The notes beneath the pieces were generated by a model. It made no database searches. It saw only the letters and a list, made by a program, of their open reading frames with translations, and was not told the origin of the DNA. From the NCBI GenBank assembly GCA_027459625.1, contig DAIDHP010000003.1, positions 124,001-188,000 on the forward strand: DNA of 64,000 nt, given 5' to 3'. This document shows positions 1 through 64,000 of this stretch, one piece after another (the first letter of the stretch is position 1; each line of letters starts with the position of its first letter). The DNA comes from Chthonomonadales bacterium (lineage in GTDB: Bacteria > Armatimonadota > Chthonomonadetes > Chthonomonadales > CAJBBX01). Position numbers and translations under genes: made by a program.

Positions 1-1147
1 CATCGTTGAAGAGTGCCTCGGACATCTCCACTCTGATCTCCAAATCGTCCATATGCCTTGCGGATCTATCGGCGATGAGTTGGTAATGAGGGTCCACATC
101 CCCCACGCTAAGCAGCACCGCCTCCACCTGCGATGGGAATACGTTTACGCCGCGAATAATCAGCATGTCGTCGGTGCGCCCCATGATGCGCTCCATGCGA
201 ACAAGGGTGCGCCCGCAGGCGCACGGTTCGTAATAGAGGCGGGAAAGGTCTCTGGTGCGGAAACGAATGACCGGAGCCGCCTCCTTGGTGAGTGTCGTAA
301 ATACAAGCTCCCCGATTTCCCCTTCCGGAAGAAGCTCCTCGGTGTCCGGATCGATGATTTCAGGCAGAAAATGATCCTCGAAGACGTGCAGCCCGCACTG
401 ATAGGGGCACTCACAAGAGACACCAGGACCGAGGATTTCCGTGAGACCGTAGATATCTACGGCGCATAGGTTCAGTTTCGACTCTATTTCATGGCGCATG
501 CTTTGCGACCATGGTTCCGCGCCGAATATCCCTATTCTAAGCTTGAAATCCTCCGCAAGGAAGCCGGAATCCCTCATCTCCTCCGCCATATACGCTGCGA
601 AGGATGGGGTGCAGGCAAGTGCTGTCACGCCGAAGTCGCGCATTAACATCACCTGGCGTTTCGTGTTACCGCCGGATATCGGCACTACAGTCGTCCCAAG
701 CTTTTCCGCTCCGTAATGCAGACCCAGACCGCCGGTGAAGAGACCGTATCCGTAGGCGATCTGGATGATATCGTCCGATGTTACTCCCGCGCATGCAAGC
801 GAACGAGCAACGCATTCCGCCCACAACTCTATGTCCGCACGCGTGTATCCCACGGCGATCGGTTTCCCGGTTGTGCCCGAGGATGCGTGAATGCGCACGA
901 TATCTCTTCTCGGGGCTGCGAAGAGATCAAAGGGATAGTGATCCCTCAGGTCGTTTTTATAGGTGAAAGGAAGTTTGACGAGATCATCAAGGGATCGGAT
1001 ATCGTCAGGAGATACGCCGTGAGAATCTAAAGACTCGCGATAGTGAGGCACGTTCTCGTAACATCGTCTCACCACGCTTTTTAGACGCTTCGTCTGAATT
1101 TCTCGCATGTGTTCGCGACATAACGTCTCAATTTCACCGTTCCACAC
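1..1147 (-). CDS. paaK: Phenylacetate-CoA ligase family protein, 3' end cut by window edge
   Basis: An adenylate-forming enzyme that converts aryl-acetic acids to aryl-CoA with ATP and CoA. I translated it directly from the minus strand because the gene has no stop inside the window. About 382 codons are present, and roughly the last 50 residues of a normal 430-residue PaaK are missing. The start is GTG at 1147, which gives VWNGEIETL, the usual PaaK N-terminus, with GGAG six bases upstream. The AMP-binding phosphate loop SSGTTGKP, the YGLTE motif and the later RTRDLSRL are visible. It overlaps the end of iorB by 14 bases and is the third gene of an iorA-iorB-paaK operon. IorAB makes aryl-acetyl-CoA from aryl-pyruvates, so the ligase fits aromatic amino acid fermentation or reversal of that step. 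Confidence 0.93.
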
Positions 1148-1757
1148 ACTCTTCTCCGTCCTTCATTTCTGTTGTGTGAGTGGAGATCGCGTTCCATCCG
1201 AGATCGAACGCGCGCAAATTCACATCAAGATACTTCGTAGGTACTGTTTCGGATACGGCTCTGATCCATTCCTCTTTGTTTCCGTTCATCACCATCGCCA
1301 ACGCCCCAACCAGAACTACATTCGATGTTCTGGGATTGCCCGCTCTTTTTGCAATGTCCGGTGCATCAATGACTTTGGCGTGGAACTCGGATTCCAATCG
1401 TGACAAGACACCTTCCGGGTAAGAGGCAACCCCCATTAAGACGGGGGATGGATCGAGGCGCTGTGTACTGACAATCATCGTTCCTTTAGGAGAAAGCATA
1501 TGTACGTATCGAAGCCCCTCCAATTGCTCGAAAGCGAGAATGTAGTGCGCCGTTCCTATGTCTATTATCGGTGCATAAACCTTTTCTCCGATGCGCACCT
1601 GCGTGATCACACTGCCGCCTCTTTGCGCCATCCCGTGAATCTCCGAGTATTTCACATCCATCCCGATGATTTTAGCCCATTGGGAGAGAATTTTGCCCGC
1701 GAGGATCGTCCCCTGACCTCCCACTCCTGCCAAAAGTATGTTTTTCGGACTATGCAT
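1134..1757 (-). CDS. iorB: Indolepyruvate ferredoxin oxidoreductase, beta subunit
   Basis: Small subunit (207 residues) of the oxygen-sensitive, thiamine-diphosphate enzyme that oxidatively decarboxylates indolepyruvate, phenylpyruvate and hydroxyphenylpyruvate to the aryl-acetyl-CoA with ferredoxin as acceptor. It shows the pyruvate-ferredoxin oxidoreductase gamma-domain pattern [14 protein letters not shown] near the N-terminus and [12 protein letters not shown] further on. The frame is open further upstream, but the ATG at 1757 is preferred: it gives MHSPKNILL and sits behind a strong GGAGG inside the end of iorA. It overlaps iorA by 8 bases and paaK by 14 bases, so the three genes should be translated in a coupled way. 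Confidence 0.95.
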
Positions 1758-3501
1758 TCTTTCCCTCCTTGTGCGATAAAGCGCCGAATGGGCACACTCC
1801 CGCACAGAGGGCGCATCCAGTGCACAAGGAGGGGTCCACTTCAACCACGCCGTCATTAAGGCGCATGGCGGGACATCCTAATTTGATGCATATCCCGCAC
1901 CCCTTGCATAGCTCCTCGTCGCACTCCATCGAGGGGTCATCGGATTTCACAATCAAAGCGCAGGGTCTCCGAACGATGATGACGGAGACTTCCGGAGCGT
2001 TCAACTCCTCCTTCAGTGATGATTCGAGCGCGTTCACATCCTGAGGGTCTACAACTCTGACTCTTCTCGCTCCAAGACCGCGGCATATCATCTCCAAATC
2101 CGCCGTGACCGTTTCCTCGCCGCTGAGCATTTTGCCTGTACCCGGATGATCCTGGTGACCGGTCATGGCTGTGGTACCGTTATCGAGTATCACGACAGTT
2201 CCCTTGGACTTATTGTAAATCATATCCAGCAAGCCTGTCATACCGGAATGAAGAAATGTGGAATCCCCGATAACCGCCACAGTTTTTGTCACCCTCTCCG
2301 GGTTCGCCTTCTCAATGCCATGCGCCATGCCAATGCTGGCTCCCATATCCATGAAGATATCCATGCCGTTCAGCGGTGGAAGGGCTCCAAGGGTATAGCA
2401 TCCTATGTCACCGGAAACCGTTAACTTGAGTTTGTGGAAGATATGGAAAACTCCGCGATGGGGGCAGCCGGGACATAGCACGGGCGGTCTGGTGGGAACA
2501 TCAGGCGATGGGATCGAAACGACACTCTCTTCCTCATCGCCAAAAGCAGAGTCCACGGCTCGGCGCACCATCTTCGGAGTGAGTTCGCCGATGCGGGGGA
2601 GATTTATCGGATGCAACTTTACACCGCAGAGTTGAACCAATTCCTTAAGGAAAGGCTCCAACTCCTCCACCACAATAACGTTCTCAACCTCGGAAGCGAA
2701 CTTGCGAACTAGCCTTACGGGCAGGGGATAGGTAACGCCAAGTTTGAATACGCTCGCGCCGGGACACGCCTCCTTCACATACTGGTAACAGACACCGCTT
2801 GTGATAATGCCGATGGTGCGATCACCCCATTCGATGCGGTTGATGGAGGCGATTTCAGTCCACTCCTGAATTCTCTCAAATCGGGCGAGCACCTCCGGTT
2901 GGCGAAATCGCGCATAGCCCGGAACCATGATGTATTTCGAAGGATCCTTCTTATACGCCTTCAGATCCCGAGATTGCCTCTCCCCGATCTCCACCAAACT
3001 TTTGGAATGGGATATTCGAGTGGTTGTGCGAAGAAGTACCACCGTATCCAGTGCTTCCGAGAGGTTAAGCGCTACGCCTACGTAATCCTTTGCCTCTTGA
3101 CTGTCCGAAGGCTCCAAAACGGGTATTCGAGCGAATCGACCGTAAAAACGGTTATCCTGTTCGTTTTGGGAGCTGTGGATGCCGGGATCATCTGCGCTAA
3201 CGATTACCAGCCCGGCGTTCACACCTGTATACGCAAGAGTCATAAGTGGGTCCGCCGCGACGTTTAAACCGACCATCTTCATCGCCGCCAGGGAGCGAGC
3301 GCCGGCGACTGCGGAGCCTATGGCGACCTCCAACGCGACCTTCTCGTTTGGGGACCATTGGGAATCGATTTCCTGGTATTTCGAGATATTTTCCAATATC
3401 TCCGTGCTGGGGGTGCCTGGATACGCCGCTGCGACTTTGACACCCGACTCCCATGCGCCCCGTGCAATCGCTTCATTGCCTGAGAGTAATTCCTTGCTCA
3501 A
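1750..3501 (-). CDS. iorA: Indolepyruvate ferredoxin oxidoreductase, alpha subunit
   Basis: Large subunit (583 residues) of indolepyruvate:ferredoxin oxidoreductase. The order is an N-terminal pyruvate-binding domain (AAAYPGTPSTEI), a thiamine-diphosphate domain with CPGCPHRGVF and GDIGCYTLG, and a C-terminal dicluster ferredoxin domain with two cysteine groups, CKGCGICIKLGC and CTGCALCAGVC, that binds two 4Fe-4S clusters. The start is TTG at 3501: it follows GAGGTG at a good distance and no better codon fits the family N-terminus. First gene of the operon, with 424 non-coding bases upstream. The enzyme is typical of anaerobes or microaerophiles that ferment aromatic amino acids, and it needs the Fe-S assembly genes found further right. 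Confidence 0.96.
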   Translation of the reverse strand: MSKELLSGNEAIARGAWESGVKVAAAYPGTPSTEILENISKYQEIDSQWSPNEKVALEVAIGSAVAGARSLAAMKMVGLNVAADPLMTLAYTGVNAGLVIVSADDPGIHSSQNEQDNRFYGRFARIPVLEPSDSQEAKDYVGVALNLSEALDTVVLLRTTTRISHSKSLVEIGERQSRDLKAYKKDPSKYIMVPGYARFRQPEVLARFERIQEWTEIASINRIEWGDRTIGIITSGVCYQYVKEACPGASVFKLGVTYPLPVRLVRKFASEVENVIVVEELEPFLKELVQLCGVKLHPINLPRIGELTPKMVRRAVDSAFGDEEESVVSIPSPDVPTRPPVLCPGCPHRGVFHIFHKLKLTVSGDIGCYTLGALPPLNGMDIFMDMGASIGMAHGIEKANPERVTKTVAVIGDSTFLHSGMTGLLDMIYNKSKGTVVILDNGTTAMTGHQDHPGTGKMLSGEETVTADLEMICRGLGARRVRVVDPQDVNALESSLKEELNAPEVSVIIVRRPCALIVKSDDPSMECDEELCKGCGICIKLGCPAMRLNDGVVEVDPSLCTGCALCAGVCPFGALSHKEGKNA

Positions 3502-3925
3502 AAAACACCTCGTTGACTATTTAAGTAAATGCAAAATTCGCGCTATAGGGTTTTCATCATGCGTGAAATCGTGATGTACGTCTCAGTTGCGGAATTGTGC
3601 GATTACCTCTGATTGAAAGGGAATATCATGAATGCGAGGATCAGGAGGAACCCGCTTGCCATCGAATTCTTTCGGTTCCATTAAATTACCGGTAACCATC
3701 CTAAGGGCTGATCTTGCGTTTTTCGCACTTGATATCAAGCGATATCAGTGATCGGAACGCATGCGCAACCGACTTAATAAGCAAAAAAATGTCATCCCAC
3801 ATGGGATGAAATAATCAAGTATATAAATTCTATCCCATAAAGAAGCGAAAAAGCAACTGGTTGAGAAGGAGAGGAAGGTCACAACGCGGCGGTGAGTAAA
3901 CGAATTCATCCTCTGGCGGAATGTG
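3502..3925. other. Non-coding interval upstream of iorA
   Basis: No credible gene. It is the leader and promoter region of the iorA operon and the tail region of the hydrolase operon. The only structured element I can support is the minus-strand hairpin with a T-tract at 3784-3809. I could not identify a convincing promoter for iorA by eye. Confidence 0.5.
3784..3809 (-). terminator. Intrinsic terminator after the cyclase/hydrolase operon
   Basis: Read on the minus strand, TCATCCCA and TGGGATGA form an 8-base inverted repeat with a two-base centre (3792-3809), followed by seven T residues. It lies 117 bases past the stop of the 3926 gene, which is where that transcript should end. The stem is short, so some read-through toward iorA is possible. 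Confidence 0.55.
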
Positions 3926-4660
3926 TCAGTGCGCCTTTATGAGATAACGCACGATCAAAGGGATGCATGCCGGGTCGGCGTGAAACATATCCGTCCCGTG
4001 AATATCCCCTGAGAAAGGATGCAGCATGCATCTGACGCCCATGGCGATGCGCACATCCTGCGGGCCATGCTGAACAATGGGATCATCCTGGGACCATAGA
4101 ACCAATGCTTCGCCCTTGTATGCGCCGGCGGCGGTTCCCGCGATTAGCCCATGATAGTTCGAGCCGGGGGATAGCAATATGATTTTACGAATATCCGGGT
4201 GTTTGGAGGCGTATATGAGGGCGTTATTGGCTCCGTAAGAAGCTCCGATCAGCGCAATGCGGCCTTTTTTATTAAATCCTCTTGACTGCAACCATTTTAC
4301 GGATGCTTCAATATCCTTGGATGTGTCCCATGGAGCGTTCACTCCGTTCTCTGCCCCCAACGATTTGCCCGCGCCTCTCTGATCCACCGCCAAAGCGCTA
4401 ACGCCGGCTCTTATGAGTGACGGGATTAATGGCAGCCAATCCTTTGCATCGCCATTACGTTGGTGCAGGAGAATAACTGCAAGGGACTTCTTTGGAGATG
4501 GGTAAAAGTCGGCGTGAATTCGCCAACCGTCGCTGGTTCGAAAGTACGCCTCCTCCGGATTCAACTGGCTGAATAAACGCTCTTGCGAGGCTGAATTTCG
4601 TACGATGCACCCAGCAAGGATGAACATAGCTCCGATAATGAAAATCGAATTGCGTTTCAT
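3926..4660 (-). CDS. Alpha/beta-hydrolase lipoprotein
   Basis: A 244-residue predicted lipoprotein hydrolase. The start at 4660 gives MKRNSIFIIG followed by a hydrophobic stretch and the lipobox LAGC, and it has AGGTGG six bases upstream. The longer open frame would bury the signal peptide. The alpha/beta-hydrolase features are present: the oxyanion-region segment LLHQRNGDAKDW, the nucleophile elbow GASYG, an acid-loop Asp in WSQDDPIV and a late His in DIHGTDM. It is probably an esterase or peptidase-like enzyme anchored in the envelope; the substrate is unknown. It follows the cyclase-family gene by 29 bases, probably co-transcribed. Confidence 0.88.
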   Translation of the reverse strand: MKRNSIFIIGAMFILAGCIVRNSASQERLFSQLNPEEAYFRTSDGWRIHADFYPSPKKSLAVILLHQRNGDAKDWLPLIPSLIRAGVSALAVDQRGAGKSLGAENGVNAPWDTSKDIEASVKWLQSRGFNKKGRIALIGASYGANNALIYASKHPDIRKIILLSPGSNYHGLIAGTAAGAYKGEALVLWSQDDPIVQHGPQDVRIAMGVRCMLHPFSGDIHGTDMFHADPACIPLIVRYLIKAH

Positions 4661-4689
4661 GGAAATCCACCTCATCTTATGAATTGATT

Positions 4690-5340
4690 TCAGATGTCCG
4701 TAATCAAGAAAACCCTGGCTGGGGAGCCATCCGCGCCGAGTATATTCCACGCGCCGCAGGAAAGAATGTACTTTCCAGCAGGGACTTGCATGAGATTTAA
4801 GCCCTCAATGACAAAAACATGATTTCCCAGCAATATGGGATGGGTGCGCGGGATTTCAGGGTGAAAACATTCAACTGAAAGATAATCAACGCCCACGGTT
4901 TTCACTTTTCTTAGCACTAGCCACTCCGCAGCCGAGGGGTCAATGGCGCAATAATCCGTATGGAATTCAGGGGATTGCATGAGATTACGCATGCTGTTAC
5001 GTGTTTTAAATAGCAGGCGCTCGTCATCTTCTCGAATATCGCCATCTTTCAACGCTTTCTCCAAATGATCGCGAGTTAAGTCGCCATCGCATATCACTTC
5101 GACCACCCTGCAAAACCCAATTAATTGATCTAGGTCGATTCGGTCAAGAGTCGCTCCGTCTTGCAGAAAGTGAAAAGGAGCGTCCACATGGGTGCCGCAA
5201 TGCGTGCTGCAGGATAATATCGACACATTGGATCGATTCCCATTCATGATTGCCGAGTCCAGGTCACGACGGAATTCGGGATCCCCGGGCCATACCACCA
5301 TATCGCCATGCATTGGTACAGACACATCATACACTTTCAA
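4690..5340 (-). CDS. Cyclase family protein (kynurenine formamidase-like metal hydrolase)
   Basis: A 216-residue member of the cyclase/arylformamidase family, metal-dependent amide hydrolases that include bacterial KynB. The family signature is seen as HCGTHVDAPFHF around residues 46-57, supplying metal-binding His and Asp residues, with VGVDYLSVE later. The start is TTG at 5340, preceded by GGAGG ten bases upstream; KVYDVSVPMH is the expected N-terminus. The specific substrate cannot be set from sequence, since no other tryptophan-catabolic gene lies beside it. The aromatic-acid operon just to the left makes an aryl-amide role tempting but unproven. Confidence 0.85.
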   Translation of the reverse strand: MKVYDVSVPMHGDMVVWPGDPEFRRDLDSAIMNGNRSNVSILSCSTHCGTHVDAPFHFLQDGATLDRIDLDQLIGFCRVVEVICDGDLTRDHLEKALKDGDIREDDERLLFKTRNSMRNLMQSPEFHTDYCAIDPSAAEWLVLRKVKTVGVDYLSVECFHPEIPRTHPILLGNHVFVIEGLNLMQVPAGKYILSCGAWNILGADGSPARVFLITDI

Positions 5341-5662
5341 TCGAATGCTTCCTCCATACGTAGGTTATCGCAAACACATAATACATCATACGAAAATAAT
5401 GACAATTCACCTTCATAAATGCGACATAATCGAAATCGGTATCAATTCGCACATATCGCAGTGACCAGCCAATAATGGATTTTGAAACAAAGGAATTTCA
5501 CTCTGTTTTTCCTGTATTGAAAAGCCAATCATTTAATAGAGTCGATTCCAAATAACCCTCGCCATGCGCCTTCAATAAGCCGTTCGCGCAATAAAGTGTC
5601 ATGGAGATGACGATTGCAATTACCGGAATAGATTCACCATTCCTTCCTCGAAGGAGATGACT
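5341..5662. other. Divergent intergenic region
   Basis: About 320 bases between the minus-strand cyclase gene and the plus-strand diguanylate cyclase. The left part holds the cyclase promoter. The short open frames inside have no ribosome sites or recognisable products. No hairpin with a T-tract was seen. Confidence 0.5.
5378..5405 (-). promoter_or_regulatory. Promoter of the cyclase/hydrolase operon
   Basis: On the minus strand TTGTCA (5405-5400) and TATTAT (5383-5378) are separated by 16 bases. The pair stands about 40 bases upstream of the TTG start at 5340. Confidence 0.55.
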
Positions 5663-6802
5663 GTGTTTGCAAGACATAAAAGAGCTGTTCAACGTCCTAT
5701 TCCCGAAGAGCAAACATCGCCGAATGGTTCCATCGTCGATAACCAGTATCTGGAAATGGACAACCTATGTCACATTCTCAAGGAATATGGCAGAAACGCT
5801 TTCGATATCGACATTTCCCCTTCCGCCGAAACACGTGAGACTTGTGAGAAGTGGGTGATGCATTTGCAATACGGCGCCCCACAGCCAGGTGCGCCGGACG
5901 GTGGGCTTTTAGGCGCTAATATGAAGGACTGGTCCGGGTTAAGGGGTTTTTTCACCAAGCATCGACAGGCTGAATCTCGATACGTTGTCAAATCCTTCAA
6001 GAGCATGAAAAATGTGATCTGGACATTTATCGAAGGTTTGAAAATAGCTTTGTCCGCGGATCAGGAGGCGGATAAACGGGCTCTTGCGCAACTCGATAGG
6101 TTGGAGAGCACAGCGAAAACCGGTAATATCAATGAGATTCGATATGAGGTCAAGGAGGTTGTGGCGAGCCTAAACGCCATCATAAGTGAAAGAAGGACTC
6201 GACAGAACGAGCAGAGAACCCAATTGTATTCCCAGATAAGGGAACTTGGGGATCAGTTGCTGGAGGCTCGGGAGGAGAGTGCGCGGGATCCCCTGACAAA
6301 GCTTTATAATCGGGTTATATTCGACAAGGAACTCACCCGCACAATTGATATGTATCGAATTTTCCGCCAGCCCTCCTGCCTGCTTATGATTGATTTGGAT
6401 CATTTCAAAACCGTAAACGATCTTTACGGACACGCTGTTGGCGACAAGGTGCTTACAGGTGTTGCGAACACCCTCATCATGTCCTTTCCGCGTAAAACGG
6501 ATACGATTTCTCGCTTTGGCGGGGAGGAGTTCGCCATCATTCTTCCCGATACGAATTTGGATATCGGGTTGCGGATGGGAGAGAGGATGCTGAACTCCAT
6601 CCGCAACATGGAGATCGTTCAGGGAGAGGATGTCATCCATGTGACCGCTTCCGTCGGAATTTCGGAGTGCGGTGAGGACGAGACACCGGAAAAATGGCTT
6701 GATCGGTCCGATCGCGCACTGTATCAAGCGAAAAGCAATGGCAGAAATCGTATGGCCATCGGGTACCATTTCCTTAAAAGTGACATGCGCAAAGCAGGCT
6801 AA
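5663..6802 (+). CDS. Diguanylate cyclase (GGDEF domain)
   Basis: Makes cyclic di-GMP from two GTP. The C-terminal GGDEF domain covers about residues 205-370 with the active-site motif GGEEF (286-290) and, exactly five residues ahead, an RxxD inhibitory site (RKTD, 277-280), so product feedback is likely. The N-terminal 200 residues have no transmembrane segment and contain predicted helices leading into a coiled coil (about 165-205); I do not recognise a known sensor domain. An ATG at 5657 touches AGGAG with no spacer, so the GTG at 5663, six bases from that site, is the better start. It is followed 50 bases later by the isomerase-like gene, possibly one transcript. Confidence 0.93.
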   Translation: MFARHKRAVQRPIPEEQTSPNGSIVDNQYLEMDNLCHILKEYGRNAFDIDISPSAETRETCEKWVMHLQYGAPQPGAPDGGLLGANMKDWSGLRGFFTKHRQAESRYVVKSFKSMKNVIWTFIEGLKIALSADQEADKRALAQLDRLESTAKTGNINEIRYEVKEVVASLNAIISERRTRQNEQRTQLYSQIRELGDQLLEAREESARDPLTKLYNRVIFDKELTRTIDMYRIFRQPSCLLMIDLDHFKTVNDLYGHAVGDKVLTGVANTLIMSFPRKTDTISRFGGEEFAIILPDTNLDIGLRMGERMLNSIRNMEIVQGEDVIHVTASVGISECGEDETPEKWLDRSDRALYQAKSNGRNRMAIGYHFLKSDMRKAG

Positions 6803-6852
6803 TCACCGCTCTCAAGCACTGGATGTCATCTTCGCAAAGGAGATTGTAAACG

Positions 6853-7680
6853 ATGAGATTGGGCGCGCCGATTTTCGGGGATATTTCCGAACCCAGGGTT
6901 TGGGCTGGCAGGGTGCGAAGTAAGGGGTATCGTGCGGCTTATTGCCCGGTGGATGCAAAAGCGTCCGACGATGTTATTCGGGAATATCGCAAAGCGGCTC
7001 TCGAAGCGGATATCGTGATCGCGGAGGTGGGGGCGTGGAGCAATCCCCTCAACTCAGATGATAGCGTCCGTCTTTCCGCCATCGAGCACAACAAGGAGCA
7101 ATTGGCGCTCGCAGACAAAATTGGAGCGAGGTGCTGCGTGAACATCTCCGGCTCACGGGGGCAGCAATGGGATGGACCGTATCCACTCAATTTGACCGAT
7201 GAAACATTCGATCTCATCGTCGAAACCGTTCGGGAAATCTTGGATGCGATCAAACCCTCTCAAACCAGCTACACTTTGGAAACAATGCCATGGGCGTATC
7301 CCGATTCCCCGGATAGCTACCTGAAACTCATTAAGGCTGTGGACCGCCCAGGCTTCGCCGTGCACCTTGATCCTGTGAATATCGTATCGAGCCCTCGGAT
7401 ATACTATGATAACGGCGCAATGATAAGAGAGTGCTTTGCGAAACTCGGTCCCTGGATCAAAAGCTGTCATGCCAAGGATATCCTTCTCTCCCCACGCCTG
7501 ACAGTTCACTTGGATGAAGTGCGTCCTGGGCAGGGAAATCTTAATTACGACGTTTTTCTGCGGGAGATGAGTTGCATCGATCCGGACACTCCCATCATGC
7601 TGGAGCACCTAACAACGGAGGAGGATTACGACCTTGCTGCGGAGTATATTCGGGAGGTGGAAAGCAATCTTCACTTATAG
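6853..7680 (+). CDS. Sugar phosphate isomerase/epimerase family TIM-barrel protein
   Basis: A 275-residue member of the xylose-isomerase-like/AP-endonuclease 2 superfamily, metal-dependent TIM barrels acting on sugars, keto-inositols and related compounds. Visible metal-ligand type positions are the Glu in LETMPWAYPD, HLDPVNI, KSCHAKDI and the late Glu in IMLEHL, in the order expected of this fold. A segment PGQGNLNYDVFL matches the usual loop with a conserved Gly and Asn. The start ATG follows AAGGAG at ten bases. Substrate unknown. Similar genes commonly stand beside Gfo/Idh dehydrogenases, one of which is far to the right in this window. Confidence 0.88.
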   Translation: MRLGAPIFGDISEPRVWAGRVRSKGYRAAYCPVDAKASDDVIREYRKAALEADIVIAEVGAWSNPLNSDDSVRLSAIEHNKEQLALADKIGARCCVNISGSRGQQWDGPYPLNLTDETFDLIVETVREILDAIKPSQTSYTLETMPWAYPDSPDSYLKLIKAVDRPGFAVHLDPVNIVSSPRIYYDNGAMIRECFAKLGPWIKSCHAKDILLSPRLTVHLDEVRPGQGNLNYDVFLREMSCIDPDTPIMLEHLTTEEDYDLAAEYIREVESNLHL

Positions 7681-7743
7681 CGGAGATGCATGAACGCCTT
7701 GCCGCTTCATTGAACGGGATGGAGCAAGCGCGTAAATAAAGAA

Positions 7744-7781
7744 GGCAAAAATATAGGAACGGAAATGATATCTCCGCTCCT
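7744..7781 (-). terminator. Intrinsic terminator of tRNA-Asn
   Basis: On the minus strand a 12-base-pair stem with G-U pairs (7781-7755, loop ATC) is followed by ATATTTTTG. It lies 14 bases past the 3' end of the tRNA, in the right direction. Confidence 0.7.
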
Positions 7782-7795
7782 ATGGATTTCGAATA

Positions 7796-7870
<75 letters not shown>

Positions 7871-7900
7871 ATGTCGCGTTTTCAAGCAATTACGCCGCTA

Positions 7901-7930
7901 ATTATATCCCCATGCCTCGATGGTTGTCAA
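7901..7930 (-). promoter_or_regulatory. Promoter of tRNA-Asn
   Basis: Minus-strand TTGACA (7930-7925), an 18-base spacer and TATAAT (7906-7901), both perfect consensus, about 30 bases ahead of the mature tRNA 5' end. Confidence 0.85.
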
Positions 7931-8058
7931 GACATTTTCCCTCTCATTTATCGTTTTTTTCACGGATTGCCTCAAATCTCCTGTTGCGGGTTAATCAATC
8001 AATCGCTTACGGTTGCATAATAATTTTTCGTTTATCACTCTTTTCGGGAACGTATGGG

Positions 8059-8094
8059 TATACTTATCAGGTACTAATTTAGTACTGTATAGAT
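8059..8094 (+). promoter_or_regulatory. SUF operon promoter with palindromic operator
   Basis: GTACTAATTTAGTAC at 8071-8085 is a perfect inverted repeat of seven bases around one central base. A TATACT -10 box lies at 8059-8064, placing the repeat over the start point; alternatively TATAGA (8088-8093) with TTATCA (8064-8069) would place it in the spacer. Either position suits repression by the Rrf2 regulator encoded immediately downstream, in the manner of IscR-type autoregulation. The binding itself is inferred. Confidence 0.6.
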
Positions 8095-8107
8095 ATGGAG
8101 CTTTTTC

Positions 8108-8590
8108 ATGATACGGATTACCAGATTGACCGATTACGGAATAGTGTTGTTATCCTACATCGCGAAATCCCCCGAATGGAGAGTATATAACGTTCGTGAT
8201 CTCTCCAATGACACCCGACTGCCATTGCCCACGGTGAGCAAAATTCTAAAAGCCTTGACTCGCAAAGGAGTGCTGGTGTCTCAAAGAGGATCCAAGGGTG
8301 GGTTTCGGCTGGCAAGAAAACCCGAGGATATTACCGTAGTGGATATCATTGCAGCGTTGGATGGACCCATCGCCATCACGGATTGCAGCGAGCATGAGGG
8401 GCTTTGCGACTTCGAACCCGCCTGTTGCGTGCGAGGCAACTGGCAAAAGATAAACCGCGCCGTTCGCAATACGCTTGAGACCATCACCCTTGCGGAGATG
8501 GCTCGGGAGCCTCAATCCAATTTGAAACCGGTCACCCTTGTGGCGTGGAATAAAAGCGGAGAGGAGGCGAACCAAACATGTCATTCGTAA
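8108..8590 (+). CDS. Rrf2 family Fe-S-responsive regulator of the SUF operon
   Basis: A 160-residue Rrf2/IscR-type transcription factor. The N-terminal winged helix has LTDYGIVLL (7-15) and the recognition-helix and wing region LPTVSKILKALTRKG. The sensor segment has four cysteines, C93, C100, C106 and C107, in the arrangement used to hold a 2Fe-2S cluster in IscR and SUF regulators. It is the first gene of the SUF operon and overlaps the next gene by 13 bases. By family knowledge it should repress the operon when its cluster is occupied and release it when Fe-S supply drops; the operator candidate at 8071-8085 fits this. The start ATG has GGAG at seven bases. Confidence 0.93.
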   Translation: MIRITRLTDYGIVLLSYIAKSPEWRVYNVRDLSNDTRLPLPTVSKILKALTRKGVLVSQRGSKGGFRLARKPEDITVVDIIAALDGPIAITDCSEHEGLCDFEPACCVRGNWQKINRAVRNTLETITLAEMAREPQSNLKPVTLVAWNKSGEEANQTCHS

Positions 8591-8937
8591 ATTGCGAACC
8601 TGTTTTAACGCTCACTCCCGCTGCGATAAGTCGGGTGAGATACTTGCAATCCAAGCGTTCCAAGCCGTCTTTGGGCTTAAGAGTGGGGGTGAAGGGAGGA
8701 GGATGTTCAGGATTCTCCTATGTGCTGAAACTCGAAGATGCTCAGAGGCATGCGGATCTCACTTGGGAACAAGAAGATATTAGGATTTTTGTGGACGGTA
8801 AGTCGGCTGAAATGCTGCAGGGCTTAGTGATAGATTTCAATCTCGCCAACCTGATGGGCGGCGGCTTCCTGTTCCATAATCCCAACGCATCCAAGACGTG
8901 CGGATGCGGAACCTCCTTCGATTTAAAGGATAACTGA
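8578..8937 (+). CDS. sufA: HesB/IscA/SufA family Fe-S carrier
   Basis: A 119-residue A-type carrier that receives Fe-S clusters from the SufBCD scaffold and passes them to target enzymes. The three ligand cysteines are present: C43 in GGGCSGFSY and C108/C110 in the C-terminal TCGCG. The length is normal for the family. It lies between the regulator (13-base overlap) and sufB, a standard SUF layout. IscA, ErpA and SufA are hard to separate from sequence; the SUF context decides the name. Confidence 0.92.
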   Translation: MSFVNCEPVLTLTPAAISRVRYLQSKRSKPSLGLRVGVKGGGCSGFSYVLKLEDAQRHADLTWEQEDIRIFVDGKSAEMLQGLVIDFNLANLMGGGFLFHNPNASKTCGCGTSFDLKDN

Positions 8938-8988
8938 TGTTAGGTTGACCGGGTTGCTATCGCATAACCGGAATGAAAGGTGCATGAA

Positions 8989-10431
8989 ATGGCGTCTGCA
9001 AATACTTTTGAGGAATTTACTCAACAGGAATATAAATACGGATTTGTGACGGATATTGAAGCGGATACCGTTCCCCCGGGATTGAACGAAGATGTAATTC
9101 GACTCATATCCACCAAAAAGAACGAACCCGAATGGCTTTTGAAGTGGAGATTGCGCGCCTATCGGAAATGGCTTACAATGGAGGAGCCGACATGGCATAA
9201 CGTGCATTATCCGCCCATCAACTATCAGGATATCATTTACTACTCCGCCCCAAAGCCCAAAAAGGTGCTGCAAAGTTTAGATGAGGTGGACCCGGAGTTG
9301 CTATCCACGTTCGAAAAGCTGGGGATCTCGCTGGATGAACAGAAAAGACTGACCGGTGTCGCGGTCGACGCCGTTTTCGATAGCGTGTCGGTGGCGACTA
9401 CGTTCAAGGAGAAACTTTCAGAGCTGGGCATCATCTTTTGCTCCTTTTCCGAGGCGGTTCAAAACCATCCCGAATTGGTGAGGCAATATCTTGGGTCGGT
9501 TGTGCCATATACCGATAACTATTTCGCCGCTCTTAATTCCGCAGTGTTCAGCGATGGTAGTTTTTGTTATATTCCGAAAGGCGTCCGCTGTCCGATGGAG
9601 CTTTCCACCTATTTTCGTATCAATGCGGAAAATACGGGGCAGTTTGAGCGCACATTACTGATTGCGGACGAGGGCGGCTATGTGAGCTACCTGGAGGGAT
9701 GCACCGCCCCGATGCGAGACGAGAACCAGTTGCATGCGGCGGTGGTGGAACTTGTCGCCTTGAATCACGCCCAAATCAAATACTCCACAGTTCAGAACTG
9801 GTATCCTGGAGACAAGGACGGCGTGGGCGGCATTTATAACTTCGTCACCAAGCGCGGCAAATGCGCCGGGGAGGGATCGAAAATCTCCTGGACACAGGTG
9901 GAGACTGGCTCCGCCATCACTTGGAAGTACCCCAGTTGTATCTTGCAAGGGGATAACTCCGTTGGAGAGTTTTACTCAGTGGCGGTGGTGAACAATATGC
10001 AGCAGGCGGATACCGGCACCAAGATGATTCACGTCGGCAAGAACACTAAAAGCACCATTGTCTCCAAGGGCATATCGGCGGGGCGGGGGCAAAATACGTA
10101 TCGAGGCTTGGTGAAGGTTCTAAAGAACGCCGAAGGCGCTCGTAACTTCTCACAATGCGATTCGCTCCTGATCGGCGATCGTTGCGGAGCGCATACGTTC
10201 CCCTACATTGAGGTTCGCAACAACACGGCGACTGTGGAGCATGAAGCTTCAACCTCGAAAATAGGCGAAGACCAGGTCTTCTATTGCAACCAGAGAGGAC
10301 TATCCACCGAGGATGCAGTGAATATGATCGTGAACGGTTTTTGCAAAGAGGTATTTCGAGAGTTGCCGATGGAATTCGCGGTGGAAGCTCAGAAGCTTCT
10401 TGGAATAAGCCTCGAGGGAAGTGTTGGATAA
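8989..10431 (+). CDS. sufB: Fe-S cluster assembly scaffold SufB
   Basis: 480-residue SufB, the core scaffold that with SufC and SufD builds clusters from SufS-derived sulfur. The family blocks are clear: [46 protein letters not shown], and the conserved C-terminal motif [19 protein letters not shown]. The frame extends to a GTG at 8980, but AAAGG lies eight bases before the ATG at 8989, which gives [10 protein letters not shown] and is preferred. It works in the cytoplasm as a SufBC2D complex. Confidence 0.97.
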
Positions 10432-10567
10432 CCGGAAATATTACAGACGGATAATTGCAGAATTTGTTTCAGATATATCCACAAACGTGATATTTGAGAA
10501 ATATTCCATTATCCCGTTTGTTGCCACCAACACGGATACATAACTCATATCACACGGAGTGATTATA

Positions 10568-11323
10568 ATGCTTGAAATTAAAAATCTACATGCGAAGATA
10601 GACAACAACGAAATTCTTAAAGGCGTTAATCTTAGGATAAACAAGGGAGAGGTGCATGCTATCATGGGACCTAACGGTTCCGGAAAGAGCACATTGGCGA
10701 ACATACTCGCTGGGCGAGAAGGCTACGAAATCACTGAAGGCGAAGTTTTCTACAACGGGGAAAACCTATTGGAGCTATCCCCCGAGGAGAGGGCTTGGAG
10801 GGGGATATTTCTCGCCTTTCAATATCCAATTGAAATCCCGGGGGTTAGCAACACCTATTTCCTCAAAACCGCGCTTAACTCCATACGCAAGTATCGCGAG
10901 GAGCCTCCTTTGGATGCGCTTGACTTTCTCGCTTTGGTGAAAGAGAAGGCGCGTCTCGTGGAGTTGGATCAGACACTCATGAACCGTCCTGTGAACGATG
11001 GGTTCTCGGGAGGAGAAAAAAAGCGAAACGAGATATTCCAGATGGCGGTGCTCAGTCCGCAATTGGGCATACTGGATGAGACGGATTCCGGACTAGATAT
11101 CGACGCCCTGAGGATTGTGGCGAATGGCGTGAACGCGTTACGAAGCCCGGAACGCTCCTTCATTGTCGTCACTCACTACCAGCGATTGTTGAATTACATC
11201 GTTCCCGATTACGTGCATGTTCTCGTGGATGGAAGAATTGTGATGTCCGGCGAAAAGGATCTTGCATTCCAACTTGAAGAGAAGGGGTATTCCTGGGTTG
11301 AAAATCAGGATGCGCTGGTATAA
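10568..11323 (+). CDS. sufC: Fe-S assembly ATPase SufC
   Basis: 251-residue ABC-type ATPase of the SufBCD complex. Walker A GPNGSGKST, Q-loop FQYPIEIPG, signature FSGGEKKRNE, Walker B LGILDETDSGLD and the H-loop VTHYQRLL are all present. The preferred start is the ATG at 10568 (MLEIKNLHAK, GGAG eight bases ahead) rather than the in-frame GTG at 10559. A 136-base gap separates it from sufB, longer than the other gaps in this operon; I saw no clear promoter or terminator in the gap. Confidence 0.97.
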   Translation: MLEIKNLHAKIDNNEILKGVNLRINKGEVHAIMGPNGSGKSTLANILAGREGYEITEGEVFYNGENLLELSPEERAWRGIFLAFQYPIEIPGVSNTYFLKTALNSIRKYREEPPLDALDFLALVKEKARLVELDQTLMNRPVNDGFSGGEKKRNEIFQMAVLSPQLGILDETDSGLDIDALRIVANGVNALRSPERSFIVVTHYQRLLNYIVPDYVHVLVDGRIVMSGEKDLAFQLEEKGYSWVENQDALV

Positions 11324-11334
11324 GGAGATATCTG

Positions 11335-12669
11335 ATGGCTACGATGCAAAAAGAGGAATACATGGATCGATTGAGATCGCAGTTCGACTCCTACCTCTCG
11401 GAAAAAGAGGAGATGGAACCTGAATGGATGAGCCAGGTGCGTCAAAGAGCCATGTACGCTTTTGAGGGGCAAGGATTTCCCACCACGCGAATGGAGGATT
11501 GGAGATATTTCAACCTTTCCTCACTGTGGCAACACTCTTATTCGTTCCAGCCCATTGTGAATTTCAACGAACTGGCTGTTAAGCGAAATGATATAATGGG
11601 GATGAATTCCGCATGTAGATTGGTCTTCGTAAACGGGCGATTTTCGCGGGAACTGTCCAGCAGGGGCACTATGCCAAGGAACCTGACGGTCTTACCGCTT
11701 TCCGAGGCTTATACCAGCCATAAGGAGAGAATATCCTCCTTTCTGCACAACGAAGCAGTGTGGGGTGAGAATTCTCTTCGATCGTTGAACACCGCCTTTA
11801 TGCAGGATGGGGCGTTGATATCCATACCGGATGGTATGATCGTCGAGGAGCCGATTTGGCTTGTTTTCATGGCGATCCCTGCGGAAAAACTGGAAACCTA
11901 CCAGCCTCGCGTTCTCGTGGAAGTGGGCGAAAACAGTCAGATGACGCTTATTGAGAGCCATATGGCATATAAGAACGGTGAGTATTGGAGCAACCCCATG
12001 GTGCAGATGCACGCCAAGCAAGGGGCGGTCATCGATCATTGCAAAGTCCAGATGGAATCGCCTCACGCCACGCATACATCCCATTATCACGCCCTTTTGG
12101 AGCGGGATGTTCATTTTACTGCGACCTCGCTGTCTTTTGGGGGGGGCATGGTTCGGAATGACATCCAAACGGAACTAAAAGGCCAAGGGATTGAATGCAC
12201 ATTGAATGGTTTGTACATGGCGGATGAGAGACGGTTAGTGGATCATCACACCAGTATCGATCATCAAATGCCGCGTTGTGTGAGCCATGAGTTATACAAA
12301 GGGATTATCAACGGGCATGCCACAGCGGTTTTCAACGGTAAGGTGTGCGTTCGGGAGGACGCTCAAAAGACGGATGCGAAGCAGACCAACCAAAACCTTT
12401 TGCTATCCGCCGACGCCACCGTTAACACCAAGCCGCAACTGGAGATATTCGCCGATGATGTGCGTTGCACGCATGGAGCCACCGTGGGCCAACTCAATGA
12501 AGACGAACTGTTTTATCTTCGATCCCGTGGTATTTCCAAGGAGGAGGGGAAAAAGCTGCTCATCTGGGCTTTTGCGAGCGATATTATTGGACGAATTAAG
12601 GTTGATGCGCTTAGAGAACCTCTCCAAGAAAGAGTGTTTCAACAATTTAACGCGGGGTATATAAAATGA
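11335..12669 (+). CDS. sufD: Fe-S assembly protein SufD
   Basis: 444-residue SufD, the SufB paralogue in the SufBC2D scaffold. The N-terminal helical part has the family motif RMEDWRYFNLSSL; the C-terminal beta-helix shows YHALLERDV, DHHTSIDHQMP, GINGHATAVFNGK-type segments and the closing block LFYLRSRGISKEEGKKLL. It starts 11 bases after sufC and ends in an ATGA overlap with sufS. Its role is iron entry and scaffold stability, by family knowledge. Confidence 0.96.
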   Translation: MATMQKEEYMDRLRSQFDSYLSEKEEMEPEWMSQVRQRAMYAFEGQGFPTTRMEDWRYFNLSSLWQHSYSFQPIVNFNELAVKRNDIMGMNSACRLVFVNGRFSRELSSRGTMPRNLTVLPLSEAYTSHKERISSFLHNEAVWGENSLRSLNTAFMQDGALISIPDGMIVEEPIWLVFMAIPAEKLETYQPRVLVEVGENSQMTLIESHMAYKNGEYWSNPMVQMHAKQGAVIDHCKVQMESPHATHTSHYHALLERDVHFTATSLSFGGGMVRNDIQTELKGQGIECTLNGLYMADERRLVDHHTSIDHQMPRCVSHELYKGIINGHATAVFNGKVCVREDAQKTDAKQTNQNLLLSADATVNTKPQLEIFADDVRCTHGATVGQLNEDELFYLRSRGISKEEGKKLLIWAFASDIIGRIKVDALREPLQERVFQQFNAGYIK

Positions 12670-13922
12670 CCACATCCCAAATTATAAAACAGAATCAAAC
12701 AGGTGCGTTTGATGTGGAAATCGTGAGAAAGGATTTTCCTTTGCTCAAGAGAATGGTGCACGGAAAACCGCTTGTATATCTCGATAACGCCGCCACCAGT
12801 CAGAAGCCTCTCTCCGTCATCGAAGCCATAGATAGATACTACTCCGAGGAGAACGCAAACATCCATCGCGGAGTGCATTGGCTTAGTGAGAGAGCAACGG
12901 AGGCTTATGAGAACGCTCGCGCCCGAATCGCCCGCTACATCAACGCTGCGAAGCCACAGGAAGTGATAATCACAAGGGGAACCACGGAGAGTATCAACCT
13001 TGTGGCGTTTTCCTGGGGCTGGAAAAATCTTAGGGATGGCGATGAAGTTCTGATATCCGCCATGGAGCATCATTCGAATATCGTGCCATGGCAAATGATT
13101 TGCGCTAGAACGGGAGCGAAACTACGTGTAATTCCGGTAAGTGATAACGGTGAAATACTTCTTTACGAGTACCGAAACTTACTAAATCCGAAAACGCGCA
13201 TTGTGGCGGTCACTCACGTATCTAACGTACTAGGCACAGTGAACCCCGTCTCTGAAATGATTCAATGGGCGCATGAAAACGGATCGCTCTTCCTGCTGGA
13301 CGGTGCACAGTCCATTCCTCATATGGATGCCAACATGCGGGAACTTGATTGCGATTTCTTCGCATTTTCGGGTCATAAGCTATTTGGACCCACCGGTATA
13401 GGTGTCTTGTATGGCAAATTCGCCCTGCTGGATGAGATGGACCCTTATCAGGGCGGGGGCGACATGATCCGTTCCGTGACCTTTGAAAAAACGATTTATA
13501 ACTCCGTTCCGCACAAGTTCGAGGCGGGAACCCCCCACATCGCGGGCGGGATCGGATTGGGCGAGGCAATAGCCTATCTGGAAAAACTCAATCGGCATGC
13601 GGCGGAGATTCACGAGACAAACCTACTTCATTACGGAGAAAGCCTGTTGCGTCAGATACCAGGGGTGCGGATCATCGGGAACGCCAAGGAAAAGGCTGGG
13701 GCGATCTCCTTTCTTATGGATGGGGTGCACCCTCATGATATCGGCACGATTCTGGATCAAGAGGGTATCGCCATTCGCACAGGGCATCATTGTTGCCAAC
13801 CGCTTATGGAAAGGTTCGGAATACCCGCCACGGCGCGCGCCTCGCTTGCTTTTTACAACTCGAGAGAAGACCTTGACGCACTAGCGGAGGCTCTTGGAAA
13901 GGTGAGGGATATATTCCATTAA
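12666..13922 (+). CDS. sufS: Cysteine desulfurase SufS
   Basis: 418-residue pyridoxal-phosphate enzyme that takes sulfur from cysteine as a persulfide. Family marks: YLDNAATSQKP near the N-terminus, the PLP-lysine motif FSGHKLFGPTGIGV, and the catalytic cysteine in the loop RTGHHCCQP (two adjacent Cys, the first at the usual place). SufS-type enzymes need a sulfur acceptor, here SufU encoded next. The start overlaps the sufD stop (ATGA). Confidence 0.96.
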   Translation: MTTSQIIKQNQTGAFDVEIVRKDFPLLKRMVHGKPLVYLDNAATSQKPLSVIEAIDRYYSEENANIHRGVHWLSERATEAYENARARIARYINAAKPQEVIITRGTTESINLVAFSWGWKNLRDGDEVLISAMEHHSNIVPWQMICARTGAKLRVIPVSDNGEILLYEYRNLLNPKTRIVAVTHVSNVLGTVNPVSEMIQWAHENGSLFLLDGAQSIPHMDANMRELDCDFFAFSGHKLFGPTGIGVLYGKFALLDEMDPYQGGGDMIRSVTFEKTIYNSVPHKFEAGTPHIAGGIGLGEAIAYLEKLNRHAAEIHETNLLHYGESLLRQIPGVRIIGNAKEKAGAISFLMDGVHPHDIGTILDQEGIAIRTGHHCCQPLMERFGIPATARASLAFYNSREDLDALAEALGKVRDIFH

Positions 13923-13949
13923 TCATATGCCAACAGGAGGAGGATGCGC

Positions 13950-14405
13950 ATGTCCGATTTGCGCGATTTGTATCAGGAGGTGATACTGGATCACAGTAAA
14001 AACCCCCGCAATTTCAGAAAATGTGAAACCGCGAACAGAACGGCTGTGGGATACAATCCGCTTTGCGGCGACAAGATGACGCTGTTTCTCACCGTGGAGA
14101 ACGGGATTGTTACGGATGCGAGTTTTCAAGGATCGGGTTGCGCCATCTCCACAGCGTCCGCTTCAATGATGACGGAGAGCCTTAAGGGCAAGACGGAGAA
14201 GGAAGCGGACGAATTGTTTCAACAGTTTCAAAATATGGTCACCGCTCCGATGGATCAGGAGCCGGACACAGAAGCTCTTGGGAAGTTGAGAGTTTTTGCA
14301 GGCGTTAGGGAGTTTCCTGCGCGCGTCAAGTGCGCAAGCTTGGCTTGGCACACTTTGGAGGCTGCCATTCACGGAGAATCGGATGAGCCTGTCTCAACGG
14401 AATAG
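13950..14405 (+). CDS. sufU: SufU zinc-dependent sulfurtransferase
   Basis: 151-residue SufU, which accepts the persulfide from SufS by a zinc-ligand swap. Ligand residues are visible in NPLCGDKM (Cys and Asp), GSGCAIS and VKCASLAWHT, and the insertion between the second and third cysteines typical of SufU rather than IscU is present. Two ATGs compete: 13944 abuts the AGGAGG tract, while 13950 sits six bases from it and gives MSDLRDLYQEV, the usual family start, so 13950 is chosen. The sufS-sufU pairing is typical of Gram-positive-type SUF systems. Confidence 0.95.
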   Translation: MSDLRDLYQEVILDHSKNPRNFRKCETANRTAVGYNPLCGDKMTLFLTVENGIVTDASFQGSGCAISTASASMMTESLKGKTEKEADELFQQFQNMVTAPMDQEPDTEALGKLRVFAGVREFPARVKCASLAWHTLEAAIHGESDEPVSTE

Positions 14406-14449
14406 ATGACGAACCTTTTTTTAGTAATATGCAATATTCGGAGTGAAAT

Positions 14450-14776
14450 ATGAGCGTGAAGCCTTTTGAGACTTTGGACTTGGAATCCAAGGTTATTGAA
14501 ACCTTGCAAATGATATATGATCCCGAGATTCCAGTGAATATATTTGACCTTGGTTTGGTGTACGATGTGAATGTGAATCCGGAGGGGGGAGTGGAAATCT
14601 GTATGACGCTCACCTCGCCCGCATGCCCCGTAGCCGGTTCCTTGCCCGGCGAGGTGGAGAGCAAGGTGAAACAAATAGACGGCGTGAAGGATGTGATAGT
14701 GGACATCATATGGGATCCGCCATGGAACCCTGATATGATGTCGGAGGCGGCGAAGCTGGAACTGGGATTCTGGTAG
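14450..14776 (+). CDS. sufT: SufT/MIP18 family Fe-S maturation protein (DUF59)
   Basis: 108-residue DUF59 protein. The MIP18/PaaD-like fold is indicated by MIYDPEIPVNIFDLGLVYDV and the conserved cysteine in TSPACPV. SufT proteins act as accessory factors for Fe-S maturation under high demand. It is the last gene of the SUF operon, 44 bases after sufU, with a bidirectional terminator 130 bases downstream. Confidence 0.93.
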   Translation: MSVKPFETLDLESKVIETLQMIYDPEIPVNIFDLGLVYDVNVNPEGGVEICMTLTSPACPVAGSLPGEVESKVKQIDGVKDVIVDIIWDPPWNPDMMSEAAKLELGFW

Positions 14777-14906
14777 GGGAATATCCTTGTAACTCCATAA
14801 ATATGAAGGCTTCTGCGAATGCTAAATCAATTGAATTGAGGATACGCCCTGTCACCGAATCAAATTGTGAACGGCGTACCATTTTCGCGTAGCTTAGGCA
14901 TACAAA

Positions 14907-14939
14907 AACGCCCCGGTCAATTGTTAGAACCGAGGCGTT
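14907..14939. terminator. Bidirectional terminator between sufT and serS
   Basis: AACGCC-C-CGGT pairs with ACCG-A-GGCGTT around an 11-base loop, with a single C-A mismatch. On the minus strand the stem is followed by five T residues (end of serS, 18 bases away); on the plus strand by ATTTC (end of the SUF operon). Confidence 0.8.
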
Positions 14940-14956
14940 ATTTCATAAGTGTCACC

Positions 14957-16249
14957 CTAAGCTTTTCGAATGACATCCAAACCGTGCATGTATTTGCGCA
15001 ACACCTGCGGAATGGTGACGCTTCCGTCCTCGTTTTGGTAGTTTTCAAGGATAGCGATCATCACGCGAGGCAGAGCCAGTCCCGAGCCGTTCAGCGTATG
15101 CGGGTACTCCGGCTTGGCTCCGGGCTCCGTCCGGAATCGGATATTCGCCCTTCTCGCTTGAAAATTGCCGAAGTTGGAACATGAGGAGACCTCCAGCCAC
15201 TCGCCTTTCGGGGAGTCGCCGCAGGCGGGCGCGTGCATTTCCAAGTCGTACTGAATCATATTGGAGAAAGTTTTATCTCCCGCGCAGATTTTCACGACGC
15301 GGTAAGGGATCTCCAGTTTGGCGCAGAGGTCTTCTGCGTTGGCGAGGAGGCTATCCAACTCCTCCATGGAGTTCTCCGGGCGGCATATCTTAACCATCTC
15401 CACCTTGTCGAACTGATGTCCCCGTTTGATTCCGCGCACGTCTCTTCCCGCTGACATCTTCTCGCGACGGAAACATGGCGTGTACGCCACGTAACGCAAT
15501 GGAAGTTGGGATCCGTCGAGAATCTCGTCGCGGTGAAGGTTTGTTACAGGGACCTCAGCAGTGGGGACCATCCAGAAATCATCTTCGATATCATGGTAGA
15601 GGTTATCCTCGAATTTCGGAAGTTGGGCGGTACCTATGAGGCACTCGCGTTTGACCACAAACGGGGGATAGATTTCCGTATAGCCCTGTTCCATCACGTG
15701 CACATCGAGGAACCAGGTGATGAGTGCGCGCTGCAAAGCGGCTCCGAGAGCTTTCAGCACATAGAAGCGTGACCCGCTAATCTTAACACCGCGCTCGATA
15801 TCCAATATATCCAGACCGGTTCCGACATCCCAATGGGGTTTGGGAGGGAAGGGGAAGCTCTTTGGTGCGCCGATGGTCCGTGTCACCACGTTGTCGCTTT
15901 CATCATGTCCGTTCGGAACCTCAGGTAACGGCAGGTTCGGAATGGTGAGCATCAGAGTTCTTTGCTCCGTGTTCAATCGGTTGAGTTCCTCTTCGGACTG
16001 CGATATTCTGTCGCCCAGCAGGCGCATCTCCGTCTTCCGGGACTCTCTTTCCTCCGGATCTTTTAACTTTCCGATCTCCTTGGATCCTTGGTTGCGCTGG
16101 TTGCGCATGGCGCTGACCTCGGTTTCGATTTTTCTGCGAAGTTCATCAAACTTGAGAACGATATCGATCGCCTCCGTGTCCGCGCCCATGCGTCTCAAGC
16201 CCGCTTTCACGTCGTCCGGATGTTCCCTGATTAAACGGATATCAAGCAT
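14957..16249 (-). CDS. serS: Seryl-tRNA synthetase
   Basis: 430-residue class II aminoacyl-tRNA synthetase that charges tRNA-Ser. The N-terminal tRNA-binding coiled-coil arm spans about residues 30-100. Motif 2 appears as TPCFRREKMSAGRDVRGIKR and motif 3 as NGSGLALPRVMIAILENYQ. The frame is open to a TTG at 16270, but the ATG at 16249 gives MLDIRLIREHPDD, the classical SerRS start, and is preferred. It stands alone, downstream of glnB and its terminator, so it probably has its own promoter in 16250-16330, which I could not define. Confidence 0.97.
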   Translation of the reverse strand: MLDIRLIREHPDDVKAGLRRMGADTEAIDIVLKFDELRRKIETEVSAMRNQRNQGSKEIGKLKDPEERESRKTEMRLLGDRISQSEEELNRLNTEQRTLMLTIPNLPLPEVPNGHDESDNVVTRTIGAPKSFPFPPKPHWDVGTGLDILDIERGVKISGSRFYVLKALGAALQRALITWFLDVHVMEQGYTEIYPPFVVKRECLIGTAQLPKFEDNLYHDIEDDFWMVPTAEVPVTNLHRDEILDGSQLPLRYVAYTPCFRREKMSAGRDVRGIKRGHQFDKVEMVKICRPENSMEELDSLLANAEDLCAKLEIPYRVVKICAGDKTFSNMIQYDLEMHAPACGDSPKGEWLEVSSCSNFGNFQARRANIRFRTEPGAKPEYPHTLNGSGLALPRVMIAILENYQNEDGSVTIPQVLRKYMHGLDVIRKA

Positions 16250-16330
16250 TGTATTTTTCTTCCACTCCAAATAGATGATTGTGCCGCGAGGAATCGATGA
16301 GATCGGTCAAAACATTCACGCGCCCCACAC

Positions 16331-16373
16331 ACAATAAAATCCGCGCACCTCCGGAATAAAGTGGAGGGCGCGG
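16331..16373 (-). terminator. Terminator of glnB
   Basis: On the minus strand CCGCGCCCTCC pairs with GGAGGTGCGCGG (one bulged base; stem 16341-16373) and is followed by ATTTTATTGT. It sits 10 bases after the glnB stop. Confidence 0.8.
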
Positions 16374-16383
16374 CGCACGCCAA

Positions 16384-16725
16384 TTAATTTATCGCGGTAT
16401 CGCCCTCTTCGTTAGTGCGGATGCGAATGGCATCCTGAACCGGAATCAGGAATATCTTGCCGTCGCCTATTTCGCCGGTATAGGCGGATTTCGCAATAGT
16501 CTCCGCTATGCTTTTCGCCTGGTCATCCGTGGTAACGATTTCGATCTTAACCTTTTGGATTAGATTGATGGTGTACTCCGCCCCGCGGTAATGCTGCGTG
16601 AACCCTTTTTGCTTTCCCATGCCTCGCGCCTCGCTCACTGTCATACCCTTGACGCCAATCTCGCTAAGAGCAGATTTCACATCGTCCAGTTTTTGCGGGC
16701 GTATAAGCGCCTCCACTTTGATCAT
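16384..16725 (-). CDS. glnB: Nitrogen regulatory protein P-II
   Basis: 113-residue PII signalling protein that senses 2-oxoglutarate and ATP/ADP as a trimer. The start MIKVEALIRPQKLD, the T-loop with Tyr51 in YRGAEY (site of uridylylation in proteobacteria), the B-loop TGEIGDGKIF and the C-terminal RIRTNEEGDTAI are all present. Neither amtB nor a glutamine synthetase gene adjoins it here, so GlnB versus GlnK cannot be decided from context. Single-gene unit with its own strong promoter and terminator. Confidence 0.95.
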   Translation of the reverse strand: MIKVEALIRPQKLDDVKSALSEIGVKGMTVSEARGMGKQKGFTQHYRGAEYTINLIQKVKIEIVTTDDQAKSIAETIAKSAYTGEIGDGKIFLIPVQDAIRIRTNEEGDTAIN

Positions 16726-16754
16726 CTCTAAGTCTCCTTCGACATTCTTCCTTC

Positions 16755-16783
16755 ATTATATGCCTGTGGGCATTTGGAGTCAA
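16755..16783 (-). promoter_or_regulatory. Promoter of glnB
   Basis: Minus-strand TTGACT (16783-16778), a 17-base spacer and TATAAT (16760-16755), ending 29 bases ahead of the ATG. Confidence 0.8.
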
Positions 16784-16908
16784 TATCCGATACGTGCGCA
16801 TAGGAGTGAGAGTCCGTGTAAATATTTTAATATGAGCGTATGGGAGGAAACATGGCATGAATGTATTACCATTGAGATATCAAGAATCCTCATGTTGCGG
16901 CAAAATGC

Positions 16909-16937
16909 TTTACAAATCCGCTTCAATATGCGATAAT
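16909..16937 (+). promoter_or_regulatory. Promoter ahead of the 17022 small gene
   Basis: TTTACA (16909-16914), a 17-base spacer and GATAAT (16932-16937), each five of six to consensus. Confidence 0.65.
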
Positions 16938-17021
16938 GGCATAATGAATGTATTCGAGTATCCTGGAAGAACTCGTCCGAACTCGTGTATCTAACTAATG
17001 CAAGCTAGAAAGGCGATGAAG

Positions 17022-17231
17022 ATGAAAGATTACGCCCATCAAGCAGCCATAGACCAGGCGAATCTGATTTCCGTCTATCTAAGTAATACCCCACCGTCAA
17101 ACATAGATTTGCGTTTTATTCGCAGACATCTTAACGAGATTGCTATTTACGCGGAAGAGGCATTGAATTACTCCCATATTTCGGATAATTCAGCGAACAA
17201 GGTCAATGAAGGCAAAACACGTCCCGATTGA
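17022..17231 (+). CDS. Small hypothetical protein, 69 residues
   Basis: Not recognised. The product MKDYAHQAAIDQANLISVYL... is hydrophilic, probably helical, with no signal peptide, membrane segment or cysteines. ATG codons at 16998 and 17016 are also in frame, but GAAAGG at 17008-17013 lies eight bases before 17022, which is taken as start. A good promoter stands 85 bases upstream. These signals support a real gene; nothing in the sequence indicates a function. Confidence 0.55.
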   Translation: MKDYAHQAAIDQANLISVYLSNTPPSNIDLRFIRRHLNEIAIYAEEALNYSHISDNSANKVNEGKTRPD

Positions 17232-17364
17232 CGGCTCATTCCGCAAGCGGATAACACCATCTGAGCAATTATCACGGATGAGAAGTTGCGTTTGTTTTTC
17301 TCACATACCTATGATTATTAACAGCTTGGGAACTAAGAACTAACTTGTAACGATATTTAAGCAT

Positions 17365-17835
17365 ATGCGTCAATTGATTGTCAGAAACCGCAGATTTCTA
17401 TCCATCCTCATGATATTTGCATTGGGGCTATTCGTTTGCTCGCCTCAGGGGAAATGGTATTGTCAGAACGGCGCACCATGTTCCGCGACTTGCACACACC
17501 CCACCGGTTCACAATTCACCCCTATGCTCACAGCGATGGTTATGCCGAAAGGGTGTTGTTGTCCCACGTGCCATACCATGGCGATGGCGCACCCAAATTC
17601 CGTTGCTAATACAGGAGTATCCTCCGGATTCTGTCATGAGGTGATATCCCATTCTCCTCAAATAGTGAATCCCGCAAGCCCTCAGCTTCATTTACTTCAA
17701 ATTGCGCTAAATCACGGGGAAAGTGCCATATCCGATACGACTTTCAAATCTGTTTTCGATATTCAGGATTTGGATCCGTATAAATCCCCTCCTCATGAAC
17801 TCCATATCTCCCGCGCACCTCCCGCTCATTGCTGA
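17365..17835 (+). CDS. Exported cysteine/histidine-rich protein, putative metal binder
   Basis: 156 residues. A basic N-terminus and hydrophobic core (11-24) look like a Sec signal peptide; the downstream C25 lacks a proper lipobox. The mature part is rich in Cys (C33, C39, C43, the cluster C64-C66, C69), Met and His, including KGCCCPTCHTMAMAH. This composition, and its place directly ahead of a metal-type RND exporter, suggests periplasmic metal binding or delivery. I do not recognise a family. The ribosome site is weak, so the exact start is less sure than the frame. Confidence 0.6.
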   Translation: MRQLIVRNRRFLSILMIFALGLFVCSPQGKWYCQNGAPCSATCTHPTGSQFTPMLTAMVMPKGCCCPTCHTMAMAHPNSVANTGVSSGFCHEVISHSPQIVNPASPQLHLLQIALNHGESAISDTTFKSVFDIQDLDPYKSPPHELHISRAPPAHC

Positions 17836-18014
17836 TAGCCCATGTCTGATCGGCGCGTTTACGTGTTCCGATGGACATCCGTTTAATCACGTTTTCCATT
17901 TGCATACCATATTTGGTGATAGCAATTAACCAATAGTGCATTTTATTGGGTAAAACAAATCTACCGCACGAGATGATCGGGTGATCAAGTAAGGCATTAT
18001 TGGAGGGAGAGGCA

Positions 18015-19991
18015 ATGAAATCCATTTTATTATTTTTACGAAGACATATTATCGGGATTCTTATCCTGGTTGGTGTATTCATCGCGGTGCGATTGGTGGT
18101 TAACCACTATCACAAACCGGGTTCGATGACCTTGATCCAAGCACAGGCGATGAATATGAATATGGCCGCGCCGGTCGGTTCCGTGCCTGTGAGCGCCATT
18201 ACAGTTAGCGACACCTCCACGCAGCCCATGGTGGAGTATACCGGCAATGTCGTGCCTTTTAACGGCATCATCGTCTATCCGCGTGTCACGGGAGTGCTCG
18301 AAGCGGTGTATGTTTATCCCGGACAGAGGGTTCATGCAGGGCAGGTGGTGGCTAGATTGGATAGCGTGGAGTTTAACTCCCGCTTGAAAGAGGCGGAATA
18401 CGGATCAAAAGCTGCGAAGGACGCTTTCCTCTCCCTTGTCAATCAGCGAAAACAGGGGCTTGCGCAGCAAGGTTCCGCCGCAGCGAACGTGCAAGCTTAC
18501 CAAAGTGATTACCAGGACGGTTTGGCACAGGTCTCGGCGGCCGAATCCGCCCTGAAAGCTGCACAAAGCGAATATCAAGCTTCTCAAGCTGATTTGGGCG
18601 TCGCGGAATCCAACTTGAATTCGGCGAACGCTAACGCCCAGTACTGGAAGTCGGAGATCGTTAGGGAAAGGAAACTCTATAAGAACAAGGCAGTATCGAC
18701 GGATGAGATGCAGGGTGAGGAGGCGAAATACCGAACCGCCCTCGCGAATGTTCAGCAGGCGCAGGCGATTATCGCTCAAAAGAAGGCGAGGATCGCTTCA
18801 AGCCAGGCAAATATTCAGCAGATGAAAGCGGGTTTGCAATCCGCGAAGTCCAAAATGACTGGTTTCCAAGCGCAAATCGAATCTGCAAAAGCATCATTGA
18901 CTGCAAGCAAGGCGAATGTGGCTGCGATCTCCGAGCAAATAAAACGCCAGGGCTCTCTGGAGCGCGAGGCGTCAGCAAAACAGAACACAGCGTCGATTAT
19001 CCGTAATTACACTCTCATTCGCGTGGATCAGAGCGGGGTGGTGACGCAACGATTGGTCAGTCCAGGAACGTTGGTTCAACCGGGCATGCCCATTCTTCAA
19101 ATCGATAACACAAGCGCTTTGCGAATTCAGGCGGATGTGGCGCAGTCTGATATTGTCAATATTCATAACGGGAATATAGTGACTATAAAGGACCCCGTTT
19201 TGCAAAATCACAGAATACAAGCCCGTGTGACTTCGATTTTTGACTCCGCGAACGATGTTTCGCGTACCGTTGTCGTGGAGGCCTTGGTGCGCAATCCCCC
19301 CTCATGGTTGATCCCAGGCGAGTATATCGTTATGGATATCGGGTTAGGATATCCTCGCAATATGATCTCGATACCCTATTCCGCAATTCGTTATGACGAA
19401 TTCCAGCATCCTTTCGTTTGGACAATACGGCAAGTTGGTAAGTCTGGAAAAACCACTTACACCTGTCTGATGCATCCCTTCATACATGAGGATCATCCTG
19501 GGAAATGCCCGATTTGCGGCATGACATTGGTGCCTGAAAAGAACGGTGGAAACTCCGTGGCGCATCGAGTCTATGTGACGCTTGGCGCCCAGTCGAATAA
19601 TTCCGTGCAAGTTGTATCAGGTTTGAATGCGGGGGATATGGTGATCACCCAAGGGAGCGAAGGGCTTCAGGAGGGACAAAACGTCGCCGTGGAGCAATGG
19701 AGCGAAGGTGGTCCGGTAACTTTGCCCAAGCCCTCGGGGAACATGAAGAGCATGCCGGGAATGAACATGCCAATGAATAACGGCGGCGGCGGCGCCTCTT
19801 CAGGTTCCATGAAAGGGATGAATATGCCCTCAACATCTACAAACAGCGGCGGAAAGAAGGGTTCGATGTCCGGGATGAACATGCCAAGCGGTTCCGGCAG
19901 CGGTAAATCCTCTCCTGGCGCCAAGCCTGGAATGCCCGTGCAATCAAAACCCAATGCATCCAACTCCATGAAAAATATGCCGGGAATGTGA
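18015..19991 (+). CDS. RND efflux periplasmic adaptor with heavy-metal domain and Met-rich tail
   Basis: 658-residue membrane-fusion protein linking an RND pump to a TolC channel. An N-terminal membrane anchor (about 4-30) is followed by the first half of the lipoyl/barrel-sandwich domain (VYPGQRVHAGQVVARLD), an unusually long alpha-helical hairpin (about 115-330) rich in Ala, Gln and Ser, and the second barrel half. A heavy-metal-binding domain is inserted near residues 481-506 (YTCLMHP...GKCPICGMTLVP, Cys and His ligands). The C-terminus (577-658) repeats MxxMPGMNMP-type segments, as in copper or silver handling proteins. The ATG at 18015 has GGAGG upstream; the in-frame TTG at 18000 does not. 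Confidence 0.9.
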   Translation: MKSILLFLRRHIIGILILVGVFIAVRLVVNHYHKPGSMTLIQAQAMNMNMAAPVGSVPVSAITVSDTSTQPMVEYTGNVVPFNGIIVYPRVTGVLEAVYVYPGQRVHAGQVVARLDSVEFNSRLKEAEYGSKAAKDAFLSLVNQRKQGLAQQGSAAANVQAYQSDYQDGLAQVSAAESALKAAQSEYQASQADLGVAESNLNSANANAQYWKSEIVRERKLYKNKAVSTDEMQGEEAKYRTALANVQQAQAIIAQKKARIASSQANIQQMKAGLQSAKSKMTGFQAQIESAKASLTASKANVAAISEQIKRQGSLEREASAKQNTASIIRNYTLIRVDQSGVVTQRLVSPGTLVQPGMPILQIDNTSALRIQADVAQSDIVNIHNGNIVTIKDPVLQNHRIQARVTSIFDSANDVSRTVVVEALVRNPPSWLIPGEYIVMDIGLGYPRNMISIPYSAIRYDEFQHPFVWTIRQVGKSGKTTYTCLMHPFIHEDHPGKCPICGMTLVPEKNGGNSVAHRVYVTLGAQSNNSVQVVSGLNAGDMVITQGSEGLQEGQNVAVEQWSEGGPVTLPKPSGNMKSMPGMNMPMNNGGGGASSGSMKGMNMPSTSTNSGGKKGSMSGMNMPSGSGSGKSSPGAKPGMPVQSKPNASNSMKNMPGM

Positions 19992-20020
19992 TTCCAAGAT
20001 AGAAAGGGTAGGTCACGAAG

Positions 20021-23000
20021 ATGAATGATTCATCGAAAAAAGAGGGCGAATCCCATTCCCCGTTTAACATATCCGCGTGGTCAATCGATCATCCTTACAT
20101 GATCATTGCATTTTACGCGGGGATGGCGATATTGGCGGTAATAGCGATCGGTGGATACATGCCGCGAAGGTTCATGCCATATGTGCAAAGCCCGATGATT
20201 GGCGTAGTGTCGATGATGCCCGGATATAGCGCAAGGGAGATGGAGACTTATATCTCTGATCCATTGGAGCAGCGGATGATCAATATCCCGAATGTGCGCT
20301 ACATCCGCTCCGTGTCACAGGATGGTTTTAGCATCGTGTCTCTCGAGTTCCCCTATGGAACCGACATGGATCATGAACTCACCAAGGTTCAATCCCTGTT
20401 GAATGTTGCCCAAGCCGATTTGCCCGCAACCGGTGCGAATCTCAAACCTTCCTGGGTTTTGAAGATAGATCCGTTAAATATACCGGTGCTGTCCCTGGCT
20501 TTGACGGGGGATTCTCGTTGGGATATGAAAAGCCTTCGTCAACTTGCGGATAATCAGATATCCAATCAAATAAAAACCTGCAGCACGGATATCTACACGG
20601 TGCAGACATTCGGAGGATATCGCAGACAGCTTCAGGTGATCGTGGATCGCAACAAACTAGCGGCGTATGGTATCAGCATCCTTCAGATAAGAGACGCACT
20701 GGATGCAAATAACGTGGTGAAGTCCGGCGGCACGTTGGTATCCAACAGTACAGAGGCGATTGTACGGGAGGACACGCTCGCCAGAAGCGTGCATGAGGTG
20801 GAAAACTATCCCATTGGTTACAAGGATGGATCGGTTGTATATCTCAAAAACGTTGCGAAGGTGGAAGACACCTATTATGCTCAAAGAAGCGGATACCAGT
20901 TCTACCATATGGGAAAGAATGGGGCGGCATCGAAGAACGCCATTGAGGTCAGTGTGCTCCAAAGTCCGTCAGCATCCTCCCCGGTTGTCATTGCCAAGGT
21001 GATGAAGGAACTGAAGGTGTTGGAAAATGAGTTTCCCGGAATTCACTTTCAGGTGGCGTATAACAATAGCCGTTTCGTTGGCATCCTGATGCATAACATG
21101 TTTGAAGAGTTGGGTATGGCGATTCTCCTGACAGGCCTAGCGACGTTGCTCTTTCTTGGGAACTGGCGAGGGACGCTCATCGCCATGACGGCCATTCCGT
21201 TTTCGTTGGCCATGGCGCTTTTGGCGTTGATACCCATGGGGATGACCCTGAATTCCAGCACGCTCATCGGATTGTTGCTCTCCATCGGGCGCTTGGTGGA
21301 TGATAGCATCATAGACATCCACTCCGTGGAGCGGCATTTGCGTATGGGAAAGAGTTCTCGCGACGCAACAATTGACGGGATTACGGAGGTGCGCACCGCT
21401 GTTGCGGCGTCCACGATCATGCTTTGCCTCGCCCTGTCGCCATTGCTGTTTTGTGGCGGGATCGTGCAGTTGATGTTCGTGGGGCTCGTGTGGCCGATCA
21501 TTTTCGGGTTGCTTGCGTCGTTCCTCGTCTCCCTTACGCTTACATCCCTCATGGCGGCGCACATTCTGAAGCCGGATGATCACCCGTCAATCATTCGCGA
21601 GAGAAAGGGTCTGTTTTACCGATATCTTTTGCAACCAATCCAAAACGGTCTTAACCGGATGGAAACGGGATATGCCAGATTAATATCTTGGATGGAAATC
21701 AATCGCTTTATTACCGTGGCGGGGGCTTTGGTTACCATCATCATCGGTTTCGGTTTCTATTATTTTATCGGCTCTGAAATGATGCCGTTGGCGGACGTTG
21801 GGCAGGCGTACATGAGTTTGGAGATGGCGCCGGGAACAAGTTACAAGGATACTGCCTTGGCGGTAGGACGCATCGAGAAAATCATGGCGAAATATCCTGA
21901 TCTGAAGGATGCAAGCATTGAAATAGGATTCGAGGGGGGGCCAGGGTATTCAAGCGGAGCCTATTTCAATGGATATTCCATGGGGTTGATGGACAGCGCC
22001 TCTGGCATGTTAACTTTTTCCGACAAGGATACAAGAAAAAGCTCCATTTGGCGCATCATGGATAACATTGTGGGGGAGGCTGACGCCACCATCCCCGGAA
22101 TTCGTAAATTTCAGATAAAGGAGATGGGAAGCGATGTGATGGCTTCATCGGAGGCGCCTATCCAGCTTTTAATTTACGGACCAAATCTCCAGATTATTTC
22201 CAAGTTGACCCACGAAGTGGCGAATATCGCTCGCACACAGGTGCCCGATATTTATCAGGTAGGAACGGACTGGACGATGGGACAGCCGGATTACGAGGTG
22301 CATGTGGACGCAAGGCGTGCGGCGGAACTTGGCATGACCGTGTCGGATGTGTCGGATCAGGCGTATTACGCGCTGAGGGGTGGATTTACCAATGAATTCT
22401 ATCATATTCCGAATTTAAGGCAGACCACTGTCTTTGTGCGTTATCGTAAGGATCAAAGGCTTAGTCCTTATGATTTGGGGCAGTTGACGATCATCTCTCC
22501 CAAGGGCGATGAAATTCCATTGAAATCCATCGCCACCATCTCGCCCCGATACGAACCCACTTTGATCGAGCATGACAACTTCCGACGCGTGGACACCGTT
22601 ACGGGATTCTATCGAAAGACGTTCTACCATCCATCGGCATACGCAATGACGCCATATCAGCGTTCGCGTCCATGGCAACGCAATCGCTCCTCCATGGATG
22701 TCGCGATGGATTTGATGATGCGAGCTGAAATGCAATTGAACTGGCCTCCGGGATATGGAATCGCCATGAGGGGGGATATGACACAGATGATGGATAGCTT
22801 CAGACGACTATTGGGCGGGCTGGAGTTGGCGATACTATTCATCTTTCTGGTGCTTGTGGCTCAGTTCCGGGGATTCATTCAGCCATTTCAGATGATCTTC
22901 TCATTACCGCTGGAGCTTTCCGGTGTTTTTATCGCTCTCTTCCTTATGGGACAGGCGTTCAGCACCGTCTCGATTATGGCGGTGATCGTCTTAACAGGAA

Positions 23001-23368
23001 TGGATATCACCACGGCGATCCTTCTGATTGATCTTATCATGAGGTTTCGCCAATCCGGGATGACGAGAGATGAAGCTGTACGCAAAGCCTGTCCCGAACG
23101 TTTGCGCCCCATCCTTATGACAAGTGTTATCACCCTGATAGCCATGTCCCCCGTGGCTTTCGCTCCGAAAACCGGCATGGACGCCTATCAGCCATTGGGA
23201 GTGGTAATTGTCGGCGGGTTGATCATGGGGACGGCGTTGAGTTTGTTGGTCATACCGATCATGCACACCTTGGTTGATGATGTCGTGGTGAAGTTGAACG
23301 GGTGGTTCGGGAGGACAAATCGAGGCAATTCGGATACAACCCTCGCGTCGGAGAAGGGGGAGGATTAA
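20021..23368 (+). CDS. Efflux RND transporter permease
   Basis: 1115-residue inner-membrane proton-driven exporter of the AcrB/CusA superfamily. The first transmembrane helix (about 25-45), porter-domain motifs such as GYSAREMETYISDPLEQ, the central membrane block and the second half of the duplicated fold are all present. The fourth helix carries RLVDDSIID near residue 424. The double Asp is typical of the hydrophobe/amphiphile branch rather than classical CusA/CzcA, so the metal assignment rests on the neighbours: adaptor with a heavy-metal domain upstream, Spy/CnrX-like protein downstream. Starts 29 bases after the adaptor. Confidence 0.92.
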   Translation: MNDSSKKEGESHSPFNISAWSIDHPYMIIAFYAGMAILAVIAIGGYMPRRFMPYVQSPMIGVVSMMPGYSAREMETYISDPLEQRMINIPNVRYIRSVSQDGFSIVSLEFPYGTDMDHELTKVQSLLNVAQADLPATGANLKPSWVLKIDPLNIPVLSLALTGDSRWDMKSLRQLADNQISNQIKTCSTDIYTVQTFGGYRRQLQVIVDRNKLAAYGISILQIRDALDANNVVKSGGTLVSNSTEAIVREDTLARSVHEVENYPIGYKDGSVVYLKNVAKVEDTYYAQRSGYQFYHMGKNGAASKNAIEVSVLQSPSASSPVVIAKVMKELKVLENEFPGIHFQVAYNNSRFVGILMHNMFEELGMAILLTGLATLLFLGNWRGTLIAMTAIPFSLAMALLALIPMGMTLNSSTLIGLLLSIGRLVDDSIIDIHSVERHLRMGKSSRDATIDGITEVRTAVAASTIMLCLALSPLLFCGGIVQLMFVGLVWPIIFGLLASFLVSLTLTSLMAAHILKPDDHPSIIRERKGLFYRYLLQPIQNGLNRMETGYARLISWMEINRFITVAGALVTIIIGFGFYYFIGSEMMPLADVGQAYMSLEMAPGTSYKDTALAVGRIEKIMAKYPDLKDASIEIGFEGGPGYSSGAYFNGYSMGLMDSASGMLTFSDKDTRKSSIWRIMDNIVGEADATIPGIRKFQIKEMGSDVMASSEAPIQLLIYGPNLQIISKLTHEVANIARTQVPDIYQVGTDWTMGQPDYEVHVDARRAAELGMTVSDVSDQAYYALRGGFTNEFYHIPNLRQTTVFVRYRKDQRLSPYDLGQLTIISPKGDEIPLKSIATISPRYEPTLIEHDNFRRVDTVTGFYRKTFYHPSAYAMTPYQRSRPWQRNRSSMDVAMDLMMRAEMQLNWPPGYGIAMRGDMTQMMDSFRRLLGGLELAILFIFLVLVAQFRGFIQPFQMIFSLPLELSGVFIALFLMGQAFSTVSIMAVIVLTGMDITTAILLIDLIMRFRQSGMTRDEAVRKACPERLRPILMTSVITLIAMSPVAFAPKTGMDAYQPLGVVIVGGLIMGTALSLLVIPIMHTLVDDVVVKLNGWFGRTNRGNSDTTLASEKGED

Positions 23369-23920
23369 ATGAGAAAAATTGAAACCGGTAAAAAAAGATT
23401 CTCTCTCCGATTCGGATGGGGTACCACAATCGCTTTGATCGTGGCAACTGGAATCGTATTAACAGGGAGGTTGATGCGTTCCAATCCCTCGGATTCATAT
23501 GCTGGTCCAATCGTCATGCAGGCGGGACCGGACGGCAAACTGCATCGCGTGAACGCTTCTTCCCTGCCCCTCTCGAATCCAGGCAAACCGTTGAAGTGGG
23601 AGGTGCAGGATTTGATCCTCAACGCCCGCCGACTGGATTTAACGCATAGTCAGCTTGCGAGACTTAATGGATTAAAGGTGCGGTGGACGAGCGAAAAAAA
23701 AAGCTTGCTGGCTCAAATGAAGGAGGATTTGACAAAAGCGAAACCCAGCGGAAGCGAATCCGTCCCGAAACTGACTTCGGATTTGGCGGGATATTCCCGC
23801 CATTCCGAACTTTTCGATGAGCGGCGCGATTATTATCTGCGTATGGGGTTGGCAATGCTCAAACCCATACAAGCGGAAAAATGGGCGGAGATGCAAAATG
23901 CGGGCAAGGAGGAGCGGTAA
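23369..23920 (+). CDS. Periplasmic Spy/CnrX-like protein of the efflux locus
   Basis: 183 residues. A single N-terminal hydrophobic segment (about 17-35) anchors or exports it. The soluble part is helical and includes LDLTHSQLARL, which resembles the LTxxQ repeat of Spy/CpxP/ZraP and the helical hooks of CnrX-type metal sensors. It begins with no gap after the permease stop, so it belongs to the efflux operon. The role could be metal sensing or protection of periplasmic proteins. Homology is inferred from one motif, helical character and context, and is not certain. Confidence 0.65.
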   Translation: MRKIETGKKRFSLRFGWGTTIALIVATGIVLTGRLMRSNPSDSYAGPIVMQAGPDGKLHRVNASSLPLSNPGKPLKWEVQDLILNARRLDLTHSQLARLNGLKVRWTSEKKSLLAQMKEDLTKAKPSGSESVPKLTSDLAGYSRHSELFDERRDYYLRMGLAMLKPIQAEKWAEMQNAGKEER

Positions 23921-23923
23921 ATG

Positions 23924-24895
23924 TCAATCCCAAGGATGAAAACATATCTTTATCGCTTCCTGTCTTTCAAGCATTTCAATCCCTTCGGCGTAACCCTCCA
24001 ATGGAAGTGTACAGGAGATAAGAGGGGAGAGAGAAAGTCGTCCGTCTCTAATCATGTTCAACGCATATTCCGCAGCTTCTCGCGAATGTCCTTTGTACCC
24101 ACACAGCCTCAAACCGTTGTAATGACGGGGCGAATAGGTGTAATCCGTTCGTTGAACGCCGAAGAGCGCCAATGCATCGGCGACGCGATCCATCATGTAT
24201 TTCACCGTGGCTTTAGCGCCGACGCAGTCAATGCCGTTATCGATCTTGGGAGTATTGGGGCGCACGGGAACGACGTCGTCCAGATTATCACGGGTGTCAT
24301 AAACTGCATCCGCTCCCAGTCGAAGCGCGAGTGCCATTCGTTCGCGGGAAAGGTCGAATCCGATCACCTCGCTTGCGCCTTCCGCCTTAGCCATTTGAAC
24401 GGAGATCAGCCCCGCTGGTCCCAACCCCATTACACCGAACCGTCTTCCGGGCAAAACCCCCATCTCCTTCAACATCATGAAACTGGAGCCGAGACACATT
24501 GCGAGTTCAAGAGAGGCGGCCTCTTCAAAGGAAACGTGCTCCGGAATGGGAATCACATTTTCAGCTTGGAGAACCACATACTGAGAGTAACAACCGTTAC
24601 GATGGTGCCCCGGATCTCGCCAAGCACTTACGCGATCCCCTTTTTTCAAACCGGTAACTCCCTCTCCCACCTCCTCTATGACGCCGGAAGCCTCGTGCCC
24701 CGGTTGTCCAGGAGTGTAGGGATGGTGAAACTGGTGTCCTGCGAACATCGGTTCGTCATGGCGCAAATGAAGATCCCATTGCGGACAGGTGTTCACCGCC
24801 ATCACCTTAAGAAGCACTTCTCTCTCGCCAGGGACGGGAATAGGCTTGTCCAATATCTCGAAATCCCTCCCGTTAATGACTTGCAGAATTTTCAT
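23924..24895 (-). CDS. Zinc-type alcohol dehydrogenase-like protein (MDR family)
   Basis: 323-residue medium-chain dehydrogenase/reductase. The N-terminal catalytic domain has GHEASGVIEEVGEGV and KKGDRVSAW; the Rossmann domain starts near GVMGLGPAGLISVQMAKAEG with FDLSRERMALALRLGAD. The structural-zinc cysteine lobe seems to be absent. It follows another MDR gene by 21 bases on the same strand, so the pair may act on one substrate, for example a sugar or polyol. Its 3' end meets the efflux operon end to end, four bases apart. Confidence 0.88.
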   Translation of the reverse strand: MKILQVINGRDFEILDKPIPVPGEREVLLKVMAVNTCPQWDLHLRHDEPMFAGHQFHHPYTPGQPGHEASGVIEEVGEGVTGLKKGDRVSAWRDPGHHRNGCYSQYVVLQAENVIPIPEHVSFEEAASLELAMCLGSSFMMLKEMGVLPGRRFGVMGLGPAGLISVQMAKAEGASEVIGFDLSRERMALALRLGADAVYDTRDNLDDVVPVRPNTPKIDNGIDCVGAKATVKYMMDRVADALALFGVQRTDYTYSPRHYNGLRLCGYKGHSREAAEYALNMIRDGRLSLSPLISCTLPLEGYAEGIEMLERQEAIKICFHPWD

Positions 24896-24916
24896 CTTTC
24901 TGTCTCCTTTGACGGT

Positions 24917-25915
24917 CTATTCCCAATCAAGAATCACGCCGAGATGAGGTTGGGTGTGTTGAATGATCATGTTGTACGCTTCTTCCGCTTGAAATACCGG
25001 GAAATGATGGGTGATAAGCGGGAGCGTGTGAAGTTTTCCGTTAAGAATCATATCAAGAGTGGCGTCCATCCTTTCCTTGCTCCAGCCGGACGGGGCATGA
25101 AGCGTCATTTCCCGATCTCGCAGTTTTTGGATGTCAATGTGACCGTTCGCCCCGTAAAATCCTGCGGAGGAGATATGGCTGTCATGAACGCACAGGGGTA
25201 TCAACGCTTCCATGGAGGGGATGGATCCGACGGTATCGGCAATGAGTTTGATTCCTTGCGGCGACCATTTTCGCACACCATCCACCATATCATTCGTTCT
25301 CAGGTTAAGGATGGCGTCTCCGGATGCGGACTGGAATTTTTCCAGACGTTCCTGGTGCTTACCGATCATAAGCGTTTTCACGCCTCGGGCCTGCAGGGTT
25401 TGCGCCGCCCAATGGCCCACAAGCCCGTCCCCCAAAACCACCGCCGACTCGCCTGCGGATATCGTTGGACGCATTCCAACATTGTAACCGACCTGTGTCA
25501 ACACCAATCCGCTAACCGCAACAGGGTCAGTGTCAGGCGGCAGTTTCCAAACTTGGGAATGATGGGTGACGGCGGGGGAGACGTGCCCGCCATGAGAATA
25601 AAACATATCGTTGACGGGAGAGACGGTCGCAAAAACAAGATCGCCGATATGGATATCCATCACATTCTTTCCCACCCATTCCACAATACCGGTTTTTTGA
25701 TATCCTGGAACATGAGGGAAAGGCATAGGATCGGAATCGGACCGCGGGGTGTCGCCTGCGATACGCTCTCCGCGAATCATAGAGCCTTCCGTTCCATTAC
25801 TGATCCAGGAATGAGTGATTTGAATGACGACATCTTCCGGGGTGGGCACCGGGACGGTTACGGGGGTGAACTCCACCTTCCCAATGGAGGTTGTAACGAC
25901 AGCTCGAGCTTCCAT
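24917..25915 (-). CDS. Zinc-type alcohol dehydrogenase-like protein (MDR family), second copy
   Basis: 332 residues. The catalytic-domain line HVPGYQKTGIVEWVGKNV replaces the usual GHE by GYQ, so a catalytic-zinc ligand set may be altered. The nucleotide-binding domain has VVLGDGLVGHWAAQTLQARG. The frame opens at 25933, but the ATG at 25915 follows GGAG at seven bases and gives MEARAVVTTS. First gene of a two-gene unit, divergent from the TolC-family gene across about 90 bases. The pair separates the RND pump from its outer-membrane channel, yet shows no mobile-element signature. Confidence 0.87.
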   Translation of the reverse strand: MEARAVVTTSIGKVEFTPVTVPVPTPEDVVIQITHSWISNGTEGSMIRGERIAGDTPRSDSDPMPFPHVPGYQKTGIVEWVGKNVMDIHIGDLVFATVSPVNDMFYSHGGHVSPAVTHHSQVWKLPPDTDPVAVSGLVLTQVGYNVGMRPTISAGESAVVLGDGLVGHWAAQTLQARGVKTLMIGKHQERLEKFQSASGDAILNLRTNDMVDGVRKWSPQGIKLIADTVGSIPSMEALIPLCVHDSHISSAGFYGANGHIDIQKLRDREMTLHAPSGWSKERMDATLDMILNGKLHTLPLITHHFPVFQAEEAYNMIIQHTQPHLGVILDWE

Positions 25916-26006
25916 GATGGTTCTCCACTTCAATTCGTTGAAGGGCTTAGTACGTCGATTTCATAAAGTATATCCCCATTTAAACATTAATTAACGAGGT
26001 GTTTCG

Positions 26007-27365
26007 ATGATATTTAATCCTATGAATTTAAAGAGAGCAAAAATACGATTGACGGGAATTTTAATCTTAATGGCGGGGTGTTTCCCGGTTTTTAACGCGA
26101 GGGCTTCGGATGTGGCGGATGCGTATCCCGTCGAAAATGGAAGCATCTCCGTGCAACAAGCGATCGGAATTGGCTTAAAGAACAGTTGGAGAATAAAAGC
26201 CGCAGTGGATGATAAAAAGGCCGCGCAGGCTCAAACAAGGTCGGCGCAATCCCAGAATGGGGCACAGATATCCACGAATGGCTTTTTCACCGCCGGAGAT
26301 ATGACCTCCGTTCTCTCCTCTCCCCCTGGATCAATGCCTTCCAGTATCAATTCGGTTCCTAATAAAGGGTATTTGGGACAAAACTTGATGCTTATGGCGC
26401 CGATCTACACCGGTGGCAAGCTGGTGAACCTCATTCACGCGGCGAGAGGAATGGCTCATTCCAAGGAGTACGGGGTCACCACCGCCCAAACGGACATCGC
26501 CTACAAAATACGCAGTGCATACTACCTCGCGTTATACGCTCAGAGCTTGGCGGATGTCGCTCATGCGAGGGTGACTTATGCTCAGGAACTCGTTAAGAAC
26601 ACACAGGCGGAATTCGCTGCGGGCAAAGGTATCCAGGCCTCCGTTGATCGATCAAATGCGGAACTGGCAGACGCTCAAAGGATGCTGACCAGCGAAAGAA
26701 ACGACGAAGCGAAAGCGTTGTTGAATCTAAAAGCGGTAATGGGGATATCATTGGATTCGAATATCGCCCTCTCCGACCATCTGGAATATGTCACACCGAC
26801 CGGGAATAAAAAAATGTGGATAACGCAAGCCAGAAATAATCTGCCCGAGTTGTTGGCATTAAAGTCGCAGATCGCTTCGGCGCGATCAAGCGTTAGCGCC
26901 GTTAAAGCCGAATACGATCCTCAGATCTATGGCGTTGCCATGGCGAATGGATTCGCATCCGATTCGATGGGGGACGGGACGGGATACACCGTAGGCGTGA
27001 CGGTTGGGCTTCCTCTGTTTGATAATGGGCAACGCTCCTCGGACCTGGATGCGGCGAAGGACAGCGTATTGAAATTGGAGGCGGAATACCAGGATATGCA
27101 ACTTCATGCGGAATCAAACGTTCGCATAAGCATGTTGGATTTGAAGACCGCCGATGAAAACCATCGCAGCGCATTGGCGGGGATGCAATCGGCTCAGAGC
27201 GCGTATGATGTCATCGCCTTGAGAGTGGAAAACAACAAGGGGATTTTGGTGGAGCAACTGGATGCACTTGCCACCCTAATACAGGCGAAAGCGAACCTTG
27301 CGTTGGCTCTTTATCAGGACGAAATCGCCAATGCGGAGCTATTGAAGGCGACGGGGAGGTTGTGA
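26007..27365 (+). CDS. TolC family outer-membrane efflux channel
   Basis: 452 residues with an N-terminal signal peptide ending near NARAS (about residue 34). The body is the TolC/OEP duplicated helical-hairpin type: VQQAIGIGLKNSWRIKAA at the start, PIYTGGKLVNLI and the parallel PLFDNGQRSSDLDAA in the second half, and a final LIQAKANLALALYQDEIANAELLKATG. It supplies the outer-membrane exit for the adaptor and RND permease to the left. The start ATG has GAGGTG five bases ahead. Confidence 0.92.
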   Translation: MIFNPMNLKRAKIRLTGILILMAGCFPVFNARASDVADAYPVENGSISVQQAIGIGLKNSWRIKAAVDDKKAAQAQTRSAQSQNGAQISTNGFFTAGDMTSVLSSPPGSMPSSINSVPNKGYLGQNLMLMAPIYTGGKLVNLIHAARGMAHSKEYGVTTAQTDIAYKIRSAYYLALYAQSLADVAHARVTYAQELVKNTQAEFAAGKGIQASVDRSNAELADAQRMLTSERNDEAKALLNLKAVMGISLDSNIALSDHLEYVTPTGNKKMWITQARNNLPELLALKSQIASARSSVSAVKAEYDPQIYGVAMANGFASDSMGDGTGYTVGVTVGLPLFDNGQRSSDLDAAKDSVLKLEAEYQDMQLHAESNVRISMLDLKTADENHRSALAGMQSAQSAYDVIALRVENNKGILVEQLDALATLIQAKANLALALYQDEIANAELLKATGRL

Positions 27366-27618
27366 ATTGGTTTGCGTGCAGATATTCCTTATAAGTAAAT
27401 CTACCTTATCTCAAAACGCTGACAAAATTCCGGTAATTGTAACAGTCCAATAATGCGATGGAATTGATACAATAGAAGTGCGGTGGCATCATTTGTCAAT
27501 TGTTCGCAATGCAGGTGATTGAATAATTCTCGTTATGGGCGCAGCGCCAAATACAAGATCGGCGATACATACCTATTTTAAGAATTTTACAATCGCCTCC
27601 GGTTTATTAAGGAAGGTA

Positions 27619-27873
27619 ATGATGCAGCACTTATTTACTTGTCTCTCGTGTGGTTATCCATGTCAAAAGAGAACTGTTTCAGTCAACTTGCCACGCTCCG
27701 GAGGGGGGATCGCAGTATTTAGGAATGTAACTGCGGAGGTTTGCACTCAATGCGGAGAGATGCATTTCACATTGCTCACCACTAGTCGAATGATTGCAAT
27801 AGTTCAAGGATTTTCACCTCCGGATGATATGGAACTCGTTCCGGTATACGATATGCAACGGGCGAGTGGATAG
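27619..27873 (+). CDS. YgiT-type zinc finger protein, solitary
   Basis: About 84 residues. It has a CxxC...CxxC zinc finger (CLSCGYPC and VCTQCGEMHF) followed by a short tail, as in YgiT/MqsA N-terminal domains and the small YgiT-type finger proteins often linked to toxin-antitoxin loci. No toxin partner (MqsR or a DUF4258-type protein) lies on either side, and the MqsA helix-turn-helix is absent. Two adjacent ATGs (27619, 27622) follow GGAAGG. The product may bind DNA or a distant partner; function unknown. Ends in a strong terminator. Confidence 0.75.
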   Translation: MMQHLFTCLSCGYPCQKRTVSVNLPRSGGGIAVFRNVTAEVCTQCGEMHFTLLTTSRMIAIVQGFSPPDDMELVPVYDMQRASG

Positions 27874-27905
27874 ACCGTTCAAGTGAAGGAAGGACGAATC
27901 GAATG

Positions 27906-27937
27906 CGGGTCGGCAATGTAGCCGACCCGTTATTTTT
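27906..27937 (+). terminator. Terminator after the YgiT-type gene
   Basis: CGGGTCGGC and GCCGACCCG form a perfect nine-base-pair stem with a six-base loop, followed by TTATTTTT. Insulates the pspA operon to the right. Confidence 0.93.
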
Positions 27938-27966
27938 AAACGTATATCTCAATGACTCCCTTTGTG

Positions 27967-27995
27967 TTGACAGGCTAAGCTAAAAATGGGATAAT
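27967..27995 (+). promoter_or_regulatory. Promoter of the pspA operon
   Basis: TTGACA (27967-27972), 17-base spacer, GATAAT (27990-27995): a sigma-70-type promoter 50 bases ahead of pspA. No sigma-54-type GG-GC element was seen, unlike the enterobacterial psp operon. Confidence 0.8.
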
Positions 27996-28045
27996 TGGCT
28001 TAACGCTATTACATATTTGATAGGTGTCTTCGAGAGGAGTGTGCG

Positions 28046-28849
28046 ATGTTAAAACGTTTTTTCAGATATCTGCGAGCTCTCTTTATGGGCAAACTTGATC
28101 AGATGGAGGATCCCGAGGTTATTTTAAACGAAGCTTTGCGTGAGATGAGGGAAAACCAAATCAAGAATCGGGAGCGGGCAGTGCAAGCCCTCACGCAACG
28201 TAACAATCTGCAAAATCTGGTTGCCACGGAGGAAAAGACCTGCCAGAACCTCGAAGCGAAGGCGAGCATGGCATTGCAGCAGGGGAATCGCGACGTGGCG
28301 CGCCAACTAATGCGCGAGAAGTTACAGCATGATGGTACCCTGACCCAGCTACGCACCTCCTTGGAACAGGCCAGCCAAACCTGCGAAGCGGTTAAAACGG
28401 CTATCCAACGGGAGGAGGAACAATTCCGCGTAAAGACCGCAGAGGCTCTTGCGATGAAAGCGAACATGAAACAAGCGCAAATTCAGATTGAGATCAACAA
28501 GGCGCTGGATGGTTTTCAGAAGGACGAGACCTCTCAGAGTTGGGATCGCGCGGAGGAGCGCATCCACACTATGCAATCCGAGGCTCAAGCGAGGTCGGAG
28601 ATTTCAGGCACTTCCGTGAATGCCCGATTGACTCAAATACAGGATGCGCAAGTGGATGTGGAGGCCGAGGATGCGCTCAAATCCCTCGAGGTGAAGATGG
28701 GTTTGGCGAAAGCCCCTGAAGCGGCTCAGCCTGCCGTTCAGCAACCCGCCACTCAAGCTCCGCCCGTTGTCACACCCGCGCCGCCAGAGAGCGATGTGGA
28801 TAAGGAATTAGCGGAATTGGAAAATAAGCTTAATCAATCTACGAATTGA
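28046..28849 (+). CDS. pspA: PspA/IM30 family membrane-stress protein
   Basis: 267-residue PspA/Vipp1 relative, ESCRT-III-like, expected to assemble on the inner face of the membrane and preserve its integrity. The N-terminal amphipathic helix (MLKRFFRYLRALFMGKLDQMEDP) and the long helical hairpin (residues about 25-215, rich in Glu, Gln and Ala) are clear. The C-terminal 45 residues are a Pro/Ala/Gln-rich linker ending in a short acidic helix, an extension that PspA of E. coli lacks. First gene of a three-gene operon with a membrane coiled-coil protein and a degenerate J-domain protein. Confidence 0.93.
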   Translation: MLKRFFRYLRALFMGKLDQMEDPEVILNEALREMRENQIKNRERAVQALTQRNNLQNLVATEEKTCQNLEAKASMALQQGNRDVARQLMREKLQHDGTLTQLRTSLEQASQTCEAVKTAIQREEEQFRVKTAEALAMKANMKQAQIQIEINKALDGFQKDETSQSWDRAEERIHTMQSEAQARSEISGTSVNARLTQIQDAQVDVEAEDALKSLEVKMGLAKAPEAAQPAVQQPATQAPPVVTPAPPESDVDKELAELENKLNQSTN

Positions 28850-28864
28850 TGTATAAAGGACCCA

Positions 28865-29689
28865 ATGAAATCGACTGATAGGTTTTTACGTGTTTTATTA
28901 AAAACGTTGACTTCGGCGCCCTCCCTTCTGATCCTTCTGATTTCCGTTTTGGCGGGAGGGCTGGGTCATTTATGGGGGGTGGGCGTTCTTATATTTTTGT
29001 TCGGTGAACTGATGTTGCTTTTTTTTCATTTGAACAATGTCAGTTATCTCAACAAGCTCTTCGGCGGCGAGGATGATTCCAAAGCCCAATTGAACGATAA
29101 GGAAGTTGAGGAGATGCTGGAGGGGATGGATTTCGACACTCGGCAACGGATGAGATACATTTGGCAGATTGAACGCGACTTACTAACAGAAACCAAGGAA
29201 AAGGATGTTCCGAGCTACGTAAGAGAACACCTCAACGGCATAGGGTCTCAATTGAATCCACTCCTCTTCCGTGCTATGAAAATTGGCAAACGGAGACAGG
29301 ATATCATGCAGTATCTCACAACCACCGATGAGCGAGCGATAAAAAGGTCTTGCGATATTTTACGGCAGCGAATCGCTTCCGAAAATGACGCAGTAACCCG
29401 CTCTCAATACGAACAAGCTCTCAACGCGAGGGAGGCTGAACTGGAGGCGTGGAAGGGAATCGATCAGTCCCTGCAAAGAATCGACAGCCAATTGGAGAAC
29501 TTGGAGGCCACGCTGTCTAGTTGGAAGGCCAAAGTGATACGCATCAAATCCTCCGACGAGGCGGGAGCCTCCATGGTTAGCGAAGGATTGAACCTTGAGT
29601 TGAAAAATCTTAACGACAATATCGATTCGCTGGATACAAGCATTCGCGAAGTGTTATCCACGGATAATTCCCTGCGACAAGAAAAATAA
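28865..29689 (+). CDS. Membrane-anchored coiled-coil protein of the pspA operon
   Basis: 274 residues, family not recognised. Two hydrophobic segments near the N-terminus (about 19-35 and 38-55) form a hairpin in the membrane; the remaining 215 residues are charged, helical and probably coiled coil, ending in a segment (about 185-265) with heptad-like spacing. No catalytic motif was seen. It starts 15 bases after pspA with AAAGGA upstream and is followed after six bases by the J-like gene. A membrane partner for PspA is the natural inference from context. Confidence 0.8.
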   Translation: MKSTDRFLRVLLKTLTSAPSLLILLISVLAGGLGHLWGVGVLIFLFGELMLLFFHLNNVSYLNKLFGGEDDSKAQLNDKEVEEMLEGMDFDTRQRMRYIWQIERDLLTETKEKDVPSYVREHLNGIGSQLNPLLFRAMKIGKRRQDIMQYLTTTDERAIKRSCDILRQRIASENDAVTRSQYEQALNAREAELEAWKGIDQSLQRIDSQLENLEATLSSWKAKVIRIKSSDEAGASMVSEGLNLELKNLNDNIDSLDTSIREVLSTDNSLRQEK

Positions 29690-29695
29690 CATCCC

Positions 29696-30187
29696 ATGAG
29701 CTTTGGAAATAGAATTCGCACAGTGTATCTCTCCCAAATCAAAGCTTTGAAGGATCATTTGGAAAGATTGGATTTGGGGTTGGATTCGGAATATAACACC
29801 GCCGCTTCCTCATTCGATGCGCAGAAGGAGCTAAGTGAATCCATGCAACCCGGAGCTTCGGTGGCTAGTCAAACGCCGCTGACGCCCGTTACGGATATAC
29901 CCGTAGCGAACGGGCAACCGCTTCAGTCGCCGCCGCAGCAGATTGCCGAGCCTGATCCTATGATGATTCATTACAAAGTGTTAGGCGTGCCGCGAAATGC
30001 TGATATCTCGGTTATCAAGGATGCGTGGATGAGTTTACGCCAGCGGTGCGATCCCTCTCGATTTCCCGAAGGAAGCGAGGAGAGGGGCACTGCGAAGAAT
30101 ATCCAAAAAAGGGTGGATGAATCATGGAAGGCGATACGCGATTTCCTTGATCCACAAGCGGGTAGGTTTGACAAGTTGGAAATATGA
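29696..30187 (+). CDS. Degenerate J-domain protein of the pspA operon
   Basis: 163 residues. An N-terminal helix (1-30) and a Pro/Gln-rich linker (50-90) lead to a C-terminal domain (about 91-153) that reads like a DnaJ J-domain: HYKVLGVPRNADISVIKDAW, then a helix III-like EERGTAKNIQKRVDESWKAI. The HPD tripeptide needed to stimulate Hsp70 is replaced by CDP (118-120), so it should not act as a normal co-chaperone. No good ribosome site is visible six bases after the previous stop, so translation is probably coupled. Function unknown. Confidence 0.75.
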   Translation: MSFGNRIRTVYLSQIKALKDHLERLDLGLDSEYNTAASSFDAQKELSESMQPGASVASQTPLTPVTDIPVANGQPLQSPPQQIAEPDPMMIHYKVLGVPRNADISVIKDAWMSLRQRCDPSRFPEGSEERGTAKNIQKRVDESWKAIRDFLDPQAGRFDKLEI

Positions 30188-30353
30188 TTTGTGTGTGGCG
30201 TCCGTATAAATGGCGTTTCGATTAACTCGACGCATGTTATTTGCTTGACATGATCCTCGTTGACTGATTTTCGCCATGATGTCATGTGTCAGATTATTTA
30301 TCATCGATTTTATAGGCGTCGCCAGATTATCGATATTATATGAATGCAAACTA

Positions 30354-30383
30354 TTGCATATTGCCTGTGGAAAAAGGTATAAT
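30354..30383 (+). promoter_or_regulatory. Promoter of rpsT
   Basis: TTGCAT (30354-30359), an 18-base spacer and a perfect TATAAT (30378-30383), 28 bases ahead of the ATG. Confidence 0.75.
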
Positions 30384-30410
30384 TTTGCGGTTTCGGAAGG
30401 AGATTGATGA

Positions 30411-30680
30411 ATGCCTAATATCAAGTCCGTTATGAAGGACGTGAAGAAATCACGTCAAAATCATCTGCGCAATGTCTCGGCTAAGTCCGCGATGAAGACA
30501 TATGTCAAGAAAGCACGAACCGCTATTGATACTAACAGCCCGGATGCCAATTTGCATATCACGCAATCGATCAGTTTCATCGATAAGCTGGCTGAACGAG
30601 GCATCATTCATAAAAACGCGGCTGCAAGACGCAAATCCCGCCTGATGAAGAGAGCCAACAAGGCGCAAGCTTCGTCTTAA
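30411..30680 (+). CDS. rpsT: 30S ribosomal protein S20
   Basis: 89-residue, very basic helical protein that binds 16S rRNA. The sequence MPNIKSVMKDVKKSRQNHLRN and the tail RGIIHKNAAARRKSRLMKR match the S20 family well. AAGGAG eight bases ahead supports the start. Monocistronic with its own promoter and terminator. Strikingly close to holA-bearing DNA, as in many genomes, although here 8 kb separates them. Confidence 0.96.
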   Translation: MPNIKSVMKDVKKSRQNHLRNVSAKSAMKTYVKKARTAIDTNSPDANLHITQSISFIDKLAERGIIHKNAAARRKSRLMKRANKAQASS

Positions 30681-30707
30681 CGATTTGTATCCCCGTTGTG
30701 TCCCTAT

Positions 30708-30743
30708 GCTCATTCATGAATCATCATGGATGAGCGTTTTCTT
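30708..30743 (+). terminator. Terminator of rpsT
   Basis: GCTCATTCATG pairs with CATGGATGAGC (one T-G pair) around a six-base loop (30708-30735), followed by GTTTTCTTT. Confidence 0.85.
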
Positions 30744-30844
30744 TGTTCCTGTGATGTCACTTTTTCAGTATTATGGTTTGCATGAATGGATGCGGACGAA
30801 CCGTCATGTAACCGAGAATTGCTTTTCACACGGTCATTGGGTAT

Positions 30845-30862
30845 TATGATAACGTTATCATA
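30845..30862 (+). promoter_or_regulatory. LacI-type operator palindrome
   Basis: TATGATAACGTTATCATA is a perfect 18-base palindrome with the central CG usual in LacI-family operators. It stands 23 bases before the start of the LacI-type gene, so autoregulation and control of the downstream GDP-sugar genes are likely. Confidence 0.75.
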
Positions 30863-30884
30863 TCGATGAAGGCGAAGGATTTCC

Positions 30885-31898
30885 ATGGCAACGATCATTG
30901 ATCTAGCCGCAAAGGCGGGAGTCGCTCCAATCACCGTGTCGCGAGTGATCAACAACTCCGGCTATGTGAGAGAGGATGTCCGCAAACGAGTGCAACAGGC
31001 GATCGAGGAACTAGATTACGTTCCCAACGCTCTGGCGCGCGGGTTGCGTTCCAAGCGCACCTACACTCTCTCTCTTGTGCTGACAGATATCACCAATCCT
31101 TTTTTCACCACCATGGCGAGAGGGGTTGAGGACGCCGCAAGCGCCAATGGTTACATGCTCCTTGTGTGCAATACGGACGAGCGCGAAGACAAAGAACGGG
31201 TGTATCTCCAGCTTCTTCTCCAGAAGAGGGCGGACGGCATTCTTCTCGTGCCATCACGGAAACTATCGGTGAACGCAGACCTTTTCCGCAATCGCCATAC
31301 GCCTGTGGTAATACTTGATCGTCGCGTGGAGGGAATCTCGGCGGATGTTGTCCGAGGGGATTCTGTGCAGGGAGCCTATCAACTCGGCGTCCTGCTGGCT
31401 AGTCTGGGCCATAAGCGTATCGCCATGATCACTGGACCGTCCGGAGTTTCCAGTTCGGAGGACAGGGAGACCGGGTTCCGAAAAGCGATGAGGGAAGCGG
31501 GTATAGAATCCACCCTGCTAGTGTACAACGGCTATTTTGTTCAGGAAAGCGGAATGGAAATGACCAACAAAGCGCTTCAAGCATCTCCTCCGCCAACAGC
31601 CATTTTCGCTGCGAACAATTTCATCGCCATAGGGGCTCTCAAAACGTTGCAGGCGAAAGGATTGCGCGTCCCGGAGGATATCGCTATGGTAGCGTTCGAT
31701 GATCTGCCGGAATCCATGGTGACCTTCCCGTTTCTCACCGTTGCCGCCCAACCCGCTTACGACATAGGTGTTCAAGGAGTGCGGTTGCTTCTGGAGCGTT
31801 TGGAAAGCGAAGCACCAACGCTTTTTCGTGAAGTGGTTCTTCCAAACGAGTTGATAGTGCGCAAATCCAGCGGTGAAGCGGTGAAATATCATCAATGA
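30885..31898 (+). CDS. LacI family transcriptional regulator of the GDP-sugar locus
   Basis: 337 residues. The N-terminal helix-turn-helix TIIDLAAKAGVAPITVSRVINNSGYV (shown by its position 2-28) and hinge-helix NALARGLRS are followed by a periplasmic-binding-protein-like sensor with TDITNPFFTTMARGVEDAA and, near the end, VAFDDLPES. The effector is likely a sugar or sugar phosphate. It is first in a co-directional run with the epimerase (76 bases downstream), GHMP kinase, cytidylyltransferase, RbsD/FucU and manC genes. The palindrome at 30845 is the best operator candidate. AAGGA precedes the ATG by five bases. Confidence 0.94.
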   Translation: MATIIDLAAKAGVAPITVSRVINNSGYVREDVRKRVQQAIEELDYVPNALARGLRSKRTYTLSLVLTDITNPFFTTMARGVEDAASANGYMLLVCNTDEREDKERVYLQLLLQKRADGILLVPSRKLSVNADLFRNRHTPVVILDRRVEGISADVVRGDSVQGAYQLGVLLASLGHKRIAMITGPSGVSSSEDRETGFRKAMREAGIESTLLVYNGYFVQESGMEMTNKALQASPPPTAIFAANNFIAIGALKTLQAKGLRVPEDIAMVAFDDLPESMVTFPFLTVAAQPAYDIGVQGVRLLLERLESEAPTLFREVVLPNELIVRKSSGEAVKYHQ

Positions 31899-31974
31899 AA
31901 CTATGCTTTCCAACGATATGATAAAACAATCCATGTAAAACTTGTTCATCCATGATGAAGAAAGGCGACTTGAA

Positions 31975-33015
31975 ATGAGCGATTATCCTGAGGTGGTGAG
32001 AGATGTTAACAAGGACGATTTGATTGTGGTTACGGGCGCCGGCGGATTTATCGGTGGCTCCCTTGTGCGATATTTTCATGATTTGGGGTATGCGCGAATT
32101 CGCGCGGTCGATCGAAAGCCACTTCCCGAGTGGTATCAGCGCGTGCCTGGAGTGGAATCCCTCTGCATGGATCTGAGCGAGAAGGCGAATGCCATCGATT
32201 CGGTAAAGGGGGCGGTTGAGGTTTATAATTTGGCTGCGGATATGGGTGGTATGGGGTTCATCGAGCGTTTTCGTATCGAATGTCTCCGCAGCATTCTCAT
32301 CAATACGCACATGATTGAAGCATCCTACCGCGCAGGAGCCAAAAGATATTTCTTCTCCTCTTCGGCGTGCGCTTACAACACCGACCTCCAAAAAACCCCT
32401 GACTCCATCGCCCTTAAGGAATCCGACGCTTATCCCGCCATGGCGGAGAGGGGCTACGGATGGGAAAAGTTAATGTCGGAGATGTTCTGCCAAGAGTATC
32501 ACGCTGAGCGCGGATTCGAAACGCATATCGCCCGTTTTCATAATATCTACGGTCCCAACGGAACATGGTATGGCGGCAGGGAGAAGGCTCCCGCTGCGAT
32601 GTGTCGCAAGGTGATTGAAGCCGAGGATACTGGTGATCATACAATCGAGATTTGGGGAGACGGCACTCAGACCCGAAGTTTCTGCTACATAGAGGATTGC
32701 GTGCACGGCATTGACATGATCATGCATTGCGATAAGCTGATCGCCACGCCGATTAATCTTGGCTCCAAGGAGTTGGTCTCCATCAACGAGTTGGTCAGCA
32801 TCGTGGAGGAGATCGCCGGAATTAATCTTACCCGAACCTATGATCCCACCGCGCCCAAGGGTGTCGGCGGCAGAAACAGCGATAACACCTTCATCAAGAG
32901 CGTGTTGAACTGGGAGCCCTCCACGCCTTTGCGAGATGGGATGAGGAAGACCTACGACTGGATCAAGACTCAATACGCTGATCTTAAGGCCGGCAAGAGA
33001 GTGGTGCATGACTGA
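31975..33015 (+). CDS. GDP-mannose 3,5-epimerase homologue
   Basis: 346-residue extended short-chain dehydrogenase/reductase. The NAD site is GAGGFIG (21-27). The sequence is strikingly like plant GDP-mannose 3,5-epimerase (GME): NLAADMGGMGFI (85-96), SSSAC with C132, YGWEK with Y161 and K165, RFHNIYGPNGTWYGGREKAP with K204, and GRNSDN with R300. The spacings C132-Y161 (29) and K165-K204 (39) equal those of the catalytic C145, Y174, K178 and K217 of Arabidopsis GME as I recall them. Product would be GDP-L-galactose and/or GDP-L-gulose. The ATG at 31975 has AAAGG nine bases ahead; the TTG at 31942 is less likely. Confidence 0.87.
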   Translation: MSDYPEVVRDVNKDDLIVVTGAGGFIGGSLVRYFHDLGYARIRAVDRKPLPEWYQRVPGVESLCMDLSEKANAIDSVKGAVEVYNLAADMGGMGFIERFRIECLRSILINTHMIEASYRAGAKRYFFSSSACAYNTDLQKTPDSIALKESDAYPAMAERGYGWEKLMSEMFCQEYHAERGFETHIARFHNIYGPNGTWYGGREKAPAAMCRKVIEAEDTGDHTIEIWGDGTQTRSFCYIEDCVHGIDMIMHCDKLIATPINLGSKELVSINELVSIVEEIAGINLTRTYDPTAPKGVGGRNSDNTFIKSVLNWEPSTPLRDGMRKTYDWIKTQYADLKAGKRVVHD

Positions 33016-33841
33016 TCCTACGGCATGTTCATACGAGTCATCCGTATACCGCAATGATTTCGAGCCTATTACATCCGTCATCGGCTCCATTCCTTATCGC
33101 ATGGCTCTCGCGGGCGGCTGGATAGATCAACCATTTGTATCCTTGTTGAACCCCAATCCCCCCGGCTCGATGGTGCTTGTTTCATTGGAACCGGTCGTGA
33201 GGTTCATGGAGCGATGCGGAATGGCGACGGGGACGCGCAAAGTTGCGGAGAGAATATGGCATGGGAAGGTTCCCACCGGAGACCCCGCCGAGCTTGTGAG
33301 GGAATTGTATTGGGCGGAAAACGAGGGGCTTGAGGAGCCATCGGGTTCGCAGGATATGATCGGTTTGATCTATCCGGGGGTTTCCCGTTTGGATTATCAA
33401 GCGGATTGGGAAAGCGGCTATTTCCCGTCTCATATCGAAACCAACACAGACCAGGAAATTGCCAAATGGATTGAACGCGTTTGTCATTTTATTCCCGTGG
33501 CTCCAAGACCCGATGGCTATAACCCGTTGGGAATAAAACATCTCGATCCTGAATGGGTAAGCCATCTTGGGGATACGGGGAAACAATGCTATCAGGCGAT
33601 TATCTCCCGCGATGTTCGCGCACTCGGGAAATCCATGAATGACTGCATGGAGTGCTGGGAGAGGCTGTTGCCGCAGGTGGTAAGTCATCCGACAATTAAA
33701 ATCGATCTCGTCGGCCTGATGAGATATTACCAAAGCCGATATGCCGGGGCGATGTATTCCGGTTGCGGTGGAGGATATCTGATTGTTGCGTCGGAGGAGC
33801 AGGTGCCGGGATCGTTCGGGGTGACGGTACGCCTTAAATAG
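33008..33841 (+). CDS. Divergent GHMP-family kinase
   Basis: 277 residues, short for the family. Motif 1 is seen in PYRMALAGGWIDQP (29-42) and motif 3 in SGCGGGYLIV (251-260), and EEPSGSQDMIGLIYPGVSRLDY (109-130, quoted here by its ends) matches the SGxQD segment of sugar GHMP kinases such as heptose and fucose kinases. The ATP-binding motif 2 (PxxxGLGSSA) is reduced to GMATGTRKVA (71-80), so activity or nucleotide choice may differ. It overlaps the epimerase gene by eight bases. Probably phosphorylates a free sugar of the same pathway at C1 or another hydroxyl; substrate unknown. Confidence 0.75.
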   Translation: MTDPTACSYESSVYRNDFEPITSVIGSIPYRMALAGGWIDQPFVSLLNPNPPGSMVLVSLEPVVRFMERCGMATGTRKVAERIWHGKVPTGDPAELVRELYWAENEGLEEPSGSQDMIGLIYPGVSRLDYQADWESGYFPSHIETNTDQEIAKWIERVCHFIPVAPRPDGYNPLGIKHLDPEWVSHLGDTGKQCYQAIISRDVRALGKSMNDCMECWERLLPQVVSHPTIKIDLVGLMRYYQSRYAGAMYSGCGGGYLIVASEEQVPGSFGVTVRLK

Positions 33842-33874
33842 TGTTGAAACGGAAATTATTCCTAAGGGGAGAGA

Positions 33875-34696
33875 ATGAAACGAGTGTATGTCTACGGGGC
33901 TTTCGACGATATTCGATCTCGCCACGTCAGATTTCTGCAAGAGGCGGCGAAACTCGGAGAGCTAAACGTGTTACTTTGGACGGATGAAGCCATGGAACGC
34001 TTGACCGGAAAACCGTCGATGTTTCCCCTGCCTGAGAGAGCGTATTTTTTGGAATCGATCCGTTTTGTAAAAGGTGTCACTTCAACGGACGCTCTTTCCG
34101 GTGCAAACGCTCTCCCCATGGATATGGTTACAACATCAGATGCGTGGGTGGTTTCGGAGCCCGATGATAATCCGTTAAAGAGGGAGTTTTGCGTTTCCTC
34201 AGGGATGGTATACGTTATGATTCCGATTGATAATTTAAAGGGCTTTCCTTCCTTCGATAACGCGGAGGAAGGTTCGTGCGAGGCACAGCCGAAAGTCGTG
34301 GTGACGGGTTGCTACGACTGGCTTCATACCGGGCATATCCGATTTTTCGAGGAGGCGTCCGCTTACGGCGATCTTTACGTGGTGGTTGGGCACGACTCCA
34401 ACTTGAGGCGTCTGAAAGGCGAGGGGCATCCGATGTTCCCGGAGGAGGAAAGACGGTACATGGCGCAGTCCATTCAATTCGTGCGAAGAGCTTTGATCTC
34501 CTCTGGCGATGGGTGGCTTGATGCGGAGCCTGAGATTATAAGAATTAAGCCGGATATCTACCTGGTGAATGAGGACGGTGACCGCACGGAGAAAAGGGAG
34601 TTCTGTGATAAGCATGGAATCCGATATATTGTGCTCAAGAGAACTCCGAAGGATGGGTTGCCTCGCAGGGAGAGCACACAGCTAAGAGGGTTTTGA
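33875..34696 (+). CDS. Tandem cytidylyltransferase-like protein with one degenerate half
   Basis: 273 residues made of two similar nucleotidyltransferase domains. The C-terminal half has the intact signature GCYDWLHTGHIRFFEEA (HTGH at 151-154) and ends in GLPRRESTQLRG, like sugar-phosphate or glycerol-phosphate cytidylyltransferases. The N-terminal half keeps GAFDDIRSRHVRFLQEA, where the first His is replaced by Arg (R14) while H17 remains, so it is probably inactive and structural or regulatory. It could activate a sugar phosphate made by the adjacent kinase to an NDP-sugar. A strong ribosome site (AAGGGGAG) precedes the ATG. Confidence 0.82.
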   Translation: MKRVYVYGAFDDIRSRHVRFLQEAAKLGELNVLLWTDEAMERLTGKPSMFPLPERAYFLESIRFVKGVTSTDALSGANALPMDMVTTSDAWVVSEPDDNPLKREFCVSSGMVYVMIPIDNLKGFPSFDNAEEGSCEAQPKVVVTGCYDWLHTGHIRFFEEASAYGDLYVVVGHDSNLRRLKGEGHPMFPEEERRYMAQSIQFVRRALISSGDGWLDAEPEIIRIKPDIYLVNEDGDRTEKREFCDKHGIRYIVLKRTPKDGLPRRESTQLRGF

Positions 34697-34892
34697 ACGA
34701 AGGGATTTTTTGCTAGTGGCGTTTTAACCGAAAGGAAAGCCATTCCAGCAATAATATACTCTACTCATGAATCGTTTACATACACATGGATTCATGGAAT
34801 GGATAGATGGGATTCGAACTTCAAAGGTAAATAAGAGGGTATACGTTACACCTTTATCGTTATCGCTTGAAAATGGGGAAGGAGCATCCGCC

Positions 34893-35303
34893 ATGATCAA
34901 AAATGGGATTTTAAACCCCGCCATTCTATCCCTTTTGGCGCGCGTAAGGCATACCAATCTGCTGATTATAGCCGACAGGGGATTTCCTTATTGGAACATG
35001 ATCGAGACAGTAGACATATCCTTGGTGGATGGCATTCCCACCGTCCTCCAGGTGTTCGAGGCGATCAAGTCCAATTTCGATATCGAGAGGATTTACATGG
35101 CTGAGGAATTCCTGAAGGAGAACCCACGGAAGGCTCTCGACAGGATTATAAAAATCGCGGCAGGCACTTCCATAGAGTTTGAACCTCATGATGATTTCAA
35201 GAAACTTGCGCCAAGAGCCATTGGGCTTATTCGCACCGGGGACACCACGCAATACGCCAACATGATTCTGCTATCCGGAAGATCGGAGGGCGAAAGTAAA
35301 TGA
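34893..35303 (+). CDS. RbsD/FucU family sugar pyranase/mutarotase
   Basis: 136 residues. RbsD and FucU speed the exchange between sugar ring forms (ribose, fucose and related sugars). Conserved points are MIKNGILNP, the His in VRHTNLLIIADRGFP and the C-terminal IRTGDTTQYANMIL. The frame is open to 34767 but the segment before 34893 is unlike the family, and GGGGAAGGAG precedes the ATG at 34893. It follows the cytidylyltransferase after a 196-base gap and overlaps manC by four bases (ATGA). FucU members accept L-fucose and L-galactose-type sugars, which would suit the GME homologue next door. Confidence 0.88.
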   Translation: MIKNGILNPAILSLLARVRHTNLLIIADRGFPYWNMIETVDISLVDGIPTVLQVFEAIKSNFDIERIYMAEEFLKENPRKALDRIIKIAAGTSIEFEPHDDFKKLAPRAIGLIRTGDTTQYANMILLSGRSEGESK

Positions 35304-36394
35304 GACACGCTGTGATACTCGCGGGCGGTTCCGGAACCCGTCTTTGGCCGATGAGCCGCAAGGAGACCCCGAAGCAGCTAATCCCGTTTCTATCCGGAAA
35401 AAGCCTTTTGCAGATTGCTGCGGACCGTCTTCAAGGTCTGATTCCCGATAGGAACAAATACGTGTGCGCCTCCGACCGATACCGCGAAACCATGCTGAAG
35501 GCTCTCCCCTTTCTCTCACCGGATCAGTTTATCGGCGAACCCACGGGTCGGGACACTCTGAACGCCGTCGCATACTCCTGCATGCTGATCGCCTCCCTCG
35601 ATCCCGAAGCGGTGGTAGCGGTGGTAACGGCGGACCATCTCATTGAGCCTGTGGAGTTATTCCAAGAGCGGGTTCGTTTGGGATATGAACTTGCTGAGGG
35701 AAATCCCGACATGCTCCTTGCGTTCGGGATCAAACCGTCCGCGCCATCGACGGGGTATGGATATCTGCAACTTGAAGAGGTGATGGAGCGAGAATGTCGG
35801 CGTGTTAGCCAATTCCAGGAAAAACCGGATATCGCCACCGCCAAACAATTCCTAAGCGCGGGACCCGAGCGTTATCTTTGGAACAGCGGGATGTATGTAT
35901 GGAGGGCTTCCGCCTTGCTGGATTGCCTGCACAGATACGAGCGAGCAACATTTGACAAACTGCAAGTGGTTATAAACGCAGAGAATGAGACTGACAGGGA
36001 GAGGAAGCTCCATGAGGTTTACCCATCTTTGCGGAAAATCAGCGTGGATTATGCGATAATGGAACCCGCATCCAAAGACCCCGGAGTGCGAGTTGTCGCA
36101 ATTCCGATGGAATTGGAATGGATGGATGTCGGATCATGGATTACCTTCGCCAAGGCTTCTCATCCTGATGAATCGGGAAACTCCATCTCCGCCGACCGTA
36201 CCGTGATAAAAAACGTCAAAGACACCTTGATCGCTTCGAACGATCCGAATCATCTGATAGCGGCGGTGGGGTGCGAGGAACTGATTATCATCCACACACC
36301 TGACGCAACCTTAGTATGCAAAGCGGACTGTGCGGAGGAGATTAAGGATATCCATCGGCTTGTCGGGGAGAAGTTCGGGGATTCCTATTTGTGA
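35300..36394 (+). CDS. manC: Mannose-1-phosphate guanylyltransferase
   Basis: 364 residues. Makes GDP-mannose from mannose 1-phosphate and GTP. The nucleotide-binding signature LAGGSGTRLWPMSRKETPK, the active-site segment ADHLIEP, the FQEKPD motif and LWNSGMYVW are all present. It lacks the C-terminal isomerase domain of bifunctional ManC/AlgA enzymes. Its product is the expected substrate of the GDP-mannose 3,5-epimerase homologue encoded 2.3 kb upstream, tying the locus together. Confidence 0.95.
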   Translation: MRHAVILAGGSGTRLWPMSRKETPKQLIPFLSGKSLLQIAADRLQGLIPDRNKYVCASDRYRETMLKALPFLSPDQFIGEPTGRDTLNAVAYSCMLIASLDPEAVVAVVTADHLIEPVELFQERVRLGYELAEGNPDMLLAFGIKPSAPSTGYGYLQLEEVMERECRRVSQFQEKPDIATAKQFLSAGPERYLWNSGMYVWRASALLDCLHRYERATFDKLQVVINAENETDRERKLHEVYPSLRKISVDYAIMEPASKDPGVRVVAIPMELEWMDVGSWITFAKASHPDESGNSISADRTVIKNVKDTLIASNDPNHLIAAVGCEELIIIHTPDATLVCKADCAEEIKDIHRLVGEKFGDSYL

Positions 36395-36452
36395 TAATTC
36401 TTTACGCCTCTCTCCTAAAGGAAGGGTTCGAAGATACTCGGGACATGAAATT

Positions 36453-36476
36453 CCCCTCTCTTAAAACGGAGAGGGG
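36453..36476. terminator. Hairpin between convergent manC and beta-mannosidase
   Basis: CCCCTCTC and GAGAGGGG form a perfect eight-base-pair stem with an eight-base loop. T-tracts are poor: GTAATAG on the plus side, AATTTC on the minus side. A weak bidirectional terminator is the likeliest role. Confidence 0.5.
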
Positions 36477-36503
36477 GTAATAGATGCATTCAATACAAAC
36501 CTC

Positions 36504-39050
36504 TTACAAAATCGTTAAAACATCCTGGAAGTTCCATCCGCATACTCGAATCCCGCCATTTCCGCTAACGCCCACAAAGCGCGTTTCATGCGGGCCAAGA
36601 TGGAAGTAGTTGCTTGCAAAGAGAAGATTGGAGTAATCCTCTTCCGGATGAAGGGTTACAAATAAAGCCGGATGATCGCTTGTATTGACGAGCGAAAGTC
36701 CTCTTTGGGGCGTGAGCGACGCGGATACGGCAAGCTTGGCGTTTTCCACCCGCAATAGGGATGTGAACGGGGCCTCACTGTTCTGTTGTTCGCCTCGGAC
36801 GGAGAACAGATAACTATTCTCGGATGCTCCTACGGTACTATCACGAGCAAGCAGTCGCAACTCGATGAACCCGGAGTAATCCATGGGAAGGATATGCGTT
36901 GCCGCAGTCCAAAACGCAACGGAGCAGGGTTTGATTTCCATCTCTTTCTCAAGCGAAGCCAGTAGTTTCCCATCGGGGAAGCTTCGAACCTCGTAACTCA
37001 CTGACACCGTTTTCGTTGCGGAGATGGAGTTATTAATCCAGATTTCTGCGCTCAATTCCTCTCCTGGCAACCATGCAAGCTTGTCATATTTTGCGCTAAT
37101 GAGAAGTGGAGCATAGGCGTTCCTCACGGCGTAATACGCTGGTTTTGGCTTCCCGAAGTAATCCGCGCAATTGGTGCAGACTGTATTCGGCCAGGGTTCG
37201 TTGTATTGCCATGGAATGGTTCCCGAGGTTCGCCATTTGCGTCGGCGGTTCGATTCAACGGCGTATCTCAAGCCTTCGAAATGAATCCACTGGCTCGCTT
37301 TTACATAGTCCTCCATGGTGTTCAGCGGTCCGAAAACCTTTTCCACGGATTTCTTGTCCGACCACCAGTGTGCGTGGAAGCACCAATGGGGATTATCAAC
37401 GTCCGGAGGCCATTGATGTTTCTTGGAGATAGTGCGATTAATTGTTTGAAGATTTGCCGAGCCCTCCACGCCAAACTCGCTGTGCAACAGTGGGTCAATG
37501 TTGTTGAAAAAGTGATAATGGTTGGGATCCCCCTGATAGTTCCAGTTGCCATGCACATCGTGCATTTTTCCGAGGAGATCGGGATTAGCGGCGAAAAACG
37601 GGCCGGACGGAGAGGTGGGCAGAAAAATACGGTCCGGATCCAAATGATTCACTACCTCCGCAAGAGTACTTATATTGGGATGATCCATGCCAAGCGGTGT
37701 AGCCTGAGGGTTGGTGAGTTCATTCCCGCCGCACCAAATGACGAGGGAGGGATGGTTTCTTCTCAATGGGATCATGGCCTCAGCCTGGCTGCGGCAATAA
37801 GCCAGATAATCAGGAGAAGACGATGGCTCGTTATTCAATCCTGAGGAGGATTGAATAAACTCCTGCCATACCATAATCCCGGCTTCGTCGCAGAGATTGT
37901 AAAAAATCTCCTTCTCAAGCAATCCCCCTCCCCATACGCGAAGCAGGTTGCAATGCGCCGCTTCAGCGAGTTGGATCATGCGACGATATTGCTCCACGCG
38001 CGGTCTGCCGTAAAGTTGATCTACCGGAGTCCAGTTCCATCCTTTGATGAAGGTTTTGACGCCGTTTATTTCCAGCACGTAAGGGAGTGCGTCGGATGGA
38101 GCGTTGTCGTTGGGAACAGCGACAACATTTCGCACGCCAAAACGGACTGTTTTTTCGTCAGAAATCCGACCATCGGGTGAAACAATGCGCACCACGCAGT
38201 TATGGAGCGGGTGTTCTCCGTTGCCGTTTGGATGCCAGAGATTAGGGTTGGATAGGGAAGCTCCGAGAGACAGACTATCTTGTGAATCGACCACTGCCGA
38301 CATTTGCGCAACGATGCAGTCATTCTCCAAAATATCCGCTTCCACACGACAACCTTGGAATTGCCCGTTAAGAGCGACTTGAACGGTGATGTCCGCATTA
38401 TCCAAGGCTGCGTTCAAATTTGTCCTCACCGAAACATCCTCAATCCATTGCGGACCGGTGATTAAAAGCGAAACATCGCCCCAAATTCCAATCGGAACCA
38501 AGCGAGTGCACCAGTCCCAGTCATAGGCGAATCGAGCCTTCCACAGAGTGATTTCGTTTGTGCTTCCAATCTGCCCTTGATTCGCTGGCTCCCAAGGAGC
38601 GTGATCCACAACAACGATGAGTTGATTAGGTTCACCATACTTTAGACTTTCAGACACGTCGAAAACAAACGGATCGTACATTCCTGCATGGTCTCCGAGG
38701 GAAACGCCGTTCAGAAATACATGGCATGAGAAATCCACCCCCTTGAAGAGAAGTCGGATATTCTGCCCTTTCCAAGAGGGGTTCGATGCGAACTCGCAGC
38801 GGTACACCCAGTCACGCGAACTGGTCCACTCGCAATTTCTGCTGTTCTCTTCGTACCATGGATTTGGCAGAACGCCTGCATCCACCAAGTCGGATTGCAC
38901 ATCTCCCGGAACTTGCGCCGGATACGAAGAGGGGGCGATTGAAGCCCATTGATCCAAGTTCGCGTCCATCTCGCCCACTCTGCGCCATTTCCATTCCGTT
39001 GGGATAAGACCCATGATACGCCAATTTTCCTGATTTAAAAGATGTTCCAT
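36504..39050 (-). CDS. Beta-mannosidase, glycoside hydrolase family 2
   Basis: 848 residues, no signal peptide, so probably cytoplasmic. GH2 layout: N-terminal sugar-binding domain with VPGDVQSDL and WVYRCEF, immunoglobulin-like domains, then a TIM barrel with RVWGGGLLEKEIFYNLCDE, the acid/base Glu in WCGGNE and the nucleophile Glu in HSEFG. These features and the ending match beta-mannosidases rather than beta-galactosidases. It removes mannose from the non-reducing end of manno-oligosaccharides. It starts four bases after holA in the same direction, with its ribosome site (AGGTGA) within that junction. Confidence 0.93.
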   Translation of the reverse strand: MEHLLNQENWRIMGLIPTEWKWRRVGEMDANLDQWASIAPSSYPAQVPGDVQSDLVDAGVLPNPWYEENSRNCEWTSSRDWVYRCEFASNPSWKGQNIRLLFKGVDFSCHVFLNGVSLGDHAGMYDPFVFDVSESLKYGEPNQLIVVVDHAPWEPANQGQIGSTNEITLWKARFAYDWDWCTRLVPIGIWGDVSLLITGPQWIEDVSVRTNLNAALDNADITVQVALNGQFQGCRVEADILENDCIVAQMSAVVDSQDSLSLGASLSNPNLWHPNGNGEHPLHNCVVRIVSPDGRISDEKTVRFGVRNVVAVPNDNAPSDALPYVLEINGVKTFIKGWNWTPVDQLYGRPRVEQYRRMIQLAEAAHCNLLRVWGGGLLEKEIFYNLCDEAGIMVWQEFIQSSSGLNNEPSSSPDYLAYCRSQAEAMIPLRRNHPSLVIWCGGNELTNPQATPLGMDHPNISTLAEVVNHLDPDRIFLPTSPSGPFFAANPDLLGKMHDVHGNWNYQGDPNHYHFFNNIDPLLHSEFGVEGSANLQTINRTISKKHQWPPDVDNPHWCFHAHWWSDKKSVEKVFGPLNTMEDYVKASQWIHFEGLRYAVESNRRRKWRTSGTIPWQYNEPWPNTVCTNCADYFGKPKPAYYAVRNAYAPLLISAKYDKLAWLPGEELSAEIWINNSISATKTVSVSYEVRSFPDGKLLASLEKEMEIKPCSVAFWTAATHILPMDYSGFIELRLLARDSTVGASENSYLFSVRGEQQNSEAPFTSLLRVENAKLAVSASLTPQRGLSLVNTSDHPALFVTLHPEEDYSNLLFASNYFHLGPHETRFVGVSGNGGIRVCGWNFQDVLTIL

Positions 39051-39054
39051 AGCT

Positions 39055-40170
39055 TCACCTGTAGTTTGTGGATTTATTTCGAGACAACTGCAAAAGGGTG
39101 AGTTGCATATTCATTTGCGGGTCTTCGAAACCTATCTCCTCCCCCTTGTTTGCAAGGTCACAGTTCAATAAGAGATTAAAAGCGTTGGCTATCTCCTCGC
39201 GAGTCCATAACTTCGCCATTCTGGTGTAATCTCGCACCTTCCATTTAATTCGAAGCAGGTTTGCATCCGAAGGGAGCGAGTTTCTAATGGCTTCGGGAAT
39301 ACTGTCGGGATTGTTCAATTGCATGTGCATCGCATTCAGTTCATAGGCTTGGCTAAGAAGCTTGAATTGACGGTTAAGCATCGCGATTAACCGTCCAATG
39401 ACAGCGTAGGATTTCGTGTCGTACTTCATCAGCTCCTGATACAAGGAAAGAGTTCGACCCGCGTCTTTCGATGTCACCGCATCAACAAGCTTGAAAATGA
39501 CATCCTCCGGATTGTTGCTGCATACGGTGTTCACATCATCAATGACTATCTTCTTCCCGTCCCCGACAAAGCAGATGATCTTCTCCAACTCGTTACGAAG
39601 CGCCTGTCGGTTATTGCCAATGGATTGATACAACCTCATAGCTGCTTGAGAATCAAGATTTTTACCCGCTTCCGATACATATTGTCTCATCCAAACGATC
39701 AGCTCCTCCTGTTTCATTGAGTTGCAGGATACAATCTCGCCGACTTTTACGGTTGCTTGATCGATCTTTTTAGTCAGTACTGTTTGCTGGCGGGATGTAT
39801 CATCTTCGGATGAACCCACGCGCAACACGAGGCATCCAGCACCGCTTAATTTGGAAATGCCGTCCGCCAAGGTTTCGGCAACCGAGGTTTTCTCTCTTAT
39901 ACGGTAAATCTCGGCGCCTATCACCAGAACCATGCGTCGTTTGGAGCCAAAGGGTGCGAGATTTGCGGCGGATAGTATGTCATCCGGGGATATCATCGAG
40001 GCGTCAAGGGATTCAAAATCGAAATCCGCGAAGTCAGGGTCAACAACGTTTTGCTTGATCTTATTAATGAGTTCGTCTTTTTTAATGTCATCCTCGCCAT
40101 GAAAAATGTACACTGGTTTGGGAGACTCATAAATATCTTTCGGGGAATCCTTGGATGCATGGGGTTTCAT
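39055..40170 (-). CDS. holA: DNA polymerase III delta subunit
   Basis: 371 residues. HolA opens the sliding clamp in the clamp-loader complex. Family traits: the start VYIFHGEDDIKKDELINKI, the P-loop-less AAA-type domain, and the C-terminal helical domain with RLIAMLNRQFKLLSQAYEL and KVRDYTRMAKLWTREEIANAFNLLLNCD. It lies one base after the transglutaminase stop and four bases before the beta-mannosidase start, which is an odd setting for a replication gene. Confidence 0.93.
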   Translation of the reverse strand: MKPHASKDSPKDIYESPKPVYIFHGEDDIKKDELINKIKQNVVDPDFADFDFESLDASMISPDDILSAANLAPFGSKRRMVLVIGAEIYRIREKTSVAETLADGISKLSGAGCLVLRVGSSEDDTSRQQTVLTKKIDQATVKVGEIVSCNSMKQEELIVWMRQYVSEAGKNLDSQAAMRLYQSIGNNRQALRNELEKIICFVGDGKKIVIDDVNTVCSNNPEDVIFKLVDAVTSKDAGRTLSLYQELMKYDTKSYAVIGRLIAMLNRQFKLLSQAYELNAMHMQLNNPDSIPEAIRNSLPSDANLLRIKWKVRDYTRMAKLWTREEIANAFNLLLNCDLANKGEEIGFEDPQMNMQLTLLQLSRNKSTNYR

Positions 40171-40171
40171 T

Positions 40172-42274
40172 TCAGAGATGGCTTCCTTCCGGTGAGAGCG
40201 GCAGCCTCTCGCGCCCTAAAGATTTTATGTTAGATTTGATAAGTTTATACGCCTTTTCCGCAGCTTCCACGTCTTCGTTTTTCATCTCGCGTCGCGAATA
40301 TCTGGCTATATTGCAGAGATGGGTAAGTTCATTCAAACCTAGTATGACAGCATTATCCGATGAAATGTAATGGCTGGCGATATTCAAATAATCGCAAGGG
40401 GTCATTTCGGAATGACGGGCGAACCCCTTTTTGTTTAGTCTCCGAGACGCGAGGATATAAAATGCGATTATTTTCCGATTATTTTCAGGTATAGATTCAC
40501 CATATTGCGTAGTGACGCATGGCAGAGTTCGCCTGCGCGTTTCCCTGTAAGCCACAAATGCGATTGCCATGAAGGCTAATCCCGCAAGTAATATGGAGTA
40601 TCTTTGATTTCCCGTGAAGTATGCTAGCAACATAGCGAGAAGGTTGGCGGGTTTGGGCTTGAGGTTAATATCCTTCGCGTTGTCGGTGGCATCGAACGTT
40701 ACCCAGCCCACGTTCGGAAAGTATGCTTCCGTCCATGCGTGACTGTCTTTTTCCCGTATAATATATTCGCCGCCGGTTCTCTCCCCCGGTGCGAAACCGG
40801 TCGCCACTCGTGCGGGGATTCCGGCAATTCTGCATAAAACCGCAAGTGAAGTGGCAAAACGATCGCAATATCCCACATGATAATCCAACAGGAAATAACT
40901 GGTTGCGTCAGTGTCGGGTGGCGTTGCGGCGGCGCTGGTGGAGTAATAACAGTTGCTGGCTATCCAGTTTTTCAATGCCTCTATTCGATCGTAGTTGTTG
41001 GTTTTCCCTCTGATGACATTATCGCAAAGCTGTTTCAATCTTAAAAATGCGGGTGAGTTTCTGTCATACGGAAGTTGCAGATATAACGTTCTGATAACAG
41101 AAGGGTAATTGCAGCCCGTCCGCCTTAAATAGTTTGGGTCAGTCACCGGCACAGTGGAAATCGCTGTGTAGTCCATGTTGTAAAGACTTTGCTCGAGTTT
41201 GATGGTTCCCGCGCCGTTTGTAAATGCGGATTGCGGCGCCATTATGAGCCGTCCTATTTCGGATGCGGCATAGATTTCGGACGTGTCCGAATTAAGCACT
41301 TGCACCGTCTGTCGCACCTTAATTGATTTCGGATAGGATTTCGTAATGATGGTGGGTGACAAAATGTAATCTCCTAACGCCTTATACCAATTTCCCCCAT
41401 CATCCAGAGGAATGTCCATGGGTAACGTGTCCTTCCATCCGGAACCAGAGTAGTAGTCATAACTTTTGCCGCGCATGTAGTATGCGTCAGGAGCTACCAC
41501 GCTCATCACAACCGTGTTCGTTTGGGAGACTGGTCCCGTTCCCACTCGGAATACGTTGTTATTATTGAAACGGAGGAAATGAGGGTGCAAGAACTTATCG
41601 GCTTGGCGAGCTTTGGATGCAATGCCTGATATTCGGATGTAGTTCATTGTCAAGTTCTGCAATGGCGGGCTTATCATCAAACCGCCAAGGAATGCAGGAA
41701 TAATGCAGATCGTCGCAATAACGCTTTGCAGGAATGCCGGCTTTGATTTGATTCCGTTTTCATGGGTTCCGGTTCCTACGGAACCCAGATCGCCTATGAT
41801 GAGGAATATCGCGAAAAAGATAAAGACGAGGAAGATCGGTATGATGTGCAAATCCGTTACGATTGTCGCCATAAGTCCGAACATTGCAAGCGGAGGGATG
41901 CAACTGAATAGCAATGACGTATCCGTTCCCAAGGAGAAACTTCTGACGGCGATCATCCACGCCAGAAGTTGCGCCAAAGCGATGGAGCGATCCCCTTGGA
42001 ATGAAAAAGAGGACATAATCGAAGGAAGCGCGGCGGATGAGACCGCAAGCAGGCTTAATACAGTGAGGATCATAATCACCGGGGCTTCCAGCGAGGTGAA
42101 AGACCACCTTTTGATGCGCCACAAGTAACTAACAGTGGTTCCAATCAGACAGACTGCGCTTGTCTCAATGAAAAACCGCATCCCGCTTAGGGGGAGGTTC
42201 GCGGTGAAAATGGCGCATAAGGAGACGATATATGCGGCGGCGTATTGATTGATTTTCACTTTATTTTCAACCAT
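40172..42274 (-). CDS. Transglutaminase-like membrane protein (TgpA family)
   Basis: 700 residues. Several N-terminal transmembrane helices (about 12-200) precede an outside DUF3488-type and transglutaminase core with the papain-like triad: Cys in GYCDRFATSLA, His in DSHAWTEAYFP and Asp in TFDATD. A further membrane helix (about 565-585) and a DUF4129-like cytoplasmic tail follow. Genes of this type stand with MoxR ATPase and DUF58 genes, as here, and are thought to act in envelope protein processing or cross-linking. It overlaps the DUF58 gene by eight bases. Confidence 0.93.
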   Translation of the reverse strand: MVENKVKINQYAAAYIVSLCAIFTANLPLSGMRFFIETSAVCLIGTTVSYLWRIKRWSFTSLEAPVIMILTVLSLLAVSSAALPSIMSSFSFQGDRSIALAQLLAWMIAVRSFSLGTDTSLLFSCIPPLAMFGLMATIVTDLHIIPIFLVFIFFAIFLIIGDLGSVGTGTHENGIKSKPAFLQSVIATICIIPAFLGGLMISPPLQNLTMNYIRISGIASKARQADKFLHPHFLRFNNNNVFRVGTGPVSQTNTVVMSVVAPDAYYMRGKSYDYYSGSGWKDTLPMDIPLDDGGNWYKALGDYILSPTIITKSYPKSIKVRQTVQVLNSDTSEIYAASEIGRLIMAPQSAFTNGAGTIKLEQSLYNMDYTAISTVPVTDPNYLRRTGCNYPSVIRTLYLQLPYDRNSPAFLRLKQLCDNVIRGKTNNYDRIEALKNWIASNCYYSTSAAATPPDTDATSYFLLDYHVGYCDRFATSLAVLCRIAGIPARVATGFAPGERTGGEYIIREKDSHAWTEAYFPNVGWVTFDATDNAKDINLKPKPANLLAMLLAYFTGNQRYSILLAGLAFMAIAFVAYRETRRRTLPCVTTQYGESIPENNRKIIAFYILASRRLNKKGFARHSEMTPCDYLNIASHYISSDNAVILGLNELTHLCNIARYSRREMKNEDVEAAEKAYKLIKSNIKSLGRERLPLSPEGSHL

Positions 42275-43514
42275 TCGTCACATACTCCGCAGCTTTGTTA
42301 CAAGGTAAAGGTATCGGTGCAATATCTGATTTTGTAAGAACCTGAAACTCGATATTCCTGGACATGCACTCCGAACCGAAATCGGAGAGCGGACCATCAA
42401 CCTGGGTTTTTGTTTGAAAGCTCATGGGATTGACATAAATCATTCTAGCTTCGACGCCCATCTTTGCGAAATACCCGAGCGCCTCCGCCAGATTGTAATT
42501 GGCATATGCTGTGATGGCGATCATCGTGAGATCCGAGGATGTGCGTCCGAGCAATTCCAATATGTTTTGGTTTAACCTAGTGTCCGGTCCTGGATGTAAA
42601 CGGGCAAGTTGCGTGAGAATGTTCATCATGTGTAGATTCCCGCGGTTCATTTGATTGGCAGGATTATTTAAATCGGTCGTGAGCAATCGGACAGCGTAGT
42701 TTTGACGGATTGCCTCTCTTGCGTAGGATGCCGCAAGATGAACGATGTATTCCGTCGTGGACTGTTTTCCGTGTCCCGCGTGAGAATCCGGAGAGAGATC
42801 CGGGAGAATAATCAAGTTGTGCCCCACGCATTCCTCGAATTCCATCACGTATGGTTTTTGCATCTTCGCGCTGGATTTCCAATGGATTCGGCGCAATGGA
42901 TCTCCGGGAATGTACTCCCTTAGTCCGTCGGGAATGTCTCCGGCGTAGAGAGAGAAATGGTGCTTTCTCGTTTGAAGCCCGAACTGATCCTCCTGCATCA
43001 TAGTGAAAAGCGGGACATCATACGGAGTGGGATATACCAATATTTCCGAATAAACCTTTTTGCGTTTTGTGAACCTAAAGAGTCCAAGGGGATCCATTGC
43101 GTTGAGCGACAACCACTCCAGTGAATAGTCTCCTCGCAAATTCAATTCAACGTTGATGCTATGTTCCGCCATTCCTTTGGAAAGAACGCATATCAGTTCA
43201 TTCGAAACATCCGTTCTTTTGAACTCCTCAGGGAACGGATCGGAGATCGAAAGCATGAAGTGGGGGAAAGGGGAGTGTGATTTTAAGAGGTATCTGACGG
43301 TTATTACATCGCCTTCCCAGCCAACGGAAGGATGATCTCGAAATACTTCAATTTTCCGCAGTGAGAGCGCTCCGATAATCCAGGAAATAAGAGGGAGAAT
43401 GTAAAAAAACGCCGCCATCACAAACATATCTCTCTGGCTGGTGATCACTGCTACCAGAATCAGAAAGATTGATGAAAATCCGAAGAACCATCGCTTGTAA
43501 TTCTGCAAAGCCAT
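42267..43514 (-). CDS. DUF58 domain protein
   Basis: 415 residues from the ATG at 43514. Two membrane helices near the N-terminus (about 10-55) and a cytoplasmic part with the DUF58 signature YIPGDPLRRIHWKSSAK. A von Willebrand-like fold follows (LIILPDLSPDSHAG). A TTG at 43526, overlapping the moxR stop, is an alternative start with translational coupling; neither has a strong ribosome site. It belongs to the MoxR-DUF58-transglutaminase set. Confidence 0.93.
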   Translation of the reverse strand: MALQNYKRWFFGFSSIFLILVAVITSQRDMFVMAAFFYILPLISWIIGALSLRKIEVFRDHPSVGWEGDVITVRYLLKSHSPFPHFMLSISDPFPEEFKRTDVSNELICVLSKGMAEHSINVELNLRGDYSLEWLSLNAMDPLGLFRFTKRKKVYSEILVYPTPYDVPLFTMMQEDQFGLQTRKHHFSLYAGDIPDGLREYIPGDPLRRIHWKSSAKMQKPYVMEFEECVGHNLIILPDLSPDSHAGHGKQSTTEYIVHLAASYAREAIRQNYAVRLLTTDLNNPANQMNRGNLHMMNILTQLARLHPGPDTRLNQNILELLGRTSSDLTMIAITAYANYNLAEALGYFAKMGVEARMIYVNPMSFQTKTQVDGPLSDFGSECMSRNIEFQVLTKSDIAPIPLPCNKAAEYVTNG

Positions 43515-43522
43515 ACCGGTTC

Positions 43523-44485
43523 TCAATTTCTTTTCATGGAATCCGAAAGTGGCACAGGTATTGAGGAGAGCACCTCGTTGATAACGTTATTAGATGACCT
43601 CCCTTGCAAACGCTGATCGTGTTTTAGGATGATTCGATGCGCCAATGTGATCGGTGCGAGCATTTTGATATCGTCGGGTAGAACGAAATCCCTTCCTTGC
43701 AATGTTGCATAGGCCTGACTGACATTCAGCAAGGCGAGAGCCCCGCGCGGGCTGGATCCGAGGAGTATTTTTGGGTTATTACGGGTTGCATGCACGATAT
43801 CAAGTATATATTCGCGTAAGGATGGGGCAACGTACGTCTGGCGAGCCTCGATTTGCAAAAGATGCAAATCGTTTGGAGTCATGATGGGCTCCAATGTGTC
43901 CACAATCGGAACGAAGGCTTGGTTGTCCATGATTTTACGCTCATCCTCCCTGCCGGGGTATCCAATAAGCAATCTAGCGGTGAAACGGTCCATTTGGGCT
44001 TCCGGAAGAGGATACGTACCGGATAACTCCACATCGTTTTGCGTGGCGATTACAAAAACCGGATCGGGCAGGGGATGAGTTACGCCATCCACCGTTACCT
44101 GCCTCTCCTCCATGCACTCAAGCAGAGCGGATTGCGTTTTCGGCGTGGCGCGGTTAATCTCGTCCGCCAATATCACATTTGCAAAAACGGGTCCCTCGCG
44201 AAACTCAAATTCAATGGTCTTTTGATTAAAGATGCTCACGCCGGTGACATCGGATGGTAGGAGATCAGGTGTGAACTGGATACGTTTGAACACTCCGCCA
44301 AATACTCGCGCCAACGCCTTCGCCAAAGTCGTTTTGCCGACACCTGGAATGTCTTCGATAAGTAAATGACCATTGGCGAGAAGAACCGACAGAGCTATTT
44401 GAATCGTTTCGTGCTTGCCGAACAGAGCTTTTTCCACCTCGTCGGTGACGAGTTTGGTTTTTTGGAATAAGGAGGTTTCACCCAT
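43523..44485 (-). CDS. MoxR family AAA+ ATPase
   Basis: 320 residues. Walker A EDIPGVGKTTLA, Walker B VILADEINRATPKTQSALLE, sensor 1 VIATQND and the MoxR-typical YPLPEAQMDRF are present. MoxR proteins act as chaperone-like ATPases that assemble or activate metal-binding or von Willebrand-type partners; the DUF58 protein encoded next is the likely partner. The preferred start is ATG 44485 (MGETSLFQK), nine bases from GAGGG; the in-frame codon at 44536 lies close to the tRNA-Met terminator. Confidence 0.95.
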   Translation of the reverse strand: MGETSLFQKTKLVTDEVEKALFGKHETIQIALSVLLANGHLLIEDIPGVGKTTLAKALARVFGGVFKRIQFTPDLLPSDVTGVSIFNQKTIEFEFREGPVFANVILADEINRATPKTQSALLECMEERQVTVDGVTHPLPDPVFVIATQNDVELSGTYPLPEAQMDRFTARLLIGYPGREDERKIMDNQAFVPIVDTLEPIMTPNDLHLLQIEARQTYVAPSLREYILDIVHATRNNPKILLGSSPRGALALLNVSQAYATLQGRDFVLPDDIKMLAPITLAHRIILKHDQRLQGRSSNNVINEVLSSIPVPLSDSMKRN

Positions 44486-44561
44486 ACATTTCTTCCCTCG
44501 AATATGACGTTCTGGTCTCTTGATATTATAAAGCATTACGGAAGAAATGAGTTGAAGACTT

Positions 44562-44598
44562 CAAAAAAAAGAAACCCTGAACATGCTGTGCAGGGTTT
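44562..44598 (-). terminator. Terminator of tRNA-Met
   Basis: On the minus strand AAACCCTG pairs with CAGGGTTT (44598-44572) and is followed by CTTTTTTTTG. It begins eight bases after the tRNA 3' end. Confidence 0.9.
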
Positions 44599-44605
44599 GG
44601 AAAAA

Positions 44606-44678
44606 TAGCGGAGGTCGGACTTGAACCGACGACCTAACGATTATGAGCCGTTCGCTCTAACCACTGAGCTACTCCGCC
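44606..44678 (-). tRNA. tRNA-Met (CAU), elongator type
   Basis: Minus-strand cloverleaf: acceptor GGCGGAG/CTCCGCT with a G1-U72 pair, D-arm GCTC/GAGC, anticodon stem AACGG/TCGTT around CTCATAA (anticodon CAT), T-stem GTCGG/CCGAC, discriminator A. CCA is not encoded. The G1-U72 pair and GGCGG start resemble the Bacillus elongator tRNA-Met. A tRNA-Ile2 with lysidine-modified CAU anticodon is less likely but not excluded. Confidence 0.9.
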
Positions 44679-44691
44679 ATATTCGACAAAC

Positions 44692-44720
44692 ATTATACCA
44701 TAGTCCATTTCGAATTTCAA
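44692..44720 (-). promoter_or_regulatory. Promoter of tRNA-Met
   Basis: Minus-strand TTGAAA (44720-44715), 17-base spacer and perfect TATAAT (44697-44692), 14 bases ahead of the tRNA. Confidence 0.8.
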
Positions 44721-44746
44721 CGAAAAACAGGGTGTTTCCTCTCACT

Positions 44747-46612
44747 TCACATCGGGTTCAGCCGCCAATCGCCGCGTAAGGTTCGAAGTGTCCCCATTGC
44801 GTCATGATATTGCAGGTATACGTTGCGCCCTTCCAAATCATTAAATCGCCCTGGGATCTCCCAAGCGTCGTAAAAATAACTTCGTCCGTTTGCCAACTTT
44901 ATGGACCAAGTGGGAGATTTCCTTCCTTCCTTTTCCACCCATACTTTCATAATCGCAGATTCACTGTCCATTGCTGGGAAAGCCACATACAGCTCCAACC
45001 ATGGTTTATTGTGATATTTGCGTATTTTGCCGATGGCGATGGGTTTCTGGTAATAACGATCTCCATCGGTTTTGTTCTTATTGACCAATGGGAGGTTGAA
45101 CCAGCACCATTGAAAAGCTCCATGGTGTATCGGATCCATAGCCGAGTAACGGTGCAACGCCTTAACCAGATATTCCATAACCCCTTCAGTGTTGTATTTC
45201 CAGGTCTTCGTGTAATCACCGCCAAGTGGTCCCGGAGGGTTGTTGAAATCGGATGACCATACAACGATATCATCGGCTGTCATGAGATACATGCCCGTAA
45301 TCATCTCCATCAGCCATCCAGGCAAGGGCCGGTCGTTTTGTACGATCCCTTGCATTCCTTCGTTCGTTATGCGTGTCCAAGCGCCTACTTGAACGTTTTT
45401 TAGGAACGGTTTGCGATCCTGACGGCTTGAAGGATATCTCCCTGCTAGTCGGTAATACATCAAATACATGCGTATCGCTTGTCGATATATATCCTGCAGA
45501 CACTGTTCCGCCTCGTGAGGTTCCAACCTTATAGGCGTCCCATATAGATTGGTTTCCGTGATATCATTAAAGACCGGAAGACCGTCGCGTAGGATGAGCG
45601 TTCCGTCAGGATTTCTTTTATAGAAGGGTTCCTTCCCCCAAATGGCTTGAATGTATCCATCCATTGAGACGACACCGCCTGTATCTTCGCAGACTTTCAA
45701 TGTGGGGTCAGGTGAAGAGAGAAAATCCCTGTCGGGGAGAAGGTATTCCGGCTCATCGTTTCCGTTTTGGCGCATGGATTCGTAATATGCCCCTACATCG
45801 AAGGTCCACTGACCGTAGGTGATGGGAATCAGTTTTAAGTTATATTTCGCAGCTGCGTTTATCATGCCCTGATATAACCATCCGAAGCATTGCCTCTGAT
45901 ACTCCCATCCTCCGGTCTCCTCTATATCCAGGGATGGATAGATTACTCCTTGCCCGTTGGAATCCGTGGGGTATCGCTCTTCCTGCCACAGAAACTTCCC
46001 AAGAGCGATGTAGGCATCTTTGTTATCCGTAAATTTATGGTCATTCGCCAAAGTTAGCAATGGGGCAACCCTGTCATCTCCCGGGTTCGCTTTTTGCAAG
46101 TTGTCCGCTAATTGCGCGGCGAGAGACCATACGAGCGGATCGTTAATCAATTCCCATTTATCCGTACGAGGCAGGCGAGAGAGATCGGTGGGGCCCTGGC
46201 GGAAGTTCGGAAGAGCCATTACCGCCGTGATGCCATGTGTGAACTCGCCGTTTGCGGAGGAGGTGTCGTACCAAGGGCCGGAAATGAACACCTTTCGATC
46301 CGAGAGCGTAAAAGGGGGGAATCGGTTGAATAGGCATACTCCTTGCGCCAATTGTTGCTGAAACGGATAGTTGATTCCTTCGAGTTTCGGTGAGTCGCTT
46401 TCCCGAAATCGTAATACGGGAGCTTTCTGTGTGACAAATGGGACGCCTCGATAATCGTGGGTGGGAGGATTGGAATATGCGTTGGGTTTGGCATATGAAG
46501 GCATGGATGCGATCGTTAGGAACAGAGTTGGAAGCGACCAGAATACAAGACATAAAAGATAATAGGTTTTTTTGAAGAAATACCTCATTTGCAATTGATC
46601 CGTCATGCCCAT
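44747..46612 (-). CDS. Secreted protein of unknown family, putative carbohydrate-active
   Basis: 621 residues. A signal peptide (hydrophobic core about 17-36, cleavage near PSYA) directs it across the inner membrane. The mature protein is rich in Trp, Tyr and Asp, with segments such as YPSLDIEETGGWEYQRQ, ITYGQWTFDVGAYYES and a C-terminal beta-rich part after about residue 510 (MKVWVEKEGRK, YFYDAWEIPGRFNDL). The middle recalls a TIM-barrel glycosidase, but I could not match it to a family. Strong GGAGGG precedes the ATG by eight bases. It is divergent from a LacI-type gene that leads into a GH36-type gene, so a role in saccharide degradation is plausible. Confidence 0.8.
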   Translation of the reverse strand: MGMTDQLQMRYFFKKTYYLLCLVFWSLPTLFLTIASMPSYAKPNAYSNPPTHDYRGVPFVTQKAPVLRFRESDSPKLEGINYPFQQQLAQGVCLFNRFPPFTLSDRKVFISGPWYDTSSANGEFTHGITAVMALPNFRQGPTDLSRLPRTDKWELINDPLVWSLAAQLADNLQKANPGDDRVAPLLTLANDHKFTDNKDAYIALGKFLWQEERYPTDSNGQGVIYPSLDIEETGGWEYQRQCFGWLYQGMINAAAKYNLKLIPITYGQWTFDVGAYYESMRQNGNDEPEYLLPDRDFLSSPDPTLKVCEDTGGVVSMDGYIQAIWGKEPFYKRNPDGTLILRDGLPVFNDITETNLYGTPIRLEPHEAEQCLQDIYRQAIRMYLMYYRLAGRYPSSRQDRKPFLKNVQVGAWTRITNEGMQGIVQNDRPLPGWLMEMITGMYLMTADDIVVWSSDFNNPPGPLGGDYTKTWKYNTEGVMEYLVKALHRYSAMDPIHHGAFQWCWFNLPLVNKNKTDGDRYYQKPIAIGKIRKYHNKPWLELYVAFPAMDSESAIMKVWVEKEGRKSPTWSIKLANGRSYFYDAWEIPGRFNDLEGRNVYLQYHDAMGTLRTLRGDWRLNPM

Positions 46613-46806
46613 GAAAGCATCCCTCCTTCAATACATTCAAAATGATATGTTATTGAATAATAGCATACGAAGTTATGAAATGATATCTCGAAACTGAATC
46701 GTCCGCGCACATCCCGTGTACATTCAGGTGTGAGGCGGAGCGAGTCATGCAACATGCTTCTGATATCATGATTTATTAGAATTCCCTCGATATGAAAAAT
46801 ATATTA

Positions 46807-46818
46807 GCAGGCGCTTGC
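46807..46818 (+). promoter_or_regulatory. Possible LacI-type operator
   Basis: GCAGGCGCTTGC is a near-palindrome (one mismatched pair) with central CG in the divergent region between the secreted-protein gene and the LacI-type gene. It is 68 bases ahead of the latter. Resemblance to LacI-family sites is the only support. Confidence 0.35.
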
Positions 46819-46885
46819 GCGATTAGGGATTTCAATGTAAGAATAATAAATTAATAGCTATTACCTTGCGGGAGACCCGTCACCT

Positions 46886-47938
46886 ATGTCCAAACGCATC
46901 AACAGTCATGACGTCGCACGTAAAGCAGGCGTCTCGCAAAGCACCGTATCATTGGTATTGAACGGTCGCATGAATGCACGGATTTCACAACAGACCAGGG
47001 AGCGAGTGATAGAAGCGGCAAGGCAATTGAATTACAGTCTCAACACAGCCGCACGCGCCTTGGTTACAGGTAAAACCCAACGCATATCCATAGTGCTGAA
47101 TGAGCCAGGTAATTTTCGCAATCACAACAGCTTCTTCATGGATATCCTCGCCGGGGTGGTTGATGCCGCAGTGGAGACACGCTATAACATTGTATTCCTC
47201 TCCGCAAGCTATCCCGACTGGCGTTCCCTTTTCGATGAGATACGCGGAGGCAGTTCAGATGGTGTGTTGCTCATAGGGAGATACTCGGATGATCCGCTGA
47301 CCTTAGCTCTTCTTGATGCCCTTTTTCCCACTGTTTGTGTGAGCTATTCTCCGAACCATTGCTATTTTCATTCCGTTGATTGCGACAATGAGCTTGGGGG
47401 TCGCCTTGCAATGCAGCATCTGATCGATTTGGGGCATCGCAATATCGCTTACATCCATCCGGAGGAGTCGCTTTCCTGGGTGACCGAGAGAAAACAGGGA
47501 ATTATACAATCGTTGCAAGGGAATGGTGTTTCAGAAGAGACATTGGTCTGCTCTTGCACTCCGTACCTGATCAACGACCAGGAACAATCATACCAGGAAC
47601 TGATGCGCGTGATTAATTCCGCATCCGTGAAGCCGTCCGCGTTGATATTTGCGGATGAATGGCGAGCGCAATGGCTGATAGAAAAAATGGGGGAGGAGGG
47701 GATTCATATTCCGGGGGATTTCTCAGTGGTGAATTACAACTCAACCATACTGAGCGAACGCGCATACCCACCCATAACCTCCGTCTGGCAGCCTCTTACG
47801 GAGATAGGGCAAGCCGCTTTCAGGCTACTCATCGACATTATAGATGAAAGGAATGTTCCGTCTGGATCCATTCGCTATCCCGTTCGTTTGGACGTGAGGG
47901 AATCCACCGCTCCTTTGGTGGAGTCATCCGTCGACTGA
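46886..47938 (+). CDS. LacI family transcriptional regulator
   Basis: 350 residues. DNA-binding domain with SHDVARKAGVSQSTVSLVLN and hinge NTAARALVTGK, then the sugar-sensing domain. Late marks are FSVVNYNSTILSERAYPPITSV and IRYPVRLDVRESTAP. It is followed 32 bases later by the GH36-type gene and lies divergent to the secreted-protein gene, so it most likely controls both in response to a galactoside or another saccharide. The ATG at 46886 has GCGGGAGA upstream. Confidence 0.94.
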   Translation: MSKRINSHDVARKAGVSQSTVSLVLNGRMNARISQQTRERVIEAARQLNYSLNTAARALVTGKTQRISIVLNEPGNFRNHNSFFMDILAGVVDAAVETRYNIVFLSASYPDWRSLFDEIRGGSSDGVLLIGRYSDDPLTLALLDALFPTVCVSYSPNHCYFHSVDCDNELGGRLAMQHLIDLGHRNIAYIHPEESLSWVTERKQGIIQSLQGNGVSEETLVCSCTPYLINDQEQSYQELMRVINSASVKPSALIFADEWRAQWLIEKMGEEGIHIPGDFSVVNYNSTILSERAYPPITSVWQPLTEIGQAAFRLLIDIIDERNVPSGSIRYPVRLDVRESTAPLVESSVD

Positions 47939-47970
47939 AAACAAACCGTATATGATCTAAATATTAAGAA

Positions 47971-50016
47971 ATGGGTGCGCTAATGAAGGTCGAAATCAAT
48001 GCTAACAAGAATCAAATGAGTTCCGAGGATTGCATTGTTCTGACGGAATTGAATAATAACATACAAATTCTTTCATCGTTTCAGGAGGAAGGCGCATTCC
48101 TGGAATTTCAAACGGACAAACCCGCTTCCACCATTCTGTACCCAATCGGAAAGATCCCCAACATGAGGCGATTCACAGCCTGTCATCGCTATGAACCTTT
48201 TTGGATGAAGCCAAAAGCGGGGGAAAGTGCATCGGATATCCCTATTGAGACTCAGTATCTCTTAGTCGAGTTGGAGAATGGCCACTGCCTGTTGTTCGTC
48301 CCATTGATCGACGGACCGTTTCGATGCTCCCTTCAGGGGAGAGAGGATGGTGAACTTGTTCTCGTGGCGGAATCCGCCGATCCCGCAATCGTCGCCTCGC
48401 ATGTGGTTGGTCTCTATGTAAACGGAGGAGAGGATCCTTACGCCTTCATTCCAACATCTGCGGAAATCGTCAACCGGATGATGGGAATTGGACGGTTACG
48501 CAAGGATAAATCCGTCCCGGATTTCATCGACTATTTTGGGTGGTGCACTTGGGACGCCTTTTATCATGACATATCTCATGAGAACTTAAGAATCGGATTG
48601 AAGAGCTTTCGCGATGGCGGTGTTCAACCGAAGTATTTGATCCTTGACGATGGATGGCAAAGCGAGAAAAAAGCTTCGACCGGAGAAGTTCGTCTCTCAT
48701 CCTTTGAGACGAGCGACAGGTTTTCGGAGGGTTTATGCTCCGCCGTCAAAATGAGCAAGGAGGAGTTCGATATTGAAACCTTCCTTGTGTGGCACACGAT
48801 CACCGGATATTGGGGCGGCGTGGACGGTAATTTCTTGAAGGGGTACGATGTGCGAAGCGTGCAACGGCGAAATAGCGAGGGAATCCACCATTATTCGCCA
48901 TCCATAGAGAGTTGGTGGGGTGAGATCATGGGGTTGGTGCCACCTGATCTAGCCCATCATTTCTTCAATGACTATCATCGGTTTTTGCGGGAGTGCGGGG
49001 TGGATGGCGTGAAAGTGGACAACCAGGCAGTGTTGGAAAGTGTGGCGTATGGGTATGGCGGACGAGTGGAGATCATGAGGCGTTATCATGAAGCCTTGGA
49101 GGGGTCGGTGCACGTTCATTTTGAAGGAAATATGATTAATTGCATGTCTTGCGCCAATGAGATGCTCTATTCCGCATTGAATTCCAATCTCACTCGGACC
49201 TCCACCGATTTCTGGCCCCAAAAGCCCGCCTCTCATGGATTGCATCTCTACACAAATGCACAGGTATGCATGTGGTTCGGAGAGTTTATACATCCTGACT
49301 GGGATATGTTCCAATCTGGTCATCCCATGGGGGCTTTTCACGCCGCCGGAAGAGCTGTTGGCGGTTGCCCCATTTATGTATCCGACAAACCCAATGCTCA
49401 TGACTTTGATCTTCTTCGGAAACTCGTATTCGAGGTTGGGACGATCCCACGATGTGACAATCCAGGCAGACCGACGCGCGACTGTCTCTTTCGCGATCCC
49501 ACGCAAGAGGATGTTTTGCTGAAGATATTCAACACGAACTCTCTCTCTTCCGTTGTTGCGGTTTTCAATGCCCGTTATTGGGAGAATCCGGCGGAGTCGT
49601 ATAAGGTGACCGGTGTGATTCGCCCTTCCGATGGTCGTCCCGAAGAGGCGGAATTTTACGCCGTATATTCTCATCAAATGCGGGAGTTGAGATTGATGAG
49701 AGCGAATGAGGAATGGGAGATATCCCTGCCGCAACTCAGCTTTGATATATTCACCATCGTTCCGGTTGTCAATGGTTTCGCTCCGATTGGTTTGGTTGAT
49801 ATGTTCAATAGCGGTGGAGCGTTGATAGCGGGGATGTGGATTAATAAAAACGAGGGTGGATTTTACATCCAAGGTTCCGGCCGTTTTGTGGCATGGAGCA
49901 ACTCTCGTCCCCAACAGATAATGATGAACGACGAACCGGCTCAGTTCCAATACAGCGAGCGGAACCATTGGCTGGAGGTTCAGGTTAAGCCCGGTGAAAT
50001 GATGTTGTTCTATTGA
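47971..50016 (+). CDS. GH36-type alpha-galactosidase / raffinose-synthase-like protein
   Basis: 681 residues, no signal peptide. The Sip1/raffinose synthase branch of GH36 is indicated by DYFGWCTWDAFYHDI, LILDDGWQSEKK, DYHRFLRECGVDGVKVDNQA (nucleophile Asp in KVD) and TRTSTDFWP. Plant relatives transfer or hydrolyse alpha-galactosyl groups; a bacterial cytoplasmic member is probably an alpha-galactosidase. A second ATG at 47983 is possible; neither has a clear ribosome site. Co-directional with the LacI-type regulator upstream. Confidence 0.88.
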   Translation: MGALMKVEINANKNQMSSEDCIVLTELNNNIQILSSFQEEGAFLEFQTDKPASTILYPIGKIPNMRRFTACHRYEPFWMKPKAGESASDIPIETQYLLVELENGHCLLFVPLIDGPFRCSLQGREDGELVLVAESADPAIVASHVVGLYVNGGEDPYAFIPTSAEIVNRMMGIGRLRKDKSVPDFIDYFGWCTWDAFYHDISHENLRIGLKSFRDGGVQPKYLILDDGWQSEKKASTGEVRLSSFETSDRFSEGLCSAVKMSKEEFDIETFLVWHTITGYWGGVDGNFLKGYDVRSVQRRNSEGIHHYSPSIESWWGEIMGLVPPDLAHHFFNDYHRFLRECGVDGVKVDNQAVLESVAYGYGGRVEIMRRYHEALEGSVHVHFEGNMINCMSCANEMLYSALNSNLTRTSTDFWPQKPASHGLHLYTNAQVCMWFGEFIHPDWDMFQSGHPMGAFHAAGRAVGGCPIYVSDKPNAHDFDLLRKLVFEVGTIPRCDNPGRPTRDCLFRDPTQEDVLLKIFNTNSLSSVVAVFNARYWENPAESYKVTGVIRPSDGRPEEAEFYAVYSHQMRELRLMRANEEWEISLPQLSFDIFTIVPVVNGFAPIGLVDMFNSGGALIAGMWINKNEGGFYIQGSGRFVAWSNSRPQQIMMNDEPAQFQYSERNHWLEVQVKPGEMMLFY

Positions 50017-50058
50017 TGTCTTTATAGGCGATACAGCCCGTTTCATAGCAAAAATGTC

Positions 50059-50087
50059 TTGACACAATACCGGCATGCGGTTATACT
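50059..50087 (+). promoter_or_regulatory. Promoter of the riboswitch-CDF unit
   Basis: TTGACA (50059-50064), 17-base spacer, TATACT (50082-50087). The transcript should start near 50094, just ahead of the structured leader. Confidence 0.85.
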
Positions 50088-50093
50088 TTCACC

Positions 50094-50181
50094 ATCGGAA
50101 CAGGCTTAAGGGAAGTCGGGCCTGAATAACAGGCAGCAGGAATGGAACCTGCGGGACTGAAATATGTCCTGCGGGTTTTTT
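50094..50181 (+). promoter_or_regulatory. Probable NiCo (czcD) riboswitch with intrinsic terminator
   Basis: The leader contains the repeated GGAACAGG / GCGGGACTG-type segments that I associate with NiCo riboswitches, which sense nickel or cobalt and switch on czcD-type exporters. Helices I can draw: CAGGC (50101-50105) with GCCTG (50120-50124); GCAGG (50136-50140) with CCTGC (50148-50152); and a longer alternative, CCTGCGGGAC (50148-50157) with GTCCTGCGGG (50166-50175), followed by six T residues. The second and third helices share 50148-50152, so they are mutually exclusive antiterminator and terminator. The CDF exporter follows. Confidence 0.7.
50148..50181 (+). terminator. Riboswitch-controlled terminator
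   Basis: Ten-base-pair stem with two G-U pairs and an eight-base loop, then TTTTTTG. It would stop transcription about 220 bases ahead of the CDF gene unless the upstream helix forms. Confidence 0.8.
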
Positions 50182-50399
50182 GTTTTGGAGAATTCGATTC
50201 CGATTCTATTCTCATTCGAATGCGACTTACCCCATCGTGGCTGGGGCAAAATGGTAATAAGATATTACAATCGAGGTAATTGAAAAATTTACCTAATGGC
50301 ATACCCTCAAGAGTAGATGGCGATATCCATCCATCATTATGATTTTTGCAATGCTCTCGGAATGTTGATTTTTTTACGAAGGAGTTGGAGCTCCATTCC
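50182..50399 (+). other. Long leader between riboswitch terminator and CDF gene
   Basis: No credible gene. Two small hairpins are visible, CCCCA/TGGGG (50230-50246) and GATGG/CCATC (50316-50331). The length beyond the riboswitch is unusual; a second control element or internal promoter is possible but not shown. Confidence 0.45.
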
Positions 50400-51815
50400 A
50401 TGAAGAAACTTAAAATTCTTGGAAAGCGTGAAATGAGCAAACAGGGGGTGGCGTTTAGCTCGGTTTGCGCTGCTGTATTTCTTACCGGATCAAAGCTGAT
50501 CATTGGCGTGCTGACTGGAAGTCTTGGTTTGTTATCCGAAGCGGCGCACTCCGGTTTGGACCTGATTGCGGCATTGGTTACATTCTTCGCGGTCCGCGTA
50601 TCCGATGCGCCTGCGGACGAAGACCACACCTATGGACACGGCAGGGTGGAGAATCTATCCGCCTTGGTGGAGACGTTGCTGCTACTTGCGACTTGTGTCT
50701 GGATCATCAAGGAGGCTGTTACACGCCTGCTATTCCGAGAGGTTTCGGTGGAGGTGACAACTTGGTCGTTTCTGGTGATCGTCGTTTCCATCGCGGTGGA
50801 TATCACTCGCTCCCGAGCCTTGATGCGCGTGGCGAAGGCTCATAATAGTCAAGCGTTGGAGGCTGACGCCCTTCATTTCAGCACCGATGTGTGGAGTTCA
50901 TGCGTCGTGCTTGTAGGTTTGGCTGCCGTGAAAATCGGAGAGTGGTCCGGTAATCCCCACATCTGGGAAAAGGCTGACGCCCTTGCAGCGCTTGGTGTCG
51001 CTCTTATTGTAATTCATGTAAGCGTTAATTTGGGGCGCAGAACCGTGGAGGCGTTGTTGGATAAGGCTCCTGTCGGTATGATTGATAAACTCGTTGATGT
51101 CATCCGGAAGACGGATGGGGTTCTTAAATGCGAGAGAATTCGTGTTAGGCAATCCGGCGCTCAGACTTTCGCGGATGTTGTGATCGGTGTGAAAGGAAAT
51201 CTCTCTTTGGAGAGTAGTCATGAGATTTGCACGGAAGTGGAGGATAATATTCATGAGTTGGCGCCTCGAATGGATGTAATTCTCCACGTGGAACCGGTGT
51301 ATGAGGAGGATGGTGATCTATCCGAGAAAATATACGCCATTGCGGCGGCGAGAGGGATAAAGGTGCACAATCTCATTGGGTACAAAGAGGATGAAAAGCT
51401 TTTTGTGGAGATGCATATGGAATCTGACGAGAATCGTCTGCTTGAGAGTGCGCATGCGGAGGCGGGGGAATTAAAAGCGGAGATTCTCAAAAAAACGCCG
51501 GATATCAGCGATCTCGTCATTCACATAGAACCGCGAAAGCTCAACGTCCCCACGCTGGTGACAACGGATGCGGAATCCGAAGAGTTATTTGGTAAAGTAC
51601 GAGCCTTGGTGACACAGCGAAAAGAGATAAGAGGGTGTCATAAGATATCTCTGCGCAGGCATGGAGAGCGTATGTACTTGTCGTTTCACTGCATGCTCGA
51701 TTCCCGTGTGACGCTGCGCGAGGCTGAGGAGATTACGGGCGACTTGGAAAAACGTATCCGCGATGTCCTGCCCGCTTTGGAACGTGTCACCATTCATTCC
51801 GAACCGTTTGGATAG
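50400..51815 (+). CDS. Cation diffusion facilitator exporter with three tandem C-terminal domains
   Basis: 471 residues. The membrane domain (about 15-215) has six helices, with metal-site HxxxD in helix 2 (H50, D54) and helix 5 (H159, D163) and the loop HTYGHGRVENL. After it come three consecutive cytosolic dimerisation-type domains, about 227-299, 308-378 and 398-470, each ending in an HxEP pattern (HVEP, HIEP, HSEP); ordinary CDF proteins carry one. It exports Co, Ni, Zn or Fe in exchange for protons; the riboswitch upstream suggests Ni/Co. The start at 50400 has GGAG nine bases ahead; 50346 has none. Confidence 0.93.
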   Translation: MKKLKILGKREMSKQGVAFSSVCAAVFLTGSKLIIGVLTGSLGLLSEAAHSGLDLIAALVTFFAVRVSDAPADEDHTYGHGRVENLSALVETLLLLATCVWIIKEAVTRLLFREVSVEVTTWSFLVIVVSIAVDITRSRALMRVAKAHNSQALEADALHFSTDVWSSCVVLVGLAAVKIGEWSGNPHIWEKADALAALGVALIVIHVSVNLGRRTVEALLDKAPVGMIDKLVDVIRKTDGVLKCERIRVRQSGAQTFADVVIGVKGNLSLESSHEICTEVEDNIHELAPRMDVILHVEPVYEEDGDLSEKIYAIAAARGIKVHNLIGYKEDEKLFVEMHMESDENRLLESAHAEAGELKAEILKKTPDISDLVIHIEPRKLNVPTLVTTDAESEELFGKVRALVTQRKEIRGCHKISLRRHGERMYLSFHCMLDSRVTLREAEEITGDLEKRIRDVLPALERVTIHSEPFG

Positions 51816-52001
51816 GAAACGGTCGGGGCATCTTTCCCATGCACCGTCCCATATTGTATTCGCGTTTCTATGCGGTAATCCCTATTTCGTTTTCATATCA
51901 TAACCTCTGCTTGGGTGCTCACGTTGATTTTGCATGACCAATTGTTTGCTTGGCGTTTTGATCATGATTAACGCACAATAGTGGCGCCAGCGCTTCTTTG
52001 C

Positions 52002-52030
52002 TTGAATAAATAAACGTCCTATGGGATAAT
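52002..52030 (+). promoter_or_regulatory. Promoter of mnmA
   Basis: TTGAAT (52002-52007), 17-base spacer, GATAAT (52025-52030), 34 bases ahead of the GTG start. Confidence 0.55.
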
Positions 52031-52064
52031 AATACGATAATGGCAATATGAAAAAGGATGGGTT

Positions 52065-53180
52065 GTGTTGATTGATGTGAAAGGCATTAAAGTGGTGGTG
52101 GCGATGAGCGGCGGTGTGGATAGCGCCGTCGCCGCAGCGTTATTGCATCGACAAGGATACGATGTGATTGGCATAACGATGCAGATTTGGCAGGAGCATG
52201 CCGAGCAAGGAAAGAGCGGGGGATGCTGCTCGCTCGGAGCTGTGGAGGACGCTAGAAGAGCGGCGAACAGGATCGGAATCCCGCACTACACCCTCAATTT
52301 TCGCGACCATTTCGCCGACAAAGTGATATCCAGATTCATTGATGAGTATCTGCATGGTCGCACCCCGAATCCATGTGTGGAATGCAATCGCAGCGTCAAG
52401 TTCGAGGAGCTGTTGTTTCAAGCGAAACAACTCGGGGCTGATTATCTCGCCACCGGGCATTACGCAAGGATTAAAAGAAACGAAACAACAGGTCGTTATG
52501 AACTTCTGCGGGCGGTGAACGAAGACAAGGATCAGTCCTATGCACTATACACCCTTTCCCAGGAGGCGTTAATGCATACATTGCTGCCGCTTGGTGAGAT
52601 GAAAAGCAAAGATCAAATCCGTCGGCTCGCGTTGGATTGGGGGTTGTCGGTGGCAAAAAAACCGGATAGTCAGGAGATTTGTTTCGTGCCGCCGGAGGGT
52701 TACACCAAATTTTTGGAGGAGATGGCTCCGGAATCCATGCTGCCTGGGGATATCGTGGATGTTCAAGGCAACACCTTAGGCAGACATAACGGGGTGGCTT
52801 ATTACACCATCGGTCAACGAAAACGACTGCCACCCAGCAATACGGGGGCGTTGTTTGTGGTTTCGCTGGACGCCGAAAAAAACACCGTGGTTGTGGGGCA
52901 TGAGGATGATTTGTTATCAGGACAATGCGTGGTGGATGAACTGAATTGGATATCCGTGGAAAAACCTGTGTATCCTTTTTCGGTCTCCGTTCGTATTCGA
53001 TATAATGGTCAAGCATCCGCAGCGCATCTATCGGAGTATTCCAACGGGCACTCGACTCTGTGTGAATTTGAGTCTCCGCAGCGCGCGGTCACTCCGGGGC
53101 AATCGGCGGTATTTTATCATGGCGATATAGTTGTAGGTGGTGGTACAATAAGAAGTATTCACTTGCATGCATCCTCATAG
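52065..53180 (+). CDS. mnmA: tRNA-specific 2-thiouridylase MnmA
   Basis: 371 residues. Adds sulfur to U34 of tRNA-Lys, -Glu and -Gln using persulfide sulfur from a cysteine desulfurase. PP-loop VVVAMSGGVDSAVAA, catalytic cysteines in GRTPNPCVECNR and SQEICFVP, and ATGHYARI are present. The start is GTG at 52065 with AAGGATGG seven bases ahead. Its sulfur source could be the SufS encoded in this window or another desulfurase elsewhere. Confidence 0.96.
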   Translation: MLIDVKGIKVVVAMSGGVDSAVAAALLHRQGYDVIGITMQIWQEHAEQGKSGGCCSLGAVEDARRAANRIGIPHYTLNFRDHFADKVISRFIDEYLHGRTPNPCVECNRSVKFEELLFQAKQLGADYLATGHYARIKRNETTGRYELLRAVNEDKDQSYALYTLSQEALMHTLLPLGEMKSKDQIRRLALDWGLSVAKKPDSQEICFVPPEGYTKFLEEMAPESMLPGDIVDVQGNTLGRHNGVAYYTIGQRKRLPPSNTGALFVVSLDAEKNTVVVGHEDDLLSGQCVVDELNWISVEKPVYPFSVSVRIRYNGQASAAHLSEYSNGHSTLCEFESPQRAVTPGQSAVFYHGDIVVGGGTIRSIHLHASS

Positions 53181-53409
53181 CGTGTGAAGGAGTATCAGTT
53201 CCAAATCAACCATTTTCTATGTAAACAAAAGGATTGCAATAGCTCTTCGGATGGCGTTCATCAAAGGCATTCTTACGCTTGAAGAGCAACCGAAATATGA
53301 ATGTTGGATTGGCTTGATCTTCAAAGACTGAGATGAGCCCGGGGCTTTGTTGCCGCAGGGTATGTTTAATGCATTGACTAGATGCACATCACACATCAGG
53401 AGGAATAGA

Positions 53410-53685
53410 ATGGAAAACCAAGAAGATGGAAAAGGCGTATTGCTGAGTGTTTTGGCGGGAATTGGTATTGGTGTCATCGTTGGGGGAATAGCGGGTTTGC
53501 TATTCGCGCCGAAAGCCGGTACGGAGATCAGAGAGACGGTGACCAAGACGCTTTCCGATTTGGCTGCAAAAGTCAGCGATCTGAGCCAACAGGCGAGCGA
53601 AAGAGTCAAAACCGTAATGGACACCACTACAAGCGACGCTGAGGAAGAAGCGCCATCAGAAGAGACCGCCTCCGAACAGGCGTAA
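53410..53685 (+). CDS. YtxH domain protein
   Basis: 91 residues. One Gly/Ile-rich membrane helix (about 9-30) and the YtxH-type continuation LLFAPKAGTEIRETVTK, then a helical tail and an acidic C-terminus. YtxH proteins are general-stress-linked in Firmicutes; their biochemical role is unclear. The frame is open to 53347, but AGGAGG precedes the ATG at 53410 (MENQEDGKG). It is followed by the AI-2E family transporter gene. Confidence 0.85.
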   Translation: MENQEDGKGVLLSVLAGIGIGVIVGGIAGLLFAPKAGTEIRETVTKTLSDLAAKVSDLSQQASERVKTVMDTTTSDAEEEAPSEETASEQA

Positions 53686-53701
53686 GATATAGGTGTACAT
53701 A

Positions 53702-53722
53702 GGAGGTGTTCATCGCACCTCC
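53702..53722 (+). promoter_or_regulatory. Hairpin ahead of the AI-2E family gene
   Basis: GGAGGTG and CACCTCC form a perfect seven-base-pair stem with a seven-base loop. It hides an AGGAGG and an in-frame GTG at 53706 that would otherwise look like a start. No T-tract follows, so it is not a good terminator. Confidence 0.4.
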
Positions 53723-53747
53723 CATGTCGCCTTTGAGGAGGATAACA

Positions 53748-54902
53748 TTGAATGCTAACCCCCTGCCTAATACGGCGGACGGGAATAAAATCGGCCCAAC
53801 GCGTTATTCTTGGAAAAAAGGAGTGTCCTCGACGGCGCTCATCATCGTCTTTGTTGTTTTCATATGGTCCGTTCGCAGTGTCCTTCCCCCTTTTTTGATC
53901 GCTTTTTTCCTCGCAGGGTTGCTGAATCCCTTGGTGGTTAAGCTTGAATCCGGTAAGATCAGCAGATTGCGAGCGGTCGCTATCATCTACATCACATTCT
54001 TCATTACCATCTCCATTGCCGGAGTGATACTCATCCCTATCACGGTGCATCAGATCACTGAATTGGGGAGGAATGTGGGAACATACAGTTCAAATTTGCG
54101 AGGCTATACCGATAGGTTAACACGTATCGCGGATGAGTGGTACTTGGACCACGAGGGTAATTTGAACGCATTGGGTTTTCGGGAGAAGCCATCCGATTAC
54201 CTCAACAGTCACACAGGGGTGATCGCTCAATGGGTAAGTGGAGTTCTGAACACGATAAAGTCAGCAATTTTAACGTTTTTAGGGCAGGTGCTGTGGCTTA
54301 TAATAATCCCATTGGCGCTATTCTATTTTCTGCTGGATTTCCCCACCTTGCGCGCAAAATTAATATCCTTGTGTCCTCCGAAGTATCAGGGCAGCGTGGA
54401 TTACATTAGCAGGGATATCGTCGAAATATTCAGTCACTATATTCGCAGTCTCGCCATTGTCTGCTTATGTTACGGAGGAGTCGCCACACTGCTTTTTATG
54501 GCGTTGGGATTGCGTTATCCGGTGTTTCTCGGTTTAGCGTCGGGAGTGTTGTATGCGGTTCCCTATGTTGGGCCGGCCATTGCGTTCAGCGGCGCCGTGG
54601 CGCTGTCCCTCACCACCGGACAGAGCGTTCTACACGCGAGCTTGACCGGACTCTCCTTTGTAGTGATGCACGTCTCATTCGATTACGGAGTGACACCGAA
54701 AATGGTGGGCGGCTCGGTGGGCTTGCATCCCTTGGTGAATATCTTCGCTTTGATGTGCGGAGCCACTCTGTTCGGGATATGGGGGATGCTATTAGCGGTG
54801 CCATGCGCGGCGACGATACAAATGCTGCTTTTTTACTTTTACCCCGCCATCAAGGAAAAACCCAAATTAGAATTTCACGACGATACCGCTATGCAATTAT
54901 GA
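53748..54902 (+). CDS. AI-2E family (PerM-type) transporter
   Basis: 384 residues with about eight membrane helices. The family is recognised by the N-terminal helices, the soluble segment (about 80-160) and the C-terminal block ASGVLYAVPYVGPAIAFSGAV with LHPLVNIFALMCGATLFGIWGMLLAVP. Members export autoinducer-2, exchange Na+ for protons or have unknown substrates; no luxS is seen here. The chosen start is TTG at 53748, with AGGAGG exactly six bases ahead. An upstream GTG (53706) lies inside a stable hairpin. Confidence 0.92.
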   Translation: MNANPLPNTADGNKIGPTRYSWKKGVSSTALIIVFVVFIWSVRSVLPPFLIAFFLAGLLNPLVVKLESGKISRLRAVAIIYITFFITISIAGVILIPITVHQITELGRNVGTYSSNLRGYTDRLTRIADEWYLDHEGNLNALGFREKPSDYLNSHTGVIAQWVSGVLNTIKSAILTFLGQVLWLIIIPLALFYFLLDFPTLRAKLISLCPPKYQGSVDYISRDIVEIFSHYIRSLAIVCLCYGGVATLLFMALGLRYPVFLGLASGVLYAVPYVGPAIAFSGAVALSLTTGQSVLHASLTGLSFVVMHVSFDYGVTPKMVGGSVGLHPLVNIFALMCGATLFGIWGMLLAVPCAATIQMLLFYFYPAIKEKPKLEFHDDTAMQL

Positions 54903-54908
54903 TCTGAT

Positions 54909-55118
54909 TTATCCGCCTAGCAACTCCCTGGCTTTTCTTTTCGCGTCAGCTTGCTGGTCGCCCTGCCTTACCGCTCGCTCAATATCCTCCATGGTTACCA
55001 CGAGGATGTTAGCGCCTTCAATGTCAAGACCGTGCAAATCCAACACAAGATAACCTTTTTCGGAATTCTTTCCATCAACTGATTTTGTAAATGATAATCT
55101 TTTTTCCGGGAAATTCAT
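54909..55118 (-). CDS. Small hypothetical protein, 69 residues
   Basis: Not recognised. MNFPEKRLSFTKSVDGKNSE... has a beta-like core (YLVLDLHGLDIEGANILVVT) and a charged helical C-terminus, with no membrane segment or cysteines. It is convergent with the AI-2E family gene, six bases apart. AGG stands nine bases ahead of the ATG, a modest site. Coding-like composition is the main support. Confidence 0.55.
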   Translation of the reverse strand: MNFPEKRLSFTKSVDGKNSEKGYLVLDLHGLDIEGANILVVTMEDIERAVRQGDQQADAKRKARELLGG

Positions 55119-55270
55119 AATTGTTACCTGATCCTATCAAACTTCCTGAATAACGCCAAAAAGAGGGAATTCTCATTTCCATCTCCAAAATACTATACTG
55201 AAGAATCGGAGAGAGTCAATCATACTTAACAAAATGGAAGTATACTTTTTTTAACTGACTGAAATAGTGC

Positions 55271-55289
55271 CGGGATCAATCCCGTTTTT
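55271..55289 (+). terminator. Terminator-like hairpin in the Gfo/Idh leader
   Basis: CGGGA and TCCCG around TCAA, followed by five T residues. It stands 57 bases ahead of the Gfo/Idh gene start and 25 bases after a TATACT box (55241-55246), so it may attenuate that transcript or stop read-through from the left. Confidence 0.5.
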
Positions 55290-55345
55290 ATAGAGGAGAT
55301 ATATCTTCCGACCAAAAGATATCTTCGGTAAAAAGGAGCCGTGTC

Positions 55346-56332
55346 ATGAGTTTGAAGATGGGAATTATGAGTTTCGCTCACCTCCACGCCTATTCTTACG
55401 CATCCGCCATAAATTTCATGGACAACACGGAATTCGTTGGAATTGCGGATGATGATCTGGATCGTGCAAAGGTGATGGCGCAAAGACATCAAACTCGCTA
55501 TTTTGGAAGTTACGAGGAACTCCTGAAAGAGGTGGATGCGGTAGTCATTACATCCGAGAACGCGCGTCATAAGGAGTTGGCGGAACTTGCCGCTCGCAAG
55601 GGCAAGCATATCCTGTGCGAAAAACCTTTGGCGACAACCCCGGATGATGCCAAGACGATGATTGATGTGTGTCTTGAAAACGGAGTTCAACTCATGACAT
55701 CCTTTCCGTGCCGATACAGCCCCGCCATGCGTCAAATCCGAAGGGAGTATCAACAAGGCAGAATTGGTAAGGCGCTTGCCATTCGAGGCACCAATCGCGG
55801 GCGGTGTCCGTTCGGGTGGTTCACAAACATTCAACTTAGTGGTGGCGGTTCTTTGATGGATCACACCGTTCATGTGACGGATCTGATGCGCTGGTTGCTG
55901 CAATCGGAAGTGAAGTCGGTGTACGCTCAGACGTCAAATGGCATGTTCCATGATAGTTTCGAGGATTGCGCCCTTCTTACCATGGAGTTCGATAACGGGG
56001 TTTTCGCATCCTTGGACTCCAGTTGGTCGCGCCCGAAATCATTTCCCACCTGGGGGGATGTCACCTTAAGCGTTGTCGGAGAGAAGGGAATATTAAATAT
56101 GGATATGTTCTCCCAAAATCTCATCCATTACAACGATACGGATAACGGAGCACACTGGCATTCCTGGGGCGTGAACTTTGATCTCGAAATGATAATAGCG
56201 TTTGTGAATGCAATCATGCGTGGCGAGATGGTTCCTGTCACGGGATTGGATGGCTTGAGAACCGTGGAGGTGGTGGAGGCGGGATACGCTTCGGCGTCAA
56301 TAGGAAAACCCGTCGCACCAAGGAAGCTATAG
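55346..56332 (+). CDS. Gfo/Idh/MocA family oxidoreductase
   Basis: 328 residues. NAD(P)-dependent dehydrogenase acting on sugars, inositols or their derivatives. The N-terminal Rossmann domain begins MGIMSFAHLHAYSYASAI, where the usual GxGxxG is replaced by a GIMSFAHLHA form seen in some members; LCEKPLATT holds the catalytic Lys of the EKP motif, and GGGSLMDHTVHVTDLMRWL supplies the family His/Asp segment. AGGAG lies seven bases before the ATG. Substrate unknown. Confidence 0.92.
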   Translation: MSLKMGIMSFAHLHAYSYASAINFMDNTEFVGIADDDLDRAKVMAQRHQTRYFGSYEELLKEVDAVVITSENARHKELAELAARKGKHILCEKPLATTPDDAKTMIDVCLENGVQLMTSFPCRYSPAMRQIRREYQQGRIGKALAIRGTNRGRCPFGWFTNIQLSGGGSLMDHTVHVTDLMRWLLQSEVKSVYAQTSNGMFHDSFEDCALLTMEFDNGVFASLDSSWSRPKSFPTWGDVTLSVVGEKGILNMDMFSQNLIHYNDTDNGAHWHSWGVNFDLEMIIAFVNAIMRGEMVPVTGLDGLRTVEVVEAGYASASIGKPVAPRKL

Positions 56333-56445
56333 ATACGACGGGGTTGCATTATTCACTCTTCAGGCTAAACACAAAGTATGATATGTGAGATTTACGCCGC
56401 TTTCGCCGAATATTACAATCATCTCATTCGAAAATGGAGATCAAA

Positions 56446-58731
56446 ATGAGATATCTTTTGATTATCTGCATATTCATGGCAATAGGAAAAAGTTGCATGG
56501 CAGCGGAACCGTATGCGATGATGAGCAAACTGGCAATTCACTCTGTCGCGCTTTTATCCGTGCACCCGTCGCTCTATACTCAATCGGAATGGAATATCAA
56601 CCTTTCCGCAACCTACGATAATCCATTCAATCCTCGACAGATTGATGTTTGGGCGGATTTTTTCTCTCCGAACGGCAAAAGATATCGCGTTTACGGCTTC
56701 CTTTATCAAAAGTGGATAAGGGAACTGGATAAAAATGACACTGAAATATTGCATCCTGATGGGAATACGGTTTGGCGTGTTCGTTTCACCCCGGACGAAA
56801 AGGGTGAATGGACATGTCGTTTTTACGCCAAAGATTCCACGGGTGCGGTGAATTATCCATTGCAATCTTTTATGGTGGAGAATTCGAAGAATCCCGGATT
56901 TGTGCGGTTGAGCAAAGTAAATCACCACTATTTTTCCTTTGACAATGGCAAACCCTATTTCGCCATGGGAGAGGATATGTGCTGGGGAAATAACCGCGGA
57001 TCGTTCTCGTATGATACATGGCTTCCGGATTTGGCGAAAGCGGGCGGGAACTGGATTCGTATCTGGATGTGGCAATGGAATTGCGGGCTGGAATGGAGCG
57101 CATCCAAGAATCCCGATATGCACAACGGGGTTTACCACGGATTGGGTGAGTATAACCTTGGAAACGCCTGGAAACTGGATAAAATCCTGCGTATTGCGTC
57201 CGAAAATCACGTCTATGTTATGCTTTGTCTTGGCACCTATAGCGAGTTCACGTCAGGCGGCTTTTTCAACGAGGGGATGTGGAATACAAATCCTTATAAC
57301 TCTGCGAATGGGGGACCATGCGCCACTCCTGAAGATTTCTGGTCAAACACCGACGCCCAGCGTCTATACCAGCAGCGACTGCGCTACATTATGGCGCGTT
57401 ACGCCTCATATCCTTGCATCATGGGGTTTGAGTTTTGGAACGAAGTGCCGCCGCATCCGCAGTGGCTGAATATCATGTCAGAGTGCGTAAAGGGCATCGG
57501 TCCGTACAAGACTCAGGGGTCTTTGGATCCGTACCATCATTTATTGACAACCACATATGGCAACTCCGAAGTCTGGCGATTGCCGGGGATTGACTTCACG
57601 CAGACGCATAATTATGGCGAAGGAAATATTCCCGACCATGCGCCAATCGTTCATTCCGACGCAATGAGTTTCCTCGAATACAATAAACCGCATATCATGG
57701 CTGAATTTGGAATCGACTGGCGTTCCGGTGATCAAAAATACGATCCTCAAGGCAAAGGAATCAACCTGCATAACGCCATCTGGTCCGCAGCACTATCCGG
57801 AGATGCCGGAAGCGCCATGATTTGGTATTGGGATAGTTACATAGCTCCAAAGAACCTTTATCACGTTTACACACCGTTGAAAAAGTTCACCGACACCATT
57901 CCGTGGAACAAGGGGGAATGGGCTCCTGCGAAAATAAACAACATTCGCTCCATTGGCGGTAAGGAGACATTCACTAATATGAGGATATCCGGCGGAACTG
58001 GTTGGGCGAAGGCGGTGACATCCGATTTCGATATCACGCCTTTTGGGGTAAAAGACGGGGTCACGCTGCCTTCCTATCTATTCAGCCCGGGAAAGCCGGA
58101 TGTGCGTCAGACGCCATCTTTTCATGTGGATTACCCCCATCCCGGACAGTTTTTAATTCATATCAACTCCGTCTCAACCTCCGTGAAAATACAGATTTCG
58201 CTTGACGGTAAGCCGGTTAAAGTGATCGACTTGAATGCACAGCCTACATTGAACTCATCTGTAAAACCGGATTACATCAGCACGTCGCAGAACAAACAAT
58301 ATCATAACTGGGTGGCGGTTTTTGATAAAAGTTATGGGATTGACGTGCCTGCGGGGAAACATGTCATCACGCTGAATTGCCTGGAAGGGGATTGGGTGCA
58401 GATCGATTACTACGAATTCACGGGATATCGAAGCAGTCGATATCCGGACGTGCATATATACGGGATGAGCAATGGCGAACAGGCGGCTGTTTGGGTGCAG
58501 AACTCGAACTACAACTGGATGAATGTGGCGGATAACAAACCTATCGCGCCCATCACGAATTTGCAGTTCACAATATCCGGGTTGCCTAACGGAGTGTATG
58601 ACGTTCAACAGTGGGAAACCCAGACGGGGGATATCACCAAGCAGGTTCAGATAAGATGCGACAAGAGGCAGCTGCTCATTAGCGTTCCAAATTTGGAATG
58701 GAATACGGCGTATCGTATTGAAAAGAAATAG
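56446..58731 (+). CDS. Secreted DUF5060 / GH-A clan glycoside hydrolase-like protein
   Basis: 761 residues from the ATG at 56446, which has GGAG six bases ahead and gives a signal peptide MRYLLIICIFMAIGKSCMAA. An N-terminal DUF5060-type beta domain (about 35-145: VWADFFSPNGKRYRVYGF, WRVRFTPDEKGEWTCRF) precedes a TIM barrel with the acid/base Glu in FEFWNEVPP and the nucleophile Glu in HIMAEFGIDW, as in GH5-like enzymes. A C-terminal beta-rich region (about 540-760) may bind carbohydrate or decorate the catalytic part. It acts outside the cytoplasm on an unidentified polysaccharide. Confidence 0.88.
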   Translation: MRYLLIICIFMAIGKSCMAAEPYAMMSKLAIHSVALLSVHPSLYTQSEWNINLSATYDNPFNPRQIDVWADFFSPNGKRYRVYGFLYQKWIRELDKNDTEILHPDGNTVWRVRFTPDEKGEWTCRFYAKDSTGAVNYPLQSFMVENSKNPGFVRLSKVNHHYFSFDNGKPYFAMGEDMCWGNNRGSFSYDTWLPDLAKAGGNWIRIWMWQWNCGLEWSASKNPDMHNGVYHGLGEYNLGNAWKLDKILRIASENHVYVMLCLGTYSEFTSGGFFNEGMWNTNPYNSANGGPCATPEDFWSNTDAQRLYQQRLRYIMARYASYPCIMGFEFWNEVPPHPQWLNIMSECVKGIGPYKTQGSLDPYHHLLTTTYGNSEVWRLPGIDFTQTHNYGEGNIPDHAPIVHSDAMSFLEYNKPHIMAEFGIDWRSGDQKYDPQGKGINLHNAIWSAALSGDAGSAMIWYWDSYIAPKNLYHVYTPLKKFTDTIPWNKGEWAPAKINNIRSIGGKETFTNMRISGGTGWAKAVTSDFDITPFGVKDGVTLPSYLFSPGKPDVRQTPSFHVDYPHPGQFLIHINSVSTSVKIQISLDGKPVKVIDLNAQPTLNSSVKPDYISTSQNKQYHNWVAVFDKSYGIDVPAGKHVITLNCLEGDWVQIDYYEFTGYRSSRYPDVHIYGMSNGEQAAVWVQNSNYNWMNVADNKPIAPITNLQFTISGLPNGVYDVQQWETQTGDITKQVQIRCDKRQLLISVPNLEWNTAYRIEKK

Positions 58732-58769
58732 TTTTTCTCACCGTTGTGAAACTGCGCTAAAATCAACAA

Positions 58770-59927
58770 GTGAAAGAGCGTGATACAGGAATGGGGGAGG
58801 GATACGAATCGGGAATAGTTCAAGGGATTAAGGATTTATTGCGATGGTATGATCTGCATCATAGGGCACTTCCATGGCGCGAGATGCAGGACAATCCATA
58901 TGCGGTATGGATATCCGAGATCATGCTTCAGCAAACCCAGGTGAAAACCGTGATTCCCTACTTTATTCAATGGATGAAGCGCTATCCCACAATAGCCTCT
59001 TTGGCAAGCGCTAAGATGGAGGATGTTCTGTCGTCGTGGTCCGGTTTGGGATATTACGCGAGAGCGCGAAACGCGCACCTCGCGGCTCAAGGTATCATGT
59101 CTCGACATGGCGGTGAATTTCCCGTGGATCGCGATGAAATCATACGGCTTCCAGGAATCGGTGAAAACACCAGAGGAGCCATTCTATCCATTGCTTTTAA
59201 TCTTCCCGAACCTTTGGTGGATGCGAATGTGCATAGAGTTTTTTCCCGACTTACACGCTTGCCGTATGCCATTGCAAGTTCGTCGGGCGGAAAAGCCGTA
59301 TGGGCATCCGCCAAGCGGTGGATGGATGCGGGGCAATGCTTCTCGGAGTTCTCCCCGCGAAACTGGAATCAAGCTTTGATGGAATTAGGAGCTTTGATCT
59401 GCACTCCATCGGACCCTGACTGCTCTCATTGCCCTATATCTCTCGCTTGCGAGGCGTTAAAGGACGGTAACCCGACCCAATGGCCTGTGCCAAGGGAGAG
59501 TGTGAAAATTGTCCATACAAGACATTGCAGCCTCATTTTGGAAAAAAACGGCAGATTCCTGCTGATACAAAGACCCCCCTCAGGTCTGTGGGGAGGGCTA
59601 TGGGAATTCCCTCGCGCAGAGTGCGAGGAGGGGGAGACCCCGATGGATTGCGCATCCCGACTGGCGAAGGATTGGTTCGATATCGATCCGTTCCAAGGCG
59701 AGGAAAGAGTGAAAGTTATCCATGGCGTGATGCATTTTCGCATTTCATTACACGCTTTTATGGTTTCCATCTCGCCTGAATCTATCATAAACCGTCATAA
59801 GAGTTCTTCGGAATGGCTATTGCCGGATGAAATATGCCGCAAACCACTATCCTCGCCGCAAAAAAAGTTGGTTGCGTCGCTATTCCCGCAGGAAAACGCA
59901 TCAAATCATCTTTCATTAGCGGAATAG
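58770..59927 (+). CDS. mutY: A/G-specific adenine glycosylase MutY
   Basis: 385 residues. Removes adenine paired with 8-oxoguanine. Helix-hairpin-helix LPGIGENTRGAIL, the catalytic Asp in LVDANVHRVFSRL, a 4Fe-4S cluster with spacing C-x6-C-x2-C-x5-C (CTPSDPDCSHCPISLAC) and a C-terminal Nudix-like 8-oxoG-recognition domain (SLILEKNGRFLLIQRP, GLWGGLWEFP) are present. The GTG at 58770 lacks a ribosome site and may be leaderless behind TAAAAT at 58758; the ATG at 58791 is an alternative. It needs the Fe-S machinery encoded upstream. Confidence 0.95.
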   Translation: MKERDTGMGEGYESGIVQGIKDLLRWYDLHHRALPWREMQDNPYAVWISEIMLQQTQVKTVIPYFIQWMKRYPTIASLASAKMEDVLSSWSGLGYYARARNAHLAAQGIMSRHGGEFPVDRDEIIRLPGIGENTRGAILSIAFNLPEPLVDANVHRVFSRLTRLPYAIASSSGGKAVWASAKRWMDAGQCFSEFSPRNWNQALMELGALICTPSDPDCSHCPISLACEALKDGNPTQWPVPRESVKIVHTRHCSLILEKNGRFLLIQRPPSGLWGGLWEFPRAECEEGETPMDCASRLAKDWFDIDPFQGEERVKVIHGVMHFRISLHAFMVSISPESIINRHKSSSEWLLPDEICRKPLSSPQKKLVASLFPQENASNHLSLAE

Positions 59928-60036
59928 TCTCCGAAAGGTCCTTCTTTTTCAGGAAAGATTACGTAAGCTGATGTATTTCAAGGGTTATGTATCGTAATAT
60001 AAAACTATATTGCTCGTATGCAAAGGATAAGGAAAA

Positions 60037-61197
60037 GTGAAAATACACGAACATCAGGCGAAAGAGATCTTAAGTAGGTTTGGAGCGCCGGTTCCAAGAA
60101 ATGCGGGAGTGGCGTTAACCCCCGCCGAGGCGATGGAAGGGGCGATCAAACTCGGTGGCTCCTGTGTCTTAAAGGCGCAGGTGCATGTCGGTGGCAGAGG
60201 CAAGGCGGGTGGGATCAAGGTTGCCAAATCACCGGAGGAGGCGGAACAACTGGCTGAAAAGATGCTTGGAATGAGATTAATTACTCGCCAGGCTCCGCAG
60301 GGTGAAATAGTGAACAAGCTTCTCATGGAGGAGCCACTGCAAATCACCAACGAGTTTTATCTTGGAATTGTGCCGGATCGCGCCGCCCAACGAAACACTT
60401 TGATTGTCAGCGCCATGGGTGGAGTGGATATCGAAGCCGTCGCTGAAGAGCATCCCGAGGCGATCGCCAGAATGCCTATCGATCCTCTGCTCGGATTAAG
60501 GGATTATCAGGCGCGCGCGGTCTGTTTTGATGCCAAGCTCCCGGTGGAATTCATTCCAAGGATCGCCGTTATTCTTAAGCAATTATACCAAGCATATCTG
60601 GAATGTGATTGTTCCATGGCGGAGATTAATCCTCTCGCCGTGACTTCGGATGGAGGAATCATTGCTGCGGATGCAAAAATACTTTTGGACGATAACGCTC
60701 TTTATCGCCATCCCGAATTCCTTTCCATGCAGGAGGAGAACGAGGAGGATCCTCTCGAGGCGGAAGCGCACCGCAGAGGAATTCAGTACGTTCATCTTGG
60801 AGGTGATATCGGCATTATCGGCAACGGCGCGGGATTGGTGATGGCGACGCTGGATGAGGTGGCGCGTGCGGGTGGCAAACCTGCGAATTTCCTTGATATC
60901 GGGGGAGGAGCCAAGGCGGAGTTGGTTCGAAACTCACTTGAATTGATACTCTCAGATCCGAATGTGAAGGGGGTGCTGTTTAACATTTTCGGCGGAATCA
61001 CTAGGGGCGACGAAGTTGCGAAAGGGATATTGGAGGCGACGGACAAAATGGATGTTCGCGTTCCGATGGTGTTACGTTTGGCAGGCACCCGCGCCGAGGA
61101 GGGGATGGCTTTACTCAAGGGCACGAAGCTGAACACCTGTTCCACGATGCAGGATGCCGCCGCCAAGGTGGTGGCTCTTGCCCATTCGGCATCCTGA
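60037..61197 (+). CDS. sucC: Succinyl-CoA synthetase beta subunit
   Basis: 386 residues. ATP-grasp subunit of ADP- or GDP-forming succinyl-CoA synthetase in the citric acid cycle. The start MKIHEHQAKEILSRFGAPVP, KAQVHVGGRGKAGGIK, CSMAEINPLAV and the C-terminal IFGGITRGDEVAKGI are typical. The start is GTG at 60037 after AAGG. No sucD (alpha subunit) follows: the next gene is on the opposite strand. The partner must lie elsewhere or the beta subunit acts with a different alpha subunit. Confidence 0.95.
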   Translation: MKIHEHQAKEILSRFGAPVPRNAGVALTPAEAMEGAIKLGGSCVLKAQVHVGGRGKAGGIKVAKSPEEAEQLAEKMLGMRLITRQAPQGEIVNKLLMEEPLQITNEFYLGIVPDRAAQRNTLIVSAMGGVDIEAVAEEHPEAIARMPIDPLLGLRDYQARAVCFDAKLPVEFIPRIAVILKQLYQAYLECDCSMAEINPLAVTSDGGIIAADAKILLDDNALYRHPEFLSMQEENEEDPLEAEAHRRGIQYVHLGGDIGIIGNGAGLVMATLDEVARAGGKPANFLDIGGGAKAELVRNSLELILSDPNVKGVLFNIFGGITRGDEVAKGILEATDKMDVRVPMVLRLAGTRAEEGMALLKGTKLNTCSTMQDAAAKVVALAHSAS

Positions 61198-61225
61198 AAG
61201 ACTTGAACAAAAACCTGAATGGGAA

Positions 61226-61253
61226 AAGGAGGACGGGTCAATCCGCCCTCCTT
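61226..61253. terminator. Bidirectional terminator between sucC and the response regulator
   Basis: AAGGAGG-A-CGG pairs with CCG-C-CCTCCTT around a six-base loop, one mismatch. The minus side is followed by TTTTCCC and the plus side by GAAATAT, so it works best for the minus-strand gene. Confidence 0.7.
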
Positions 61254-61275
61254 GAAATATGTATGAGTGATTGAT

Positions 61276-61716
61276 CTATTGCTTCATCATCTTCGAAAAG
61301 CTTTCCAGCCTTCTCATGGTGCCGACAGCCGAACGACGACGTTCCAGGGCGTGAGCCATTTTCATGATTAAAAGTTCGTAAGTATCCACACCGGGACTGT
61401 TTTTCTCCAGATAATCGAAAGCTCCCCTTCGCATCGATTCCACGGCGTTTGACACATTTCCGTATGCCGTGAGAACGAGCACCTCGGTAAAAAGGTCATG
61501 CGCGATCGCTTCCTGAAGTACAACCAAGCCACTGTCCGGCTCCTCCATTGACATGTCCGTGATGACAATGTCGAATGTGGGGGTTTGATCCCGAATCACC
61601 GTCGTCGCTTCCGCAGCGCTTGAAGCAGTGCTAACCTCGTATCCTTCACGCTCCAATCTTCTTTCAAGAGCGGCGCGCACCTCGTCTTCATCATCCACTA
61701 CCAAAACATGAGCCAT
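61276..61716 (-). CDS. Stand-alone receiver-domain response regulator
   Basis: 146 residues, CheY-like receiver only, with no DNA-binding or enzymatic output. Acidic pocket in VDDEDE, phospho-acceptor Asp in DIVITDMSM, switch Thr in VLTAYG and Lys in YLEKNSPG. The start ATG at 61716 (MAHVLVVDDE) has AAAGGAGG ahead; an ATG at 61734 overlapping the kinase stop (ATGA) is an alternative. It is the partner of the histidine kinase encoded just upstream; its effector must be another protein. The C-terminal 25 residues are helical. Confidence 0.92.
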   Translation of the reverse strand: MAHVLVVDDEDEVRAALERRLEREGYEVSTASSAAEATTVIRDQTPTFDIVITDMSMEEPDSGLVVLQEAIAHDLFTEVLVLTAYGNVSNAVESMRRGAFDYLEKNSPGVDTYELLIMKMAHALERRRSAVGTMRRLESFSKMMKQ

Positions 61717-61730
61717 AAGATCCTCCTTTA

Positions 61731-63494
61731 TCATAATTTTGAGTTATTGATAGGAAGAAAAACGACGAAGTGAGCTCCCTCGCCTTTCCTGCCGATTTCG
61801 ATAATCTGCCCCTGATGGGCGTCAATGATCCCTTTCACAATGGACAATCCCAATCCCATCCCCTTCACTCTGGATGTGTAGAAGGGTTGGAATATACGTT
61901 TCTTGATATCATCGGGTACACCAGGACCTGTGTCTTTGAACTCCACCTTTATAAAATCCCTCGACCATGCGAGTCGGAACTCAGCGCGATCCTCAGGGGA
62001 CATCAATGAAGTCTGAATTATCAGATCCCCGCCTTCAGGCTGAAAACTGATCGAGTTTTCGATCAGTTCGGAAAAGGCGCGTTTCAACTTCACCGAATCG
62101 CATCGTATGGGAGGAAGAGATTTATCCAGAATTAGTTTGAGCGCCACAGGCGAGCGTTTCGGGAAGCTTTCGGACACAACCTCCTTGATCAACGCATTGA
62201 AATCCACTTCCGCAAGCGTGAGTTGGGTCGCTACAACGAAATCCCGAAACTCGCGCAGAAGCTCATCCAACTTATCCACGCCGTGGGTCATACTCTGCAA
62301 GACCTCAGTCATGGACTCCTTTATAAGCGAATCCGGCAACTGAAGTATAAGGTGCTTTAGCTCATTGAGATCACCTTTCAAAGCGAAGGAGCGATTTCCA
62401 ATCATATGCGCGGATTTAGCCGAGAGTTCCCCCCAAGCGGCCATTCTCTCGGACCGAATCAATTTACGGAAATTCCTCGCATTTTCAACAGCCGCGCCGA
62501 GCTGACTGGCGATTGTTGTGAGCACCCTTTCGTCCGTTTGCGTGAAACGATTGGAAAACCAAGGGGAAAAGCTTTTTCGGCGCAGCACCCTTAAAACGCC
62601 GATTATCCTGTCTCTGCTAATGATGGGTACGGCAAGAAACGCCCCAATCTCGTTGGATGGGAACTCGGTAAATCTTCCCTTCCACCTCGGATCGGATGGA
62701 GGGTCCTCCAAGCGTATCGGTGTGCCGTGCATTGCAACCCATCCCGTCAACCCATCTCCTAACTCATACGCTGCTTCGCCTGCGTTGCCTGCCAGCACGC
62801 CGCGAGAGGCCTGCAAAATCAATTGATTGGTGTTTTCATCGATAAGGAAAACGGAACAGTCCTCAAATTGCAGCGCCTCCGTCGTGATATCCACCACTTT
62901 GTGCATCAATTCGGTGAGTTCCACAGTACTCGTCAGGTTTTTTCCTATCTCGATGAGAGCTGTTTCACGGGCGATGAATCCCTCCATGGTGAGATGCACG
63001 GAAGCCGCCACTCCCAAAGCCACCAAATGGGCGCAATCATCGGCGTCAAATGCGTTTTCCTCCGTGCTTTCTATGTTAATGACGCCTCGGATGCGTCCAA
63101 ATGGTCCCATGATAGGAACAGCGATTTCGCTGCGAGTATCCTCGAAATACCTGACATGAAAAGAATCATTTTCCACGTTTCCTGTGAAGTACGGTTCACC
63201 CGTCACCGCCACATGGCCTGTGATACCCCTTGTGTTTTCCTGGGCGAGATGAACCCTGAGGCGTTTGGCGTCTTCCGTCCAACCCTCCCCTGCGGTGCAA
63301 CGAACGCTTAATTCCCCGGTCTCATGATGCATTATCGCAAGGAAACCGCGTGTGCCGCCAAGCACATGCATGCCGGCATCCAAGGTCTTTTGCAAAATGT
63401 CCTGATCTCCGCCTTGAAAAGTGGCTTCCAAAAACAATGCGTTTAAATCTCTTAGAAAAATTTCCGAACGTTCCGGGTTTCTCATTAATAACAT
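61731..63494 (-). CDS. GAF-GAF sensor histidine kinase, NtrB-like
   Basis: 587 residues without membrane segments. Two GAF domains (about 30-175 and 185-335) are followed by a dimerisation/phospho-acceptor domain (about 345-420) and a GHKL ATPase domain (about 465-585). The phosphorylatable His is H363 in AKSAHMIGNRSFALKG, where the usual HEIRNP becomes HMIGNR. ATP-binding N box ELIENSISF (N480), G1 DTGPGVPDDI (from 521) and G2 KGMGLGLSIV are intact. GAF domains usually bind small ligands or haem, so a soluble signal is likely. GGAGG stands close to the ATG at 63494. Confidence 0.93.
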   Translation of the reverse strand: MLLMRNPERSEIFLRDLNALFLEATFQGGDQDILQKTLDAGMHVLGGTRGFLAIMHHETGELSVRCTAGEGWTEDAKRLRVHLAQENTRGITGHVAVTGEPYFTGNVENDSFHVRYFEDTRSEIAVPIMGPFGRIRGVINIESTEENAFDADDCAHLVALGVAASVHLTMEGFIARETALIEIGKNLTSTVELTELMHKVVDITTEALQFEDCSVFLIDENTNQLILQASRGVLAGNAGEAAYELGDGLTGWVAMHGTPIRLEDPPSDPRWKGRFTEFPSNEIGAFLAVPIISRDRIIGVLRVLRRKSFSPWFSNRFTQTDERVLTTIASQLGAAVENARNFRKLIRSERMAAWGELSAKSAHMIGNRSFALKGDLNELKHLILQLPDSLIKESMTEVLQSMTHGVDKLDELLREFRDFVVATQLTLAEVDFNALIKEVVSESFPKRSPVALKLILDKSLPPIRCDSVKLKRAFSELIENSISFQPEGGDLIIQTSLMSPEDRAEFRLAWSRDFIKVEFKDTGPGVPDDIKKRIFQPFYTSRVKGMGLGLSIVKGIIDAHQGQIIEIGRKGEGAHFVVFLPINNSKL

Positions 63495-63514
63495 ATACCT
63501 CCGTCACAATAAGG

Positions 63515-63544
63515 ATTATAGCCCTTTTGGATCGGATATGACAA
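63515..63544 (-). promoter_or_regulatory. Promoter of the histidine kinase operon
   Basis: Minus-strand TTGTCA (63544-63539), 18-base spacer and perfect TATAAT (63520-63515), 20 bases ahead of the ATG. Confidence 0.75.
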
Positions 63545-63589
63545 GAACTCCGTTCAACGCCAATTCCTAATCTTGGGTGAAAAGTCTGC

Positions 63590-64000
63590 CTATGTGTTAA
63601 CCCTTATGGTGTTTGCTCCATTCCCTGTCGGGTTACGTCTCAAGGTGAACACGGGGGCTTCGGGATTGCATAGAAATCTCGCCTTCACGTTTCCCGTTCC
63701 GAGACCTTTGGAAACGTAAAGTAGTTTAACTCCGGTTTTCCTTTTGATACGTTTTTCTATCTCGTGTGAGTAAAACCATCCGGATACGAAACCTTTTGTT
63801 TTGGAGGTGTTGCATATGAGTGCACCAATTAATGGCAATCGAAATTGTCCGCCGTGAGTATGTCCGCTTAATGTTAAATCCGCTCTTCTCTCGCCAACAC
63901 CGATTATCCCGTCGGGGGAGTGGCTTAGTAGGAGAGTCCACTTATTCGGATCAGCATTTGCATAAGAGATGTTCGCATCATCATTCTCCGTATGGGGATC
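63590..64000 (-). CDS. Metallophosphoesterase, 5' end cut by window edge
   Basis: The last 136 codons of a calcineurin-like phosphoesterase, translated on the minus strand. The terminal metal-site motif is clear: SHSPDGI followed by DLTLSGHTHGGQFRLP, whose His residues bind the dinuclear metal centre. The open frame continues past the right edge. Relatives include YkuE-type and lipid-A-precursor phosphodiesterases; membership cannot be refined from this fragment. Confidence 0.9.
   Translation of the reverse strand, partial: DPHTENDDANISYANADPNKWTLLLSHSPDGIIGVGERRADLTLSGHTHGGQFRLPLIGALICNTSKTKGFVSGWFYSHEIEKRIKRKTGVKLLYVSKGLGTGNVKARFLCNPEAPVFTLRRNPTGNGANTIRVNT

Follow-up and report, generated by a model that had tools for sequence, protein, structure and literature searches.

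A pspA operon of Armatimonadota encoding a membrane-hairpin coiled-coil protein and an HPD-less J-like protein

The pspA transcription unit and its membrane-hairpin protein

The window, meaning the whole 64,000-nucleotide stretch analyzed here, contains three closely spaced genes on the forward strand: pspA (28046–28849), a gene for a coiled-coil protein designated CC (28865–29689) and a gene for a J-like protein (29696–30187). According to the open reading frame coordinates, 15 bases separate pspA from CC and 6 bases separate CC from the J-like gene, exactly the tight linkage that an earlier, sequence-only reading of the locus had described. The genes are preceded on the same strand by a putative promoter, identified by consensus alone (27967–27995). 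Its TTGACA element, of which position 27967 is the first base, is followed at a distance of 17 nt by GATAAT with an extended −10 TG, giving 11 of 12 consensus matches. A terminator-like hairpin and T-run on the plus strand (27905–27930, stem with eight G-C pairs) separates the unit from the ORF upstream; chance would supply about three such sites in the scanned region, and the hairpin is weak evidence by itself. The upstream ORF (27535–27873, 112 amino acids) is an orphan of the YgiT-type zinc-finger family (TIGR03831, above cut-off) and lacks the helix-turn-helix region found in MqsA antitoxins. Within the unit, dN/dS values of 0.008–0.13 for PspA, 0.035–0.39 for CC and 0.03–0.11 for the J-like protein indicate purifying selection on all three genes.

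The 267-residue product of the first gene is a clear member of the PspA/IM30 family, which belongs to the bacterial ESCRT-III superfamily. It matches positions 3–215 of the 220 in PF04012 (E = 1.2e-31), scoring 110.5 bits against a curated cut-off of 33.9. PspA, a membrane-repair protein related to human ESCRT-III, polymerizes at the cytoplasmic surface of the inner membrane. Alignment with 22 relatives places the N-terminal amphipathic helix alpha-0 at about 28046–28111 on the plus strand, and also identifies a proline-rich linker and a short C-terminal helix. Alpha-0 of PspA is a membrane-binding element that shapes tubules (PMC12358876). A search of plasmids with PspA returned one match, a Paenibacillus PspA. 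At a separate locus (L115:6583–8356), an intact second pspA precedes a number of short ORFs, spread over different frames, that match PspA and look like a broken pspA duplicate or a frameshifted assembly.

CC is a protein of 274 residues whose gene also lies beside pspA in relatives. Its hydropathy is highest at residues 20 and 38 (means of 2.09 and 2.37), in stretches covering approximately residues 20–55, and the AF2 model (pLDDT 86) has helices at residues 18–34 and 37–57, followed by a long coiled coil. Hydropathy and model together predict a membrane hairpin at residues 18–57 (28916–29035, plus strand), in which two hydrophobic helices joined by a two-residue turn leave almost no outside loop and lead into a coiled coil of about 160 residues. 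Both ends of the hairpin are predicted to be cytoplasmic. The same location presumably applies to the coiled-coil bundle at residues 117–273 (29213–29683, plus strand), which was delineated by family comparison and contains the most conserved block of the CC family, RIDSQLENVEATFASWKAKVIRIK.

No credible match to CC was found in Pfam, NCBIfam or PDB sequences. The searches and the predicted hairpin thus agree with the earlier description of a two-helix membrane coiled-coil protein belonging to no known family. Nothing worthwhile in Pfam, NCBIfam, PADLOC or the PDB identified CC as a known PSP or defence partner. CC scored 11.3 bits (E = 0.23) with the PspC model TIGR02978, whose cut-off is 104; kinship with PspA was unsupported (hhalign probability 1.3%), as was kinship between CC and the J-like protein (0.1%). 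Among solved folds, only generic helical matches were obtained; those to BAR and F-BAR chains reached Z 9–11, below the value of about 13 given as helical-bundle noise, and Foldseek E-values exceeded 0.1. The relatives of CC in named genomes come from metagenome-assembled genomes labelled Chthonomonadales, Chthonomonas or Armatimonadetes, which places the window in the phylum Armatimonadota. Its coiled-coil domain also occurs in unlinked paralogues (L073–L075, L079 and L081), two of which, L074 and L075, have carB-like neighbours. In family f4 (families carry internal numbers, f1 being that of the window genome), CC-domain proteins with a membrane segment (L076, L077 and L080) adjoin a conserved gene starting VRVEDLGMFRFLHEVLNRVNVAYVATYPPAECGIATFTRDL, which is probably a glycosyltransferase; the J gene of f4 lies elsewhere and has no adjoining pspA.

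The J-like protein and its altered HPD tripeptide

The last gene encodes 163 residues, organized as an amphipathic helix, a Pro/Gln-rich linker, a J fold lacking HPD and a conserved C-terminal tail. The fold occupies residues 88–151 (29957–30148, plus strand). An AF2 model built with 35 relatives reaches a pLDDT of about 95 over approximately residues 90–150 and has its helices in the J arrangement. The first 41 Foldseek matches to this model are J-domain proteins (probability 0.97–1.00); the shortness of the domain keeps their E-values at 0.01 or higher. Comparison by VIA gave Z 8.7 to the J domain 6rzy_A and Z 8.4 to the J-like domain of Tim16 (2guz_B, rmsd 2.2, 61 aligned residues). The window protein scores 20.7 bits against PF00226, under the curated 27.8, while 30 of its 35 relatives match Pfam DnaJ (best 1.1e-9) and the family profile matches PDB J domains with E = 2.5e-7. 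By these models the last protein of the operon is a J-fold protein; the sequence-only reading had staked itself on that fold, and the AF2 confidence and the top Foldseek matches bear it out. No relatives were found in viral contigs or plasmids.

Alignment of 80 family members places the equivalent of HPD at D119-P120-S121 (30050–30058, plus strand), with the proline kept, histidine changed to aspartate and aspartate to serine. C118 aligns with the residue that precedes the histidine of HPD. The earlier reading was therefore correct that HPD has been lost, and one residue off in giving the replacement as CDP; the triplet is DPS. HPD is present in only two of the 80 members and lost in the other 78. 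P120 is kept in 70 of the 80 and F123, two residues past the triplet, in 77. Stimulation of the Hsp70 ATPase requires HPD (PMC3720927), and the window protein does not carry this hallmark of an Hsp40 co-chaperone. The source genome has DnaK beside DnaJ, and five J-domain genes above the Pfam cut-off. An Hsp70 system is present in the genome, yet the J-like protein is without the contact motif.

The two orthologues that keep HPD (L072:5140–5730 and L129:3824–4519) both belong to family f9, and both sit in operons of the order pspA-CC-J. They possibly represent an ancestral, Hsp70-competent state, and the presence of HPD-bearing relatives in the same operon suggests an origin of the line in a genuine J protein serving PspA, with the Hsp70 connection lost later. 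These orthologues, together with the retention of the motif proline in most of the family, could instead be taken to mean that the J-like protein still serves as an Hsp70 co-chaperone by a non-canonical route, as a bacterial functional equivalent of CDJ2. We consider this quite improbable, since the tripeptide needed for ATPase stimulation has disappeared from the other 78 members, including those of all other families.

The J fold is followed by a tail (residues 152–163, DPQAGRFDKLEI; 30149–30184, plus strand), which is conserved to the same degree as the fold itself. In the alignment of 80, R157 is retained in 79 members, F158 in 74, L161 in 73 and E162 in 67. The resulting RFDxLEL motif is near-universal among the J-like relatives and is missing from both of the HPD-keeping orthologues.

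The opposite end of the protein, residues 1–26 (29696–29773, plus strand), forms a cationic amphipathic helix that reads MSFGNRIRTVYLSQIKALKDHLERLD in the window and MSIPERFYRIARxKLxELKDRLD in relatives. The best hhalign alignment of the J and PspA families runs N terminus to N terminus, onto PspA residues 1–39 (P = 0.0028), and an ungapped comparison of the helix profiles gave p = 0.004–0.005 against shuffled and pattern-preserving nulls. Mean hydrophobic moments are 0.58 for the J helix and 0.51 for PspA. Shuffling the J helix sequence by sequence gave no significant amphipathicity (p 0.17–0.41). The helix of the J-like protein thus bears a moderate resemblance to PspA alpha-0 at the sequence level; the resemblance is short (p about 0.003–0.005) and could be convergent in origin.

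The structural match to Tim16, the second best obtained, raises an alternative in which the protein would act as a Pam16/Tim16-like regulator. An HPD-less J protein of this kind would pair with a true J protein and hold or restrain it at the membrane, and DnaK would remodel PspA upon release. The genome encodes the DnaK and J-domain proteins that such a scheme needs, and pairing between J-like proteins is known from the CJD1-ARC6 two-hybrid interaction (PMC3196505). However, the Tim16 Z score is tied with those of ordinary J domains such as 6rzy_A, and no dedicated HPD-bearing partner was seen in or beside the operon. We regard this scheme as unlikely.

Conservation of the linkage across Armatimonadota

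The order pspA-CC-J recurs in 18 other genomes from five families: all 10 other f1 genomes read, both of f2, three of f19, two of f9 and one of f15, where broken pspA-like pieces intervene. The three-gene set is thus conserved beyond the window, as the sequence-only reading supposed. With or without CC, pspA lies close upstream of J on the same strand at 51 of 79 J loci in nine families. All 17 f3 genomes have the arrangement pspA-J without CC, as do f24 and some members of f15 and f43. A further gene occupies the middle position in f6 and in some f15 and f43 genomes; it encodes a barrel-like protein in f6 and f43 and is a different gene in L066. CC itself adjoins pspA in f1, f2, f9, f13, f19 and f20, and is near pspA in one f15 genome. 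Two genomes, G050 and G040, have pspA-CC without a recognized J. Among 61 relatives, CC and J are both present throughout f1 and f2 except in G001, a genome of the same genus as the window genome. This exception is unusable as a case of operon co-loss, as the flanking genes (rpsT and a TolC-like gene) lie at contig ends; the 273 bases before the rpsT-matching stretch are not J.

Flanking genes vary between families, with rpsT downstream in f1, pterin dehydratase and cysteine desulfurase in f3, and mixed genes upstream. These differences indicate that the pspA/J set is not simply a frozen segment of chromosome, and linkage of J to PspA across nine families rules out chance adjacency. To examine the distribution of the two genes, 251 genomes of the phylum were scanned with the J profile, E below 1e-12 defining J-positive, and with PF04012. 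PspA was found in 130 of 132 J-positive genomes, compared with 56 of 119 that are J-negative; the genome-level p = 3e-23 for this co-occurrence ignores relatedness and is not to be taken at face value. The two J-positive genomes without PspA are G120, in which J lies at the very start of a contig, and G241. Counted by family, PspA occurs in 13 of 13 J-positive and 21 of 31 J-negative families (p = 0.02), and within f19 six genomes have both proteins and nine have neither (p = 2e-4). That the genes are merely neighbours without a functional link is highly improbable, being contradicted by the conserved linkage with changed flanks, the tight spacing and the co-occurrence.

PspA is not the partner of J in every branch. 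In Fimbriimonas-type genomes (f14 and f44) the order is barrel, CC-like protein, J, and PspA is present elsewhere, unlinked; in f6 and some f43 genomes the barrel gene separates pspA from J. The barrel-like protein (A5) is about 293 residues long, starts with a signal-peptide-like segment and matches Porin_4 weakly; it is predicted from its sequence to be an outer-membrane barrel. Its gene is found upstream of CC-J or else with pspA on one side and J on the other (L062–L064, L094, L104, L107, L111, L112, L126, L127 and L133), and 60 of the 70 genomes checked show linkage to J. J-positive genomes account for 72 of the 77 that have the barrel, and the remaining five have weaker J-profile matches. 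J therefore accompanies PspA in one branch, a CC-like protein plus the barrel in another and several of these in a third, which makes J, and not PspA, the constant member of the set. The earlier, PspA-centred reading needs correction on this point, since in f14 and f44 it is the CC-like protein and the barrel that stay with J.

The barrel invites a second alternative, in which J, CC and the outer-membrane protein would be the core of a trans-envelope module concerned with envelope assembly or with lipid or protein traffic, and not with PSP stress; PspA would be a frequent but secondary client. The frequency with which the barrel accompanies J, and the CC-like gene placed between them in f14 and f44, argue for such a module. 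Against it, the barrel is missing from the window genome and from its gene order, a single marginal match in G010 aside, and PspA is the constant partner there; the barrel fold is itself predicted from a weak match. This module also strikes us as unlikely.

A possible adaptor for PspA and its relation to known systems

We infer contacts among PspA, CC and the J-like protein, an adaptor role and an evolutionary origin for the system. The reading that we prefer, at somewhat less than even confidence, is that the J-like protein is an Hsp70-independent membrane adaptor, with CC as its anchor, that positions or nucleates PspA assemblies. CC would be fixed in the inner membrane through its hairpin, with the coiled-coil bundle facing the cytoplasm, and the J-like protein would be held on the membrane by its alpha-0-like amphipathic helix. 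The HPD-less J fold and the RFDxLEL tail would then bind PspA, CC or both, such that PspA is recruited or nucleated at CC sites, or its assembly state is tuned. Its ancestor would probably be an authentic J protein recruiting Hsp70 to PspA, in the manner of CDJ2 with VIPP1. Operon linkage, co-occurrence, the J fold and the PspA-like helix all count in favor of the adaptor, as do the loss of HPD from 78 of 80 members despite the DnaK, DnaJ and HPD-type J genes in the genome, and the two tail-less orthologues that retain HPD within pspA-CC-J operons. Several observations count against it: PspA is unlinked to J in f14 and f44, the sister family f3 has the operon without CC, the helix resemblance is short and may be convergent, and the genome-level co-occurrence is uncorrected for phylogeny.

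Like other PSP systems (PspA/IM30/Vipp1, within the ESCRT-III superfamily), the operon combines a clear PspA with a membrane partner protein. It differs in what the partners are, a hairpin coiled-coil protein and a J-like protein, and profile libraries recognized no known PSP partner in either. PspA is ordinary here; its partners are not. Neither "DnaJ" nor "J-domain" occurs in the running text of a large PSP-partner survey from 2024 (PMC11237479), although the survey's tables or web application may list such a protein without a label. With that scope, the absence of any J protein from the survey's text is in keeping with the earlier judgment that such a partner was not yet described. A search of the literature on Armatimonadetes or Fimbriimonas together with PSP or PspA found nothing relevant.

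A functional parallel comes from chloroplasts, where HSP70B, CDJ2 and CGE1 assemble and disassemble VIPP1 (PMC10602608). Both systems dedicate a J-fold protein to a PspA relative, on genomic evidence here and biochemical evidence in Chlamydomonas. CDJ2 and DJC73 have an HPD-bearing J domain, which the window protein lacks; its family has lost HPD almost throughout, has added the PspA-like helix and the RFDxLEL tail, and is encoded in the pspA operon. CDJ2 homologues are reported to be absent from cyanobacteria (PMC3720927), and simple common descent with CDJ2 is thus not indicated. The two HPD-keepers in pspA-CC-J operons nevertheless make a CDJ2-like, Hsp70-dependent ancestor possible, and the chloroplast analogy apter than that of a pure scaffold. 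Tim16/Pam16, ARC6 and CJD1 share with the window protein an HPD-less J fold and a membrane setting, and Tim16 is among its closest folds. They differ in architecture, and the likeness rests on the fold and not on specific sequence kinship.

A fuller and more tentative account, to which we give appreciably less credence than to the adaptor, is that much of Armatimonadota possesses a variant PSP system built around a former Hsp70 co-chaperone, the bacterial counterpart of CDJ2. Having lost its contact with Hsp70, and equipped with an ESCRT-III-like helix, this protein would have become a dedicated adaptor linking polymerized PspA with a hairpin protein of the inner membrane and, in certain lineages, with a barrel of the outer membrane; the HPD-keepers would preserve the ancestral, Hsp70-driven state.

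The 2024 survey states that it is unknown how assembly is regulated by PspA homologues lacking an associated AAA ATPase (PMC11237479). A J-fold protein encoded in a bacterial pspA operon bears on this question of PspA/Vipp1 control in bacteria that have no dedicated ATPase partner. With a family of pspA-operon J proteins, HPD-less apart from two members, one can test directly whether the ESCRT-III superfamily is served by J folds outside plastids, and whether this can happen without Hsp70. The occurrence of the J-like protein and CC with pspA across much of Armatimonadota points to an undescribed means of anchoring or controlling a membrane-remodelling polymer.
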